DNA of 50,533 nt from a virus: positions 1 through 50,533 of the IMG/VR virus record IMGVR_UViG_3300007539_000030; one strand, given 5' to 3'. The position numbers were made by a program, and so were the translations under genes. The first letter of the stretch is position 1; every line of letters begins with the position of its first letter. The notes beneath the pieces are model-generated. The model had not been told where the DNA came from, searched no databases, and saw nothing but the letters and a program-made list of their open reading frames with translations. Shown here piece after piece: positions 1-50,533 of this stretch.

Positions 1-1418
1 TACTTATCAATGAGTTGATCCAGAGCGCCATCCAGATCGATATTGGGATCAGAAAAATAGGAACGGACGTTGACATCAATCTCGCCAGCGCCAGAGTCCC
101 CTGTATTGTTAGCCCCAAACAGAAGATTACCACTCGTATCATTAACTTTGATATAGTTAAGATAGTTGAATCCTCTGTATCCAGTGGTTGCAGTAAGTTC
201 CTGATCAAGTTCAAAGTCTTCTTTTGTATTTCCATCAGCAAAGGAGACTCTATTGTTTTGTAGTTGGAGGTTGTCAACGCCACGATCAGCAATCTTGACG
301 TAACCACCTTGGATACCGCCAGCGTGATCCCACTCAGTTACATCAAAGTCTTCTTGGGAGAAGGATGCAAGACCCTTCTGAGGTGTCAGAGCAGATCCGA
401 GATATCTCCAAGACCCTGTATCGGAGGTATCTGTGTGTGTCGGTTCACCGCCGCCAGCGTTAATAGGAAGGATAGCCTCATACAGGCGATCATCTCCATT
501 CTTGACCTTATCATAACGAGCGTAAGCGGTGGCATTATCATAGACGGGTGCCAGAGTACCTTCTCTTGCAGTAGAGATAGGTGCAGTGACGGCATAGGTT
601 AGACGACCATATCTGTCAACAGTAAATTCAGTTGTATTGACTGTCTGGTGAATCGTACCAGACTCTGCAACAGAAGTTTCTGGTTGATCCAGTGAGACAG
701 AACCAGTTGGGTTGTAAGAACCAACAACGACTGGCGTATCAGCAAGGTCCACCAGCGGGTTGCCAGTCTGACCGTTAGCATTAGAGGTAACAATACGACC
801 AGGAGCACCAGTTACCTGACGTGTGGCATATGTACCAGAACCAGTTCTGGTCAACATACCAAGTGTTGAGATGGCAACAATGGAGGTTAGGTTAGGGTCT
901 AACGTCTGTGCGTCAGTAATACCGAATCCTGCCAAAGTAGTGGGGTTGTTGCCTGTAACAACACGACCACGAGAGTCAATGGTCAACTGTGTGTATGTAC
1001 CAGTAGCATTCAGGTCCTCCTCATCATAGTGAGGCAGACCAGGTTGGTAGTTCAGTTCTGCCGTGATGTTGATGTTAGCAGAACCATCAAACGAGGCAGA
1101 ACCTGACATGTCACCCGTCAGGGTGAAGTTTCTAGCGTTGGCAAGTCTAGTTGCAGTAGCAGCGTTACCAATCAGTGAGGCAGTAATGGCACCTGCTTCA
1201 AAGTTACCGTCAGCGTCTCTCTTTACCAGAGTGTTGGCAATGTTAGAGTCTGCTTCCAATGGTCGCTCATATTTAAGCGAGTTCCACTGAGTCACACCGT
1301 CCCCGATTTTCAGACGAGAGGTATCTAGTTCAATACCAAGTTCGCCTTGGGCGAGGATAGGATTGACGTTTGCCCACTGCTGAGCGCCGTCACGTCTTAA
1401 TTGGATTCTATTTGCCAT
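1..1418 (-). CDS. Tail fibre-like protein with tropism-determinant N-terminus (3' end outside window)
   Basis: The frame stays open from the ATG at 1418 to the window edge, about 472 codons, so the C-terminus is missing. The first 50 residues (MANRIQLRRDGAQQWANVNP, then AQGELGIELDTSRLKIGDG) match the short N-terminal domain that many phage fibres share with the major tropism determinant. Residues about 290-340 form a Tyr/Trp module ending in PTHTDTSDTGSWRYLG, similar to carbohydrate-binding modules of the CBM5/12 type and to two modules in the giant protein at 15932-36211. The remainder is low-complexity beta-rich sequence typical of fibres. A TATAAATA late promoter lies 38 bases upstream and a terminator separates it from the preceding gene, so it is probably its own late transcription unit. 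Inferred role: host-surface recognition on the distal tail. The receptor-binding tip is not visible. Confidence 0.88.
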   Translation of the reverse strand, partial: MANRIQLRRDGAQQWANVNPILAQGELGIELDTSRLKIGDGVTQWNSLKYERPLEADSNIANTLVKRDADGNFEAGAITASLIGNAATATRLANARNFTLTGDMSGSASFDGSANINITAELNYQPGLPHYDEEDLNATGTYTQLTIDSRGRVVTGNNPTTLAGFGITDAQTLDPNLTSIVAISTLGMLTRTGSGTYATRQVTGAPGRIVTSNANGQTGNPLVDLADTPVVVGSYNPTGSVSLDQPETSVAESGTIHQTVNTTEFTVDRYGRLTYAVTAPISTAREGTLAPVYDNATAYARYDKVKNGDDRLYEAILPINAGGGEPTHTDTSDTGSWRYLGSALTPQKGLASFSQEDFDVTEWDHAGGIQGGYVKIADRGVDNLQLQNNRVSFADGNTKEDFELDQELTATTGYRGFNYLNYIKVNDTSGNLLFGANNTGDSGAGEIDVNVRSYFSDPNIDLDGALDQLIDK

Positions 1419-1456
1419 TGCTTATCGAACGCTAGCAGGGTCAGGTGTCTCTTGTC

Positions 1457-1464
1457 TATTTATA
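1457..1464 (-). promoter_or_regulatory. T4-type late promoter TATAAATA
   Basis: The minus strand reads TATAAATA, an exact match to the T4 late-promoter box recognised by the phage sigma factor gp55. It lies between the terminator at 1474-1497 and the fibre start at 1418, a spacing that would give a leader of about 30 bases. Confidence 0.8.
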
Positions 1465-1473
1465 CCCAAAACA

Positions 1474-1497
1474 AAAGGGGACCCGAAGGTCCCCTTT
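1474..1497 (-). terminator. Intrinsic terminator with UUCG tetraloop
   Basis: On the minus strand a perfect 10-bp stem (AAAGGGGACC / GGTCCCCTTT) closes a TTCG loop and is followed by TGTTTT. The C(UUCG)G tetraloop is exceptionally stable in RNA. The stem starts 2 bases after the stop codon of the 1499-1711 gene, so it ends the wedge/DUF4815 operon before the separate fibre transcript. Confidence 0.9.
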
Positions 1498-1498
1498 G

Positions 1499-1711
1499 TC
1501 ATTCTTCGGTTGTTTCTTCTGGTTCATCTTCGTCGGGTGGATGAAGATATTCCAGAGTTTCGATTGCTCCCATGAGTTTCAGAGCGGTCTGTTCGTTCTC
1601 ACGAATCTTTTGTTGCATCTCTTTCGTCTCTTGGATGATGTTGTTATAACGAGTACGAAAGTTATTCAGAAGATCCTTGGGATCTTGTGTTTCAGTCACG
1701 TCAGCTGGCAT
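1499..1711 (-). CDS. Small coiled-coil protein, 70 aa, unknown function
   Basis: Residues 12-55 are a highly charged helix with heptad-like spacing, including a stretch around NNIIQETKEMQQKIRENEQ. The tail is acidic and Pro-rich (PPDEDEPEETTEE). No enzymatic motif is visible. Its start overlaps the stop of the 1711-1965 gene by one base (TAATG type), and it is the last gene before the terminator. A small helical protein at the end of a wedge/fibre operon could be an assembly factor or a minor virion protein. That is inferred from position only. Confidence 0.8.
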   Translation of the reverse strand: MPADVTETQDPKDLLNNFRTRYNNIIQETKEMQQKIRENEQTALKLMGAIETLEYLHPPDEDEPEETTEE

Positions 1712-1965
1712 TACTTACTCTCCTTGTTTACTAATTGCAAAAGCAGACTCTTGATGTCCGACACATCAGATTTTAGATCATTCACCTCTTGTTGTAAAGA
1801 GGAGAAGTCTTGTTTTTTCTTTTGTCTTTCTCGATAGGACTGCATGTAACTATCATAGACATCCTTATCGCGGAGGAGGATAGCATTAGAATCCTTGTCT
1901 CGAAAGAGACCACGGTTCTCGTCCCCCTCCACTGGTATGTATTTAGGTACTCCGAACTTGCTCAT
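1711..1965 (-). CDS. Small protein with C-terminal coiled coil, 84 aa
   Basis: The N-terminal half is polar (FGVPKYIPVEGDENRGLFRD). Residues 50-84 form a likely coiled coil (LQQEVNDLKSDVSDIKSLLL). It overlaps the stop of the 2470-aa DUF4815 gene by 4 bases (ATGA), which suggests coupled translation with that virion protein and perhaps a joint assembly role. No known family is recognised. Confidence 0.82.
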   Translation of the reverse strand: MSKFGVPKYIPVEGDENRGLFRDKDSNAILLRDKDVYDSYMQSYRERQKKKQDFSSLQQEVNDLKSDVSDIKSLLLQLVNKESK

Positions 1966-4900
1966 GATGCGAATGCGATTGCTCTCATATCTTTGATCAG
2001 TGGTACTTTCGCTTGGTTCTTAGACTTCATTACGATCTTAATCTGGAATGCTTGGAACTCCTCGCCTTCGACCACGTATTCAAAGTCTTCCCACTCTTCC
2101 TCACCGACGTTAGTTGAACCGACTTCGGGGACTGGGATTTTCTGGAAACCAATATCATTCATCTGCTTCTCGGAACCAGGTTTTTGGATACGATAGTAGA
2201 TGTCAATGTTAGAATCACCATAACGCTGCATGGATACCATAACACGAATGGATCTAGAAACGTTAGCAAGTCTAGCAACTCTTGTCAAGTAAACAGCATC
2301 GTTCTGGTCACCGTAAGGCAGTGTAGATACATCACCCTGTGGGTTGATTTCAGATTGCAGACCCAGTATCTGAGGTCCACCTTCCCAACTATTGATCTTA
2401 TTAGATGTTGTGATCACAGACACACGGTCAAGGTCAACCACAGGTGAGAGGTTGTTTACGCTAGTGTCAAAATTGATCTTCATAGTCAAAGACTTGTTAC
2501 CTTCCAGTTTGTTTGCTTCATTAATCTTGGAGCAAATCATTCTGGGGTTGTCGAAGTAGTTCTCATCATTAAGTTGGATGTTGTCATATACACCGTTGTT
2601 CACGAAGGATGCTTGGTCAACAACAGTTCCACCGTTACCGATGGATGTACCAGATGTAGTATTCAGTGTTGGAGACACACCAGTTTCCTTGAACTGCATG
2701 ATCTGGATGGTAGGTGTGATCAGTTCAAACGGAATATTCTTGGTTGCCGACACTCTGTATCCACCAGTTCTAATGCCAGCAGTTGCAACAGATTGTGTTA
2801 CTAAGGTATAAGAATCAGTCGTGGGATCTTGGATGCTGGTGTGTACCTTATTGATCTCCGTCAGAGGAATACCATCAAGGTTGTAACAAGCAACCGTAGT
2901 ACCAGTAGGCCATTCTTGGGCAGCAGTACCATCATTTGCTCTACCCGAAGGTGCAACAGTAATAGTCTGACCATCATCACTGATAGCAGAGTATGCGATA
3001 ACTTCCTTAGTTACCAAAGGCAGGATCTCGAACCAGCTCTCAGTAGCACCATCAGAACCAGGCAGCGCACCAACACGAGGAGGTGCAGGTCGCGACGTGA
3101 GCATAACATAACCAGGATTGGTAGTAGAGATTGCTCTACCGTTGATAATCTTATGGAAAGATCCAGCGTTAGCAACACTAATTGTAGTAGCACTACTAGA
3201 CAGAGTTGCAGTCAACTCAGTCGGCGGAATCTCAGACTCAACGTTCTTGATCTCAACGTTGTTGGATCTGTTGTGCATACCGTGGTTGGCGTGGATGACT
3301 GCAACCTTCTTATCTTCTGTACGAGTAGAAGGAGCAATAGCAGGGTATGCGATGTAGGAGTCACCACTGTATACAGCAGAAGTCATTGTACCCGACACAC
3401 CACCTGGTTCAGACAGGGTGTCGTTAGCGGTATCAAACTGACTATCAACATAGTTAGCAGTGATGGTCTGTGTTCCTCCATCGTAGGCAGTAACCACAGC
3501 AGTAGCACCAGAAGAAGAACCAGTGATAACGTTACCTGCTTCAAATACACCGTTGTTGACGGTAGACATTACAATAGTAACGATAGACTGGGAAGACTTC
3601 AATGCTTGGAATGGATCTCCATTACCATCGAGGAAACCTTGCTCAAAGTCACCAACGATGCCAGTCACAGTCATTGTCTGTGGGTTCGAGGTGGAGTCAA
3701 ACTCTTCGATTGTACCCTCAGCACCAGAAGGAGTCTGGATGACACGAGCACCAATCGTGAAGTTATATGATTGGCCAGTCGGGAATGTGATCTGTTGCTT
3801 AGGTTGGATAGTAACCAGAGGGTTGACGTTCAAGGAACTAATACCATCGTTACCAAGACCCAGTTCGGCGTTGGTAAATGTTGCATTACCAACCACACTC
3901 GTATTGAAGACAGCACGATATAGATTGAACTTCAAGTCTTCATACTGGTCAGCGGTCCACGTAGATGCGTTCTGCGATTTGAAGAGCACACCAGCGTAAG
4001 GCTGTTCAGAGATCGTTCTTGTGCCAGTGATATCAATATCACCCATACGTGAGATCCAGACCTTATATTCGTTGGAGTCGGAGAACAATACAAAGCAGTG
4101 TTCCTCAGATTCGGGGATGAATACAGGTGCAGGGAAGTTGAATCTGGTAGCAATAGAAGCGTTATCAGAAACTTCAACCTCGCTAGGTCTCAGAGTAACA
4201 TCAGAGAAGGGCAGGATGTCCTTAGTTGGATAACCATTTTCCATAGGACGGATCTGCATGGAGATGGGAATCTTGGTATCTTTTGTACCGAAGAAGATGT
4301 CCACACCTGTCACAAATGTACCACCTTGCTCTTCTAGCAAGAAGGACTGTGCCAGAGGGTCCCACCAACCAACCTGTCTGGTGTTGGTACGAACAGAACG
4401 AACTGTTCTTCTTTGAGTAACGGTGTCTCTAACAACAGTAGCGTTACGAACAGCAAGGATGTTTTCTTGCAGAGTGTTGAGTGTACCTCTTGCTGTATAT
4501 TCTGCCTCAGCAGCAGAGTCAACAGCACCTGGCAGTCTGCTATCTTGCTCAGAAGAAGACAGACGGAAGACTCTGGAACCAGTTGCCCAACGTGGGTTAG
4601 AATCGTTAGCAGGGTTAGGAATCCAGAAAGCACCTTTGATGATACCAACCAGGTCAGATACAAGACGACGGTCCTTCACCACAGCACGAGCACCAGATGT
4701 CTGACCTTGCAGAACCTCACCAACTTGGAAGTTACCAAAGAAGTTGGGGTTCACAGTAGCAGAGAGAACTTCGGTGTCGATGTTCAGAACACTAGTCTGT
4801 GATGCATAAGAGTCGGGCAGAGCATCATTGGTTGCACTGTATGGGTTGGTTGTCAAACCATCATTAGGTGCAGCAACACGGAATCTGCAACCAGACTTAC

Positions 4901-7900
4901 GACCGAAGACAGTTTCACCAATCACAAACGGTGTTTCGTTGGTTTCGCTATCCTCAGAAGAGTTCTTAACGATCTCGATCAACTTAGGAATGATGTAGTT
5001 CTGTACGTTGTCGTTATCGAAGAATGCATACATTCTGGTCTTAGGCTTCACACGCTCAACGTCGAAACCGACGTTACGGGAGCGGATCCATGGGATGAAT
5101 GTACTATCGATGATGCTGTCACCCAGTGAGCGACGGTCAATTCTAGGAACAACTCTGAGTCGAGTACCAGATCTAACCTGACGACGTGTGGTAACAGTGG
5201 TCTGAGACGCCAAAACACGTCTAGGCACACCACGAGCAAAAGAGGTCTCTCTCCATGTTCTGCCGTTCTGTCTTCTAGTACCAGTCCAGGTAGTTCTCCA
5301 AGCACGCCACTGTACAGGTGCGAAACCTTGGTTGTTGACATTTAGTCTCTGTCTGGTTGCTTGGAAGTTACCTTCAATAGTGGTAACACGAACAGGAGCA
5401 CGACGTGTGTCAGTCCAGTCATCCGATGCAGGCAGAAGGTCGATACGACCGATGAAAGTAAACACGTTGAACGGGTTCACGTTCTCCAATCTAGAAGCAT
5501 ACGGTTGAACGATGATTGCTTCGTTTTCGTATGGCAGTGTCAGGACGTTAGCGCCGATCTTACCTCCCAGTGCAGGGTTTTCTCTCCACCAGATTAGGTT
5601 GCTAGACAGATCAGTTCTGTATTGCAGAGCTACGTTAGTGGTGTAGTGAGACGGTCTGAGGATGCCCTCAGTAAAGTCCATCGAACACTTGAAGTCCTGA
5701 TTATTAACATCAGAAGAAGAGTGATCGGTAAAGTCATCTACAAGGAATCCATTCTTCAATCTGTCGAAACCGTCAGAGTCGAACGCTTTGAGGTTTCTAG
5801 CATCAGATTCCAGCAGTGACAGAGAGGTGTAGTATTCCAGGGACTGCAAGCGGCGATCCATGTTACCGATGTCTTCCATCGTGTAACGACGCTGCTGGTG
5901 CAGTGTAATCAGGATGTCTTCATCTACATCATAGACATATGGTTCGTACTGGATCTTCGCCAGCAACATAGCATTGTCGATGTCATCTGCTTCTGGGGGA
6001 TCCTCAGCAGGGACACCCTTAGACAGTTTCAGATCACCATCATGTGCCATGAACAGTTTGTCCTGTCTAGGCAGATAGTATTCATAGTCAAGACGAATCT
6101 GCTCTTCTACCTTAGGAATGTTAAAGATGGTAGAACCACCTGCACCACCAGTGGAGGTAAAGACACGAGAATCGAAGTCAAGAGACTTACAGTTTGTATA
6201 GTAAGGTTGCTCAACTGTACCAGAACCAGAAGCAAGTTCACCAACAGCAGGACGGAAGTCCAGAGTATCAGTCAGAAACTTGCTGTTACGGCTAGGTCTT
6301 TCTCTGGGAATCTCAGCAAAGTTGATACCAGTATAAGATTGGTTGGTGAAGTAATCACCAGATGCTTCGTGGATGAAGTAGTCAAACACAACTGCCAACT
6401 TACGCTTGGGTTCAGATGTGCCTGCCTTTCTCACCAGTTTAGAGACACTATAATAGAAAGATGTCTTGTTAGGATCGAGCTCGAAGTCAGCAGTAATGTT
6501 CTTAGAACCTTGTTCCAGAGCACCATCGCCATCATCGATAACAGCAACGAGGTTGTTCAGATCGTCGTCGAAACCATCGATGGTTTCACCAGTGTTAAAG
6601 AACTCAGTAGAAACGGGAACAACATACAGTCTGTTATTGGCAGCGTTGAAGGATACCACACGCGCTCTGGCATTAGAGGTACGACCAACAACCACAGTTC
6701 CATTGTCGAAGAAGACGTTTTCTGTCAGAGTGATGTAAGGAACCTTAGCATCATCATCGTTCTCAGACTCATATACAGCGTGCAGTTTATACACGTCGTT
6801 CAGAGCAAAGGAGATCTCTTCGTCTTCGATACGAGTACCATACAGGTTACCGTATGCCAGACCATAAAGGATAACGTCGTTCTGATTTCTGGTGCGAATG
6901 ACCTTCATGGTCCTCATCTTCGCAGCAGTCTTAATCTTCTTAGATACTGTGTTGACAGAAACAGCAGCGTTCAGGGTCACCTTAGTGATGTTGTTGACTG
7001 TACCACCACTACCATCATTCAGACCAGTAACCAGCAGAGACTGTCTGTTGGCACCAAAGGACACACCGATAGTTGGGTTCTGCTTTTCGGATTCCTCTTC
7101 AATGTCGAGGTTAGTACCAACGTTCCAACCATAACCAGTGTTGTCGTTGGCACCCTGAGTGATAGTCAGGTTATAGTTCTCACCATCAAGTGTCGTGAAC
7201 TGCTCGTTCTCAGGCAGTGTGAAGGTCACGTCACCAGAGGAGAGAGGCTTGTCCTTAAAGGTCTTGATGACAACGAACGATTCGTCAGATACCGACTTGA
7301 TAGCACGCTTCGGCATGTCAATAGCAAGTTCACCATCTCTATTCACTTTCTCAGTGAAGTAAGGACGGAGACGTGTTACCTGGGTGGCGGGATATTCACC
7401 ATCAGTGATACTACCCTTAGTTAAAGTAGTATCAATCGTTGCGGTCTGTGTGCCGAAGTCAAAGACAGGTGATAGACCAGTATTCTTTCTATTGAGTGCT
7501 GTGTATGCGATGTTGGCAGGATCAATACGCTTGATACGAAGTGAAGTGCTACCTTTATTATCTGTCGCAGTTGGTGAAATGACATCACCAGCGCGGAGGT
7601 CGGCAGAGAATACAGTATCAAAACCAACAACGTCTTGATCGGTTGCTTGGTCAACAGTAACAGTTTTACCAATCAGAGCCAGAGATTCTGTCAGGGCAAG
7701 AGAAGCAGTGAAGATAACTGTGCTGTTGCTGCTGGACTCATATCCAACCAGTTGTCTGACATCAGATCTCTCATAAGGGTATACTGCATTCAATACGTCC
7801 AGAACACGTCCGTCACGTTCAATAACTTCACCTTGCTGGAACTGACCAGACACCTGGTGAACCAGTGCATAGTCAGCAGCGGCAGAGTGTACATAACCTC

Positions 7901-9374
7901 TGGCACCAGAAGAACGACCCACCAGCATCTCACCATCAATGATGGTCTGAGAGGAAGCGAAGTTCAACGCAGTGAACATCTGGATATCGAAGAGGAAGCA
8001 GTTATAGTTATTGCCATCCTTTTCAAGTTGCAGGACTCTTGCCTTACCAATCAGATTACCTCTGACAGCATTAGAAGGACCAGTGCCCAACCAGTCATCT
8101 CTAAGGTCAACGACCTGATAGCACTCTGATACGTTCTCACCAGAGATACGAGGCCAACCCCAGACATCATATACTCTTACTGCCTGTGACAGATCGACAG
8201 GTACAATCTGGTTCTGACGACCAACAAAGGTACGAGGCTTGGGAGTGTCAACATAAGTGGGTGCCAGAATCTGTGTTCTGTAACCTTTTACATATGCTCT
8301 ACCAGGACCAACTTCAAGGGCAGCCCAGTTCTCAGATGCTGGTTGTCCCTCAGCAGAGATCTCACCAGGTGTATAGACACCATTGTTAAAGTTATCATTC
8401 AGGTGCTCTCTGGCACGTACGTCGAACGTATCGACAACATAGTCACCATGCGTTTCATACGTCCTACGAGCAATCGACTTCTCGATCTCGTTATATTCCG
8501 TACGGTCAACAAAGTTCTCAACAGTTGAGTTCCTGATGCGAAGCAGTTCGATGAAGTTCTTATCGGTCTCGTCGTTAATTGGTTTCTTAACAAGTGCAGT
8601 CTTAATTCTGAATCGGTGAGCACCAGGAGCCGAGTAATTGGATGCACCAATGGCGTTATCTGTGAGAGACGGGTCATCCTCAGGTGTAATAATTGACTCG
8701 CTAACCTCAAATCCGACTCGGTAGGATGGGTTGTTTGTGTATTGGTCAAGGATGATGTACTCAGTTTGGATGTCAACGAAGTGTCCACGGATGAAGTAAA
8801 CACCTTCACTGATGTATGCCGTAGAACCAACCTGTGCAGCGTCTACTGGCAGAAGTTGAGCAAACGGAGAACCAGTCTCGATCAGGGTGTTACCAAAGGT
8901 AATCTCCTGTTCAGCAACCAACTGTTCGTTGTTCTGGAACTTCTTAGTTGTTACATCAGATGTAGTATCCCCAGACTCTACATACTTAATGTAAAATGTG
9001 ATGTAACCACGATCACTTTGAGTGGCAGGAATCGAGTAAAGAACCTTTGCCTTAATACCTGTGGTGAGACCTTCAATGATCTTACCTTCAAGTTGAGTTC
9101 TATAAGTTTCAACGTCCACACCCAGGAATGCCTGCTGGATGAGGATACAATCAACGTTCAAGTCATAACCGACCTGACCAGGGATGACCATCGCACCCTC
9201 TTTGAAGAGGTGCTGTCCCATTGCTTCGATCTGATTCTGCAAGATCGACTGCATGGTCGTAAGTTCTCTTGCCTGAATCGGAAATCCAGGGCGGAAGAGA
9301 ACTCTGTAAAAGTTCTTGTCCTTATCGAAATCGTCGAAGTAAGGAGCAAGGTTTAGATTAGTATTCTGGGGCAT
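1962..9374 (-). CDS. Giant DUF4815-family virion protein, 2470 aa
   Basis: The N-terminus has the hallmark of DUF4815 proteins of cyanophages and other large tailed phages: LAPYFDDFDKDKNFYRVLFR, then RPGFPIQARELTTMQSILQNQ. Further conserved-looking blocks are SRNVGFDVERVKPKTRMYAF near residue 1430, and WWDPLAQSFLLEEQGGTFVT with FFGTKDTKIP near 1675. The last 120 residues form a beta domain (RVMVSMQRYGDSNIDIYYRI). In between are several copies of a short module of the form F-x2-GE-x-[VL]-x-G-x-[ST]-SGA-x-A-x-V, also present in three neighbouring proteins. It follows gp8 where T4 has gp9-gp12, so it probably connects the wedge to fibres. Position supports this, not sequence similarity to gp10. 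The gene starts 3 bases after the gp8 stop and overlaps the next gene by 4 bases. Confidence 0.92.
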   Translation of the reverse strand: MPQNTNLNLAPYFDDFDKDKNFYRVLFRPGFPIQARELTTMQSILQNQIEAMGQHLFKEGAMVIPGQVGYDLNVDCILIQQAFLGVDVETYRTQLEGKIIEGLTTGIKAKVLYSIPATQSDRGYITFYIKYVESGDTTSDVTTKKFQNNEQLVAEQEITFGNTLIETGSPFAQLLPVDAAQVGSTAYISEGVYFIRGHFVDIQTEYIILDQYTNNPSYRVGFEVSESIITPEDDPSLTDNAIGASNYSAPGAHRFRIKTALVKKPINDETDKNFIELLRIRNSTVENFVDRTEYNEIEKSIARRTYETHGDYVVDTFDVRAREHLNDNFNNGVYTPGEISAEGQPASENWAALEVGPGRAYVKGYRTQILAPTYVDTPKPRTFVGRQNQIVPVDLSQAVRVYDVWGWPRISGENVSECYQVVDLRDDWLGTGPSNAVRGNLIGKARVLQLEKDGNNYNCFLFDIQMFTALNFASSQTIIDGEMLVGRSSGARGYVHSAAADYALVHQVSGQFQQGEVIERDGRVLDVLNAVYPYERSDVRQLVGYESSSNSTVIFTASLALTESLALIGKTVTVDQATDQDVVGFDTVFSADLRAGDVISPTATDNKGSTSLRIKRIDPANIAYTALNRKNTGLSPVFDFGTQTATIDTTLTKGSITDGEYPATQVTRLRPYFTEKVNRDGELAIDMPKRAIKSVSDESFVVIKTFKDKPLSSGDVTFTLPENEQFTTLDGENYNLTITQGANDNTGYGWNVGTNLDIEEESEKQNPTIGVSFGANRQSLLVTGLNDGSGGTVNNITKVTLNAAVSVNTVSKKIKTAAKMRTMKVIRTRNQNDVILYGLAYGNLYGTRIEDEEISFALNDVYKLHAVYESENDDDAKVPYITLTENVFFDNGTVVVGRTSNARARVVSFNAANNRLYVVPVSTEFFNTGETIDGFDDDLNNLVAVIDDGDGALEQGSKNITADFELDPNKTSFYYSVSKLVRKAGTSEPKRKLAVVFDYFIHEASGDYFTNQSYTGINFAEIPRERPSRNSKFLTDTLDFRPAVGELASGSGTVEQPYYTNCKSLDFDSRVFTSTGGAGGSTIFNIPKVEEQIRLDYEYYLPRQDKLFMAHDGDLKLSKGVPAEDPPEADDIDNAMLLAKIQYEPYVYDVDEDILITLHQQRRYTMEDIGNMDRRLQSLEYYTSLSLLESDARNLKAFDSDGFDRLKNGFLVDDFTDHSSSDVNNQDFKCSMDFTEGILRPSHYTTNVALQYRTDLSSNLIWWRENPALGGKIGANVLTLPYENEAIIVQPYASRLENVNPFNVFTFIGRIDLLPASDDWTDTRRAPVRVTTIEGNFQATRQRLNVNNQGFAPVQWRAWRTTWTGTRRQNGRTWRETSFARGVPRRVLASQTTVTTRRQVRSGTRLRVVPRIDRRSLGDSIIDSTFIPWIRSRNVGFDVERVKPKTRMYAFFDNDNVQNYIIPKLIEIVKNSSEDSETNETPFVIGETVFGRKSGCRFRVAAPNDGLTTNPYSATNDALPDSYASQTSVLNIDTEVLSATVNPNFFGNFQVGEVLQGQTSGARAVVKDRRLVSDLVGIIKGAFWIPNPANDSNPRWATGSRVFRLSSSEQDSRLPGAVDSAAEAEYTARGTLNTLQENILAVRNATVVRDTVTQRRTVRSVRTNTRQVGWWDPLAQSFLLEEQGGTFVTGVDIFFGTKDTKIPISMQIRPMENGYPTKDILPFSDVTLRPSEVEVSDNASIATRFNFPAPVFIPESEEHCFVLFSDSNEYKVWISRMGDIDITGTRTISEQPYAGVLFKSQNASTWTADQYEDLKFNLYRAVFNTSVVGNATFTNAELGLGNDGISSLNVNPLVTIQPKQQITFPTGQSYNFTIGARVIQTPSGAEGTIEEFDSTSNPQTMTVTGIVGDFEQGFLDGNGDPFQALKSSQSIVTIVMSTVNNGVFEAGNVITGSSSGATAVVTAYDGGTQTITANYVDSQFDTANDTLSEPGGVSGTMTSAVYSGDSYIAYPAIAPSTRTEDKKVAVIHANHGMHNRSNNVEIKNVESEIPPTELTATLSSSATTISVANAGSFHKIINGRAISTTNPGYVMLTSRPAPPRVGALPGSDGATESWFEILPLVTKEVIAYSAISDDGQTITVAPSGRANDGTAAQEWPTGTTVACYNLDGIPLTEINKVHTSIQDPTTDSYTLVTQSVATAGIRTGGYRVSATKNIPFELITPTIQIMQFKETGVSPTLNTTSGTSIGNGGTVVDQASFVNNGVYDNIQLNDENYFDNPRMICSKINEANKLEGNKSLTMKINFDTSVNNLSPVVDLDRVSVITTSNKINSWEGGPQILGLQSEINPQGDVSTLPYGDQNDAVYLTRVARLANVSRSIRVMVSMQRYGDSNIDIYYRIQKPGSEKQMNDIGFQKIPVPEVGSTNVGEEEWEDFEYVVEGEEFQAFQIKIVMKSKNQAKVPLIKDMRAIAFAS

Positions 9375-9377
9375 CTC

Positions 9378-10913
9378 TTAGAACTCGATTACGATTTTGA
9401 TATCTTCAATTTGGTCACCAGCACGAGAAATCGCGCCTCTGTTATCTATATAGATGATTTCGCCAGAGTTAGGTTCGATCTCTGACTTAGCATAACCATT
9501 GGTGAAAGACATACCAAGATCGTACTCTGTATTGTTAATAATACGAGTAGATGTACCAGACACAACAGGGAAGTTGATGTCGGGGTCGGCAGATGTACCC
9601 GAGGTAGAACCAGTTACGGGGTTGCCGCCTTCAAACTCTGTGAGGTTACCAGTAATCTCAGGGAACACACCATCGATTCTGTTCTGGTAGTATTTCAGAA
9701 CCTTGGTTGTGGCATTCCAGGAGATAACACGACCACGAGCAGTCACCTGCTGACCACCCACAGTTCTGGACTGTGTGATGATTTCGTCAGTCTGGAACTG
9801 TCCAGTGAACGTGGGAGAGAAGATCACTGCCTTTGTAGCGGACAGTGTGATAGCAGATGTCAGTTCTGTTGTGCCGTACTGATTGGGGTTGATCACCAGA
9901 CCAATACGACGATAGTCGTTATCAGTCGGGAAGTCACCTGAACCTTCGTCGTAGGTAAACTTCGTGTTGATCATTACACGATAACCGCCAAGTTCCTTAG
10001 CGGGGTCAGAACCATGACCAGTGTCGGGAGGAATGATAACGTCAATGGCAGCACCAGTACCTGTACCAGCACCAATACCGTTGACTTCATCAATAACAAC
10101 CTTACCGAAAGTGTATCCAGAACCACCAGAGGTTACTGTGGCAGAAACGATCTTACCACCGTCAACCACCAGAGAAACACGACCACCAACGCCATCGCCC
10201 TTGATGGGAACGTTCTCATAAGTACCGTTGTTATAACCAGTACCAGATGCTTGGATCACAACACTGTCAATCTCACCACCAACGGCATCACCAGTCACAG
10301 CAACATCGCTGAGAACAGGCATGTAGTCGTTGGAGAAGAATTTCAGAACCTGTCCAACAGGAATCGTATACAGATACTTCCAGCGGTAACCATCAGAAGT
10401 TGTGATAATTGAAGTGGATGTGCCAGTAGGCTCAACAGTAGAAGGTTTACCGTTAGGATCAGAAGGACTTGTCCCGTTGTAGATGCACTTATAGACTTGA
10501 TACTGCGAGTTAACAACGTAGAAGTCTGCGTCGTAAAGTTTCGTAGCACCAGAAGATGCTGTCTTTGTGGAAGAATAGTCATGACGATACATATCATAAA
10601 CGTAACCCAGACCACCTGTGGTTTGCTCTGGGGGAGTCCAGTCAATACGACGAACCACCTGAATAGTGTCGGACGCAAGCACACGCTTCAAAGAGATCAT
10701 ATCGGAATAGGTATCCGAAAACTCTTGGAACGAGTCCACAGGAGTAGGCGGTGCGTTTTCGTTATCCCACTCTTGGGGACGACCGATAAACACATAGAGA
10801 CGATCTCTATTAGCGCCTGCAACCAGGTCGGACTGCGTGGGATCGGCACCTTCCAAAGATTTGATAAATCTCTTCGCAGTGAAAATCCTAAATTGATCTG
10901 TTAGAAGTGCCAT
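9378..10913 (-). CDS. 8: Baseplate wedge subunit gp8
   Basis: This is a T4 gp8 homologue, judged by motifs remembered from T4 gp8: YVFIGRPQEWDNENAPPTP near the N-terminus, VVRRIDW near residue 85, DGYRWKYLYTIP near 175, and a C-terminus SGEIIYIDNRG...DQIEDIKIVIEF that parallels the T4 end. At 511 aa it is longer than T4 gp8 (334 aa). Part of the excess is a GSGY-type beta insert at residues about 213-295, whose nearest visible relative is a segment of the giant protein at 15932-36211. gp8 is a structural component of the six baseplate wedges. A CATAAATA late promoter stands 23 bases upstream of the ATG, so this gene and the following DUF4815 gene can be transcribed separately from the genes before them. 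Confidence 0.93.
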   Translation of the reverse strand: MALLTDQFRIFTAKRFIKSLEGADPTQSDLVAGANRDRLYVFIGRPQEWDNENAPPTPVDSFQEFSDTYSDMISLKRVLASDTIQVVRRIDWTPPEQTTGGLGYVYDMYRHDYSSTKTASSGATKLYDADFYVVNSQYQVYKCIYNGTSPSDPNGKPSTVEPTGTSTSIITTSDGYRWKYLYTIPVGQVLKFFSNDYMPVLSDVAVTGDAVGGEIDSVVIQASGTGYNNGTYENVPIKGDGVGGRVSLVVDGGKIVSATVTSGGSGYTFGKVVIDEVNGIGAGTGTGAAIDVIIPPDTGHGSDPAKELGGYRVMINTKFTYDEGSGDFPTDNDYRRIGLVINPNQYGTTELTSAITLSATKAVIFSPTFTGQFQTDEIITQSRTVGGQQVTARGRVISWNATTKVLKYYQNRIDGVFPEITGNLTEFEGGNPVTGSTSGTSADPDINFPVVSGTSTRIINNTEYDLGMSFTNGYAKSEIEPNSGEIIYIDNRGAISRAGDQIEDIKIVIEF

Positions 10914-10935
10914 CTTTCAGCAATTACCTTCCTTT

Positions 10936-10943
10936 TATTTATG
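10936..10943 (-). promoter_or_regulatory. Late promoter CATAAATA before gp8
   Basis: The minus strand reads CATAAATA in the 34-base gap between the 617-aa gene and gp8, 23 bases from the gp8 start. It fits the NATAAATA form of the T4 late promoter. Confidence 0.72.
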
Positions 10944-10947
10944 GGGT

Positions 10948-12801
10948 TTACTCAGGTTCAGTTCTGACGAGGTTAGTGTACTCTTGTTTGACGAACTCAC
11001 CAGTACCACCTGACGACTGACCATTAAGAGTGTCAGAAGTCGTGAACTTATAGGTGTTACCGTTGTTAGTAATCTCTCTCAACTTGATATAGTGATATCC
11101 AAAAGCGTCTGCTTGTGGATTCATTGCCTCAGCAACAACAGCAGTTACACCAGTCGATGTGCCAGTAACAGTTTCTCCGACAGAATATAAGGTGTTATTC
11201 CAGTTCTTGATTTGGATAGTGGTTGTAGCAATATGCTCAACACCATCACCCAGTTCACCAGCAGTCTGGATAGTTGCTGTCAAAGGAACCAGGTTGGAGT
11301 CATAGATCTGATCACCTTGTTGGAACAGGGTGGTGTTCTGACCACCAACCGTTTCTTCAATACCATACAGAGATGAAGCAATACCACCATCAAGACTGAT
11401 CTCGTTTTCAAAGTCTGTATCAGTATTTACCAGGTCGATGATACCGTCACCCTCACCGTCTAATTCATCATTGTCTTCAAAACGGAATCCTTCTAATGTA
11501 GAGAGAGGATCTGTAAAGGTTACAATACTTGAATTCTCATCTTCAATCAAAACGTGAGGTTCCACACCTGTTCCAGACGAAGCAGAAGAACCTGCAATGA
11601 ACTGAATCACAGCAGTGCTTTCATTAGATCTACCACCATCGATGAATGCCAGTTCATCAACTTGGAATGTCAGGAACAGTTCTCTGGTATTAGGACGCCA
11701 GTCATAAACAATAGCGACCTTGTTGGTCTTATCTTCTTCAACTCTTCTAACACGGTCAGACACCGTGAAGGAATATCCAGAGATACCTGTTTGTGGATTT
11801 GTAGCAAGGTTGTCGAGAATCACACGCTGGTCATAGCGGAAGTTGATACCTCTATCACAACCAGTAAATGAGATTGGTGTCTTACCTGTATATCTAACAA
11901 TCTCAGTTCCAACTTGGAACTTACCAGAACCAGGGAATGCTGCTGTTGTTTCTACATACAGCGTACCATCATTTGCCTCAACATCTCTGATGATGGCAGT
12001 CATGTTGTAGAAGTCAGAGACGAGAGATGTTCTGTTCCTCTGTGCTCTGATCAGGTTAGTATCACGAGTAAAGATGACCTGAGGTGGAGAAGTGTAACCA
12101 CCACCAGGATTCAGCAGGTTGATATTAGTGATTCTACCCAGATTAATCTCTGCCTCAGCAGCAGCACCAGATCCACCACCACCAATGATTTGTAGGATAG
12201 GGGGAGTCTCGAAGAACTCACCTTCTTCTGATACTGCAATACTTTCAATAACACCGAACTGGTTGACCTCAGCAACACCTTCGGCACCTGAACCACCGCC
12301 ACCACCAGAGATGACGATAGTGATGTCTTCGGAGGTATAGTTTCTACCGTTGTTCTCAACAGACAAACCCGTCACACCACCAGTGACAGGGACTAGTTCT
12401 GCACCAGATCCACCACCACCTCTGAGGTATGCCTCAGCGTTGAAGTATCCATCACCAGGTTGATTGACCTGCAAGAAACTAACAGAACCATCAGCATTTA
12501 GGTAAATGTTAGCATCTGCATCAGTAACACCTGGGTCATTACTAACGATATCTAAACGAAGAGGATCGTACCCTTCACCAGGATCGATCACATCGACAGA
12601 TAGAATCTCACCGTTGTCAGCAATGTTTGCCCTAAGAACAGCGTCTCTGATAGGGGTGCCACAATTACCAATAGACAACCTCGGTGGATCGTTGGGGTCA
12701 TACCCACTACCACCATTCGTTACGATAACGTCCTTAACTCCATATACAGAGTTAAAGACGGGCTCGATAGTTGCACCTGATCCTGGGACTGTTCTTGGCA
12801 T
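10948..12801 (-). CDS. GSGY-repeat virion protein, 617 aa
   Basis: The first 240 residues contain about six beta-repeats of the form I-x-N-x-G-x-GY-x3-PP-x-[IV]-x-I-x-GGGGSGA-x-A-x-A-x-[VI]. Examples are LLNPGGGYTSPPQVIFTRD and IIGGGGSGAAAEAEI. Residues 265-380 form another beta domain (GTLYVETTAAFPGSGKFQVG). The C-terminal part carries SVGETVTGTSTGVTAVVAEA and SDTLNGQSSGGTGEF, the SGA module also seen in the DUF4815 protein. No enzymatic motif is seen. The start overlaps the stop of the fibre/cupredoxin gene by one base (TAATG). It lies between two fibre-like genes and gp8, so a surface structural role on the baseplate is likely. The protein is not a recognisable T4 homologue. Confidence 0.88.
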   Translation of the reverse strand: MPRTVPGSGATIEPVFNSVYGVKDVIVTNGGSGYDPNDPPRLSIGNCGTPIRDAVLRANIADNGEILSVDVIDPGEGYDPLRLDIVSNDPGVTDADANIYLNADGSVSFLQVNQPGDGYFNAEAYLRGGGGSGAELVPVTGGVTGLSVENNGRNYTSEDITIVISGGGGGSGAEGVAEVNQFGVIESIAVSEEGEFFETPPILQIIGGGGSGAAAEAEINLGRITNINLLNPGGGYTSPPQVIFTRDTNLIRAQRNRTSLVSDFYNMTAIIRDVEANDGTLYVETTAAFPGSGKFQVGTEIVRYTGKTPISFTGCDRGINFRYDQRVILDNLATNPQTGISGYSFTVSDRVRRVEEDKTNKVAIVYDWRPNTRELFLTFQVDELAFIDGGRSNESTAVIQFIAGSSASSGTGVEPHVLIEDENSSIVTFTDPLSTLEGFRFEDNDELDGEGDGIIDLVNTDTDFENEISLDGGIASSLYGIEETVGGQNTTLFQQGDQIYDSNLVPLTATIQTAGELGDGVEHIATTTIQIKNWNNTLYSVGETVTGTSTGVTAVVAEAMNPQADAFGYHYIKLREITNNGNTYKFTTSDTLNGQSSGGTGEFVKQEYTNLVRTEPE

Positions 12802-14282
12802 TAGACCACCACGATATTACCGACCATGAGAGAGTGAATGTTGCACTGATACACATATGTTGTACCAGCAGCAAGCGTCTGAGGAACTGTCCAGTATTGG
12901 ACTCCATTGATAGAACCAGTGGTTCCACTAATCTGAGAACCACCGTCAGAAACTCTCAGTTCCAAGGGGTGTCCACTACCAGTTTGATTATCAAATCTGT
13001 ATGTGAATCCACGATAGACATAGATCGTAGGATCACTTGCATTGGAAAGACCAGGACCATTCACAGTATATGCTGTGCTACCAGAAGCAGTGAAAGCATA
13101 ACTGACAGTAGGAGATGCTACTCCTTCATATGCAGATTCTCCCCGAATGAGGGATTGTCCTTCATTAATACTGGGTAGCGCGACAGTGTTAGTAATAGTA
13201 AGCGTTGACCCAGATACCGCAGTAGTGATCCCAGTGCCACCAGCAATCGTGACAGAAGAATCAGAGGCGTCAGCAGTATACGAACCAGTGTCTCCCGACA
13301 GACTTTGAAGGACATTTTGAACTACGTTAGGTGCGTTGTTGGTGATAGTGATAGCACCAGCATTCAAGTTAGTAGTAATTCCAGTACCACCAGTGAATGT
13401 AAGTTGGTCAGTGGTAGTGGTTGCAGTTGTAGTGCCGTTATCAGCGCCGAAGGTGGTGAACACATTCTGGTCCAGGTCACCCAAGGTGCCTGTCATATCA
13501 ATAGTAAGAGTATCACCAACCAGAGTAGTGGAGATGTTAGTGCCACCTGCAATAATGAGGGTATCATTAGGAGCAGAAGCAGTGGTAGTGCCAGTATCAG
13601 CATTGACAGTCTCAAATAGATTTTGAGTGGTGCCTGTACCACCAGTTCCCTGCTCATCGTTAGCAGGAGACCACTTACCTGTTGACTCAACCCATTTCAG
13701 AACCTGACCATCAGCAGGACCACCATTTACTGTGGTGTCTACATCAGCGAGAACAGTGATGCTCTGGGTTTCATCTACCAGAGGGATCCAAGCAGCAGAG
13801 TGAGCGAAATATCCTTTACCTGTGCCATGTACATGGGCAAACATACCATGATGGTTAGTTGCATCAGGTAGATCTGCTAATTCGGCATAAGGTGCATACC
13901 ATTTGAGGTATCCATCATCACCATCAATATAGGTATATGCAGAACCAGATCCACCTGCCCACAGTTGGATGTCGCCAGTGCCAGTCTGTTTAAGTACGAT
14001 GGCATCTGCACCATCAGACTGAATCTCATTACCATTGGTATCAAGATTACCAGTCAGCAGGTTATAGTCTGCCCCACGGAAGGCAGGAGTAGGAGTGGTG
14101 CTCCATTGGAGAACCTGTCCCTCAGTGATACCAGCACCGATATCAATTAGAATCTCAGTGTTGTTACCAAGACGTTCATATAGTTCATCAAAGTTAGCAT
14201 TATATTTAATAGCACCGTCTCTTAGGGTATCACCTGTTCCATCATTTGCCGAAGATCCAATACCGACTAACTGCTTTGTCAT
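12801..14282 (-). CDS. Fibre-like virion protein with C-terminal cupredoxin (type-1 copper) domain, 493 aa
   Basis: The N-terminus (LVGIGSSANDGTGDTLRDG...ANFDELYERLG) is the short domain common to phage fibres and appendages. Residues about 225-365 hold three ~50-aa beta repeats built on D-x-GTTTA...[AT]GGTGITT-x5-LTIT. The last ~110 residues look like a plastocyanin-type fold. A strand ending in FRFDNQ-like residues (YRFDNQTGSGHPLELRV) supplies His438. The C-terminal YQCNIHSLMVGNIVVV supplies Cys480, His483 and Met486. A Cys-x2-His-x2-Met loop with a His about 42 residues upstream is the complete type-1 copper ligand set, with the short loop of amicyanin. Copper binding is inferred from these residues. 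Whether it transfers electrons or only stabilises the fold is unknown. A late promoter CATAAATA lies 22 bases upstream. Confidence 0.9.
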   Translation of the reverse strand: MTKQLVGIGSSANDGTGDTLRDGAIKYNANFDELYERLGNNTEILIDIGAGITEGQVLQWSTTPTPAFRGADYNLLTGNLDTNGNEIQSDGADAIVLKQTGTGDIQLWAGGSGSAYTYIDGDDGYLKWYAPYAELADLPDATNHHGMFAHVHGTGKGYFAHSAAWIPLVDETQSITVLADVDTTVNGGPADGQVLKWVESTGKWSPANDEQGTGGTGTTQNLFETVNADTGTTTASAPNDTLIIAGGTNISTTLVGDTLTIDMTGTLGDLDQNVFTTFGADNGTTTATTTTDQLTFTGGTGITTNLNAGAITITNNAPNVVQNVLQSLSGDTGSYTADASDSSVTIAGGTGITTAVSGSTLTITNTVALPSINEGQSLIRGESAYEGVASPTVSYAFTASGSTAYTVNGPGLSNASDPTIYVYRGFTYRFDNQTGSGHPLELRVSDGGSQISGTTGSINGVQYWTVPQTLAAGTTYVYQCNIHSLMVGNIVVV

Positions 14283-14304
14283 GATCGTTCTTTTTTTACA
14301 GTTC

Positions 14305-14312
14305 TATTTATG
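14305..14312 (-). promoter_or_regulatory. Late promoter CATAAATA before the cupredoxin fibre gene
   Basis: The minus strand reads CATAAATA 22 bases upstream of the ATG at 14282, overlapping the last codons of the preceding YHYH gene. It has the same form and distance as the gp8 promoter. Confidence 0.72.
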
Positions 14313-15915
14313 TTGCGTCAAAGGAGGTCTGAGTAGTCGAGAACTTAACCTCAGTAGATGAGAAGTCTGCATCACCCTGACCGTCACCGAATCCAGTTAC
14401 AACAAGTGTCGCAACATCAGATGTCAGTGGTGAGTTTGTTGCTGGTGTTACACCCAGACCCAAGGGACCACGCACTTCACATCTGAATCTATATCCAGAC
14501 ATGTAGTTAAGTGCGGTAAACTGATAGGTCGAATCGGTTGCACCAGTAAGCACAGCAAAGGAGAATCCACCATCAGTAGATCTATACCACTGATAGGACT
14601 TGGGTCCGTCTTCTGGGATAATAGAAGCGGTAATGCTGAATGTGACTGTTTGTCCAACGTTGATGGTAACATTCTGCGGTTGCAGAGCAATCTGGATCGT
14701 TGCTGGGACAACAGTTCCACCGCCACCACCTGGGTCGGGGGGTGGAGGTGTAGCAGCACCATTGTTTGGTGGTTGATCTAATGTTTCACGAGATGTTGTT
14801 CCCATAAGATATGGGAATATTGCTTCCAGATTGTTCTCACTATCTAATTCAGTGGTTAGGAAGTAAGCATATGTACCGTCTTGGAACTCTGGTGTAATAC
14901 AGAATCTTCCATTATGGATGTCCATATTACCAAGACCCTCAGAGTATTCCCAGTCCTGTATCAGAGATCCAGCAGGGGGATTCTGTTGGGTATCACCATA
15001 GGTAGGTCTACCCGCTATTTCTTCTGATCTAACTCGGTAAGAACTAGTTGCAAGACCTATGTTACTATCGTTGTCCCATGGGTCTGAATAGAGATAAGGA
15101 CCATAGATAGGAAAACCATCGAAAGCATAACCAAGAATCTTAGAGTGACCATCAGGATGTCTCAGGTTGTCGCCATTGTACTGGGACGATCCATAGTAGT
15201 CGTTATATGCTGCCATGACAGAATTGTCCTTCCAGCATTCTAGGAAGTGAGTGTCATGATAATGATATTGCCCTGTGTTTTCAGGGTGCCCACCACAGTT
15301 GTCATCACCAAAACTTACTGGCGAGTCTTCATAGTGTGCATTCCAGTTGAATCCTGTCGGTGGGTTTCCACCTGCTCCTGCGGAGGGATTGTAAAACACC
15401 ACCCCATTAGCAGCAACACCCACAGCACCAAGAGGTGTATTCGTACGCCCATTCCTTTGATCATAATAAGTGTATGTTCCAGCATGACCAGATCTAGTAA
15501 AGTCCATGATCAGTTCCAAATACTGATCGCTAGCACGCCAAAATTCACCCGCCACAGCAGTCTGCTGGGTTCCCCTATATGTAAACACTGCTTTGTGTTC
15601 ATCAGGAGTACCTGCATCAAACACAAACAGGATCTTGTCACCAACTCTAATAGCAGAACCTAACAAATCGTTGTCATTTACTGACAATGGAATCGTAATA
15701 AAGAAACCATCGTGAGCAAAACTATTGTCATCAAATGTTCTAGTAACACCAAAGGTGCCACCTCTATAATAAAAGTCGTGATTGAAATCCTGCTCAGTTA
15801 CCTGATTTGGATTATTGACATTGGGAAACGTACCGTAGAGGACGGGATCGGGAAGACCATCGCCATCTACGGTGAGCGTTCTAGTGCCAGCGTTATATTC
15901 AGCGGTTGCTGTCAT
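14308..15915 (-). CDS. YHYH-domain and Ig-like virion protein, 535 aa
   Basis: Residues about 165-370 match the YHYH domain (PF14240). The signature is CGGHPENTGQYHYHDTHFLE (YHYH at 217-220, more His at 210 and 223), followed by GYAFDGFPIYGPY (262-274) and NGRFCITPEFQDGTYAYFLT (335-354). The His cluster could bind a metal, though this is not established. A Pro/Gly linker (residues 381-400) leads to an Ig-like domain at about 401-515 (QPQNVTINVGQTVTF...YQWYRS...YRFRCEV). The giant protein that precedes it carries relatives of both domains, so the two genes have probably exchanged or duplicated parts. It sits between two baseplate-associated genes and is likely an exposed virion component. A late promoter precedes it. 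Confidence 0.9.
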   Translation of the reverse strand: MTATAEYNAGTRTLTVDGDGLPDPVLYGTFPNVNNPNQVTEQDFNHDFYYRGGTFGVTRTFDDNSFAHDGFFITIPLSVNDNDLLGSAIRVGDKILFVFDAGTPDEHKAVFTYRGTQQTAVAGEFWRASDQYLELIMDFTRSGHAGTYTYYDQRNGRTNTPLGAVGVAANGVVFYNPSAGAGGNPPTGFNWNAHYEDSPVSFGDDNCGGHPENTGQYHYHDTHFLECWKDNSVMAAYNDYYGSSQYNGDNLRHPDGHSKILGYAFDGFPIYGPYLYSDPWDNDSNIGLATSSYRVRSEEIAGRPTYGDTQQNPPAGSLIQDWEYSEGLGNMDIHNGRFCITPEFQDGTYAYFLTTELDSENNLEAIFPYLMGTTSRETLDQPPNNGAATPPPPDPGGGGGTVVPATIQIALQPQNVTINVGQTVTFSITASIIPEDGPKSYQWYRSTDGGFSFAVLTGATDSTYQFTALNYMSGYRFRCEVRGPLGLGVTPATNSPLTSDVATLVVTGFGDGQGDADFSSTEVKFSTTQTSFDAT

Positions 15916-15928
15916 TGGACTTTTTGAC

Positions 15929-15936
15929 TATTTATT
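15929..15936 (-). promoter_or_regulatory. Late promoter AATAAATA before the YHYH gene
   Basis: The minus strand reads AATAAATA and overlaps the last codons of the giant gene. It lies only 13 bases from the ATG at 15915, so the leader would be very short. Confidence 0.6.
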
Positions 15937-18900
15937 GGAAGATCTGAGTCGGGTTGAAGTTGGTGATGATAGTAGCACCAGTCTGAACTGTGAGGATCAC
16001 AGAGTTGGAGTAGACAGGTGTAGCACCAGCAGCAGTGATTGCCACGCGGAATTCATCACCGTCATCTGCCTGTTCAGCAGCATTAGATGTGTAGACCGCA
16101 GTGTTCTGACCAGTAATGTTGTTCCAGTCAGTCTCACCATACTGCTTACGCTGCCACTGATAGTTCAGAGGTGTAGTTCCGACTTGGTTATCAGAACTGT
16201 TCACAAACTGACCGATTACAGTAAACTGAGCAGTCTGACCTTGGTTCACGGTCACGTTCACAGGTTGTGTCACGATGTTGATGTAACCAGGTGTGATGAT
16301 AATCGGGTTACCCTGAGCGTCAGTACCTTCGCCAGCGTAGGTGTCGAAACCTTGGTTGACAGCAGGTCCAATCGGGGGCACGAAGTCATCATCAACAGTA
16401 GTCTCAACTGCGACGACTGGTTGTGCGTAACCAATACCAGGAGTTTTCACGTCGATTCTCAGGAGACCCATCAGGGCACGAACACGACCGTCGAAACCAG
16501 TGGAGGAAACCACGTCCACGTTCGGGCGCGTAGTGTAACCATCGCCAGGTGAGGTGATGATTGCTTTTGTAATCTCACCAGACTTGATGCTAGCAAGAGC
16601 AGAAGCACCACGACCCTTGACGGTTCCTGTGTACTCGAAGGTGATCAGAGAGTTCGAGGATTCGATCAGAGCGACTTCACGTTCATCTGCCTCACCGTCG
16701 ATTTGCAGAATATCACCTGCTTCAATCGGAGGTACGACAGTTGCCGCGATAACGTCAGCGTCAGAACCGATGTAGGAGAAGGCAACGAATGTAGATCCTG
16801 CACGAGGAATCTCAGCGAAGATGATTCTAGAACCAACCAGTTCGTAACCAACACCAGGTTCCTGAATCACACCATTGAGCGAGACGATGATGTTGTTCTC
16901 AGGCAGGATAGTGTTGGACGACACACCTTCTGTCAGAGTCAGGGAGTAGAAACCACCCTGATACTTCAAGTTGAAGGACGAACGCAGAGAGTCAAACTCG
17001 AAACTAATGTCATCGAGTTGTCTCAGTTTACCCACGTAGTAACCAATGAACTCAGAACCAATAGTGGGAGGTTCAGTGAAGGAGATCGAGTCGGAGAACG
17101 CTGTGTAGGCGTAGGTTGCACCAGGAGGTTGCAGCACACCGTTGACGAACACGAGCATGTGTCCAGCAGGATCTGGGAAGTATGCTTCGCCGTTGCTAAC
17201 GGTAAGTTTGAAGGATGTCTCGGTGCCATCGAAACCACGGAAGTAACGATCGCAACGACCCAGCAGACCCTTCGCCTGCGTGACACCAGCAGACCAACCA
17301 TAGTCAGACTTGATAGTCAGGTTAGAGGGGAAGTCTCCATTGACATCTTCCAACCAGATGCGACCAGTGTCACCACTGATTGCCTTACCTGCGACCTTAC
17401 CATAAGAGGTGTAGTTGGTAACCTGAACGCCAATGATGTCACACTGAATAACAGGGAAGTTGTTAAGGTTCTCGAACCTACCAAGACCGCCAGAGAGAAG
17501 TTCATTGGGATCTGTGGTTGTAGTGCCGTCAGCAGCAGCGCCATATGGAGTCAGGTTAGCAATCCAGATCTTGTGAATGCTGTTGTCAGGATCATAGACA
17601 TAGTTAGTAACAACGGCAGTCCAACCAGGAATCTTGGGAACAGATCCAGAGAGCAGGTAAACAAAATCTCCCTTCTTGAAGTCGCCTTCAAAACCTTGGT
17701 CTCTCAGGATACTACCGATATCACATTCGATAGTCTTCTCAGCATGTACGAACTGATTGAGTTCGATTTGCTGGAATCCCTGAGCGGTGATATAGGCGAT
17801 GTCGAGGATTCTGTCGGTAATAGAACCGTAGATGATGTCACCATCGATGAAGTCATCTTGCAGTGTCTCGATATCGATCGTGACGCGACCGCCCAGGTTG
17901 CTAGTCAGCGAACCAGCAGAGTTTTCGTAAGAAACGATGTCTGCCTCAGCGCCATTACCCTTGTTAAAGATAATCTCACCGTTAGCAAATGCGCCACGAT
18001 CAATGTTGACTAGCATACGATCTTCGTTAGTGCCAGTCACGACTGCTGTCTGAGCACTATCTACACCTTCCAGGATATCATCAGCAGTAAAGACACCTGT
18101 GATATTCTCAACGTAGACCCAACCCTCATCCTCATTATCGCCCGTGAGGACAGAGGTTTGAAGGACTGTACCGAAGTTTGTACCAGCACCTTGGACCTGA
18201 ACTCTTTCACCCACGGTGAAGCGACCAGTTGCAGTATTAAGGTAGATCTTCTGGTAGAGTTTGACGATCTCTGCTTCGTTGTTTCTAGTTCTAACAATCT
18301 CAGAAGAGGCGTTAGAAGTAGCACCCACAACCACGTCTGCGAGACCAAATGTACCGCTGATGGGGTTGTCAATGTCAGGTTGACCGTAAGTTGTGGCAGT
18401 ACGAGCAATGCCTGTTCGTACGGGAAGACTCAGTTGCTGTGTGCCTGTTAGAGCAGTGTCAAGAGCGAAGTCACGGAAGCGAGCATCGTGGCGGATCTCC
18501 TTAGTGATCTCAAACTGTGTCGGTGTGGCGTTAAGAACATAGACATAATCAATATTAGCAAATGCAGGTTCAACGTCACCAGATGCAATCGCGTACGAGA
18601 GAACATCACCACGAGAGTAGAAGTTAGGACGCTGAATGATAACTCTGTTCTCTCTTCTCTCAAATGCAACTTCAATAGTTGGTGTATTGAGAATCAGATC
18701 GGGATCCGTGTTCCAGTCAGTACCCTCATCATAAAGGTTCTGTGCATTTGTGACATGATTATTATTAGTCCACTGAACAGTATTCTGAGTAGGAGGTGTA
18801 CCTCTACTAATAGCATAGTATGCGAGGTTCAGAGAACTATCAATTTTGAATTGTGTAGATTCTTTCTCATATTCATAACGATTTTCAATAGCATTTGTGC

Positions 18901-21900
18901 CTTGATGTGTAGGATCAAGATACAGATCATATCCATACCATTCACCACCAGAAGCACGATCGTTATAGTCGTCAAGAATACGCTTACAGTATTCACTGAC
19001 TCTTGTTACGAACCACAGCAGATGTTGCTTGGTTACATCGGGGAATGCGATGAAGTTACCTTCACCATCAAACCATGTGTTAACGATTCTCAGGACACCA
19101 TTATTGCCACCAGTGTTGAGGTCATAAAGCAGACCCGTAATTAGAGTGTCACCGAAGGATTCCTCAGCAGTGGTTGTGGGATATGCTGTTTGTACCTCAG
19201 AGAATGCCTTAGCAGAAACAGCGTGCTTGTTGAAGAGGATTCTTCTTGCAGCAGACTTATCAGAGTTGCTACCACCACCGAGACTGCTGGTCATTAGATC
19301 AAACAGAGCCTCAGCAGCACTAGTTACATTCTCACATGTGTAGAACTGATACTCAGTGTTGCTGTTATAACCTGCGTCACGAGTGATTGTAGTCAGATAA
19401 CTAGGAGCAGGAGAGGGAGATGCAGCAGTTGTGATGGTCTGAATGATAACATCAAACAGGTTCTCGATAGTTGCTGCTTGTGATGCACATGCTTGGTTCC
19501 AGTCGCTGCCAGCGTCATAGGTGATAGAAGTATCACGCAGAACCATCTCAGGCGAATACTTGACAGGCCAGATGTTAGGCAGCGTCTTGGAGATTGTACC
19601 ATCAGTGATGCTAGCAGGCGTGGTGATTGTATCAGTCACAATCGACATCAAAGATGTCATAGCAGCTGCTACATCAGCACAAGGAGTTACAGTGTCAGTA
19701 TCAGCAGTTACGACATACCCACCCTGGTTATAGGGGAAGAAGTCGAGATCAGCAAAATACTTCTGAGTGTAACCATGACCAGCAGTGATAGTGATCGCTT
19801 GATCTCTCATCGCGGTGATGGCAAGGTCTCTTGCTTTCTCGAAGATCCAGATAGACTCAGCACTTTGAGAAGTGATGTGAGCGAGGTTACCACCACTGAC
19901 ATAGAACTCAGCAGCACGGAACATCTTGTTGTTACCACCGAAGCGGAGGTTCCAGACCAGAGCGTGCAGAACATCAGTTACGTCATGTACGCAGTTGATG
20001 TTACCGCCAGGAATGGTCAGACCTGGGAATTGTGCCAGACCCTGTGCGACTGCTTCCTCAGCAATCAGTCTGATGTTTCTCTCGATGATATGAGATGCAT
20101 CAATATATCTGTCATCGGCACCGTTCTGCTCATAGGTTTCAACATCAACAGAGTCGAGAGAAGAGGTTCCAACGCCACCAGGAGAAACAGTACCGCCGAT
20201 ACCACCGTCTGCCTGATAGATATACAGGTTGTCGCGTCCGAAACCATTACGCATGGTCAGGATGCAGATCTCAGCAGCGATCTTGTACACATCGATAGAC
20301 GCTTCAACTTCTGACTCAATGTGTGAAATGCTGGAATCCTCAGGGTTCAGATAGAGGAGTGCAGCATCATAAACAGCAGAGTTTCCGCCGTATCTCAGGT
20401 CGTGGATGATTGCTTCGATAACACCCATCACGTCGTCGATGCAGTTCTGAGCGCCACCAGGAACCACGAAGTCGAGATACTTCGACAAGTCGTTCATAGT
20501 GTAAACTGCCTCGCGAGCAATTACGTGCTTGTTAGCATCGAGCAGATTAGCAGCGTCGATATTTCTGTTAGAAGAAGGATCATTGTAGTTGTAACCCTTG
20601 GTGTCAACAGTAATTGTGTTATCTCTGTATGCTGTACGAGTTGTAAATCTCGCCACATAGTAGTCATCCTGAACATCAGTAGGAACACCGAATTCAGATG
20701 CAGTAGTACCAAAGGTCAGCAGAGTGTTGTTGACAGCGTGCAGAACCAGTTTCTTGACGTAGTTGAAAGCGTCAAGCACTGCACCGATTTCATTCTCAAC
20801 GTAGATGATATTGTTATTATTATCAAGATACAAATCAATAACATACTGAGTGGCAGAGTTACCACCAGTGATCAAATCAGTAATAACAGCGGGCAAAATA
20901 TATTGCTTGATATCACGCTCACACTTAGAATCACCACCAGGAATTACGAGGAAGTCATACTGGGTAAGATCACCAGTAACTTCGTTTTGTATTTCTGCCG
21001 AATAGTAATCATTCAGGTAACCAACAGTCTCTTCTGCGATGTAATCGCGGTTTTTCCAGATGAGGTCACCAGCGTCACGGAATCTGTTACCTGTGGGACC
21101 AAGGATGTCAGCGATAGTGTCAGCGAGGAGAACAATCTCATCTTGAATTGCCTGAGAAGCAGGTGCTGTGAAGTTGTTTGGAATACGAAGGATGTCAGTG
21201 TACTTAGTGCCATTGTAGGTTTCCAGATCAGCACTGGTGGTAGTGATTACATAGTTGATTACATCTGCCACTTCGGTCCAAGTGAAGATGGATTGCAGCA
21301 GCTCGTTACCAACGTATGCTAGATCACCAGTCTTGGTCAGATAACCTCTACCAGCGATAACACTGTTGTAGTTGCCACCATAACGAATGTCTTCGATGAT
21401 TGCTTTGAGGATATACTCCTTAGTATCACGCAGACAGAAGTTTGTACCTTGCTGGACACCAGTACCATCAGCGGTGTCACCAGGCATCACAAAGTCAGGA
21501 TACTTCTCTTTCATCAGACCAACAGCGGTCTCAGCGATCCAATCAAGGTTCAGTTCGATTGTATCAGCACACTTACGATGCTCATCGCGGGAAAGGTTGA
21601 TGTCCTCAACGATGATGGTCTTCTCGTCATAGTCGATCTTCTTGGCAGTCGCAGAAGAGTTAGTCTGACCAGTGTAGGTTGCAATCCTATCCTGAGTGCT
21701 CATGATGATCGGCAATTCAAAACTGAGACCGAAACTTACATCATTGAGTCCTGTGCCAGTAGGATATGTGAATCCAGGTGTAAAGGCGGCGCTGTAATCA
21801 GAGACATTCTTCTTGAAGATAACGTTATCAATATGTCCAACGAAGTTGTCAGTACCTGCCTCGTTAGCACCAATCTTGAACGCACGTTCCAGATATGCAT

Positions 21901-24900
21901 TGTTGTCGGTATAGTCACCGCCAACTTGTGTACCATCAACCCACACCTTAGTGATGTTAGTGGTTCTGGTGACAGCAATGTGGTGCCAATCAGTAGTAGT
22001 CATGTTATGAGCACCAGTGATTTGATCACTACCGTTGTACCACCAGTTGATAGTTCCGCCGTTGAGGTAAAGAACAGGAGAACCATTCTCGCTAGGACCA
22101 CTGGTACGTGTATCCCACAGATATTGCAGACCAGTCAATGTGGTGGGTTTAATCCACATCTCAATGGTAAAGTCGTCAGTGCCGAACTTGTTAACGTCAC
22201 TCAGGGGATGAGAGAGGTAACCACCAGCGTCGATTCTCAGAGACTTAGTGCCAGACTTGTATTCCAGGATTGTCTGGACAGCGTTAGTGGCAGTAAGTCT
22301 GGTGTTGGTGATATACTCTCTGTTTTGCAGAGTGCCAGTGATAGAGTTGGTGAACAACCATTTCAAACCAGCGTTAGCACCTTTCAGTGAGAGGGTAGCA
22401 CCAGAGGTTGCACCAGTGACGGTATCACCAGGCAGGAAGAATCCATTACCCAGGGGTTCCTTGTAGGATATCTTAAAGACACGCAGGTTCTCATTCTCTT
22501 GGAAGGAACCATCGCTGATAACTGACAGAGCATTAATGTTGTTCAGGTTACCTGCATTGATTGCAGTAGTGGCAATCGAGGTCAGAGTATCCAGAGCAGC
22601 CTGTACGTCAGCACAAAGGGTAGCGTCGTCGAAGTTAGTACCCTGAGAGTAGTTGGGGTCGTATGTGTGACCTTCGCTAGAAGAAGTCAGATACGGACCA
22701 GGGTATGTAGTGGGATCGTAGACTAGTGTCAGATCTCTATCATACAGAAGGTTGTTGATGGCGAGTTTCGCCATGTCTCTTGCCTTGTTGAAGGCAGTGA
22801 TGGATTCAGCAGTCTCACCAACCAGACCGTTGCTGATAGGAGTGCCATTGGCATCAAAGTAGAATCTAGTGAACTTGACAACACCATAGTTACCATCACC
22901 CTTGATATCCTGAACCAAAGCATCAACAAAGTAACCGATGTCACGACGACACTTAGTCTCGTTGATGCTATATGTGTCAGGTTCAGAGAGTTCAATCAGA
23001 TCAGACAAGGAACCTGCAAGCAGAACCTCAGACACGTTGTCGAACAAGGTTTGCAGGGCAGACTGAACGTCGGAGCAGTTGTTAGCACCGAAGTTATCAG
23101 CGTTGCTGCCAGCAGTACCATAAGGGTTGCCAGGTGAAGGATCGGCAGTGATACCAGTGCCACTAGAACCACCAGTGCTGCGCTCGTCATACAGGTTATA
23201 AACAACTGCATCCACAGTGTCTGTACCTGTTAGCATATTGGTCAGAGCATTCTTCATGTAACCGAGTGCTTGCTCGAAAGCATACTCAGTTGCCGCTGCT
23301 TCATTATTAACATACAGGAAGGTAGTACCATCCTCACTGAAATACATCTGCAAGAACTTACGGGTGTATACAGTGCCACCTTGGAACATGTCCATGGACA
23401 GAGCATCAACAAAGTGACCGATGTCGCGCTTGCACTTAGTTGTAGAAGGAATGGGAAGAGTAGGATACTCAACAACCATGTCAGAATAAGACTTGGCTTT
23501 GATGTATTCCTTATTACGTTGGATCAAGCGATATGCATCAGCATATCTGCTGAACTGATCAGTCTGGTTATCGCCAGGATAATAGAAACCAGGATGCTGA
23601 ACAGCAATTTCGGCATTAGCAAAGTCAATGATCTCTTGCTTGTTAGCAGCGATTCTATTGGCAGCGTCAAACCATCTGTTCAACGCATCAGTTACTGGGT
23701 TACTATAAGTAACAGTAATAGAACGGAGAGTGTCGCCTGCCGCAAGTGTACCACCTGTCAGGTTCTCATACTGAATCTCAGTAGAACGAACTTCTTCAAA
23801 GTCGAGGAAGTCAGCATTGATACGATCAGTGCTATCAAGAATTTCAACAGGTGTAATCGTTGTCTTGGAGATGTCATCCAGAATAACGTTGGTGTTAGTC
23901 AGAGAGATCAGACGTTCAAAGATCATACCGAAGAAGGTAGAACCTTTGTTGATCGTCAGGGTATCCACAACGTCACCAACTCTGGGTTGACCGTTGATGG
24001 TCTCAGTTATAGCACCAGGGATGCGAGTGTCAGGATCGCCAGGAGGTGTGGTATAGATCTGGATAGTCTCATTGACTTGGACAGGTTGTCCACTCTCAGG
24101 ATCCAGAGTATTGGGATCAACGTTGAATGCCTGCTCAGTCTTAGGCAGATAGTAGAGGATAGGAGGAGATGCCTCAAAGTCTACCCTTACAACCTCACCA
24201 CCTGCACCAGAGGTTACTCCGAAGAATGTGTCACCCTCAGTAAAGGTGTTCCAAGCACCAGAGATATTAGCAGGACGCTCCAAGTTGATGCTAGTGATCG
24301 GATCTCTATAAGGAGCAATACGTGTGATACGAGCGGCAATGTTAGATGCAGCAGAGTAGAAGATATCATTCAGGAACAGGTTATACTGACCTGTCTCATA
24401 CTCAGCAGTACCAGAAGTCTTGGACAGAACCAGAGTATCGGAGATGTTACCGTCAAGGTCAAGATTAGTTTCTTCAATAATAGCAGTGTCGCCATCCATG
24501 TTAGTGACAGTCTCACCAAACTCAAAGATGGTCTTGTAGTTGACACTATCAACGTTCAGGATGTTAGCGCCATAACCAGCGTTGAAGAATGTGATGTCTT
24601 CACCACGCTCGAAGTATCCATCGGACATGTCTGTCACTTGGATGCTGTTCTCAGTCAGGTCGATAGAGGTAACAGTTGCTCTCGCACCTGAGGTCTGACC
24701 AGTAATTCTGTCACCGATAAGAACTGTACCGAAAGTACCACCAATGCTTTGGAGGAACAGTTTGGTGAAGGACTTGTCGATAGAACCAACCAGAGCACTG
24801 AAACCAGTTCTACCAACGTCAACACGTTCGTTCAGAGCAAAACCAGTAGAAGACCCAGAGATGTCTACAACGTCGATGCTGGTAGCACCAGTTGCAACAA

Positions 24901-27900
24901 CCTTAGCAGTTGTCTCAGTTGTAAAACCAGTAATGGTGTCACCGATAGAGGGGAAGATGCCAGCAATGGTGTTGAGGTTCAGTCTGGTGATCGGCATGAC
25001 ATCGAAATCGATGTTTCTATACACGATCTTAGAATCAGGTCTAGGTGCCTCAGAGAAGACGATGCTGTTACCAACAACCTGATATGAATTACCAGGAGAC
25101 TGAATCACACCGTTGATGGTGACAAGCAGTTGGTTGTCCTTAACGATAACCTGTTCACCTTCTACTCTAAGAGGGAACGCTTTGGTAACACCATCGAACT
25201 GAGAAGAAATATCATCAATCTTCTTAACGATAGAAGTCAGAATTTCCTCAGAGTTTGTCAGTCTCTTCTTACGGAAGAGAACTTCGGAGTTGTTGAAGGT
25301 CGAGTAGATCGGTTGAGCAGCACCGAATGAGGTGATCTCGTTGACGTTAGTGTACTCATTAATGTTCACCTGCTTGGTGAAGTCAGCAGCAACCTTACGA
25401 CCAGATACGTCCTTACCACCAGTCAGTGACAGTTCACCGAACATGTTGAAACCAACAGGGTGGTTGTTTTCAAGAATCTGCTGCTTCCAACGGTTGATAG
25501 GAATTTGAGACTTGATAACGTAGGAGAAGTTCTGGTAGAAGTAGGAGTCTTGGATCTTCTGAATGATCTCAGAAGGTTTACCTACATCATCAGTAAATCT
25601 ACCAGCAGTTCTAGTGATAGCGTCAATGTTCAACACGCCCTTAGCAATGTTGATGTTGTCGATGATACCAGATGCACGAGAGATAACACCCTGTACCTTA
25701 CCACCAACAACAAAGTCGCCATCAGGATTAGTAATTTTCAGGATCTTAGGTTGAATCTGCCAACCATCGTTTTCGGAAACAACACCGAAAGCAGTTGCAG
25801 TTTCAAAGTCTTCACCTTGGAATACTCGCTCACCTTCCAGGAAGCGAGAGGTCTCAACCACTGCTTCTGCTTGACCACCGAACACCTCGGTGAGCAGTAC
25901 CTGACGACCATCACCCTGAGTCAAGAAGGTAATAAAGTTACCAGACTCAGCGTCAACAGGGGTCAGTGCAAAACGCAGTTGGTCAGATTCTAGACCATTG
26001 ATTTCACCTGCAATAGCATAGTAAGTCTGAGTAGAAGACAAACTAGTCAAACCAACGCTACTCGGTTTCGGCAGAATACCAACAGTAGAACCAATATCCT
26101 CAGCACGGAACTGAACCTCAGCACCAGTGGTAATACCATGAGGGAAGTTGAATTGCAAGTAGTTCAAGTCAAGGTTCACAACATAGGTGAACTCAGATTT
26201 CAGAGTAACCTCAGGTTGTGAAGAGTAACCAGCACCAGGATTCTTGATCAGAATCTCAGACAGTCTATTGTTCTTAACGACTGCTTCTGCCTCAGCACCA
26301 GTTCCACCACCACCTTGGATGATAACAGCAGGTGCAGAAGTGTAACCAGCACCAGGATTGGTGATTGTAATCTGAGACAGAATAGAAGTATTGAAGAGTT
26401 GCAGGTTGATCGGGAATGCAATCTCAGGACGCAGGGTATAGTCATGGGAGTAACCATAACCAAACTCATTGTTTTTCAGAGTCTTGATCTTACCGATCTG
26501 TCTACCAGTGAGGAACACAGCAGCACCAGTACCCTCAGCAGGGATTACAACCTCAATAGCACCGCCAGAACCCGACAGTGTGGGTCCAAGGATGCCTGGG
26601 ATAGCGTCAATGTCAATAGAACCGAAAGTATACCCTTTACCAGGATCAGTCAGAGCAACTTGACTAATGGCACCAGATCCAGTCTCTGGATCGTTCTCAA
26701 CAGTGATATTACAAAGACCACCTTCACCATCACCAAGAATCGGAATCTGAGTGTATACGCCAGGTGCATACTCAGTACCAGCGGCAGTAATACGAAGTTT
26801 CTCAATCTTACGATTGGAAGAGATGTCATCGATAACTGGGAGTTTCTTATAGAATCCACCAGGAGAAATCAACTTAATAGAGTTGATAGGACCGATTGCC
26901 TTGGTAGAAGTCGTCGAATAGATCGTATTCGGAACATCTCGGTCATCCAGACCGATTTCAGCGTTTGTGAACTCAGGTTCGTACAGAAGCGGGAATCTGA
27001 ATTCAGTATCACTAATAATTTCGGAAATAGTGAATCTGCCGTCAAATGGGGTCTTGATAACGTCAATAAAGGAATTATCACCCACAGGGGATGTTACACC
27101 CGTTCTAGACGGATCGAAGTAGTAAGTAATGTTAGTAACCTCACCACCGATCGTAAACTTGACCACAGGAGTCTCTGTGGCGGAAGAAAGACCAGGAGTG
27201 CCTTCACGTTCGATTACGTTGAAGGAATATTCCAGTTTGTACTGATTGTCTTGTGCAAACGACAGATAGTAACCAAAGTTGGAAGCATCACTCATATCGA
27301 AGATATAGGAGTGATTTCTGACCAGAAGCAGTGTCGGGTGCTTGGAGGAGATCTTCACACGGGAAATAGCACCCTGTTCAAATAGGGGATCAGCGGTTGC
27401 AGTTGCTCTCAGTTTGTAGATGAAATCTCGTGAAGAGAAGACTTCCTTGACAAAGAAAGAACCATTGAACTCAGCAGTGGTGAATCCTTCAACAAATAGG
27501 ATGTCATTGTTGGAGAAGTTATGAGGAGACAGTGCAGAACAGTAAATGAGATCAGTTCTGTTTTCAGCAGTTCTAAGGATGTCCTTATTTAAGTTTACAG
27601 TCAGTCTAATCCTCTTAACAGAGGCGAGACCGTTAACTTCGGCAATCTTATCGTTAGAGTCCTCTTTGATGCCAGCAGTGATGCTGTTACCCAAGGATAC
27701 AACATCACCAATGATGAAGTCAGATCCAGGATAAGTATTCAGGATAGTTACGCGATAGTCGGCAACATTGAACGGACGATAGCGAGCATAACTAGAAAGT
27801 GGATCATATGTACTAGTGTATTGCCATGTCACGGAATTATCTGTGGCAGTGCCTGCGGTATGTGTCGGAGCGACAGTACCAGACACACCAGCAACTGTAC

Positions 27901-30900
27901 AGGTATACTTGTTTCTACCAAAGTATACAGTATCATCTACATCGTAAGAACGAGTTTCTGCCCAAGGAACGGCATCAGTAGGTGTCGGCCAAGGATAGTC
28001 TGCTAGATCAACTTCAATAGCGGGTGCGGCACTGATATACTGCCAAACAACAGCACCGTCAGTTACTGTACCGATTTCATGGGTCGGAGCAGTAGAACCA
28101 GCGGTTGCATTGTTAGTTGCATAGTAAATCTTATCATCAGACCAAACTTGGTCATTTACGACATATGCTTTACCAGATTCCCAAGCATCTTGGGGACGAG
28201 CAACATCAAACGAAATCTCGTCGATCCTGTTCTCTTCACCTGCATCATTCTGGTACAGATCGTCATCATTGAAGCTACCGTAAATCTTACCGACCTTATA
28301 GGTGTTACCAAGTCCAGGATTGTCAATACTGCCAGCAGGAACCTCTACAATAGTGCCATATGCCTGTACGACGCCTTGACTGTTGACCTGTTGCAGGATG
28401 CTGCCTTTCTCAAACTTAATCGCTTGATTGAAGACGAATTCCTTAACAGCATCGATCTTCTGGTAACCAGCGTCTCTAATGTAGTATTTTGGAAGAACCA
28501 GAGGTTCGATTTTCAGTTTTCTGCCCAGAGGGGTCGGAATTGTCGAAGTCTTGGATGAGTAAGTGTATCTCTCTTGTACAAAGTTATAAGTACCAGGAGC
28601 AAGAGTAGATACAACATCAGAGTAGTCAAGAATCTGCAAACCAGAAGAACCGACGTTCCAGGTCGTAATTACAGGATTCGAGATGGTATTAGTAGTGTAG
28701 TTGATACCAGTGGTCTGGAAGTCGAGAGTTTCGGTGTTTCTAGTTCCATCAGGCACAAAATTGCCTCTCTTGGAATGGAGACGATCAAACTTGATCAATT
28801 CCAGAGCATCATTGGTTGTAGTGATTCTATAACGCTCAGTAGGAACAATCAGGGAAGATCCACTGTATACTGCTCTCGGATCAACGACAATATCGTCAAT
28901 ATGACCAATGAATGTGTTATTGATCAAGGGACCGCCCTGAGCGGCACCAATAGTCAGGTCATTCATCACGATGTCGTTTACAGTCGTCTGTGTAGAGACT
29001 TGGACGCCATCAAAGTAGCAAGAGTAGACATATGCACCAAGAGACGGTTCTTCCTTCACCAGAGCGATGTGGTGCCAATCTTGGTCCTGCATAGCAGTCC
29101 AATAGGTAGAACCAACAGACCAAACAGTAGTTGCGCTACCACCAGCGGGATTTGTTTGCAGACCGATCTTACCGAAGGTTCCACTGCCAGAATCGCCGTC
29201 GATAATGTACTGAACATCACCACCAGCGTCATCGACGACTGTGATCATGTTAATAGTAGGATTATTGGTAGCATGGGTGTTATCCATGCGAACCCAGAAC
29301 ACTGTGGTCCATTCTTCAAGCAGATTGATGTCTTGCCAGACCAAACTGTTGGTATCTTGGAATTCAAGAGATCTAGTTCCAAACTTCGCTTGTGTATCGC
29401 TAGAAGCGATGTTAGCAGCATCGAAAATGGTAATCGTGCTTACTATGTTCTGCTTAGTGTCGTCATAGGTCGGATTTGCTTGATCTTCAAATCTATGAAC
29501 GATTGTTTGGACAGGATTCTGTCTATTGGTCGCCAGAATGATGTCACCAGAGTTATCCACTGCATGGGAGTGGACTTTGAATCCAACATCGTTAGCAGAC
29601 TTGGAAACATGGGTAATCTTGGAATCTTCAATGGTTCCGTCGTACTTGAATCCGAAGATGGTCGCTTGTAGGTTATTATCTTCGAGTTGAGTCTCTGTGA
29701 CGACGTTAACATTGCCAAATACGTCCAGAGTGATGCCAGCGTGCTTGATCGACTCGAATGTAGTCGAAGGAGCAATGATCTTAGCAAAATCCCACTGAGG
29801 AGATGCAACAGTCAGTCTGATTTGATCCAGAGCGATCTTGAAGAAGGCAACACCATAATTCTTGGTGCCATTCCACATATCGCAGACGAAGAACAGATCA
29901 TTGTACTCATCAAGGATAAAACGAGGTCTCTGTACGTCACCACCAGTTACAGCGAGACGTTTTACATAAGACATCTCAATGTTAGCACCGTCATACTCCA
30001 TAACACCGAACAGGAGGTCAGAGTTGTCCTCATCGATGCCACAGAAGGCAATCTGGTTGTCTCCAAGGTAATATAGTTGATGCATCTGCTCACCTTCGGT
30101 GTCAGAAGCAAACTTACGCTTCTCTACAACATCACCTTGGTTATTGAGTTGCATGACCCAGATATCATCAGGATCAGGAGAGTTGGTGTCAGTCCAACCG
30201 CAAATATAGACTCTTTGCTCGTCATCCAGGTAGATGTCACCAGCATAGTCACGTCTAGTGCCACCAGACACACCAGCGATCTCTTTCTGGAACCTTACAA
30301 GACCTTCTGGGTTGTTAGCATTGTCAAGACCAGACTCATACTTAGCAACAAGGATATCAGGGTTGTAACCAGCAGTTCCTTGGGATTCAGTCTCACCAAT
30401 CAAGTAGATCAGGTGATTTTCTTCGCTGGTCTCATCAAGATACATCTTCTTCCAACGTGCAGTCTTGATAGAAGAACTAGGAAGCAGTGTTCTGTCCCAA
30501 ACAACACTACCAAGGTCATTGAACTTGGCAACGAAGGCAGAACTATCACCATTAGTCTGAGTCAGTTCACCACAGACATACAGACTACGATCAGAAGCAA
30601 CAACGGAGTCAAATACTTCAAAGGTAGCACCAGTAGACTCGGAGAACTCAGTAGACCAGTAATATGTCTTCTTGAATCTCTGAGGATGGGAAACGCGGAT
30701 TTCTGGGGGATTGTCAGTGACATAGTTGAAACCAGAGTTGATAATATCAACCTTATCAATCTTACCAGTCGTGGTATCCAGTTTGATATCCAGTTCAACG
30801 TCTTGACCCTGAGAACTGATGATCTCATAGGTCGGAGGAATTGCCTGATTGTAACCAATACCACTTTGAGTGATAGTAATCGAATCGATGCCTGTAACAA

Positions 30901-33900
30901 CAGACATGTAGAAACGCTTATTAGTATTCTCAGTAATAACTCTGGAATTGACGATCAGTTCGTCTTGTGCAACTAGTTCGTGGTCTGTGGTGGTTGTGAT
31001 TCTACCGTAGGGGATGTCATTGATGATTTCTTTTCTATACTGCGAAATACCTGCACCTTGCACAGATTCAACCTGTGCGCTAGCGCCGAAACCATCTGTT
31101 CCTGTATTGTCAAAGAATAGTGTATCGTTAACCTGATAGGAAACACCAGGATTCTCGATAACGAAACCATCGATCTGAGCATTCTCGAATTTCGTCGTCG
31201 TCTCAACTTCGATATCGACTCGGGATTCTGTCGAAACTCTTGGGAAGTAATCATAGATTTGAAGTGCTGCTTCCTCCGTCATCGCCTGATCTGTGGCGAT
31301 CTCCTCAGGAGAAATGATACCATCATTATCTATGTCTTCAATCTCGAAGATAATAGTGTCACCTTCACGCTCAGTGACCAGCTGGTCGGACTGTTGGTTA
31401 GGTTGACGATCAATATCGATATCAACTTCCTCGTAAGGATCTCTGAAACGAGACACATCGGCAGGGATGTTCTCCTGAGTTGCTTGCTGACTCAGGTTCC
31501 AAGTATCGACCACAGAGTTGAACTGAGGACCAATGATATAAGGGAAGACAGGAAGACCTGCTTCTGATGCATCAATAGTGATGAAGTAAGCATATATGCC
31601 ATCAGGATATTCAGGTGTCTTACAGAAACGACCGTTGTACGGGTCAAGATCGCCTTCTTGGAAAGTATATTCGTAATCATCAACAAACTGTCCAGCAGGA
31701 TAGTCAGTCAGAGAAGGACCATCAACACGAGCAGGGTTGGGGTTAGTGTCAATATCATATACTACGTTTGCTTTCAGTTTGTAAGAAGAACGCATTCTTC
31801 TGATACCGCCACCAGCATCAGTAGGATCGATGTAACCGTAAGGTCCATAGATAGGACTTCCGTCAAACGCCCAACCAATAATTGGAGAGTGGGTGATAGA
31901 GGCACCAGTTTCAGTTCCTTCTTCTTTGAACTGATTGGTTTCTGGATCGAGGATTACGTTATCACCAACCACATAGCGTAGTTCTTTGGGGTCGGATACG
32001 TGAGCATACTCACCACCATACTGGTTATTGAAACCAGTGAAAACATAACCACGAGCAATATCATACTTGGAACTCAGATCATATTCCAGGTTCTTGTTCC
32101 ACTGGAACACATCTGCTTCAAATGTAGCAAGTTGACCAACGGGTTCCAAACGTACAGTAGTATTACCCTGAGTGTATCCAACACCACGGTTGGTGATCTG
32201 CACAGAAACAACCTTACCCTTATCCTCACCAAGTGTACCGATAATAGCAGTTGCCTGAGCACCAAAACCATCACCATTAATGAAGATTGTGGGTGCAGTT
32301 GTATATCCAGAACCACTATTAATAATAGCGATAGAAACGATACGACCGTTGATAACGATAGGTTGTGCCAGAGCACCTTCACCAGAGTTCAGTTTTAGAG
32401 TAGGTCTATCAGTGTACCCACTACCCCTAGAAACAAGGTTAACGCCAGAAATGGGACCACGGACTTGTGCAGTAGCAGTAGCACCAGAACCGTTTCCACC
32501 TGTAATAGAGATGGTAGGTTGAGAAGTATAACCAGTGCCAGGGTTTCCTACCAGAACACGAGTTACACGACCGTTAGTGACAACTGCCTGTGCGGTAGCA
32601 CCAGATCCACCACCACCAACGATAGAGATCAGAGGTTGAGCAGTGTACCCAGAACCTTGATTAAGAACGTCAACACTAGACAGTGAACCATTAACAACTA
32701 CGGTTGCAGATGCACCAGTGCCACCACCACCACTAATTTCCAGATTAGGGGGAGAACCAGCATCGTAGTTCTCACCAGAGTTAGTGATATTGATAGCAGT
32801 GACAGGACCAAAGGTCACAAATTCTTGGTCCTTGTAAGACCATGCAGCAACACCATTAACCCAAGAACCAATAGGAGTATTTGGTTTGATAGTAGTTCTT
32901 GTAGAAACGGTTTCTACGTTTCTGGGGAATCTCAGTAGTTTACGCTGGTTACCAGGGATTAGTGCAGAACCTTGGAAAGGACCAATCTTATAGTTGGGTA
33001 GACCAGAGGCAGCAACGTAAACATAGTTATTATTGAAGAAAGAGTTCTGAACGTTAGAAGTAAACAGAGAGATAACTTCATTGATAGTGCTCTGTGTGGA
33101 TTTACCTCTGTTCAGGTCCACAGACAGCAGGATGTTACCCTGAGGTTCGATGTCAGTAGGAACAGGGATCAAATACGAGAAGGTAAAGTCATCCAGACGT
33201 GCAGTAACTTCAAACGTACCGTTATAAACAGCAGGGTTTGCACCATAGATGGTCACAGCGTCTTCAACGAGCAGACCATGGGGGTTAGAGCAGGTAACAG
33301 TAGCAGTTCTGTTCAGACCACCTGGTTCAATACGATCAACACGGATCAATTTCTTAACGTTGTACAACCAGGATTGCAGCAACTCAGATTCGTCAGTAGA
33401 ACCAAGTGCAGCAACGTTCAGTTTGTCACCAGGCAGATAATAGGAACCTGTATCTTCCAGAATGGTAGTTCCTGCTTCTGCAATACCCAAAATGCGAAGT
33501 TTGACTTCGGTTTCCTGTCCACGGTTAGCATATACGAAAATATCCGAGAAAATGGTCGTACCAGGATCCCAATCCTCTACAACACCGTTTTTAGAACGAG
33601 TACACTCGATGAACTGGTTCAGAGACTTCTCTTTGTACTGTACAGTCTCAACACCGTCAATAATGATCGTACCGTTCTTCTCGGGCCATCCAATAGTCGA
33701 GTCAACAGTAATAATACCTTCTGTGGTGTCCAGAGGTTCAACAAGAACAGTTTTATACGGAATTTTGAACTCACCAGTCAATGTTTCTTCGGAAATAGCG
33801 AGTTCATAAATGACATCAGTACCTTCGATGATCGAAATCACGTTTTCGATCAAAACTGCTGCATCTTTGATGTTCTGGTCAACAGGATCCGCAACTTGGA

Positions 33901-36211
33901 CTAACTGAGCATCTCTCAGGTTAGCAGGATCACCAGAAATCAGTTCTGCACGCAAAATGGTGTCTACAACCCAAGATGCAGCAGAAGGAGTGATCATCTC
34001 CTCCCTAGGATAGTACAAATCGACCTGTTCACCGAACAGAATCTTAAATAGGTACTGTGTGGCAGTTTTCGTACCTTTGGAGAGGTAGAAATCCTTAATA
34101 GACTTAATTACACGAATAGGATTGACCTGAGAGTAGTCAATCTGGATCGTGGGCATGTATTGACGACGGAACTTGTCAAATACCTGCTTAACGATCATCG
34201 AGTCAAGGTTGTGGACCGTAGATCCACTATTGTGAGTCGATTGTGCTAGTTGTTCTTCCTTAGCAAAGACTTGGTTATGGTATTCGTCGAATTCTGCAAC
34301 GTCAGAGACGCCACGAGCACAACCACGCAGTGAAGACGGCTCATATTCACGTCCAGAAGACAGAATAGTGAAACCAGTGATCTCACCGAAACCAACATCA
34401 CAAGATGCTTGTGCAGAAAGCGGTGTAGCGATGTAAACCTTGGGCGGTTCGGTGTCAGAGTACCCAGAACCAAAGTTGACAATGTTAATGTCAGTAATTT
34501 CCCCGTTGAAGATGGTAGCAACTGCCTCAGCACCAGTACCACCGATTGCTTCACCCAGAGGACCCTTACGATCGTCTACAATGTAGACAGAAGGAGCATC
34601 GGTGTAACCAGAACCACCTGTCAGCAGGTTGATGTTAGTTACATTACCGTTAGCAACGGTTACGTCGAGCACCTGTGCGCCCACAGGTTGGATGATACGT
34701 GCTCTCGGGGCAGAAGTGTACCCTCTACCTCTATTAGTAATCGTTACGCCGACAACTTGCCCATCAGGTGAGACAGTACAGGTTGCTTCTGCGTCGATAC
34801 CGTCTTCGGGGGCAGGATCAATGTAGATTTCGGGAGGATTGCTGTAACCCAGACCCAAAGCAGTAACTTCAATCGAACCAGCAACCAGACGACCCTCAGA
34901 ATCGATCACAGGGTCGCTGACAGCAGCACCGTTAGGGTTGATGAAGGTGATAGCAGGAATAAAGTCGTATCCAGAACCAGAGTTAGTGATCTCGATACCA
35001 GAAACCTGACCAGTGGTATCATCAACAGTAATTTTTGCTGCTGCTTGTGATCCATTGATCAAATCAGAAGGGGGAGTGATGCTAACAACAGGGGGGTTGG
35101 TAGAACTGTAACCTTGACCACCGTTAATCAGTTGAGTATTCTTAATACCATTGACCAAAGTACGACCAGCAGCAGATTCGCCTCTACCAGTCGAAGAGAA
35201 GATAGAAAGTTTTGGTGCAAAGTTAAGTTCGTATCCACTACCGCCATTTTTGACGATGATCTTATCAATCTCTCCGTTAGCACCTACTCTGGTAACTGCT
35301 TCTGCACCTTGACCAACAGTAGGAGACACATATTCGATAGAACGAATGTGGAATGTATCCTGAGTAGAGATATTGACGAAGAACTTGATTCTAGTGTTGT
35401 TATCAGTCAACACATAATCGTCATAAGGACGTTGGAGCACACCATTCCTATTGATAATCAAACCGATCTCAGCAATCGGAGCATAAGGTAGATTCTGATA
35501 AGTCATGGTCATGGAATCTTGACCAGCAAGATCATCGACCGAAGGAGTTACCAGATCTTTGATAATAGAATCAGCAAAACCAATGTAATATAGGATCTGT
35601 GTTAGTTCTACCTGATCGTTACCAGTTCTGGCACGAGGAGGAGTGATGAAATTGATCTGAGAACCGCTGATAGTGTAATCAATCGTAGGAATCAGCAGTT
35701 CACCATATACAGTAACAGCAAGGTGATCAGCAGAAACTGGGGACACAGGTGTACCCAGGAATTTCAGATCAAAGGTAGTGCGAGTTCCATCAAAGAACTC
35801 CCAGGGAGATTCAAGTGCTTGTCTCTTCTTATTAAATTCTTGCAGCGAGATGCCAGGGGTCAGGATAGCATCAGGACCACGGACAATCTCTTCGTAATAG
35901 ATGATTTCATTATCGATCATCACCGAACCATTGGTCGGGATGAAACCATCAATTTCTTCTACTTCAATGAAGTCATCATACAAACCAACGTCTTTGATCA
36001 GAGAGGTAGAAGACGTAAGTGTCTCCTGATCATACTCACTAAGATCCAGATACTTAACCAGATTGTTCAGGACGTTATAAGGACGACCTGTTTTCTCCTG
36101 AGATTTGTAATACTCAATCAGAAAATTAACTAGTTGCTCGTCCTCAGTCCTAATGAACTCAGGCAGTTGATTGGCAACTCTGTCTGAAACGTTGATTGTA
36201 TTTGCAAACAT
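15932..36211 (-). CDS. 7: Giant modular gp7-like baseplate wedge protein, 6759 aa
   Basis: One uninterrupted 20.3-kb frame. Two segments resemble T4 gp7 as I remember it: IKDFYLSKGTKTATQYLFKI near residue 710 (T4 YDFYSTKGIEASYKFLFKV) and SYVIKSQIPINRWKQQILEN followed by HPVGF near 3575 (T4 YYVMKIKSNLPSSRWKSDV). The N-terminus LPEFIRTEDEQLVNFLIEYY also recalls a gp7 segment. Other modules, by approximate residue: GSGY repeats (300-640, 1130-1350, 1690-1830, 3110-3350), YHYH domain (1400-1550), EF-hand loop (1626-1637), propeller-like segment (1845-2240), LamG-like domains (2270-2450, 4645-4815), two W/Y binding modules (2675-2800), SGA modules (3700-4050), seven helical C-x-[RHD]-D repeats (4190-5710), NGVxQ-PG beta units (near 175, 255, 3690, 6360 and 6440), and a C-terminal Ig-like domain (6640-6750). 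T4 gp7 has 1032 residues and initiates wedge assembly. Here the wedge core appears to carry a large adhesive superstructure. Frame and virion role are firm; the gp7 identity is likely but rests on short motifs. Confidence 0.93.
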   Translation of the reverse strand: MFANTINVSDRVANQLPEFIRTEDEQLVNFLIEYYKSQEKTGRPYNVLNNLVKYLDLSEYDQETLTSSTSLIKDVGLYDDFIEVEEIDGFIPTNGSVMIDNEIIYYEEIVRGPDAILTPGISLQEFNKKRQALESPWEFFDGTRTTFDLKFLGTPVSPVSADHLAVTVYGELLIPTIDYTISGSQINFITPPRARTGNDQVELTQILYYIGFADSIIKDLVTPSVDDLAGQDSMTMTYQNLPYAPIAEIGLIINRNGVLQRPYDDYVLTDNNTRIKFFVNISTQDTFHIRSIEYVSPTVGQGAEAVTRVGANGEIDKIIVKNGGSGYELNFAPKLSIFSSTGRGESAAGRTLVNGIKNTQLINGGQGYSSTNPPVVSITPPSDLINGSQAAAKITVDDTTGQVSGIEITNSGSGYDFIPAITFINPNGAAVSDPVIDSEGRLVAGSIEVTALGLGYSNPPEIYIDPAPEDGIDAEATCTVSPDGQVVGVTITNRGRGYTSAPRARIIQPVGAQVLDVTVANGNVTNINLLTGGSGYTDAPSVYIVDDRKGPLGEAIGGTGAEAVATIFNGEITDINIVNFGSGYSDTEPPKVYIATPLSAQASCDVGFGEITGFTILSSGREYEPSSLRGCARGVSDVAEFDEYHNQVFAKEEQLAQSTHNSGSTVHNLDSMIVKQVFDKFRRQYMPTIQIDYSQVNPIRVIKSIKDFYLSKGTKTATQYLFKILFGEQVDLYYPREEMITPSAASWVVDTILRAELISGDPANLRDAQLVQVADPVDQNIKDAAVLIENVISIIEGTDVIYELAISEETLTGEFKIPYKTVLVEPLDTTEGIITVDSTIGWPEKNGTIIIDGVETVQYKEKSLNQFIECTRSKNGVVEDWDPGTTIFSDIFVYANRGQETEVKLRILGIAEAGTTILEDTGSYYLPGDKLNVAALGSTDESELLQSWLYNVKKLIRVDRIEPGGLNRTATVTCSNPHGLLVEDAVTIYGANPAVYNGTFEVTARLDDFTFSYLIPVPTDIEPQGNILLSVDLNRGKSTQSTINEVISLFTSNVQNSFFNNNYVYVAASGLPNYKIGPFQGSALIPGNQRKLLRFPRNVETVSTRTTIKPNTPIGSWVNGVAAWSYKDQEFVTFGPVTAINITNSGENYDAGSPPNLEISGGGGTGASATVVVNGSLSSVDVLNQGSGYTAQPLISIVGGGGSGATAQAVVTNGRVTRVLVGNPGTGYTSQPTISITGGNGSGATATAQVRGPISGVNLVSRGSGYTDRPTLKLNSGEGALAQPIVINGRIVSIAIINSGSGYTTAPTIFINGDGFGAQATAIIGTLGEDKGKVVSVQITNRGVGYTQGNTTVRLEPVGQLATFEADVFQWNKNLEYDLSSKYDIARGYVFTGFNNQYGGEYAHVSDPKELRYVVGDNVILDPETNQFKEEGTETGASITHSPIIGWAFDGSPIYGPYGYIDPTDAGGGIRRMRSSYKLKANVVYDIDTNPNPARVDGPSLTDYPAGQFVDDYEYTFQEGDLDPYNGRFCKTPEYPDGIYAYFITIDASEAGLPVFPYIIGPQFNSVVDTWNLSQQATQENIPADVSRFRDPYEEVDIDIDRQPNQQSDQLVTEREGDTIIFEIEDIDNDGIISPEEIATDQAMTEEAALQIYDYFPRVSTESRVDIEVETTTKFENAQIDGFVIENPGVSYQVNDTLFFDNTGTDGFGASAQVESVQGAGISQYRKEIINDIPYGRITTTTDHELVAQDELIVNSRVITENTNKRFYMSVVTGIDSITITQSGIGYNQAIPPTYEIISSQGQDVELDIKLDTTTGKIDKVDIINSGFNYVTDNPPEIRVSHPQRFKKTYYWSTEFSESTGATFEVFDSVVASDRSLYVCGELTQTNGDSSAFVAKFNDLGSVVWDRTLLPSSSIKTARWKKMYLDETSEENHLIYLIGETESQGTAGYNPDILVAKYESGLDNANNPEGLVRFQKEIAGVSGGTRRDYAGDIYLDDEQRVYICGWTDTNSPDPDDIWVMQLNNQGDVVEKRKFASDTEGEQMHQLYYLGDNQIAFCGIDEDNSDLLFGVMEYDGANIEMSYVKRLAVTGGDVQRPRFILDEYNDLFFVCDMWNGTKNYGVAFFKIALDQIRLTVASPQWDFAKIIAPSTTFESIKHAGITLDVFGNVNVVTETQLEDNNLQATIFGFKYDGTIEDSKITHVSKSANDVGFKVHSHAVDNSGDIILATNRQNPVQTIVHRFEDQANPTYDDTKQNIVSTITIFDAANIASSDTQAKFGTRSLEFQDTNSLVWQDINLLEEWTTVFWVRMDNTHATNNPTINMITVVDDAGGDVQYIIDGDSGSGTFGKIGLQTNPAGGSATTVWSVGSTYWTAMQDQDWHHIALVKEEPSLGAYVYSCYFDGVQVSTQTTVNDIVMNDLTIGAAQGGPLINNTFIGHIDDIVVDPRAVYSGSSLIVPTERYRITTTNDALELIKFDRLHSKRGNFVPDGTRNTETLDFQTTGINYTTNTISNPVITTWNVGSSGLQILDYSDVVSTLAPGTYNFVQERYTYSSKTSTIPTPLGRKLKIEPLVLPKYYIRDAGYQKIDAVKEFVFNQAIKFEKGSILQQVNSQGVVQAYGTIVEVPAGSIDNPGLGNTYKVGKIYGSFNDDDLYQNDAGEENRIDEISFDVARPQDAWESGKAYVVNDQVWSDDKIYYATNNATAGSTAPTHEIGTVTDGAVVWQYISAAPAIEVDLADYPWPTPTDAVPWAETRSYDVDDTVYFGRNKYTCTVAGVSGTVAPTHTAGTATDNSVTWQYTSTYDPLSSYARYRPFNVADYRVTILNTYPGSDFIIGDVVSLGNSITAGIKEDSNDKIAEVNGLASVKRIRLTVNLNKDILRTAENRTDLIYCSALSPHNFSNNDILFVEGFTTAEFNGSFFVKEVFSSRDFIYKLRATATADPLFEQGAISRVKISSKHPTLLLVRNHSYIFDMSDASNFGYYLSFAQDNQYKLEYSFNVIEREGTPGLSSATETPVVKFTIGGEVTNITYYFDPSRTGVTSPVGDNSFIDVIKTPFDGRFTISEIISDTEFRFPLLYEPEFTNAEIGLDDRDVPNTIYSTTSTKAIGPINSIKLISPGGFYKKLPVIDDISSNRKIEKLRITAAGTEYAPGVYTQIPILGDGEGGLCNITVENDPETGSGAISQVALTDPGKGYTFGSIDIDAIPGILGPTLSGSGGAIEVVIPAEGTGAAVFLTGRQIGKIKTLKNNEFGYGYSHDYTLRPEIAFPINLQLFNTSILSQITITNPGAGYTSAPAVIIQGGGGTGAEAEAVVKNNRLSEILIKNPGAGYSSQPEVTLKSEFTYVVNLDLNYLQFNFPHGITTGAEVQFRAEDIGSTVGILPKPSSVGLTSLSSTQTYYAIAGEINGLESDQLRFALTPVDAESGNFITFLTQGDGRQVLLTEVFGGQAEAVVETSRFLEGERVFQGEDFETATAFGVVSENDGWQIQPKILKITNPDGDFVVGGKVQGVISRASGIIDNINIAKGVLNIDAITRTAGRFTDDVGKPSEIIQKIQDSYFYQNFSYVIKSQIPINRWKQQILENNHPVGFNMFGELSLTGGKDVSGRKVAADFTKQVNINEYTNVNEITSFGAAQPIYSTFNNSEVLFRKKRLTNSEEILTSIVKKIDDISSQFDGVTKAFPLRVEGEQVIVKDNQLLVTINGVIQSPGNSYQVVGNSIVFSEAPRPDSKIVYRNIDFDVMPITRLNLNTIAGIFPSIGDTITGFTTETTAKVVATGATSIDVVDISGSSTGFALNERVDVGRTGFSALVGSIDKSFTKLFLQSIGGTFGTVLIGDRITGQTSGARATVTSIDLTENSIQVTDMSDGYFERGEDITFFNAGYGANILNVDSVNYKTIFEFGETVTNMDGDTAIIEETNLDLDGNISDTLVLSKTSGTAEYETGQYNLFLNDIFYSAASNIAARITRIAPYRDPITSINLERPANISGAWNTFTEGDTFFGVTSGAGGEVVRVDFEASPPILYYLPKTEQAFNVDPNTLDPESGQPVQVNETIQIYTTPPGDPDTRIPGAITETINGQPRVGDVVDTLTINKGSTFFGMIFERLISLTNTNVILDDISKTTITPVEILDSTDRINADFLDFEEVRSTEIQYENLTGGTLAAGDTLRSITVTYSNPVTDALNRWFDAANRIAANKQEIIDFANAEIAVQHPGFYYPGDNQTDQFSRYADAYRLIQRNKEYIKAKSYSDMVVEYPTLPIPSTTKCKRDIGHFVDALSMDMFQGGTVYTRKFLQMYFSEDGTTFLYVNNEAAATEYAFEQALGYMKNALTNMLTGTDTVDAVVYNLYDERSTGGSSGTGITADPSPGNPYGTAGSNADNFGANNCSDVQSALQTLFDNVSEVLLAGSLSDLIELSEPDTYSINETKCRRDIGYFVDALVQDIKGDGNYGVVKFTRFYFDANGTPISNGLVGETAESITAFNKARDMAKLAINNLLYDRDLTLVYDPTTYPGPYLTSSSEGHTYDPNYSQGTNFDDATLCADVQAALDTLTSIATTAINAGNLNNINALSVISDGSFQENENLRVFKISYKEPLGNGFFLPGDTVTGATSGATLSLKGANAGLKWLFTNSITGTLQNREYITNTRLTATNAVQTILEYKSGTKSLRIDAGGYLSHPLSDVNKFGTDDFTIEMWIKPTTLTGLQYLWDTRTSGPSENGSPVLYLNGGTINWWYNGSDQITGAHNMTTTDWHHIAVTRTTNITKVWVDGTQVGGDYTDNNAYLERAFKIGANEAGTDNFVGHIDNVIFKKNVSDYSAAFTPGFTYPTGTGLNDVSFGLSFELPIIMSTQDRIATYTGQTNSSATAKKIDYDEKTIIVEDINLSRDEHRKCADTIELNLDWIAETAVGLMKEKYPDFVMPGDTADGTGVQQGTNFCLRDTKEYILKAIIEDIRYGGNYNSVIAGRGYLTKTGDLAYVGNELLQSIFTWTEVADVINYVITTTSADLETYNGTKYTDILRIPNNFTAPASQAIQDEIVLLADTIADILGPTGNRFRDAGDLIWKNRDYIAEETVGYLNDYYSAEIQNEVTGDLTQYDFLVIPGGDSKCERDIKQYILPAVITDLITGGNSATQYVIDLYLDNNNNIIYVENEIGAVLDAFNYVKKLVLHAVNNTLLTFGTTASEFGVPTDVQDDYYVARFTTRTAYRDNTITVDTKGYNYNDPSSNRNIDAANLLDANKHVIAREAVYTMNDLSKYLDFVVPGGAQNCIDDVMGVIEAIIHDLRYGGNSAVYDAALLYLNPEDSSISHIESEVEASIDVYKIAAEICILTMRNGFGRDNLYIYQADGGIGGTVSPGGVGTSSLDSVDVETYEQNGADDRYIDASHIIERNIRLIAEEAVAQGLAQFPGLTIPGGNINCVHDVTDVLHALVWNLRFGGNNKMFRAAEFYVSGGNLAHITSQSAESIWIFEKARDLAITAMRDQAITITAGHGYTQKYFADLDFFPYNQGGYVVTADTDTVTPCADVAAAMTSLMSIVTDTITTPASITDGTISKTLPNIWPVKYSPEMVLRDTSITYDAGSDWNQACASQAATIENLFDVIIQTITTAASPSPAPSYLTTITRDAGYNSNTEYQFYTCENVTSAAEALFDLMTSSLGGGSNSDKSAARRILFNKHAVSAKAFSEVQTAYPTTTAEESFGDTLITGLLYDLNTGGNNGVLRIVNTWFDGEGNFIAFPDVTKQHLLWFVTRVSEYCKRILDDYNDRASGGEWYGYDLYLDPTHQGTNAIENRYEYEKESTQFKIDSSLNLAYYAISRGTPPTQNTVQWTNNNHVTNAQNLYDEGTDWNTDPDLILNTPTIEVAFERRENRVIIQRPNFYSRGDVLSYAIASGDVEPAFANIDYVYVLNATPTQFEITKEIRHDARFRDFALDTALTGTQQLSLPVRTGIARTATTYGQPDIDNPISGTFGLADVVVGATSNASSEIVRTRNNEAEIVKLYQKIYLNTATGRFTVGERVQVQGAGTNFGTVLQTSVLTGDNEDEGWVYVENITGVFTADDILEGVDSAQTAVVTGTNEDRMLVNIDRGAFANGEIIFNKGNGAEADIVSYENSAGSLTSNLGGRVTIDIETLQDDFIDGDIIYGSITDRILDIAYITAQGFQQIELNQFVHAEKTIECDIGSILRDQGFEGDFKKGDFVYLLSGSVPKIPGWTAVVTNYVYDPDNSIHKIWIANLTPYGAAADGTTTTDPNELLSGGLGRFENLNNFPVIQCDIIGVQVTNYTSYGKVAGKAISGDTGRIWLEDVNGDFPSNLTIKSDYGWSAGVTQAKGLLGRCDRYFRGFDGTETSFKLTVSNGEAYFPDPAGHMLVFVNGVLQPPGATYAYTAFSDSISFTEPPTIGSEFIGYYVGKLRQLDDISFEFDSLRSSFNLKYQGGFYSLTLTEGVSSNTILPENNIIVSLNGVIQEPGVGYELVGSRIIFAEIPRAGSTFVAFSYIGSDADVIAATVVPPIEAGDILQIDGEADEREVALIESSNSLITFEYTGTVKGRGASALASIKSGEITKAIITSPGDGYTTRPNVDVVSSTGFDGRVRALMGLLRIDVKTPGIGYAQPVVAVETTVDDDFVPPIGPAVNQGFDTYAGEGTDAQGNPIIITPGYINIVTQPVNVTVNQGQTAQFTVIGQFVNSSDNQVGTTPLNYQWQRKQYGETDWNNITGQNTAVYTSNAAEQADDGDEFRVAITAAGATPVYSNSVILTVQTGATIITNFNPTQIFQ
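19080..23660 (-). repeat. Sevenfold helical C-x2-D...GGN protein repeat inside the giant gene
   Basis: Seven degenerate copies of a ~150-200 aa unit encode a helix, a PG[GD]-like turn, then C-[KRLEIV]-[RDH]-D-x3-[FVIL]-x-[DE]-A-[LI]-x2-D-[LI]-x2-GGN-x6-[AV]-x2-Y[LF]. Core Cys positions are near residues 4258, 4418, 4924, 5094, 5254 and 5404. The seventh copy, near 5684, lacks the Cys. A smaller unit (C-[SA]-D-V-x2-A-[LM]-x2-L, as in NNCSDVQSAL and TPCADVAAAM) recurs between copies. A LamG-like domain is embedded between copies 2 and 3. Confidence 0.8.
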
Positions 36212-36216
36212 TTATC

Positions 36217-38436
36217 TTAGAAACAGGAGTCGAGTTCTGGATACGTGAAGTTTCCAGCGGGGTAGCTGATTGTATTTATGTTGCTGCCACCATAGTTCCA
36301 TCCGTTGAAATTAAAGGGATCGAAGGCGTTTGCAGCACCAGGATTCACGTTGGTATCGCGTGGGAAAACACGAGGATTGAATAGTGTAGGATCCACACCA
36401 GCAGGGATAATAATCGACCCACCAGAAGGAAGAACTACAACAGGAATTCTAGTTGTACCATCGGGAGTGTCAGCCACATCAAGAGGACCAACACAAACAA
36501 TACCTTTGTTATAATCAACTGTACCAACAGCATCATTCAGAACAACTTCTTTTTCGTTTCTATTAGTAACCATCATCATGTTACCCAGACCGTCATCACG
36601 GAGATTGACAGGAACCAGTGTTGCTGTGCTCTGTGTTGCTGTGTTAACGAGGACGTTTTCGAGTGCAGTGTTACCACCAGCGATTACATCAGTGTTATTG
36701 ACGGTTGTTCCTTCCAGAAGAGAACCAGCAGCCTCACCAGCAGCGATCAGATCAGCAACTTCCTCGGTATAACCCGTAGCATAGAAGGTTCCAGACTTAA
36801 CAGAGGAGAACTTGGGTTTACAAGCGGAATTGCCACCATCTCCGCCATTACCACCATTTCCGCCGTCTCCACCATCTCCATCGCCACCATCTCCATCGCC
36901 ACCGCCACCACCACCAGTGCCGTCTGTGCCACCAAAGTCATTCGGGTCCACAATCGGGTTGGAGAAGTCCAGACATTGAGAGAACTGGTTACCAAAAGTG
37001 AATTTATCCAGATTCTGACCAATAGTCATTTGAGTAGTCGTACCGCTGATTGCATTGTCAGCGGAATCGACCATAGCATTAAATTTGGAAGGTTCTAAGC
37101 GACCACCAAAGCGATTATCACGATTCTGAGCATTGAACTGGTCAACAGACTTCAAGATAGCAGAAGCAAGTTCGTTAGAAGAACGATTTGTCTGGTTTCC
37201 GTTGAAGTTAGGGTATACTGTTGGAGAAATATAGAAAATAGTTGGGTCAACGATCACAGGCTGAATCGATGCCATCGAATAGTCAAGAAGTTGGTTCTTG
37301 ATTTTCTGTTTTGTAGTGGTATTGAGATTCACACCACTCTTGGTACGAATAGCAACGTATACTTTACCGTATTCTGGGGGAGATAACTTCTCACCACCAT
37401 ATGCAGTCACTGACGCAGCAGAAGGATACAGTTGTGAGACCAGATATGCATAGTCAGTCTCAGTAACTGCTCTATTTTGAACAGAGAACCCTTTGGGTGC
37501 CCTATACTTGATGCTCAGAGCACTTTCTCTTTCGGCACCATCGGCAGAAGTCTCAATAGTCTCCATTGTGATTGCCTGAGGCAGCACAGGACGACCAGTA
37601 GAGTCGATTGCACGACCGATGAACCCAAACTTCTTCGCACCGTTCGCTTCGGAACCATCGGTGTCGAGATATTCAACAGTGATGAACTCATTGTCGATGT
37701 GTTTACGTCCAAGTACGCCATCACCGAACGTAATCTTGAATCTAAGGTCCTCAGTCTCTTCTAAGAAGTAAACCCTAGACGTTGGAGTCAGTGCTGTGAC
37801 GTTATCAGAGAGAGAATATTCATCAACTTCAACAGATTGCTCGTTAGGACGAACCAAAACCTTCATTCTGGCAGTATCCACGTTCTCAGACGGGATCACA
37901 TACTCAGGTTTCTTCGTATCATCAACAGTAAAACTATAATTAAGAAGGTTACCTTGATAGATCAGTAATTTGTTGAATTTAGCCTTGCCAGTTGACTGAT
38001 CTACTGCCTCTTCTACGTCATCAAGTGTGGCAAAGACGTATGACTCTCCATCAACAGTCGCTACAAAGACATCACCCTTCTTAATTGTGATGGAAGTGGG
38101 GTAAGACTGGTCACCAGGCAGCAGAGTTGCCTGCATAAACATCGTGATACATGCTCTCGATGCCTTTTTAGACCTAGGGGTATAACCAATCTGCTTTGCA
38201 ATCCTTACAATGTTGTCTCTAACAGTTGCAGATTCCAAAAAGGACTCGTTCATCGACATGTTTGCCGTGAACGAAGCATAGTAAGTATTGTATGCTAAAA
38301 TATCGATCAAATACGAGGCAGCAGATCCCTCAAAATCATAATCTGTGAACTCTTTTCTGGTTCTTAGATAAGATCTGATTGACTCTTTGATTTCAAAGAA
38401 GTCTAGGGATGTTAGTTCTGATGGAAGTGCTGCCAT
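36217..38436 (-). CDS. 6: Baseplate wedge subunit gp6
   Basis: The N-terminal half is a clear gp6 / baseplate J-like wedge protein: LDFFEIKESIRSYLRTRKEF, DYDFEGSAASYLIDILAYNT, then NESFLESATVRDNIVRIAKQ and IGYTPRSKKAS. gp6 dimers form the inner ring that joins the six wedges. At 739 aa it is longer than T4 gp6 (660 aa). The added part includes a Gly/Asp/Asn tract at residues about 507-535 and a C-terminal domain rich in Gly, Asn and Pro ending PAGNFTYPELDSCF. It starts one base from the gp25 stop and ends 5 bases before the giant gp7-like gene, so gp25, gp6 and gp7 are translated from one message. Confidence 0.95.
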   Translation of the reverse strand: MAALPSELTSLDFFEIKESIRSYLRTRKEFTDYDFEGSAASYLIDILAYNTYYASFTANMSMNESFLESATVRDNIVRIAKQIGYTPRSKKASRACITMFMQATLLPGDQSYPTSITIKKGDVFVATVDGESYVFATLDDVEEAVDQSTGKAKFNKLLIYQGNLLNYSFTVDDTKKPEYVIPSENVDTARMKVLVRPNEQSVEVDEYSLSDNVTALTPTSRVYFLEETEDLRFKITFGDGVLGRKHIDNEFITVEYLDTDGSEANGAKKFGFIGRAIDSTGRPVLPQAITMETIETSADGAERESALSIKYRAPKGFSVQNRAVTETDYAYLVSQLYPSAASVTAYGGEKLSPPEYGKVYVAIRTKSGVNLNTTTKQKIKNQLLDYSMASIQPVIVDPTIFYISPTVYPNFNGNQTNRSSNELASAILKSVDQFNAQNRDNRFGGRLEPSKFNAMVDSADNAISGTTTQMTIGQNLDKFTFGNQFSQCLDFSNPIVDPNDFGGTDGTGGGGGGDGDGGDGDGGDGGNGGNGGDGGNSACKPKFSSVKSGTFYATGYTEEVADLIAAGEAAGSLLEGTTVNNTDVIAGGNTALENVLVNTATQSTATLVPVNLRDDGLGNMMMVTNRNEKEVVLNDAVGTVDYNKGIVCVGPLDVADTPDGTTRIPVVVLPSGGSIIIPAGVDPTLFNPRVFPRDTNVNPGAANAFDPFNFNGWNYGGSNINTISYPAGNFTYPELDSCF
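36273..36280 (-). promoter_or_regulatory. Possible internal late promoter CATAAATA before the giant gene
   Basis: The minus strand reads CATAAATA inside the last codons of gp6, 61 bases upstream of the giant gene's ATG. It would allow extra late transcription of the 20-kb gene. Being inside a coding region, it may be chance. Confidence 0.5.
36831..36916 (-). repeat. Gly-Asp/Gly-Asn codon repeat in gp6
   Basis: About 86 bases of near-repeats of ggagatggtgg / ggtggcaatgg units on the minus strand encode roughly 29 residues that are almost only Gly, Asp and Asn, following a poly-Gly run. Tandem DNA repeats of this kind can change length by slippage. The protein segment resembles a flexible or calcium-binding linker. 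Confidence 0.85.
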
Positions 38437-38437
38437 T

Positions 38438-38851
38438 TTAGGTGCGCTCTAAGAGGAAGTCGATAATTTGGACGAGTTCTTCGCCAACAATGCGATATTC
38501 AATAGACACATCGAGGGCATCTTCACTTTCAGAGAGCGTCACTTCCACATCTTCAACCTCAACACGAGGTTCTAATCTTTCAATAGTATTTCTAATCTCA
38601 TCACGTAGGTCTTCTGCGCTGAAAACGTCAAATGGTTCAAACAGCATCCCTCTTACACGGGATCCAATATCATTCTGAAACGGTCTCTCTCCGAATGTTG
38701 TCATGATAAGGTTCCGAACTGATTGCTTGATAGCGTTTTCGTTTTTCAACGTACTAAAATCTTCTGTGTTCGGGTTCATGTTGAAGGACATTGCAAGATC
38801 CTTGTACCCTCGCGACAGAAATTGTTCAGATCGGAACCTATATCGTGCCAA
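38438..38851 (-). CDS. 25: Baseplate wedge subunit gp25
   Basis: This is a GPW/gp25-family protein (137 aa; T4 gp25 has 132). Motifs include DLAMSFNMNPNTEDFSTLKN, then AIKQSVRNLIMTTFGERPFQ and DIGSRVRGMLFEPFD, and a C-terminal strand region (RVEVEDVEVTLSESEDALDV). gp25 binds the gp6 core of the wedge and is needed for sheath attachment in contractile tails. A perfect TATAAATA late promoter lies 28 bases upstream, so transcription of gp25-gp6-gp7 probably starts here. The gene ends one base before gp6. Confidence 0.96.
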   Translation of the reverse strand: MARYRFRSEQFLSRGYKDLAMSFNMNPNTEDFSTLKNENAIKQSVRNLIMTTFGERPFQNDIGSRVRGMLFEPFDVFSAEDLRDEIRNTIERLEPRVEVEDVEVTLSESEDALDVSIEYRIVGEELVQIIDFLLERT

Positions 38852-38859
38852 GTTACTGA

Positions 38860-39078
38860 TTAATCAGTGTGTTCTGGTTTATTTATAGGGTCAGTGGGGG
38901 GATTGTATTTAAGGTACTCCCAGAAAGTCATTTTCATTTCCTTCTCGGTCATACCACAGTGCTTTGCTGCTTCTGGAAGATTCATCCTGGCATGGAAGAG
39001 TCCAGTATTGGACTCCTCTACCAGTTTGGGAGTGGTCTTCACTCTATTTTCCTTGACCACGGTATTTCTTTTTCGCAT
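38860..39078 (-). CDS. Small basic protein with possible helix-turn-helix, 72 aa
   Basis: I chose the ATG at 39078 (MRKRNTVVKENRVKTTPKLV). The frame extends further upstream to 39246, but that extension runs across the whole 49-aa gene at 39044-39193 in another frame and looks like shadow sequence. Residues about 33-58 (LPEAAKHCGMTEKEMKMTFW) have the spacing of a short helix-turn-helix, and the tail is Pro-rich. No family is recognised. It overlaps the 49-aa gene by 35 bases and ends 8 bases before gp25. Its last codons contain the gp25 late promoter. Confidence 0.7.
   Translation of the reverse strand: MRKRNTVVKENRVKTTPKLVEESNTGLFHARMNLPEAAKHCGMTEKEMKMTFWEYLKYNPPTDPINKPEHTD
38880..38887 (-). 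promoter_or_regulatory. Late promoter TATAAATA before gp25
   Basis: The minus strand carries an exact TATAAATA, 28 bases upstream of the gp25 ATG and inside the end of the preceding small gene. It probably drives gp25, gp6 and the giant gene. Confidence 0.78.
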
Positions 39079-39193
39079 TATTTCGTGAGGTCGCGGCATA
39101 CTTAGTATTCTTAGAACATCCTTGACGTGTACACTTGGGTTTGCCAGGCATAAAGTTAGTGCCTGAGATACCGACTTTGCTTCGAGTTGCCAT
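39044..39193 (-). CDS. Small basic protein, 49 aa, unknown
   Basis: This short frame starts MATRSKVGISGTNFMPGKPK, contains two Cys in KCTRQGCSKNTKYA, and ends in a run of Asn, Lys and Arg (SRNNAKKKYRGQGK). It is strongly positively charged, so it could bind nucleic acid or an acidic partner. That is inference only. AGAGAA lies just upstream of the ATG as a plausible ribosome-binding site, and the gene begins 18 bases after the PAAR-like gene. Clean start, good spacing and non-random composition argue that it is real. Confidence 0.75.
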   Translation of the reverse strand: MATRSKVGISGTNFMPGKPKCTRQGCSKNTKYAATSRNNAKKKYRGQGK

Positions 39194-39211
39194 GTTTCTC
39201 TGTGTAGAACT

Positions 39212-39754
39212 TTAAGATGATAGCACAGTTGGGGACCCATATGCAATCATGCTATTACAGGGATAAGACCAACCTAAGAAACCTGGTGTTCCAACACCAA
39301 GGGGATCCAGAACACGAGCAACAGGAAGTTTCAAAGCGAACACAGTCAGTGTTGATGTGAATGCAAATCGGAAGTGACCAACACCAGCACAGTCTTCAAC
39401 CGTAAGAATAGAACATGCAATAGGAGTAGGCACAGGACACAGACCTTTTGGACAAGGACACATATAGATTACGATGTTGGTACATGTCGAAACGTGTGGA
39501 GTGAACACATCACCAAATGTCATGGTCGGGAGACCATTTGTTAGCACCGTTGCCTTCAATGCCGATAGTGGATTGATAGGAATCAGCGGTTGTGGTGGCC
39601 ACCAACATGTCCAGTCTTTGATGACAATACTATATGGGATTGGTGGAGTGCCACACGCCTGAACAGAGTGTACTGTTGGTGGTATGCAGATACCATGACC
39701 TGAGTCAGGGAGACCTGTGATTGGTGCTACTGGTAGTAATAGTCCGTATGCCAT
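39212..39754 (-). CDS. PAAR-like spike-tip protein (gp5.4 counterpart), 180 aa
   Basis: Two segments resemble the PAAR repeat family that forms the sharpened cone on contractile-tail spikes: TNGLPTMTFGDVFTPHVST near residue 72 and, at the C-terminus, LPVARVLDPLGVGTPG followed by MIAYGSPTVLSS. The first 90 residues are Pro/Gly-rich, also typical. There are about nine Cys and several His, more than a simple PAAR needs, with a CPCPKGLC cluster near 105. The gene lies upstream of gp25/gp6, as T4 gene 5.4 lies before gene 6. Assignment is by motif and position; no charged-tip metal site is proven. Confidence 0.72.
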   Translation of the reverse strand: MAYGLLLPVAPITGLPDSGHGICIPPTVHSVQACGTPPIPYSIVIKDWTCWWPPQPLIPINPLSALKATVLTNGLPTMTFGDVFTPHVSTCTNIVIYMCPCPKGLCPVPTPIACSILTVEDCAGVGHFRFAFTSTLTVFALKLPVARVLDPLGVGTPGFLGWSYPCNSMIAYGSPTVLSS

Positions 39755-39756
39755 GA

Positions 39757-42700
39757 TTAGAAGTCTTCTGGGTTTTTCTGTCCGTTGAACAAGTTGTTTA
39801 CATCAGTAGAGAATTCTGAGATCTTAGAATCTACGTCTTGTCCATAGTCAAAGTCGTCATCATAGAACTCTTCCCAACTATCGTCTTCAAACTCAATATC
39901 GTTGAGGTCATCGTACGTTCCTGCCTTCTTCTGCTTTTTGAGAAGTTCTTTATCGCCAGGGTCATAAGAAGAACTATGCTTCTTCCTGAGTGGTACAGGT
40001 GGGTTAGGTTGAACGACCTCATCCCTTCTATCGAAGATACCACCACCACATTCATCAAAGAATGGATTGCCCATGTTCTTAGCAGTATTGCCAAATGCAA
40101 TAGTAGAACCTGTACTCCAATTCTTGATAGACATAGTTCCTGAGTATGGTCCCATTTTTAGTCCAAGTTGATCTTGAAGATATGGGTTGATTGCGATAGA
40201 CAAGTCATTAACATACTCTAACGCAAATTCATTCTGTCCGTTACCAGATGTTCCATAAAGAATTGCATAGAGCCATGATGTTGCATACCAGCAGATACCA
40301 CCACCGAAGTATCCTTGGAGTGGTGCAGTGTATCCATCATAGATTCTAGATTCCCAGAACGTTTCACCAGGAGTCTTACCTTGTGTTTGATTCTCTCCAC
40401 TACCATCTTTGAAGTATGCAGAGTATACATCAAGGACGCCATCACGGTTACCATCCCCACTGGACTTATACACATATGTATCCCAACATTCTTCCGCTGG
40501 CATACCACCACTCAATCGTTTGAGTGATGCACAGTATATGAAGTTATTGGTATTAGTAACACCAGACTCCCCAGGACTACCTGGGTCGTAATCAGGGTCC
40601 CCAGGGTTCCCCGTAGCGGGCACTCCTGGCGTGTTAGCGGTAGTGTAGCTGGGTGTCTGAGTTCTATACGATTCAATGTTATCACCTAACCAGACTTGCA
40701 ACTGTTGCAACTCAGAAAAGTTAGCGTGATCCCAGTCGTAAGTATTCTCATCTAGACCAATCGGAACGAAGACCACATCATCACCACCAGAAGGATCCCA
40801 GTAGCAACGTCCTTCAATGTCTTGACCAGCAGATGCAGAACCCAAATTACGAGTACACTTCCAACACTCTTTTGTATCACCACTAAATTGAACAGGGCGT
40901 GGTTGCGTCAATGTTGGTTGTGGCAGTTTATGCATGAAGTTCATGAAGTTCTCACCATCTGGACCCGTGGTTTTGCCACGAACTTCAAGGTTAACTTGGA
41001 AGTGACCGTTGTCAGACTTCGATGCACAATACTTGTAGACGATCCAACCGAATGCTCTACCTGTTTCTTCATCAATATAGGGACAGGGTAGATCCTTGAA
41101 GCGTGTTACGTTGTAGAACTTAGGTTGAGGAATTACAATACACTCCTGTTTATTGTTCCAACCATACAAACTGGATATTCTATCCGTCTGTCTATCAACA
41201 TCGTCAGCGCCTTGTTGGATTTGATCATAAGTATCCCGCATCATTTCATTAAATTGCTGACTAGCCTTCATGATATGCTTCACATCGGGCACTGTGAACA
41301 GTGCCTGACCCGCAAGAGCGGGCATACTGATCTTCACACAGTCCCCAGGAAGACTATTACAGAGAGAAATCTGCTCTACTTCGTCAATTTGACCAATTTT
41401 GATGTATCCAGTCGGATATTTCGTGTTGAATCCCTTCATCATTGAATCAAAAGATCCAATCGTACCGTCATCTAGGACGGAAAGTTCTGATTCTGTGAGT
41501 TTCTTGACCTTCTTGCCCTTTCCATCCTCCTTTGGCGCAGGCAAGTCTCGAATAATGTCTTTAAGCGTCCTTTTGTCGATAGTAATGTCTATCGGGTTAC
41601 CATTTTCGTCAACACTGCCGTTTTTAATGACTCTTGTCTTGTTAGTTTTGTCGTTAACTGCCTCTTGGAACTTCCTCTGCCCCTTTTTCGTGTTGGGACC
41701 ACGCATTGTATACTCTTCTTCCTCAACTTCGACCACAAAAACCCTTGGTGGGTTGTTAGGATCGGGATCATACCCTCTTCCACGGTCCTTAATTCTCACT
41801 TCGAGGATCAAACCGTCAGGATCGAGGCGTGCAACCTCCAAAACAGCGGGTTTCATCTTTTCTCTTCTGCGAGATTCGCTGCTAACCGTCTGTAATTGCT
41901 TATTCTCGAACGAAATTGTTTGAAGTATTGAGATATCTTCGTCTTGATCAGCACCTTCGATCTTCAAATCGGAGTTTTTACTGTACGGTGCAGCATCTTC
42001 ACGGTCAACACTGTTCTGCTCCATGTCGCGCTTCAACTGTTTGTTGACATTTTTCTGAATACGCTTCATGTTGAAGTTATAATCCTCACCATCATAGTTC
42101 TCAACCTGGTTAGTTGGGGACTTATAGTTGGGAAGTTCGTAAGACATCTGCTGAACAGTGTCTCTTGTCATGTCCATAGCGCCATACTCGTTCAAGAGTG
42201 TAGGTTCTTGGATCACAATCTTCGGATTCTTGTATCCAAATCCAGCATTCTCGATCGTCACAGTCTCGATTCTGCCTTGTGTGTCAACCTTGACGCTCAA
42301 TTCTGCTTGGTCTAGCGTCTTACTGTGGACCAAAGCGGTCTTATCGATCTCTACTTTATAGTAAGATAGCTTCTTGGGGAACTCATAGACACCAAAGAAC
42401 CCTGCTCTACCCCCAATACCGTACCCACAAAGGATTTCAATGCGTGCAGCATCCCTTCCTTTGGGTGTAAACTGCTGTCCTGCCGTGAATACATCGCCCT
42501 GACCCTGCAATTCCATGTAACCACAGCGTAGTTCATTGCCAAAATACCCATACTCACCGATCTCCCACCCATTAATGGTGTCACCAGTCTCAAAACGATC
42601 CAATCCACCAGTGACATAGCGGAACAAAATGGTATGACTCTCGGTATCTACTGTCTTGAAGCACTCTTCTATCTCACCATCAGCGAAGTTAGTGAGTGTC

Positions 42701-44187
42701 AATGAGGAACTAGTGGTCTTCCACTTGTCTTGTCTGATCTCATAGAAGTGTGAGAAGTATTCTTTGGTTACATATTGCTCATCACACACGCATTTATCAT
42801 CGTGTCTGTTGCCTGTACCGATCCTTCTGTTCGGACAATGGTTACGATCACTGATAGAATACTGTACAGAGAAGATAGGACCCTTCCATGGGTACTCTGT
42901 ATTGTAGATATAGTAGAAGAACTGCGAGTCAAACGCAGTATGGAACTCCAAATACTTAGGTACAGACCCCTTTACTGCGCCATTCTTACCATAGAACCAC
43001 TCAAACAGTGCATCTGCATTGTTCAGTGGACAGTAGTCGGGGTGTCCCCAGCGGAAATCAGGGTGTTTGTTGACTGAGTATGACCCAGTATTGCGACTAC
43101 CCCTCATGTATGTGGGCGAAATCAGTGCCTGACCGTCTGCATCGTAGGTTCTTAGCGTACCAGCGTCGGCATCAAACTGATATTCGTAGTTTTCATGGAC
43201 CCAAACTGCGGGTGTAGTCCCTCCTCGGGAGTAGTGACCCGCCAAATCGGGTTGTTCCCACTGATACCAACCCGCACGAGTTGCATAAGACACGGGAGCG
43301 CCATACCCAATAGGTCCAATCAGACCTTGGTCAGCATAAACTCTGCGGTTTCCACTGCCACCAGAGTCCTGAGCAAAGCACCAACCGACGATTCCGACGT
43401 AATCGTACTCTCTATCGCGAGGATCTCGGGGTTCAATGGGTCCACCATTGAGGTTTACCTCGCCTGCTGGGTTGACTGTGTAGAAATGATCCTTCTTACT
43501 ACTGCTACTACTGCGGTAGTATTCATAAAGAGGTACAGGATCCTCGTCATGGTCAGCATACTCTCGGGCATCTGCCTCAGTATTGTAGATATAACCAAGT
43601 ACATCGATGTAAACGTACCCACTAGCAGGTCCTCCTCCACCAGCAGGAGTGTAAGTCTGGTTGTTTGCTACTAGTTGAGTATCGTTCTTACTGTTCTCAT
43701 ACCAATGGTGTAGTGCTTTTGTCTTACCATCCTTTGGTGTTCGTGCAAGGAAGAAGACGGGAGCTCCGTTTCTGGGTTCTGGATTATAATTCTTTTTTAC
43801 TGCGCCAGTTGAAGGACCAGTCTGCTCACCTGTGAAGTCAGTAGGCCAACGCAATGTGCTGCGTGAGGTGTACTTGTGGTCCTTACCACCTCTATACCAG
43901 CGGAAGATGGGTTGTCTATTGTAATCACATTCGTCCAGGTTTGAACCACTCTCGGCGTCTAGACATGCAGGATCGTTGTCACCAATGTAGAATACCTTAT
44001 CCGCACCAAACGCAGTAGATCCAGGACCGTCCTCATTGAACGTAATCCTGTAATTAGGTCCAGGTCCACTATGGTGGGCATGACTTTCATAGTCACCATT
44101 GTCTGGGCGTGTCCAAGTCTTCTTGTACTCACCGCCGTCATCCACGTTGGGGAAACTGCGTCCAGTCTCCTGAATAAAAATAGACAT
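39757..44187 (-). CDS. Large virion protein with DUF5648-like repeats, 1476 aa
   Basis: I recognise no T4 homologue. The first ~330 residues contain repeats of the form P-[IL]-[FY]-x-[WY]-Y-R-x(5-9)-K-x-[HF]-x-[YT]: RQPIFRWYRGGKDHKYTSR, KTKALHHWYENSKNDTQL, and YEYYRSSSSSKKDHFYTVNP followed by DYVGIVGWCFA. These resemble DUF5648 repeats of secreted and surface proteins. Near residues 450-470 is a Cys/His-rich stretch (NRHDDKCVCDEQYV). Two GSGY-type units occur near 645 (VTIENAGFGYKNPKIVI) and 800. The C-terminal 60 residues are very acidic (DIEFEDDSWEEFYDDDFDYG). It fills the gene-5 (hub/spike) position between a peptidase and a PAAR-like protein, so a hub-proximal or surface role is inferred. 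A clear OB-fold or lysozyme domain is not seen. Confidence 0.85.
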   Translation of the reverse strand: MSIFIQETGRSFPNVDDGGEYKKTWTRPDNGDYESHAHHSGPGPNYRITFNEDGPGSTAFGADKVFYIGDNDPACLDAESGSNLDECDYNRQPIFRWYRGGKDHKYTSRSTLRWPTDFTGEQTGPSTGAVKKNYNPEPRNGAPVFFLARTPKDGKTKALHHWYENSKNDTQLVANNQTYTPAGGGGPASGYVYIDVLGYIYNTEADAREYADHDEDPVPLYEYYRSSSSSKKDHFYTVNPAGEVNLNGGPIEPRDPRDREYDYVGIVGWCFAQDSGGSGNRRVYADQGLIGPIGYGAPVSYATRAGWYQWEQPDLAGHYSRGGTTPAVWVHENYEYQFDADAGTLRTYDADGQALISPTYMRGSRNTGSYSVNKHPDFRWGHPDYCPLNNADALFEWFYGKNGAVKGSVPKYLEFHTAFDSQFFYYIYNTEYPWKGPIFSVQYSISDRNHCPNRRIGTGNRHDDKCVCDEQYVTKEYFSHFYEIRQDKWKTTSSSLTLTNFADGEIEECFKTVDTESHTILFRYVTGGLDRFETGDTINGWEIGEYGYFGNELRCGYMELQGQGDVFTAGQQFTPKGRDAARIEILCGYGIGGRAGFFGVYEFPKKLSYYKVEIDKTALVHSKTLDQAELSVKVDTQGRIETVTIENAGFGYKNPKIVIQEPTLLNEYGAMDMTRDTVQQMSYELPNYKSPTNQVENYDGEDYNFNMKRIQKNVNKQLKRDMEQNSVDREDAAPYSKNSDLKIEGADQDEDISILQTISFENKQLQTVSSESRRREKMKPAVLEVARLDPDGLILEVRIKDRGRGYDPDPNNPPRVFVVEVEEEEYTMRGPNTKKGQRKFQEAVNDKTNKTRVIKNGSVDENGNPIDITIDKRTLKDIIRDLPAPKEDGKGKKVKKLTESELSVLDDGTIGSFDSMMKGFNTKYPTGYIKIGQIDEVEQISLCNSLPGDCVKISMPALAGQALFTVPDVKHIMKASQQFNEMMRDTYDQIQQGADDVDRQTDRISSLYGWNNKQECIVIPQPKFYNVTRFKDLPCPYIDEETGRAFGWIVYKYCASKSDNGHFQVNLEVRGKTTGPDGENFMNFMHKLPQPTLTQPRPVQFSGDTKECWKCTRNLGSASAGQDIEGRCYWDPSGGDDVVFVPIGLDENTYDWDHANFSELQQLQVWLGDNIESYRTQTPSYTTANTPGVPATGNPGDPDYDPGSPGESGVTNTNNFIYCASLKRLSGGMPAEECWDTYVYKSSGDGNRDGVLDVYSAYFKDGSGENQTQGKTPGETFWESRIYDGYTAPLQGYFGGGICWYATSWLYAILYGTSGNGQNEFALEYVNDLSIAINPYLQDQLGLKMGPYSGTMSIKNWSTGSTIAFGNTAKNMGNPFFDECGGGIFDRRDEVVQPNPPVPLRKKHSSSYDPGDKELLKKQKKAGTYDDLNDIEFEDDSWEEFYDDDFDYGQDVDSKISEFSTDVNNLFNGQKNPEDF

Positions 44188-44435
44188 TAAGGTTCTAAGA
44201 CTTTGATGCGCTCTTCAAGCATATTTAGACGCACATACAGATCGTCGAACAATTCACGAAGATTAAGATATTCTTGATACCCTTCTGGTTTGTACTTTAA
44301 CATATCCGCCCCTGGTTGAGGCATACGTCCCATGGCAGTTTCAATCACCTCTTGACGCTTAGATAGATTCTCTAATGCCTTAGAGATCATCTCCATATGT
44401 TCTTTGTATGCATCAAGGAATTCGTCTTGGTTCAT
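44187..44435 (-). CDS. Coiled-coil protein, 82 aa
   Basis: The protein consists of two helical stretches: residues 3-35 (YKEHMEMISKALENLSKRQE) and 55-82 (LRELFDDLYVRLNMLEERIK), joined by a Pro/Gly-rich turn (MPQPGADMLKYKPEG). It could form a helical hairpin or trimeric coil. The stop codon overlaps the start of the 1476-aa virion gene by one base, so it is probably co-translated with it and may be a partner or minor structural protein. No family is recognised. Confidence 0.85.
   Translation of the reverse strand: MNQDEFLDAYKEHMEMISKALENLSKRQEVIETAMGRMPQPGADMLKYKPEGYQEYLNLRELFDDLYVRLNMLEERIKVLEP
44221..44228 (-). promoter_or_regulatory. Weak late-promoter candidate TCTAAATA
   Basis: The minus strand reads TCTAAATA, one mismatch from TATAAATA, 33 bases upstream of the 1476-aa gene and inside the 82-aa gene. 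Spacing is right, but the match is imperfect. Confidence 0.3.
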
Positions 44436-44476
44436 AACTAATTAACGTGCTACATTACAGGTCCGACGCGGTTTTT

Positions 44477-44644
44477 TCAAGCGTCTTCGGATTTTTTCAA
44501 AATAATACTACCATCAATATCCTCACTCCATTCTAACACAGTACCCTCAAACCACCCAAGTTCATCCAATACCTCATCAGGCAATGTAATGAAGTAATTA
44601 TCCTCTTCGTCTACTTCTACTGGTAGTGTGTATCTTCTTGACAT
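44477..44644 (-). CDS. AbrB/MazE-like small protein, 55 aa
   Basis: This short frame reads MSRRYTLPVEVDEEDNYFIT, then LPDEVLDELGWFEGTVLEW and a strand ending in SIILKK. The pattern (strand, then LP-x-E-[VL]-L-x-x-LG-[WL]-x-x-G-[DT], then strand) is that of swapped-hairpin AbrB/SpoVT/MazE DNA-binding domains. Such proteins act as transcription factors or antitoxins; here no toxin gene lies next to it. It overlaps the end of the NlpC/P60 gene by 28 bases. The protein is acidic overall, and the basic N-terminus (SRR) is short, so DNA binding is uncertain. Confidence 0.75.
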   Translation of the reverse strand: MSRRYTLPVEVDEEDNYFITLPDEVLDELGWFEGTVLEWSEDIDGSIILKKSEDA

Positions 44645-45204
44645 ACCTTACATCCATGACTATTTTTTATATAGGGTTTCAAGAGTTTACGCTCCTTTAA
44701 CCTCAGAACTAATTCGGTATTGTCCGCATACCATTGCTGCCGAGTGAGATCTGTAACCTGAGAAGTATTGTACGCTGGGTGATGTAACATAAACCCATCC
44801 CCAAGGTATATACCGCAGTGGTTGGCAGTTCTATCCCCCTTCGCAGAATAACCGCCTTCTAGGCGATCCAGGTACAGTCTCATGATCATTACGTCCCCTA
44901 CCTCAAACTCATTGAGTGGTGTGGGATCATATACACTTCCTTGGTAGACTGTAATGCCTCCCCCCTGCCTCTTCTGCTCCTCTTCGATGTACTCTGATTT
45001 GAACAGATACTTTCTTTGTGCTGGGTAGTCAAACAGTTGACATCCATAGAATTCATCATAAAACTCTCGGACGATTTGGTAACATCCTCCCAGTCCATGG
45101 TCGCGATGCGAATGAGGCCATGGGCGACCTACCCAGTCCTTCCAGACTTCTGAAACCTCGTAGTTGTATGCCCTGCGAGTATCTTTAAGGTCTCGATAAA
45201 ACAT
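44617..45204 (-). CDS. NlpC/P60 (C40) family cell-wall peptidase, 195 aa
   Basis: The fold signature is present. The nucleophile Cys lies in HGLGGCYQIVREFYDEF (Cys41) after GRPW. The catalytic His segment is ANHCGIYLGDGFMLHHPAYN near residues 128-147, with the His before C-G-I-Y-L-G and a second polar His after it. The spacing of about 90 residues between Cys and His is normal for C40 peptidases, which cleave D-Glu-diaminopimelate bonds in peptidoglycan stems. Phages use such domains at the tail tip (lambda K type) to pierce the wall. Here it precedes the baseplate/spike genes, so it probably provides the cell-wall-degrading activity of the tail. A soluble lysis role is the alternative. The start at 45204 is the only ATG that keeps the Cys motif at a normal distance. 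Confidence 0.85.
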   Translation of the reverse strand: MFYRDLKDTRRAYNYEVSEVWKDWVGRPWPHSHRDHGLGGCYQIVREFYDEFYGCQLFDYPAQRKYLFKSEYIEEEQKRQGGGITVYQGSVYDPTPLNEFEVGDVMIMRLYLDRLEGGYSAKGDRTANHCGIYLGDGFMLHHPAYNTSQVTDLTRQQWYADNTELVLRLKERKLLKPYIKNSHGCKVCQEDTHYQ

Positions 45205-45380
45205 AGTGAGATGTATGCGAGTTCATCCCTTAGGGTAATATTTTTACCTGGGAAATTTTTTGTGGGTGGGGGAAACGGATACATGAATAATATATCGACC
45301 GCTCTGGGATACTTTTGTAGGTTAGAGAGAAGGTACTTTTTAATATACCCGCTTCGCGGTATAACAAATAGGGGACATAA
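45205..45380 (-). other. Intergenic gap before the structural block
   Basis: No convincing gene lies here. The minus strand holds a bulged hairpin at 45344-45363, an AT-rich TATATTATT stretch near 45287-45295 that could be a -10 region, and a C-rich leader just before the NlpC/P60 gene. No NATAAATA box is present. Confidence 0.6.
45344..45363 (-). repeat. Bulged hairpin with GCGAAGC core
   Basis: The minus strand reads TATACCGCGAAGCGGGTATA: 8 base pairs with a single bulged base around the GCGAAGC mini-hairpin, a sequence known for unusual stability in single-stranded DNA. It lies about 18 bases after the stop of the 64-aa gene. There is no T-run after it on the minus strand, so it is not a textbook terminator; transcript-end processing is possible. 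Confidence 0.55.
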
Positions 45381-45575
45381 TTAACTGTCCCCAGTGACTA
45401 CATCATAACATAATCCTTCGAGGATTAGGTAGTCGCACCACTGTGTATATTGTGTGAGTTGTTCATTCAAACCAGTGTCAATTAGGAACTGTGCTAACTC
45501 TATCTGTTCCTCTGGTGGTAGTGAACCAGCATCATAAAGATCTAGCAATAGTTCATACTTACTGGGGAGAGTCAT
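45381..45575 (-). CDS. Small acidic protein, 64 aa, unknown
   Basis: The protein is predicted to be mostly helical: YELLLDLYDAGSLPPEEQIE, then LAQFLIDTGLNEQLTQYTQW and a C-terminal YLILEGLCYDVV. It is acidic and Leu-rich with no catalytic motif. The pattern of an amphipathic helix, LPPEEQ turn and second helix is like small conserved proteins I associate with cyanophages, but I know no function for them. It is the last gene of a four-gene coupled cluster (45381-46034) and overlaps the previous stop by 4 bases (ATGA). Confidence 0.85.
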   Translation of the reverse strand: MTLPSKYELLLDLYDAGSLPPEEQIELAQFLIDTGLNEQLTQYTQWCDYLILEGLCYDVVTGDS

Positions 45576-45739
45576 TGTTGTGAATAACGGAGAGAATCAG
45601 TGAGTGCTTGTTGATAGTTAGTGAATGGACCATACTTAGGACAACCATCGTAATCGTATCGCCAGAAGTGTTTACGACGGTCCTCCCATATGATAACACT
45701 AACAGGGGGATCTGTGTCTAGTTTGATAGACTTACTCAT
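45572..45739 (-). CDS. Small aromatic-rich protein, 55 aa, unknown
   Basis: The frame reads MSKSIKLDTDPPVSVIIWED, RRKHFWRYDYDGCPKYGPF and a helical tail (NYQQALTDSLRYSQQ). It is rich in Trp, Tyr and Arg, like a small beta-sheet fold with a terminal helix. It is linked to both neighbours by 4-base ATGA overlaps, which is strong evidence that it is translated although short. Function unknown. Confidence 0.82.
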   Translation of the reverse strand: MSKSIKLDTDPPVSVIIWEDRRKHFWRYDYDGCPKYGPFTNYQQALTDSLRYSQQ

Positions 45740-45849
45740 GACACATCACCTAGAAACTCTTCTGAGATAATCTCATAGTTAATGTCATCGTACTCTGAAT
45801 CTTCTTCTAGGATGTCATCAATCCAATCAGTAGTTAGTTCTTCATTCAT
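45736..45849 (-). CDS. Very small acidic protein, 37 aa, unknown
   Basis: The frame reads MNEELTTDWIDDILEEDSEY, then DDINYEIISEEFLGDVS. About 15 of its 37 residues are Asp or Glu. It is joined to the genes on each side by ATGA overlaps, which supports translation. A protein this acidic could mimic DNA or bind a basic partner, but nothing proves that. Its upstream neighbour is strongly basic (62 aa, many Lys/Arg), and an acidic/basic pair translated together may form a complex. Confidence 0.72.
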   Translation of the reverse strand: MNEELTTDWIDDILEEDSEYDDINYEIISEEFLGDVS

Positions 45850-46034
45850 GATTGATTGTCCCAGTTAGTGTCATCAATACGTTGGTTCTTTCGTTGATAC
45901 TTACCTGTGGAAAAGTCTGTGGAATTGTCATCATAATAGGTGTCACGTTTAGACCCCGAATACTGTCTCTTTTCTCGGATAGATTTGGGGCGTCTGCTGT
46001 TATGCAGGTCATTGCGTTTGTATGTGCGACCCAT
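45846..46034 (-). CDS. Small basic protein, 62 aa, unknown
   Basis: The sequence is dominated by Lys, Arg, Asn, Asp and Ser (MGRTYKRNDLHNSRRPKSIR, then EKRQYSGSKRDTYYDDNSTD) with almost no hydrophobic residues, so it is probably disordered and may bind nucleic acid. It is the first gene of the four-gene coupled cluster and follows a TTGACA-type promoter by about 40 bases. One TTTTCCACA element (45906-45914) lies inside its coding region. Confidence 0.78.
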   Translation of the reverse strand: MGRTYKRNDLHNSRRPKSIREKRQYSGSKRDTYYDDNSTDFSTGKYQRKNQRIDDTNWDNQS

Positions 46035-46073
46035 GGGAATGTTTCAGTGAATGTGTCTGTGAGGGACTTTGGT

Positions 46074-46102
46074 AGTATGTATCATTTTGGCAGTAATGTC
46101 AA
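46074..46102 (-). promoter_or_regulatory. Host sigma-70-type promoter TTGACA-N17-CATACT
   Basis: On the minus strand an exact -35 hexamer TTGACA (46097-46102) is followed after 17 bases by CATACT (46074-46079), four of six matches to TATAAT. The predicted start lies about 30 bases before the ATG at 46034. It would give early, host-polymerase transcription of the four coupled small genes. Confidence 0.75.
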
Positions 46103-46239
46103 GGGGTCTGTGAGTGTTTGTGAATCGTCTCCTATGTGTTGACAGAGAGGGCGTGATAGGTTACACTCCAAGGCAACAACAAATGAGAGGATTAATGAAA
46201 CAAATAGAACACTAATGTATGTTTATTTGTATATTTAAT

Positions 46240-46283
46240 TTATCCACAGGAATGTGGAAAACTCTCCGCAATGTTGTGGAAAA
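46240..46283. promoter_or_regulatory. Cluster of three DnaA-box-like elements
   Basis: The plus strand has TTATCCACA at 46240-46248, the exact E. coli DnaA box. TGTGGAAAA occurs at 46253-46261 and 46275-46283, that is TTTTCCACA on the other strand, the form I recall for cyanobacterial origins. The first two form an inverted repeat. An AT-rich stretch lies alongside. A fourth TGTGGAAAA is at 45906-45914. Origin, DnaA titration or regulation by DnaA are all possible. Confidence 0.6.
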
Positions 46284-46289
46284 GTGTAT

Positions 46290-46913
46290 CTATGTAGGGA
46301 TGACATTGAATGTTAGAGTGATGCGATTGTCTGTGGGGTTTGATTCATAACCATGGGTAAGATTAGATGGATAGATGATACAATCTCCATTAGAGTAAGG
46401 TATAGTTGCTTCTTGAAGATTGAATGCAGTCATTTGTTCAAACGGTAGCATCATGACAGGGAACATTTGGGACATAACATTACGTTTGAATTTCATAAAC
46501 GAATGTTGTTCTGGTTCGTAGTTAATGAAGAGAGTGCCACTGAATAAACAATTAGAGTGTTCATGTGGTGCATAGATAGCGCCTTGATGTGCGACTTCTA
46601 CATATGCATCAGAGATAGCAAAGTTTGATGCATAGGAGAGACCTGATTCATTTGCTTTTCTTGCTGCTGTGAGTAGTTCTGCTTTAAGATCTGGGAGGTC
46701 TTCAAGTATTTTATTTGTTGGTCCTACTTGTTGAACATTGTGGCAAATTGTGTTTCTGTCATGATCAACGAAATCTTCATTCTTCATCCAGTTTAAGATA
46801 GGCACGATGAAATCAGTCATATCGTACTTAGTAACTGGTGTCATGAAGAGACCATAAGTTTCGTATTGAACTACGTCATCAAGATTAGGAGATAGTGAGA
46901 TTTCTTCTGCCAT
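46290..46913 (-). CDS. 2-oxoglutarate/Fe(II)-dependent oxygenase-like protein, 207 aa
   Basis: The C-terminal half matches the phage-rich 2OG-FeII_Oxy_5 type (PF13759). It has GAIYAPHEHSNCLFSGTLFI with His117 and His119, then GDCIIYPSNLTHGYESN with His187, and Arg197 in DNRITLTFNVIP for the 2-oxoglutarate carboxylate. Family members use Fe(II), O2 and 2-oxoglutarate to hydroxylate a substrate; the phage substrate is unknown. The N-terminal 100 residues form the usual helical lead-in. A second gene with the same C-terminal pattern starts at the right window edge. It begins 4 bases after the stop of the 62-aa gene before it, so it belongs to the operon that starts near 47106 or further upstream. 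Confidence 0.85.
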   Translation of the reverse strand: MAEEISLSPNLDDVVQYETYGLFMTPVTKYDMTDFIVPILNWMKNEDFVDHDRNTICHNVQQVGPTNKILEDLPDLKAELLTAARKANESGLSYASNFAISDAYVEVAHQGAIYAPHEHSNCLFSGTLFINYEPEQHSFMKFKRNVMSQMFPVMMLPFEQMTAFNLQEATIPYSNGDCIIYPSNLTHGYESNPTDNRITLTFNVIPT

Positions 46914-46917
46914 GATA

Positions 46918-47106
46918 TTAGAAATGAGTGTGCGAGTAGGTGTTACTATGTAGGTTGTGATTAAGGGGCGTTCTAGACGCTTCTAGGGGCATGTGGAGGA
47001 GTCTAAAATCATCTTCGATATTAGAGAAGAAGATGTAAGCATTGTCTCTGTATGTTGTGGTCTTTCGTAGATAGAGTTTATCATGAAAAGAGAGGGGACG
47101 CAACAT
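46918..47106 (-). CDS. Small protein, 62 aa, unknown
   Basis: The sequence (MLRPLSFHDKLYLRKTTTYR, then DNAYIFFSNIEDDFRLLHMP) is basic at the N-terminus, with a hydrophobic centre and a His/Asn-rich tail (NHNLHSNTYSHTHF). No family is recognised. The start overlaps the stop of the 51-aa gene by one base (TAATG) and its stop is 4 bases from the oxygenase start, which supports a real, coupled gene. Confidence 0.7.
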   Translation of the reverse strand: MLRPLSFHDKLYLRKTTTYRDNAYIFFSNIEDDFRLLHMPLEASRTPLNHNLHSNTYSHTHF

Positions 47107-47261
47107 TAGTTTTCTGGGGTTTCGTGAACGGTGAAGATGTCTACTGTTGGGTGAAGTTGTTTGCAGATAGCGTATGCTTCGTGTTTGTATTCTCTGAGGT
47201 AGTTAAGAGCAACGTGACGTTGTTGTTTGTTGCAATAACCGTAACATGTCCAGACTTTCAT
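47106..47261 (-). CDS. Small protein, 51 aa, unknown
   Basis: The frame reads MKVWTCYGYCNKQQRHVALN, then YLREYKHEAYAICKQLHPTV and DIFTVHETPEN. It contains three Cys and four His, and has a beta-alpha-beta look (VWTCYG, a long helix, then VDIFTVHE). It begins 6 bases after the membrane-protein stop and ends overlapping the next start by one base. Function unknown. Confidence 0.75.
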   Translation of the reverse strand: MKVWTCYGYCNKQQRHVALNYLREYKHEAYAICKQLHPTVDIFTVHETPEN

Positions 47262-47267
47262 TGTTAA

Positions 47268-47453
47268 TCAGAAGCGGATGTTTAGTTGTGCATCAGGGCG
47301 GATGACTTCCGCAGCATTGTTAAGTTGATCAGAGATAAAGAAGCGAGCGTCGTTAGAGTTATAGATCAGAACACCGATGACAATGAGGAGAAGGAATTTC
47401 ACTTGATTAGAGTAGAATGAAGGTTTGCGAGATTTGTTGAGTGCTTTCAACAT
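47268..47453 (-). CDS. Small single-pass membrane protein, 61 aa
   Basis: A basic N-terminus (MLKALNKSRKPSFYSNQ) is followed by one hydrophobic helix (VKFLLLIVIGVLIYN, residues 18-32) and a polar C-terminal domain of about 28 residues (FFISDQLNNAAEVIRPDAQL). The positive-inside rule puts the N-terminus in the cytoplasm. It could be an inner-membrane or photosynthesis-associated accessory protein, or a lysis helper; there is no motif to decide. It sits 3 bases after the 113-aa gene. Confidence 0.8.
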   Translation of the reverse strand: MLKALNKSRKPSFYSNQVKFLLLIVIGVLIYNSNDARFFISDQLNNAAEVIRPDAQLNIRF

Positions 47454-47456
47454 AAA

Positions 47457-47798
47457 TCAGTGCCAGTTACCGAGATTCATGGAAGAAAAGAAAGGAACAA
47501 CGGTAACACCTTGGGCGGTGTCCATTTGCACAAACCAATCAAAGTTCTTGGCGAAGACTTTATCATTGTCAGCACCATTGGCGGCAAGGATAGCATTGAG
47601 GCGAGATTTTGTGGTGTTGGATTGCCAACCACCATCAAAAAGACGAATGAAACCTTCACCGATTTCAGCGATCTTGTTGCCGTGGAGACGAACAACAGAG
47701 ACCTGATCTTCTTCGTTAAAGTGAACAGAAGTGTTGCCAGATTGCCAGTTGCTGCTGTTAGCAATGGCGTTGTTCATTTGCTGTTCGATCTTACGCAT
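47457..47798 (-). CDS. Conserved-looking cyanophage protein, 113 aa
   Basis: The core is VSVVRLHGNKIAEIGEGFIR, then LFDGGWQSNTTKSRLNAIL. I associate the LHGNKIA...DGGWQ[ST]NTTKSRLNA pattern with a small protein common in cyanophages, function unknown. The N-terminus is a polar helix (MRKIEQQMNNAIANSS). The fold looks like alternating strands and a helix. The gene has its own promoter-like TATATT box, and its message would begin with a strong hairpin (47820-47860). Confidence 0.85.
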   Translation of the reverse strand: MRKIEQQMNNAIANSSNWQSGNTSVHFNEEDQVSVVRLHGNKIAEIGEGFIRLFDGGWQSNTTKSRLNAILAANGADNDKVFAKNFDWFVQMDTAQGVTVVPFFSSMNLGNWH

Positions 47799-47819
47799 GA
47801 TGAGAGAAAAGAAAGGTTT

Positions 47820-47860
47820 GAGGTGTGGAGGGCGGATCGGGTCGCTGTCCCCTCCACCTC
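47820..47860 (-). repeat. Stem-loop at the predicted 5' end of the 113-aa gene's message
   Basis: The arms CACCTC/GAGGTG and CCCTC/GAGGG pair with a 2-base bulge, 11 base pairs in all, around a loop of about 17 bases. The -10 box at 47864-47869 puts the transcription start at about 47857, so the hairpin would lie almost at the 5' terminus. Such hairpins can protect mRNA from decay. Confidence 0.65.
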
Positions 47861-47863
47861 TTT

Positions 47864-47869
47864 AATATA
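47864..47869 (-). promoter_or_regulatory. Promoter -10 box TATATT
   Basis: The minus strand reads TATATT, one mismatch to TATAAT, with TGGGCA 17 bases upstream as a weak -35. It lies in the 121-base gap before the 113-aa gene. Confidence 0.5.
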
Positions 47870-47919
47870 GAGCATTTTGGGGGTCGTGCCCATTTTGTGT
47901 GCCACCTTGCCAACTGTCC

Positions 47920-48243
47920 TCAGCGATCGAATTCTTTATGTTGTGCGATGTATTGTGTCACTGCTTCGTTAATGTACTCTTCGATAAGTTGCTTAGCGTC
48001 AGCAACAGTATCAGCACCGAAGATACGCTCGTAAATATACACGCCAGGGTGGAGTTCACGTCGCTGATTGATACGATACTTTGGAGGGATAGCGTTACCA
48101 ATGTGGGGACCATCGCGATCTTCGGTGATAGTGAAAGCAGCGTGACGAGTGTTACCAGTCCACACAGAATCTTCGCTCACGAATACATCTTCGTGATAGT
48201 AGAAAAGATCATTGCGGCGGGAAGATTCTTCGATGATGAGCAT
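47920..48243 (-). CDS. Hypothetical protein, 107 aa
   Basis: The N-terminal region is polar (MLIIEESSRRNDLFYYHEDV, EDSVWTGNTRHAAFTITEDR), the centre is basic (PPKYRINQRRELHPGVYIYE), and residues 75-105 form a helix (ADTVADAKQLIEEYINEAVT). No catalytic motif is recognised. It is followed by the promoter/hairpin unit of the next gene and preceded by a 44-base gap, so it may be the end of the operon that starts near 48711. Confidence 0.8.
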   Translation of the reverse strand: MLIIEESSRRNDLFYYHEDVFVSEDSVWTGNTRHAAFTITEDRDGPHIGNAIPPKYRINQRRELHPGVYIYERIFGADTVADAKQLIEEYINEAVTQYIAQHKEFDR

Positions 48244-48287
48244 GATGCGGAAAAAGAGGAAAGTTTAGTGTAGGAAATGCGGAGAGA

Positions 48288-48464
48288 TTACATACCGTTG
48301 AGGAAGTCGTGCAGTTCCTCGCGGTATTGTTCTTCGGACTCAAAGTATCGTCCGTGGATATACTTAGGGAACTCATGCTTCTTAAACATTTCAGAAGCAA
48401 CTTGCACGTCTTGCTTATCGTAACCCATTTCAATCAGGTTGTTGACGTAAGGATTGTTTGTCAT
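48288..48464 (-). CDS. Hypothetical protein, 58 aa
   Basis: From the ATG at 48464 the sequence is MTNNPYVNNLIEMGYDKQDV, then QVASEMFKKHEFPKYIHGRY and a helical end EEQYREELHDFLNGM. An alternative start at 48512/48509 would add about 15 residues, overlap the preceding stop (ATGATGCCTAA) and have a better ribosome-binding sequence (CAGGA). The first ~25 residues look like a short helical UBA-like unit (LIEMGYDKQDVQVASEMF), but that is only a resemblance. Function unknown. Confidence 0.72.
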   Translation of the reverse strand: MTNNPYVNNLIEMGYDKQDVQVASEMFKKHEFPKYIHGRYFESEEQYREELHDFLNGM

Positions 48465-48501
48465 TGATTTGTTGTAATGTTGAAACCAGTTTGCGTCGTA
48501 C

Positions 48502-48711
48502 TTAGGCATCATCCTGCAAAGATTCCCATGCATCGTAGAACATATCCCACGCATCGTTGTTATGAACAAAGGTGGAAACTTGTGCCATTTCACACACCCA
48601 ATCGTAGCACATGTCGATGTCAGGGTTCATCTCGTAGAAGAAATCTGCCATCCCTTGCAGTGCATCAGTGAATGCGGGAGTGATGGTCATGTCGGTTGCG
48701 TTGTTTTCCAT
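48502..48711 (-). CDS. Hypothetical acidic protein, 69 aa
   Basis: I place the start at 48711 (MENNATDMTITPAFTDALQG). The in-frame ATG at 48726 would lie inside the predicted -10 box (48718-48723), and the ATG at 48690 (MTITPAF) is a further alternative with a normal leader. The rest is helical with many aromatic and acidic residues (DFFYEMNPDIDMCYDWVCEM; NDAWDMFYDAWESLQDDA). No family is recognised. Confidence 0.72.
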   Translation of the reverse strand: MENNATDMTITPAFTDALQGMADFFYEMNPDIDMCYDWVCEMAQVSTFVHNNDAWDMFYDAWESLQDDA

Positions 48712-48717
48712 GCTTCT

Positions 48718-48723
48718 AAGATA
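48718..48723 (-). promoter_or_regulatory. Promoter -10 box TATCTT
   Basis: The minus strand reads CGTGTATCTTAG just before the 69-aa gene. It shares CGTGTAT with the two stronger promoters at 49702 and 50376. No good -35 is visible; the region upstream is occupied by the 48733-48776 stem-loop. Confidence 0.45.
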
Positions 48724-48732
48724 CACGGTCCT

Positions 48733-48776
48733 GGTGGTGCTGGTAGTTCGTGGTGATACAAAACCACGAAACCACC
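48733..48776 (-). repeat. Long stem-loop between gene end and promoter
   Basis: TTCGTGGT at 48747-48754 pairs with ACCACGAA at 48763-48770, and GGTGGT at 48733-48738 pairs with ACCACC at 48771-48776, with an 8-base one-sided bulge. It starts 15 bases after the stop of the 48792-48995 gene and ends just before the next promoter. It has no T-run, so 3'-end processing or a protein-binding site is as likely as termination. Confidence 0.7.
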
Positions 48777-48791
48777 TGAGGAACTGTCACA

Positions 48792-48995
48792 CTAGTTCTC
48801 TTCAATCAAGAGATCAGGATAGTATTCTTCAACCTCTTCAATTAGTTCATTCACAGTGTACTTATCGAGGTTTTCATCCAGTTGATCATACACTAATGCA
48901 ATGAGATCTTTGAGGTCCATGCCATCAATGATTCGATCAATGTATGCTGCTTGGAGTTCATCACGGTTCACGATGTTGTCAGTGGTGTTGCTCAT
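48792..48995 (-). CDS. Conserved-looking acidic helical protein, 67 aa
   Basis: The sequence is MSNTTDNIVNRDELQAAYID, RIIDGMDLKDLIALVYDQLD, ENLDKYTVNELIEEVEEYYP, then a short tail. It is almost wholly helical and strongly acidic, with regular Leu/Ile spacing that suggests a helical bundle. I associate this sequence type with small conserved cyanophage proteins, with no known role. It overlaps the previous basic gene by 4 bases (ATGA). Confidence 0.85.
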   Translation of the reverse strand: MSNTTDNIVNRDELQAAYIDRIIDGMDLKDLIALVYDQLDENLDKYTVNELIEEVEEYYPDLLIEEN

Positions 48996-49135
48996 TGTGG
49001 GCGAAATCCTTTGATGGTTTGTGTAGCAGTCCAGACGTTACGTTTTCGTGCTGCGTTACGTCGAAAGTCCCTAGATGTGGGTCGCTTGGTGACAGTCTTG
49101 TTGGAAGGAATGAGAGACTTACTTAATGTTTTCAT
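48992..49135 (-). CDS. Small basic protein, 47 aa
   Basis: The frame reads MKTLSKSLIPSNKTVTKRPT, then SRDFRRNAARKRNVWTATQT and IKGFRPQ. It is very rich in Lys and Arg without acidic clusters and may bind nucleic acid. It is coupled to the acidic 67-aa gene by ATGA. Acidic/basic neighbours also occur at 45736-46034. It overlaps the end of the 40-aa gene by 17 bases. Confidence 0.75.
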   Translation of the reverse strand: MKTLSKSLIPSNKTVTKRPTSRDFRRNAARKRNVWTATQTIKGFRPQ

Positions 49136-49241
49136 TGAGGAAATTGAGCGGACCAGTTGCAATCATATCGTACAGTTCATCGACTGTAACTTCTAACTCT
49201 GCTGCAAGAGATTCAGCAGTCCAGATGTAATCGTGGTTCAA
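49119..49241 (-). CDS. Very small protein with TTG start, 40 aa
   Basis: Read from TTG at 49241 the product is (M)NHDYIWTAESLAAELEVTV, then DELYDMIATGPLNFLNENIK. The TTG overlaps the preceding stop as TTGA, the same geometry as the ATGA junctions in this region; no ATG is available upstream in frame after a stop. The sequence resembles a short helix-turn-helix (SLAAELEVTVDELYDMI). Function unknown. Confidence 0.6.
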   Translation of the reverse strand: MNHDYIWTAESLAAELEVTVDELYDMIATGPLNFLNENIK

Positions 49242-49405
49242 TAGATTTGTGTCCAGCGAGTGTGTTGTTGTTTGGTGATTTGTCCTGCATGTAACATGTT
49301 ATCACACACATTAATGAAGACATTGAACTTCTCTAATCTATCAAGTTTGTGACATGATGCTGTCTCCTTGATAGTGTTAAGAATGAATTGCTTTGTGATC
49401 GACAT
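49238..49405 (-). CDS. Small protein, 55 aa, unknown
   Basis: The frame reads MSITKQFILNTIKETASCHK, LDRLEKFNVFINVCDNMLHA, then GQITKQQHTRWTQIY. It is helical and basic, with two Cys. The start overlaps the stop of the 90-aa gene by one base (TGATG), and the stop overlaps the TTG start of the next gene. The arrangement supports translation. No family recognised. Confidence 0.75.
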   Translation of the reverse strand: MSITKQFILNTIKETASCHKLDRLEKFNVFINVCDNMLHAGQITKQQHTRWTQIY

Positions 49406-49677
49406 CAGCAGAATGCAGGAGTGTAAGAATCAGGGCATTTGTCTGTATTGAAACCAGTTACTTCTGCACCGTTAGCAACACGCTCAGCAACCTCATGTGA
49501 GAAGGTGAGAGCAGTAACAACGGACCAAGATTGTTGTGCTTTACCATAATCAGAGGGGAAAGTTACACGCTTGATGAAACGTTTGACAACAGTCTTCACA
49601 CCCTTTTCTTCACATGCTTCGGCAATGAATGCCTCAGGGAAGAAGTCAACGATGCAGATGGAATTGGTGAGTTGCAT
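49405..49677 (-). CDS. Hypothetical protein, 90 aa
   Basis: The sequence is MQLTNSICIVDFFPEAFIAE, ACEEKGVKTVVKRFIKRVTF, then PSDYGKAQQSWSVVTALTFS and a C-terminus with paired Cys (KCPDSYTPAFC). A beta-alpha start followed by mixed strands is likely. It is the first gene of a coupled chain (49677 down to 48792), led by a promoter with TATTAT and an AAAGGA ribosome-binding site 8-13 bases before the ATG. Confidence 0.82.
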   Translation of the reverse strand: MQLTNSICIVDFFPEAFIAEACEEKGVKTVVKRFIKRVTFPSDYGKAQQSWSVVTALTFSHEVAERVANGAEVTGFNTDKCPDSYTPAFC

Positions 49678-49701
49678 GAAGTGAATTCCTTTGACTCTTT
49701 A

Positions 49702-49707
49702 ATAATA
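49702..49707 (-). promoter_or_regulatory. Promoter -10 box TATTAT in a CTCGTGTATTATTA element
   Basis: The minus strand reads TTCTCGTGTATTATTAAA before the 90-aa gene. The 14-base core CTCGTGTATTATTA is identical at 50376. A TTGTGC hexamer 16 bases upstream could act as -35 and lies inside the inverted repeat 49721-49744. Confidence 0.65.
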
Positions 49708-49720
49708 CACGAGAACAGAC

Positions 49721-49744
49721 CCTGCACAACCGATGGTGTGCAGG
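49721..49744 (-). repeat. Inverted repeat CCTGCACA-N8-TGTGCAGG
   Basis: Perfect 8-bp arms with an 8-base spacer, 17 bases after the stop of the 196-aa gene and overlapping the presumed -35 region of the next promoter. It may work as an operator, as an RNA hairpin at the end of the upstream message, or both. Confidence 0.65.
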
Positions 49745-49761
49745 TTATCCGATTGGCACAG

Positions 49762-50352
49762 TCACCAGATCATGGGCACTGGGGTAAGATTGCTCACGTT
49801 GATTTCTTGATAGTCTGCCTTGCTATTCTGCTGGCGCACGTTATCAATATCAAAGTACAGATCAATGGTATCAACAATGCCGTGGTATTGACGTTGCAGA
49901 ACATCATCCAACTTAGTGCGATTCTTAGCACTCAGAACATCATCGAAACCAGTCACTTCGCCTGCTGTGTTGAAACGAGGTGCAACGCGAGGGAGAACAC
50001 TAACGAAGAGAATCTTCTCGATGGAATTGCATCGGGGAGCGTAATACAAACGTGCCGCTTCACCGATAGTGGTATTTGCATAGTTCTTGATATTCTTGTT
50101 CACATTGCTGTTGATTGCTTTGGCAAGAATAGCAACGCGGATGTCACCATCAGCATCAAATCCTGCAATGTCAATATCAAACGTGCCACCAAAGGCATCT
50201 TCTTGCAGTTGATATTCAAACTTCCAAGTGTACTCTGCGAGGTCAGGATTAGCATTCAAGATCTCATCGAGCAGCACTTTATGCAGTTCGTCAGTACGCT
50301 TGGAGGAGCGAACATTTTGGAATGAAGTTGAAAGGAACTCTTCGAGAATCAT
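49762..50352 (-). CDS. Hypothetical protein, 196 aa
   Basis: I recognise no family with certainty. The N-terminus is helical (MILEEFLSTSFQNVRSSKRT). Residues 50-80 are FGGTFDIDIAGFDADGDIRV followed by AILAKAINSNVNKNIKNYA. The D-x-D strand followed by a strand ending in A-K-A recalls the core of PD-(D/E)xK nucleases, but the acidic residue two before the Lys is missing, so nuclease activity is doubtful. The C-terminal half contains a strand-rich segment (IEKILFVSVLPRVAPRF) and a DDVLxRQYHGIVDTIDLYFD region. It has its own promoter (50376-50403), so it is probably expressed early. Confidence 0.82.
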   Translation of the reverse strand: MILEEFLSTSFQNVRSSKRTDELHKVLLDEILNANPDLAEYTWKFEYQLQEDAFGGTFDIDIAGFDADGDIRVAILAKAINSNVNKNIKNYANTTIGEAARLYYAPRCNSIEKILFVSVLPRVAPRFNTAGEVTGFDDVLSAKNRTKLDDVLQRQYHGIVDTIDLYFDIDNVRQQNSKADYQEINVSNLTPVPMIW

Positions 50353-50375
50353 GGGTTGTTTGTCTCAACAATGTA

Positions 50376-50403
50376 ATAATACACGAGCACGAGCGTCTGT
50401 CTA
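50376..50403 (-). promoter_or_regulatory. Promoter TAGACA-N16-TATTAT
   Basis: The minus strand has TAGACA (50398-50403, five of six to TTGACA) and TATTAT (50376-50381) 16 bases apart. The -35 overlaps the stop codon of the upstream oxygenase-like gene. The -10 is inside the same CTCGTGTATTATTA core seen at 49702. Confidence 0.7.
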
Positions 50404-50533
50404 GAACTCGTGGACCACTTCGCGAGGTGTCACATTCAAATTGAAACTTAGCGTCAATCGGTTAGTGTCATGTTTCTGCATTCTTACGCCATGACGTACA
50501 AACGAAGGGAACACAATCAGGTCCCCCTCGCTA
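50401..50533 (-). CDS. 2OG-Fe(II) oxygenase-like protein, C-terminal fragment (5' end outside window)
   Basis: Only the last 43 codons are inside the window. They read SEGDLIVFPSFVRHGVRMQK, then HDTNRLTLSFNLNVTP and a short tail. This is the pattern G-D-x-[IV]-x-[FY]-P-S-x3-H...R-[IL]-[ST]-[LF]-[ST]-F-N of the 2OG-FeII_Oxy_5 family: the distal iron-binding His followed by the Arg that holds 2-oxoglutarate. The same block occurs in the 46290-46913 gene (DCIIYPSNLTHGYES...DNRITLTFNV), so the two are probably paralogues, though the central D/S context differs. Confidence 0.8.
   Translation of the reverse strand, partial: SEGDLIVFPSFVRHGVRMQKHDTNRLTLSFNLNVTPREVVHEF

Follow-up and report, generated by a model that had tools for sequence, protein, structure and literature searches.

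A conserved module of host-type DnaA boxes, an AT-rich stretch and an early promoter: a candidate replication origin of T4-like cyanophages

What would a lytic T4-like phage do with binding sites for the replication initiator of its host? The question is raised by a short gap in a 50,533-nt stretch of viral DNA (IMG/VR record IMGVR_UViG_3300007539_000030, positions 1 to 50,533; hereafter, the window). The initial annotation had taken the DNA to be that of a T4-like phage, and the window is indeed a fragment of a Kyanoviridae phage, a T4-like marine cyanophage; among isolates it is closest to Synechococcus phage S-WAM1 (74.6% in the regions that align) and S-SZBM1, with P-RSM6 more distant. The same annotation had reported one TTATCCACA and two TTTTCCACA within 44 bases and had called them a DnaA-box cluster; all three are exact, and the 9-mers match the cyanobacterial box specifically. 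The first box of the group, TTTTCCACA at 46275-46283 (-), shows 100% identity in 10 of 10 aligned relatives. The second (46253-46261, -) lies in direct orientation 22 bp from the first and has a mean identity of 80%, while the third, TTATCCACA at 46240-46248 (+), is opposed to the second at 13 bp and, with a mean identity of 72%, is degenerate in several relatives. The 13-bp inter-box spacer adjoining the first box is only 53% identical across 11 aligned loci, versus 100% for that box. Across the window we counted four TTWTCCACA sites versus 1.21 expected, a number reached in 1 of 100 shuffles, and the chance that three of them fall within 44 bp of sequence somewhere in the window, calculated from the window-wide rate, is ~7e-7, in agreement with the earlier suspicion that so tight a group is unlikely to be accidental. 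A fourth copy had been listed as well. It is exact (TTTTCCACA, 45906-45914, -), but it sits outside the gap, in frame (F-S-T codons) within a 62-aa ORF. These codons are the same in most close relatives, and in S-SZBM1 (L263, 614 and 626) two copies of the site stand 12 bp apart, so either a coding constraint at the protein level (F-S-T) or an outlying box could be behind it.

In alignments of the loci, the boxes turn out to form one end of a module of ~270 bp, which runs from the boxes through an AT-rich element and 30-60 variable bases to a divergent promoter and then to an early promoter directed at an operon of small ORFs. The arrangement of boxes, AT-rich stretch and opposed promoter recurs across genera. 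The AT-rich stretch, a candidate DNA unwinding element, had been noticed beside the boxes from the start; at 46203-46242 it is 85% AT, the highest content of any 40 bp in the window. Its core, TTAAAT..AAATWAAYATA, is conserved across genera, and in 7 of 10 other genomes the corresponding stretch falls within the top 1%. The putative divergent early promoter (TTGACA-N17-TACACT, 46139-46167, +) would first read across the AT-rich stretch, then enter the boxes and continue in the antisense direction along the neighbouring oxygenase gene. Across 11 loci its –35 element is 100%, its –10 element 97% and its spacer 67% identical; the form seen in the alignments is TTGACA-N17-TAAGAC, with TACACT as the –10 element in the window. 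The second putative early promoter (TTGACA-N17-CATACT, 46074-46102, -), of the general type TTGACA-N17-TATAAT, points toward the small-ORF operon and is less uniform (–35 97%, –10 73%, spacer 59% identity across the 11 loci). Both calls are consensus matches, and a simple rule of this kind failed on the divergent promoter in about one third of the modules. Among the relatives of the window, identity is 50-67% in the spacers and reaches 100% in the –35 element of the divergent promoter and in the first box; conserved motifs amid diverged spacers have the appearance of protein-binding sites.

The gap that holds the boxes, the AT-rich stretch and the two divergent sigma70-like promoters measures 255 bp (46035-46289), is noncoding by the ORF list and was aligned in 11 related loci. 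It is preceded by a 2OG-Fe(II) oxygenase gene (46290-46913, -; PF13759, E 1e-8; phrog_81) and followed by the ORF of a 62-aa basic protein (45846-46034, -; phrog_1464/phrog_3226), the first gene after the module. We rejected the latter as a dedicated initiator: its relatives lie ~10 kb from the module in Syn9, S-ShM2, S-SSM5, P-SSM7 and P-SSM4, and the protein is therefore not module-specific. An annotated baseplate wedge subunit gene follows the cluster within ~2 kb in P-SSM7, S-ShM2, S-SSM5, S-RIM2, Syn9 and ACG-2014d, and in the window its position is occupied by a 1476-aa gene (phrog_22792). The description of the boxes as intergenic is right for the three in the 255-bp gap but mostly true only, since in several isolates the 3' ends of annotated small ORFs extend into the boxes. 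The frame of the window ORF at 46219-46350, for its part, is not preserved among relatives in the aligned loci. Elsewhere in the window, a MazE/AbrB-like 55-aa antitoxin-family ORF (44477-44644, -) overlaps an NlpC/P60 peptidase-like gene (44617-45204, -).

How widespread are such clusters? Two or more exact copies of TTTTCCACA within a 50-bp span occur in 12 of 19 named Kyanoviridae, where 0.13 genomes would be expected from their own box counts; taken with the window-wide estimate given above, this rules out chance clustering. No cluster by the same definition was found in the other seven sampled isolates. Both conservation and genome-wide abundance of the motif had been proposed as checks, and neither speaks against the boxes: close relatives among viral contigs retain them in place, and genomes contain 0-12 copies (1-12 in box-bearing records), which form tight clusters only in the small-ORF block, the same in all cyanomyoviruses that carry a cluster, and are single and scattered outside it. 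Next to the oxygenase gene, L015-L018 have no boxes; the whole contig of L017, the one examined, carries the cluster elsewhere. Synechococcus phages have clusters more often than Prochlorococcus phages (11 of 14 versus 1 of 5 isolates, P 0.038, uncorrected for relatedness). Box spacing is phased in our census, with direct pairs peaking at 21 and 12 bp and convergent pairs at 23 bp, so in number (two or more) and in their close, regular spacing the phage sites are as expected of a DnaA-box cluster of cyanobacteria. In three isolates a further gap of the small-ORF block contains an additional TTTTCCACA pair, ~0.25-0.9 kb from the first cluster and in two of the three just upstream of an ORF: P-SSM7 (46602-46631, box starts 46602/46623), S-ShM2 (53068-53092, 53068/53084) and ACG-2014d (37690-37709, 37690/37701).

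An unbiased scan of 11 whole genomes, in which 9-mers were ranked by clustering, put TTTTCCACA first, tied with CGTTCATCC. The latter forms pairs with GGACGCAAGTAAG between the copies (S-WAM1 162190, S-ShM2 162521, P-SSM7 164601, S-SSM5 159416, P-SSM4 165104 and others); judging from its sequence context, it looks like the known glutamine-riboswitch (glnA / downstream-peptide) RNA of cyanophages, which would explain the sole other recurrent 9-mer cluster. In S-PM2 two tRNA genes are annotated exactly over the box cluster (record 19177-19333, L162), where ARAGORN finds none; these are probably mis-annotations. Four or more nearby copies of TTTTCCACA are present in 12 viral contigs (L021, L041, L042, L050, L053, L056, L088, L099, L104, L107, L115 and L129), several of which match the module weakly.

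The module as a whole reaches further than its boxes. A profile built from the alignments gave one clear full match in each whole genome searched, except P-SSM2, with E values from 1e-5 to 1e-49, and matched 33 further contigs outside the training set; the match in the window (46321-46044, E 4e-49) is to a member of the training alignment. Modules without boxes were found in S-RSM4 (140111-140259, E 1e-24), P-RSM6, P-HM1, S-SSM7 and P-SSM4, and these have retained the AT-rich element and, in most cases, the divergent promoter as well. Thus at least five of the seven box-less phages retain the remaining module (for S-CRM01 the search covered boxes only), and the boxes therefore appear to be an addition to, or a loss from, a more general element.

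Which protein could read the boxes? TTTTCCACA has been published as the DnaA box of cyanobacteria, of which domain IV of Cyanothece DnaA binds in vitro a pair spaced by 2 nt, a single box not clearly (PMC4674748; PMC3480399). The 9-mer also ranks first among motifs upstream of dnaN in 26 genomes of the hosts (Cyanobiaceae), in which the commonest 8-mers of this region are TTTTCCAC and TTTCCACA, each found in 22 of 26 loci; box sites with at most one mismatch reach 10.8 per kb there versus 0.15 nearby, a ~70-fold difference. Phage boxes have the exact consensus, whereas host oriC boxes are mostly one-off variants: no exact TTTTCCACA clusters were found in the oriC of WH7803, where the boxes are such variants. 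Arrays of TAGTAGTAG, likely a DnaA-trio element, occur in 18 of 26 Cyanobiaceae oriC regions (dnaN-upstream loci L265-L294) but in only 1 of 38 phage modules. A phage-encoded DnaA can be ruled out for the 20 phage records searched, as none has the DnaA box-binding domain (PF08299, DnaA_C), which is present in Synechococcus WH7803. For this reason host DnaA would be the only evident reader, if the boxes are read at all.

The layout can be set beside several known origins. T4 oriF and oriG are ~100 bp at minimum and combine a promoter with a downstream AT-rich unwinding element, where an R-loop primes replication (PMC3016281). At the level of sequence the cyanophage module is like them, being short and noncoding with a promoter into a very AT-rich stretch, and the cyanophage family shares the T4 replisome (PMC3016281, PMC2984593). 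Unlike them, it has an early sigma70-like promoter (TTGACA-N17-TACACT) and not a MotA middle promoter, motA being absent from cyanomyoviruses (PMC2984593), and it adds host DnaA boxes, once per genome and conserved across genera. A possible parallel is T4 oriE, which uses an early promoter and repeats (PMC3016281) and is primed by an RNA antisense to baseplate gene 5 (T4 record). The promoter layout of the module is similar, its predicted transcript would be antisense to the neighbouring gene, and in six isolates the baseplate wedge gene is at most ~2 kb away; 7 of 19 phages lack the repeats. The repeats of the oriE region, however, sit within the gene 5 coding sequence, and they can be dismissed as homologues of the boxes, as no DnaA-box-like 9-mers were found in T4 76-86 kb.

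On the bacterial side, DnaA boxes together with an AT-rich element, the usual mark of oriC, are both found in the module. With the cyanobacterial oriC next to dnaN it has in common the same 9-mer, tight direct and convergent pairs and an AT-rich neighbour; it differs in that its boxes number 2-4 and are not spread out as an array, in lacking both the TAGTAGTAG trio and dnaN, and in the promoter directed into the AT-rich stretch. Plasmids and temperate phages with DnaA-dependent replicons also place host DnaA boxes beside an AT-rich segment, and they encode their own Rep/O initiator. The phages that carry our module, in contrast, are lytic, T4-like and equipped with a complete replisome of their own, and next to the module no initiator of the Rep/O type was identified.

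In its order (promoter, AT-rich element, repeats, antisense direction, baseplate neighbourhood) the cyanophage module resembles the T4 origins, and it carries boxes for the host initiator in addition. We therefore interpret the module as a probable origin for early replication in T4-like cyanophages, of the T4 promoter-plus-unwinding-element type supplemented with host DnaA boxes, and put the chances of this at about even. Of the three proposals made in the initial annotation (auxiliary origin, DnaA-titrating decoy, sensor of host replication state for small early genes), an origin is the best supported because the boxes belong to a conserved layout that resembles the T4 origins; the two divergent promoters had gone unnoticed there, and the word 'auxiliary' is too weak for a module that is family-wide and single-copy. 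The sequence features, their layout and conservation, the match to the host box and the lack of a phage DnaA in the records searched are observed directly; from them we infer DnaA binding during infection, transcription, strand opening and initiation, which might proceed as follows. Just after infection, host RNA polymerase would start at the divergent sigma70 promoter (46139-46167, +), and the noncoding transcript would cross the AT-rich stretch. Host DnaA, cooperatively bound to the boxes on the far side, would help this stretch to open or to stay open; bound DnaA may also stall the polymerase, so that the end of a short RNA is left as primer. The T4-type replisome of the phage would then load, as at the promoter-plus-unwinding-element origins of T4.

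Since a box cluster is missing from seven of 19 phages, DnaA cannot be indispensable throughout the family. More tentatively, we propose that this lytic T4-like family has one fixed origin that uses host DnaA together with an early-promoter transcript, a hybrid of oriC and R-loop origins whose DnaA part was lost or is dispensable in some lineages. The family of such origins may extend outside marine Kyanoviridae. Phage use of DnaA boxes and T4 promoter-plus-unwinding-element origins are both of known kinds; what is new is that lytic T4-like phages combine the two in one module, present family-wide and as a single copy. GC skew showed no sign change at the module. The detrended skew has its maximum 3-13 kb from the module in 8 of 10 genomes, where there is also a gene-block boundary, and origins are not usually marked by a maximum.

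It should be asked whether the same features might serve some purpose other than replication. The boxes could belong to an early promoter region under DnaA control, in which DnaA, acting as a transcription factor or roadblock, tunes the divergent promoters, and with them the operon and an antisense RNA, to the replication state of the host with no replication start involved. Two divergent sigma70-like promoters beside the boxes, with the operon promoter conserved, speak for this, as does the second box pair in another gap of the small-ORF block in three isolates, just upstream of an ORF in two. Such control would, however, give no obvious role to the AT-rich element, although it is conserved and lies between the promoter and the boxes, there is no conserved ORF in the antisense direction, and the boxes lie ~75-110 bp past the divergent promoter and not over it; we consider this reading rather unlikely. 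Titration of DnaA seems less likely still. Hundreds of phage copies would pull DnaA off host oriC and halt host initiation, as bacterial titration sites do, and both the exact consensus of the phage boxes, compared with the mostly one-off boxes of host oriC, and the extra boxes near the module would suit such a decoy. But a decoy requires no fixed place, AT-rich stretch or promoter, boxes are few per genome, and the scattered single ones are without strong enrichment.

There is also a slim chance that the 9-mers are sites for some other protein, of the host or of the phage, and that their likeness to DnaA boxes is coincidental. Clustered phage boxes prefer A at –2 and G at –1, a preference that host boxes do not have and that leaves room for another binding protein; on the other hand, the exact 9-mer is the host oriC box (PMC4674748) and the G preferred after the box is common to phage and host. 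Least probable of all, and very much so, is that inverted TGTGGA repeats form an element acting as RNA, be it a hairpin, a terminator or a small RNA. Convergent pairs are palindromic and the window has a weak hairpin, CCACAGGAATGTGG, but many modules contain direct repeats only (S-CAM1, G004, G010, S-SM2), with which no hairpin is possible, a T-run at the right position is lacking, and no Rfam family was found at the gathering score, the two weak matches being to eukaryotic families.

In the literature that we found, the origins of marine T4-like cyanophages are unmapped. The open-access papers searched report neither DnaA boxes nor a mapped origin for these phages, and the sole statement found is the prediction of a single origin for Syn9, cited in a review that does not state its location (PMC2984593). 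The single conserved module is a concrete site to test in phages with cultured hosts, for which S-RSM4, P-SSM4, P-HM1, P-RSM6 and S-SSM7, which keep the module without the boxes, are natural comparisons. If host DnaA takes part, these phages would contrast with T4, whose replication-initiation review makes no mention of DnaA. The cell cycle of marine Synechococcus and Prochlorococcus follows light, and participation of host DnaA would tie the first round of phage replication to the cell cycle of the host.
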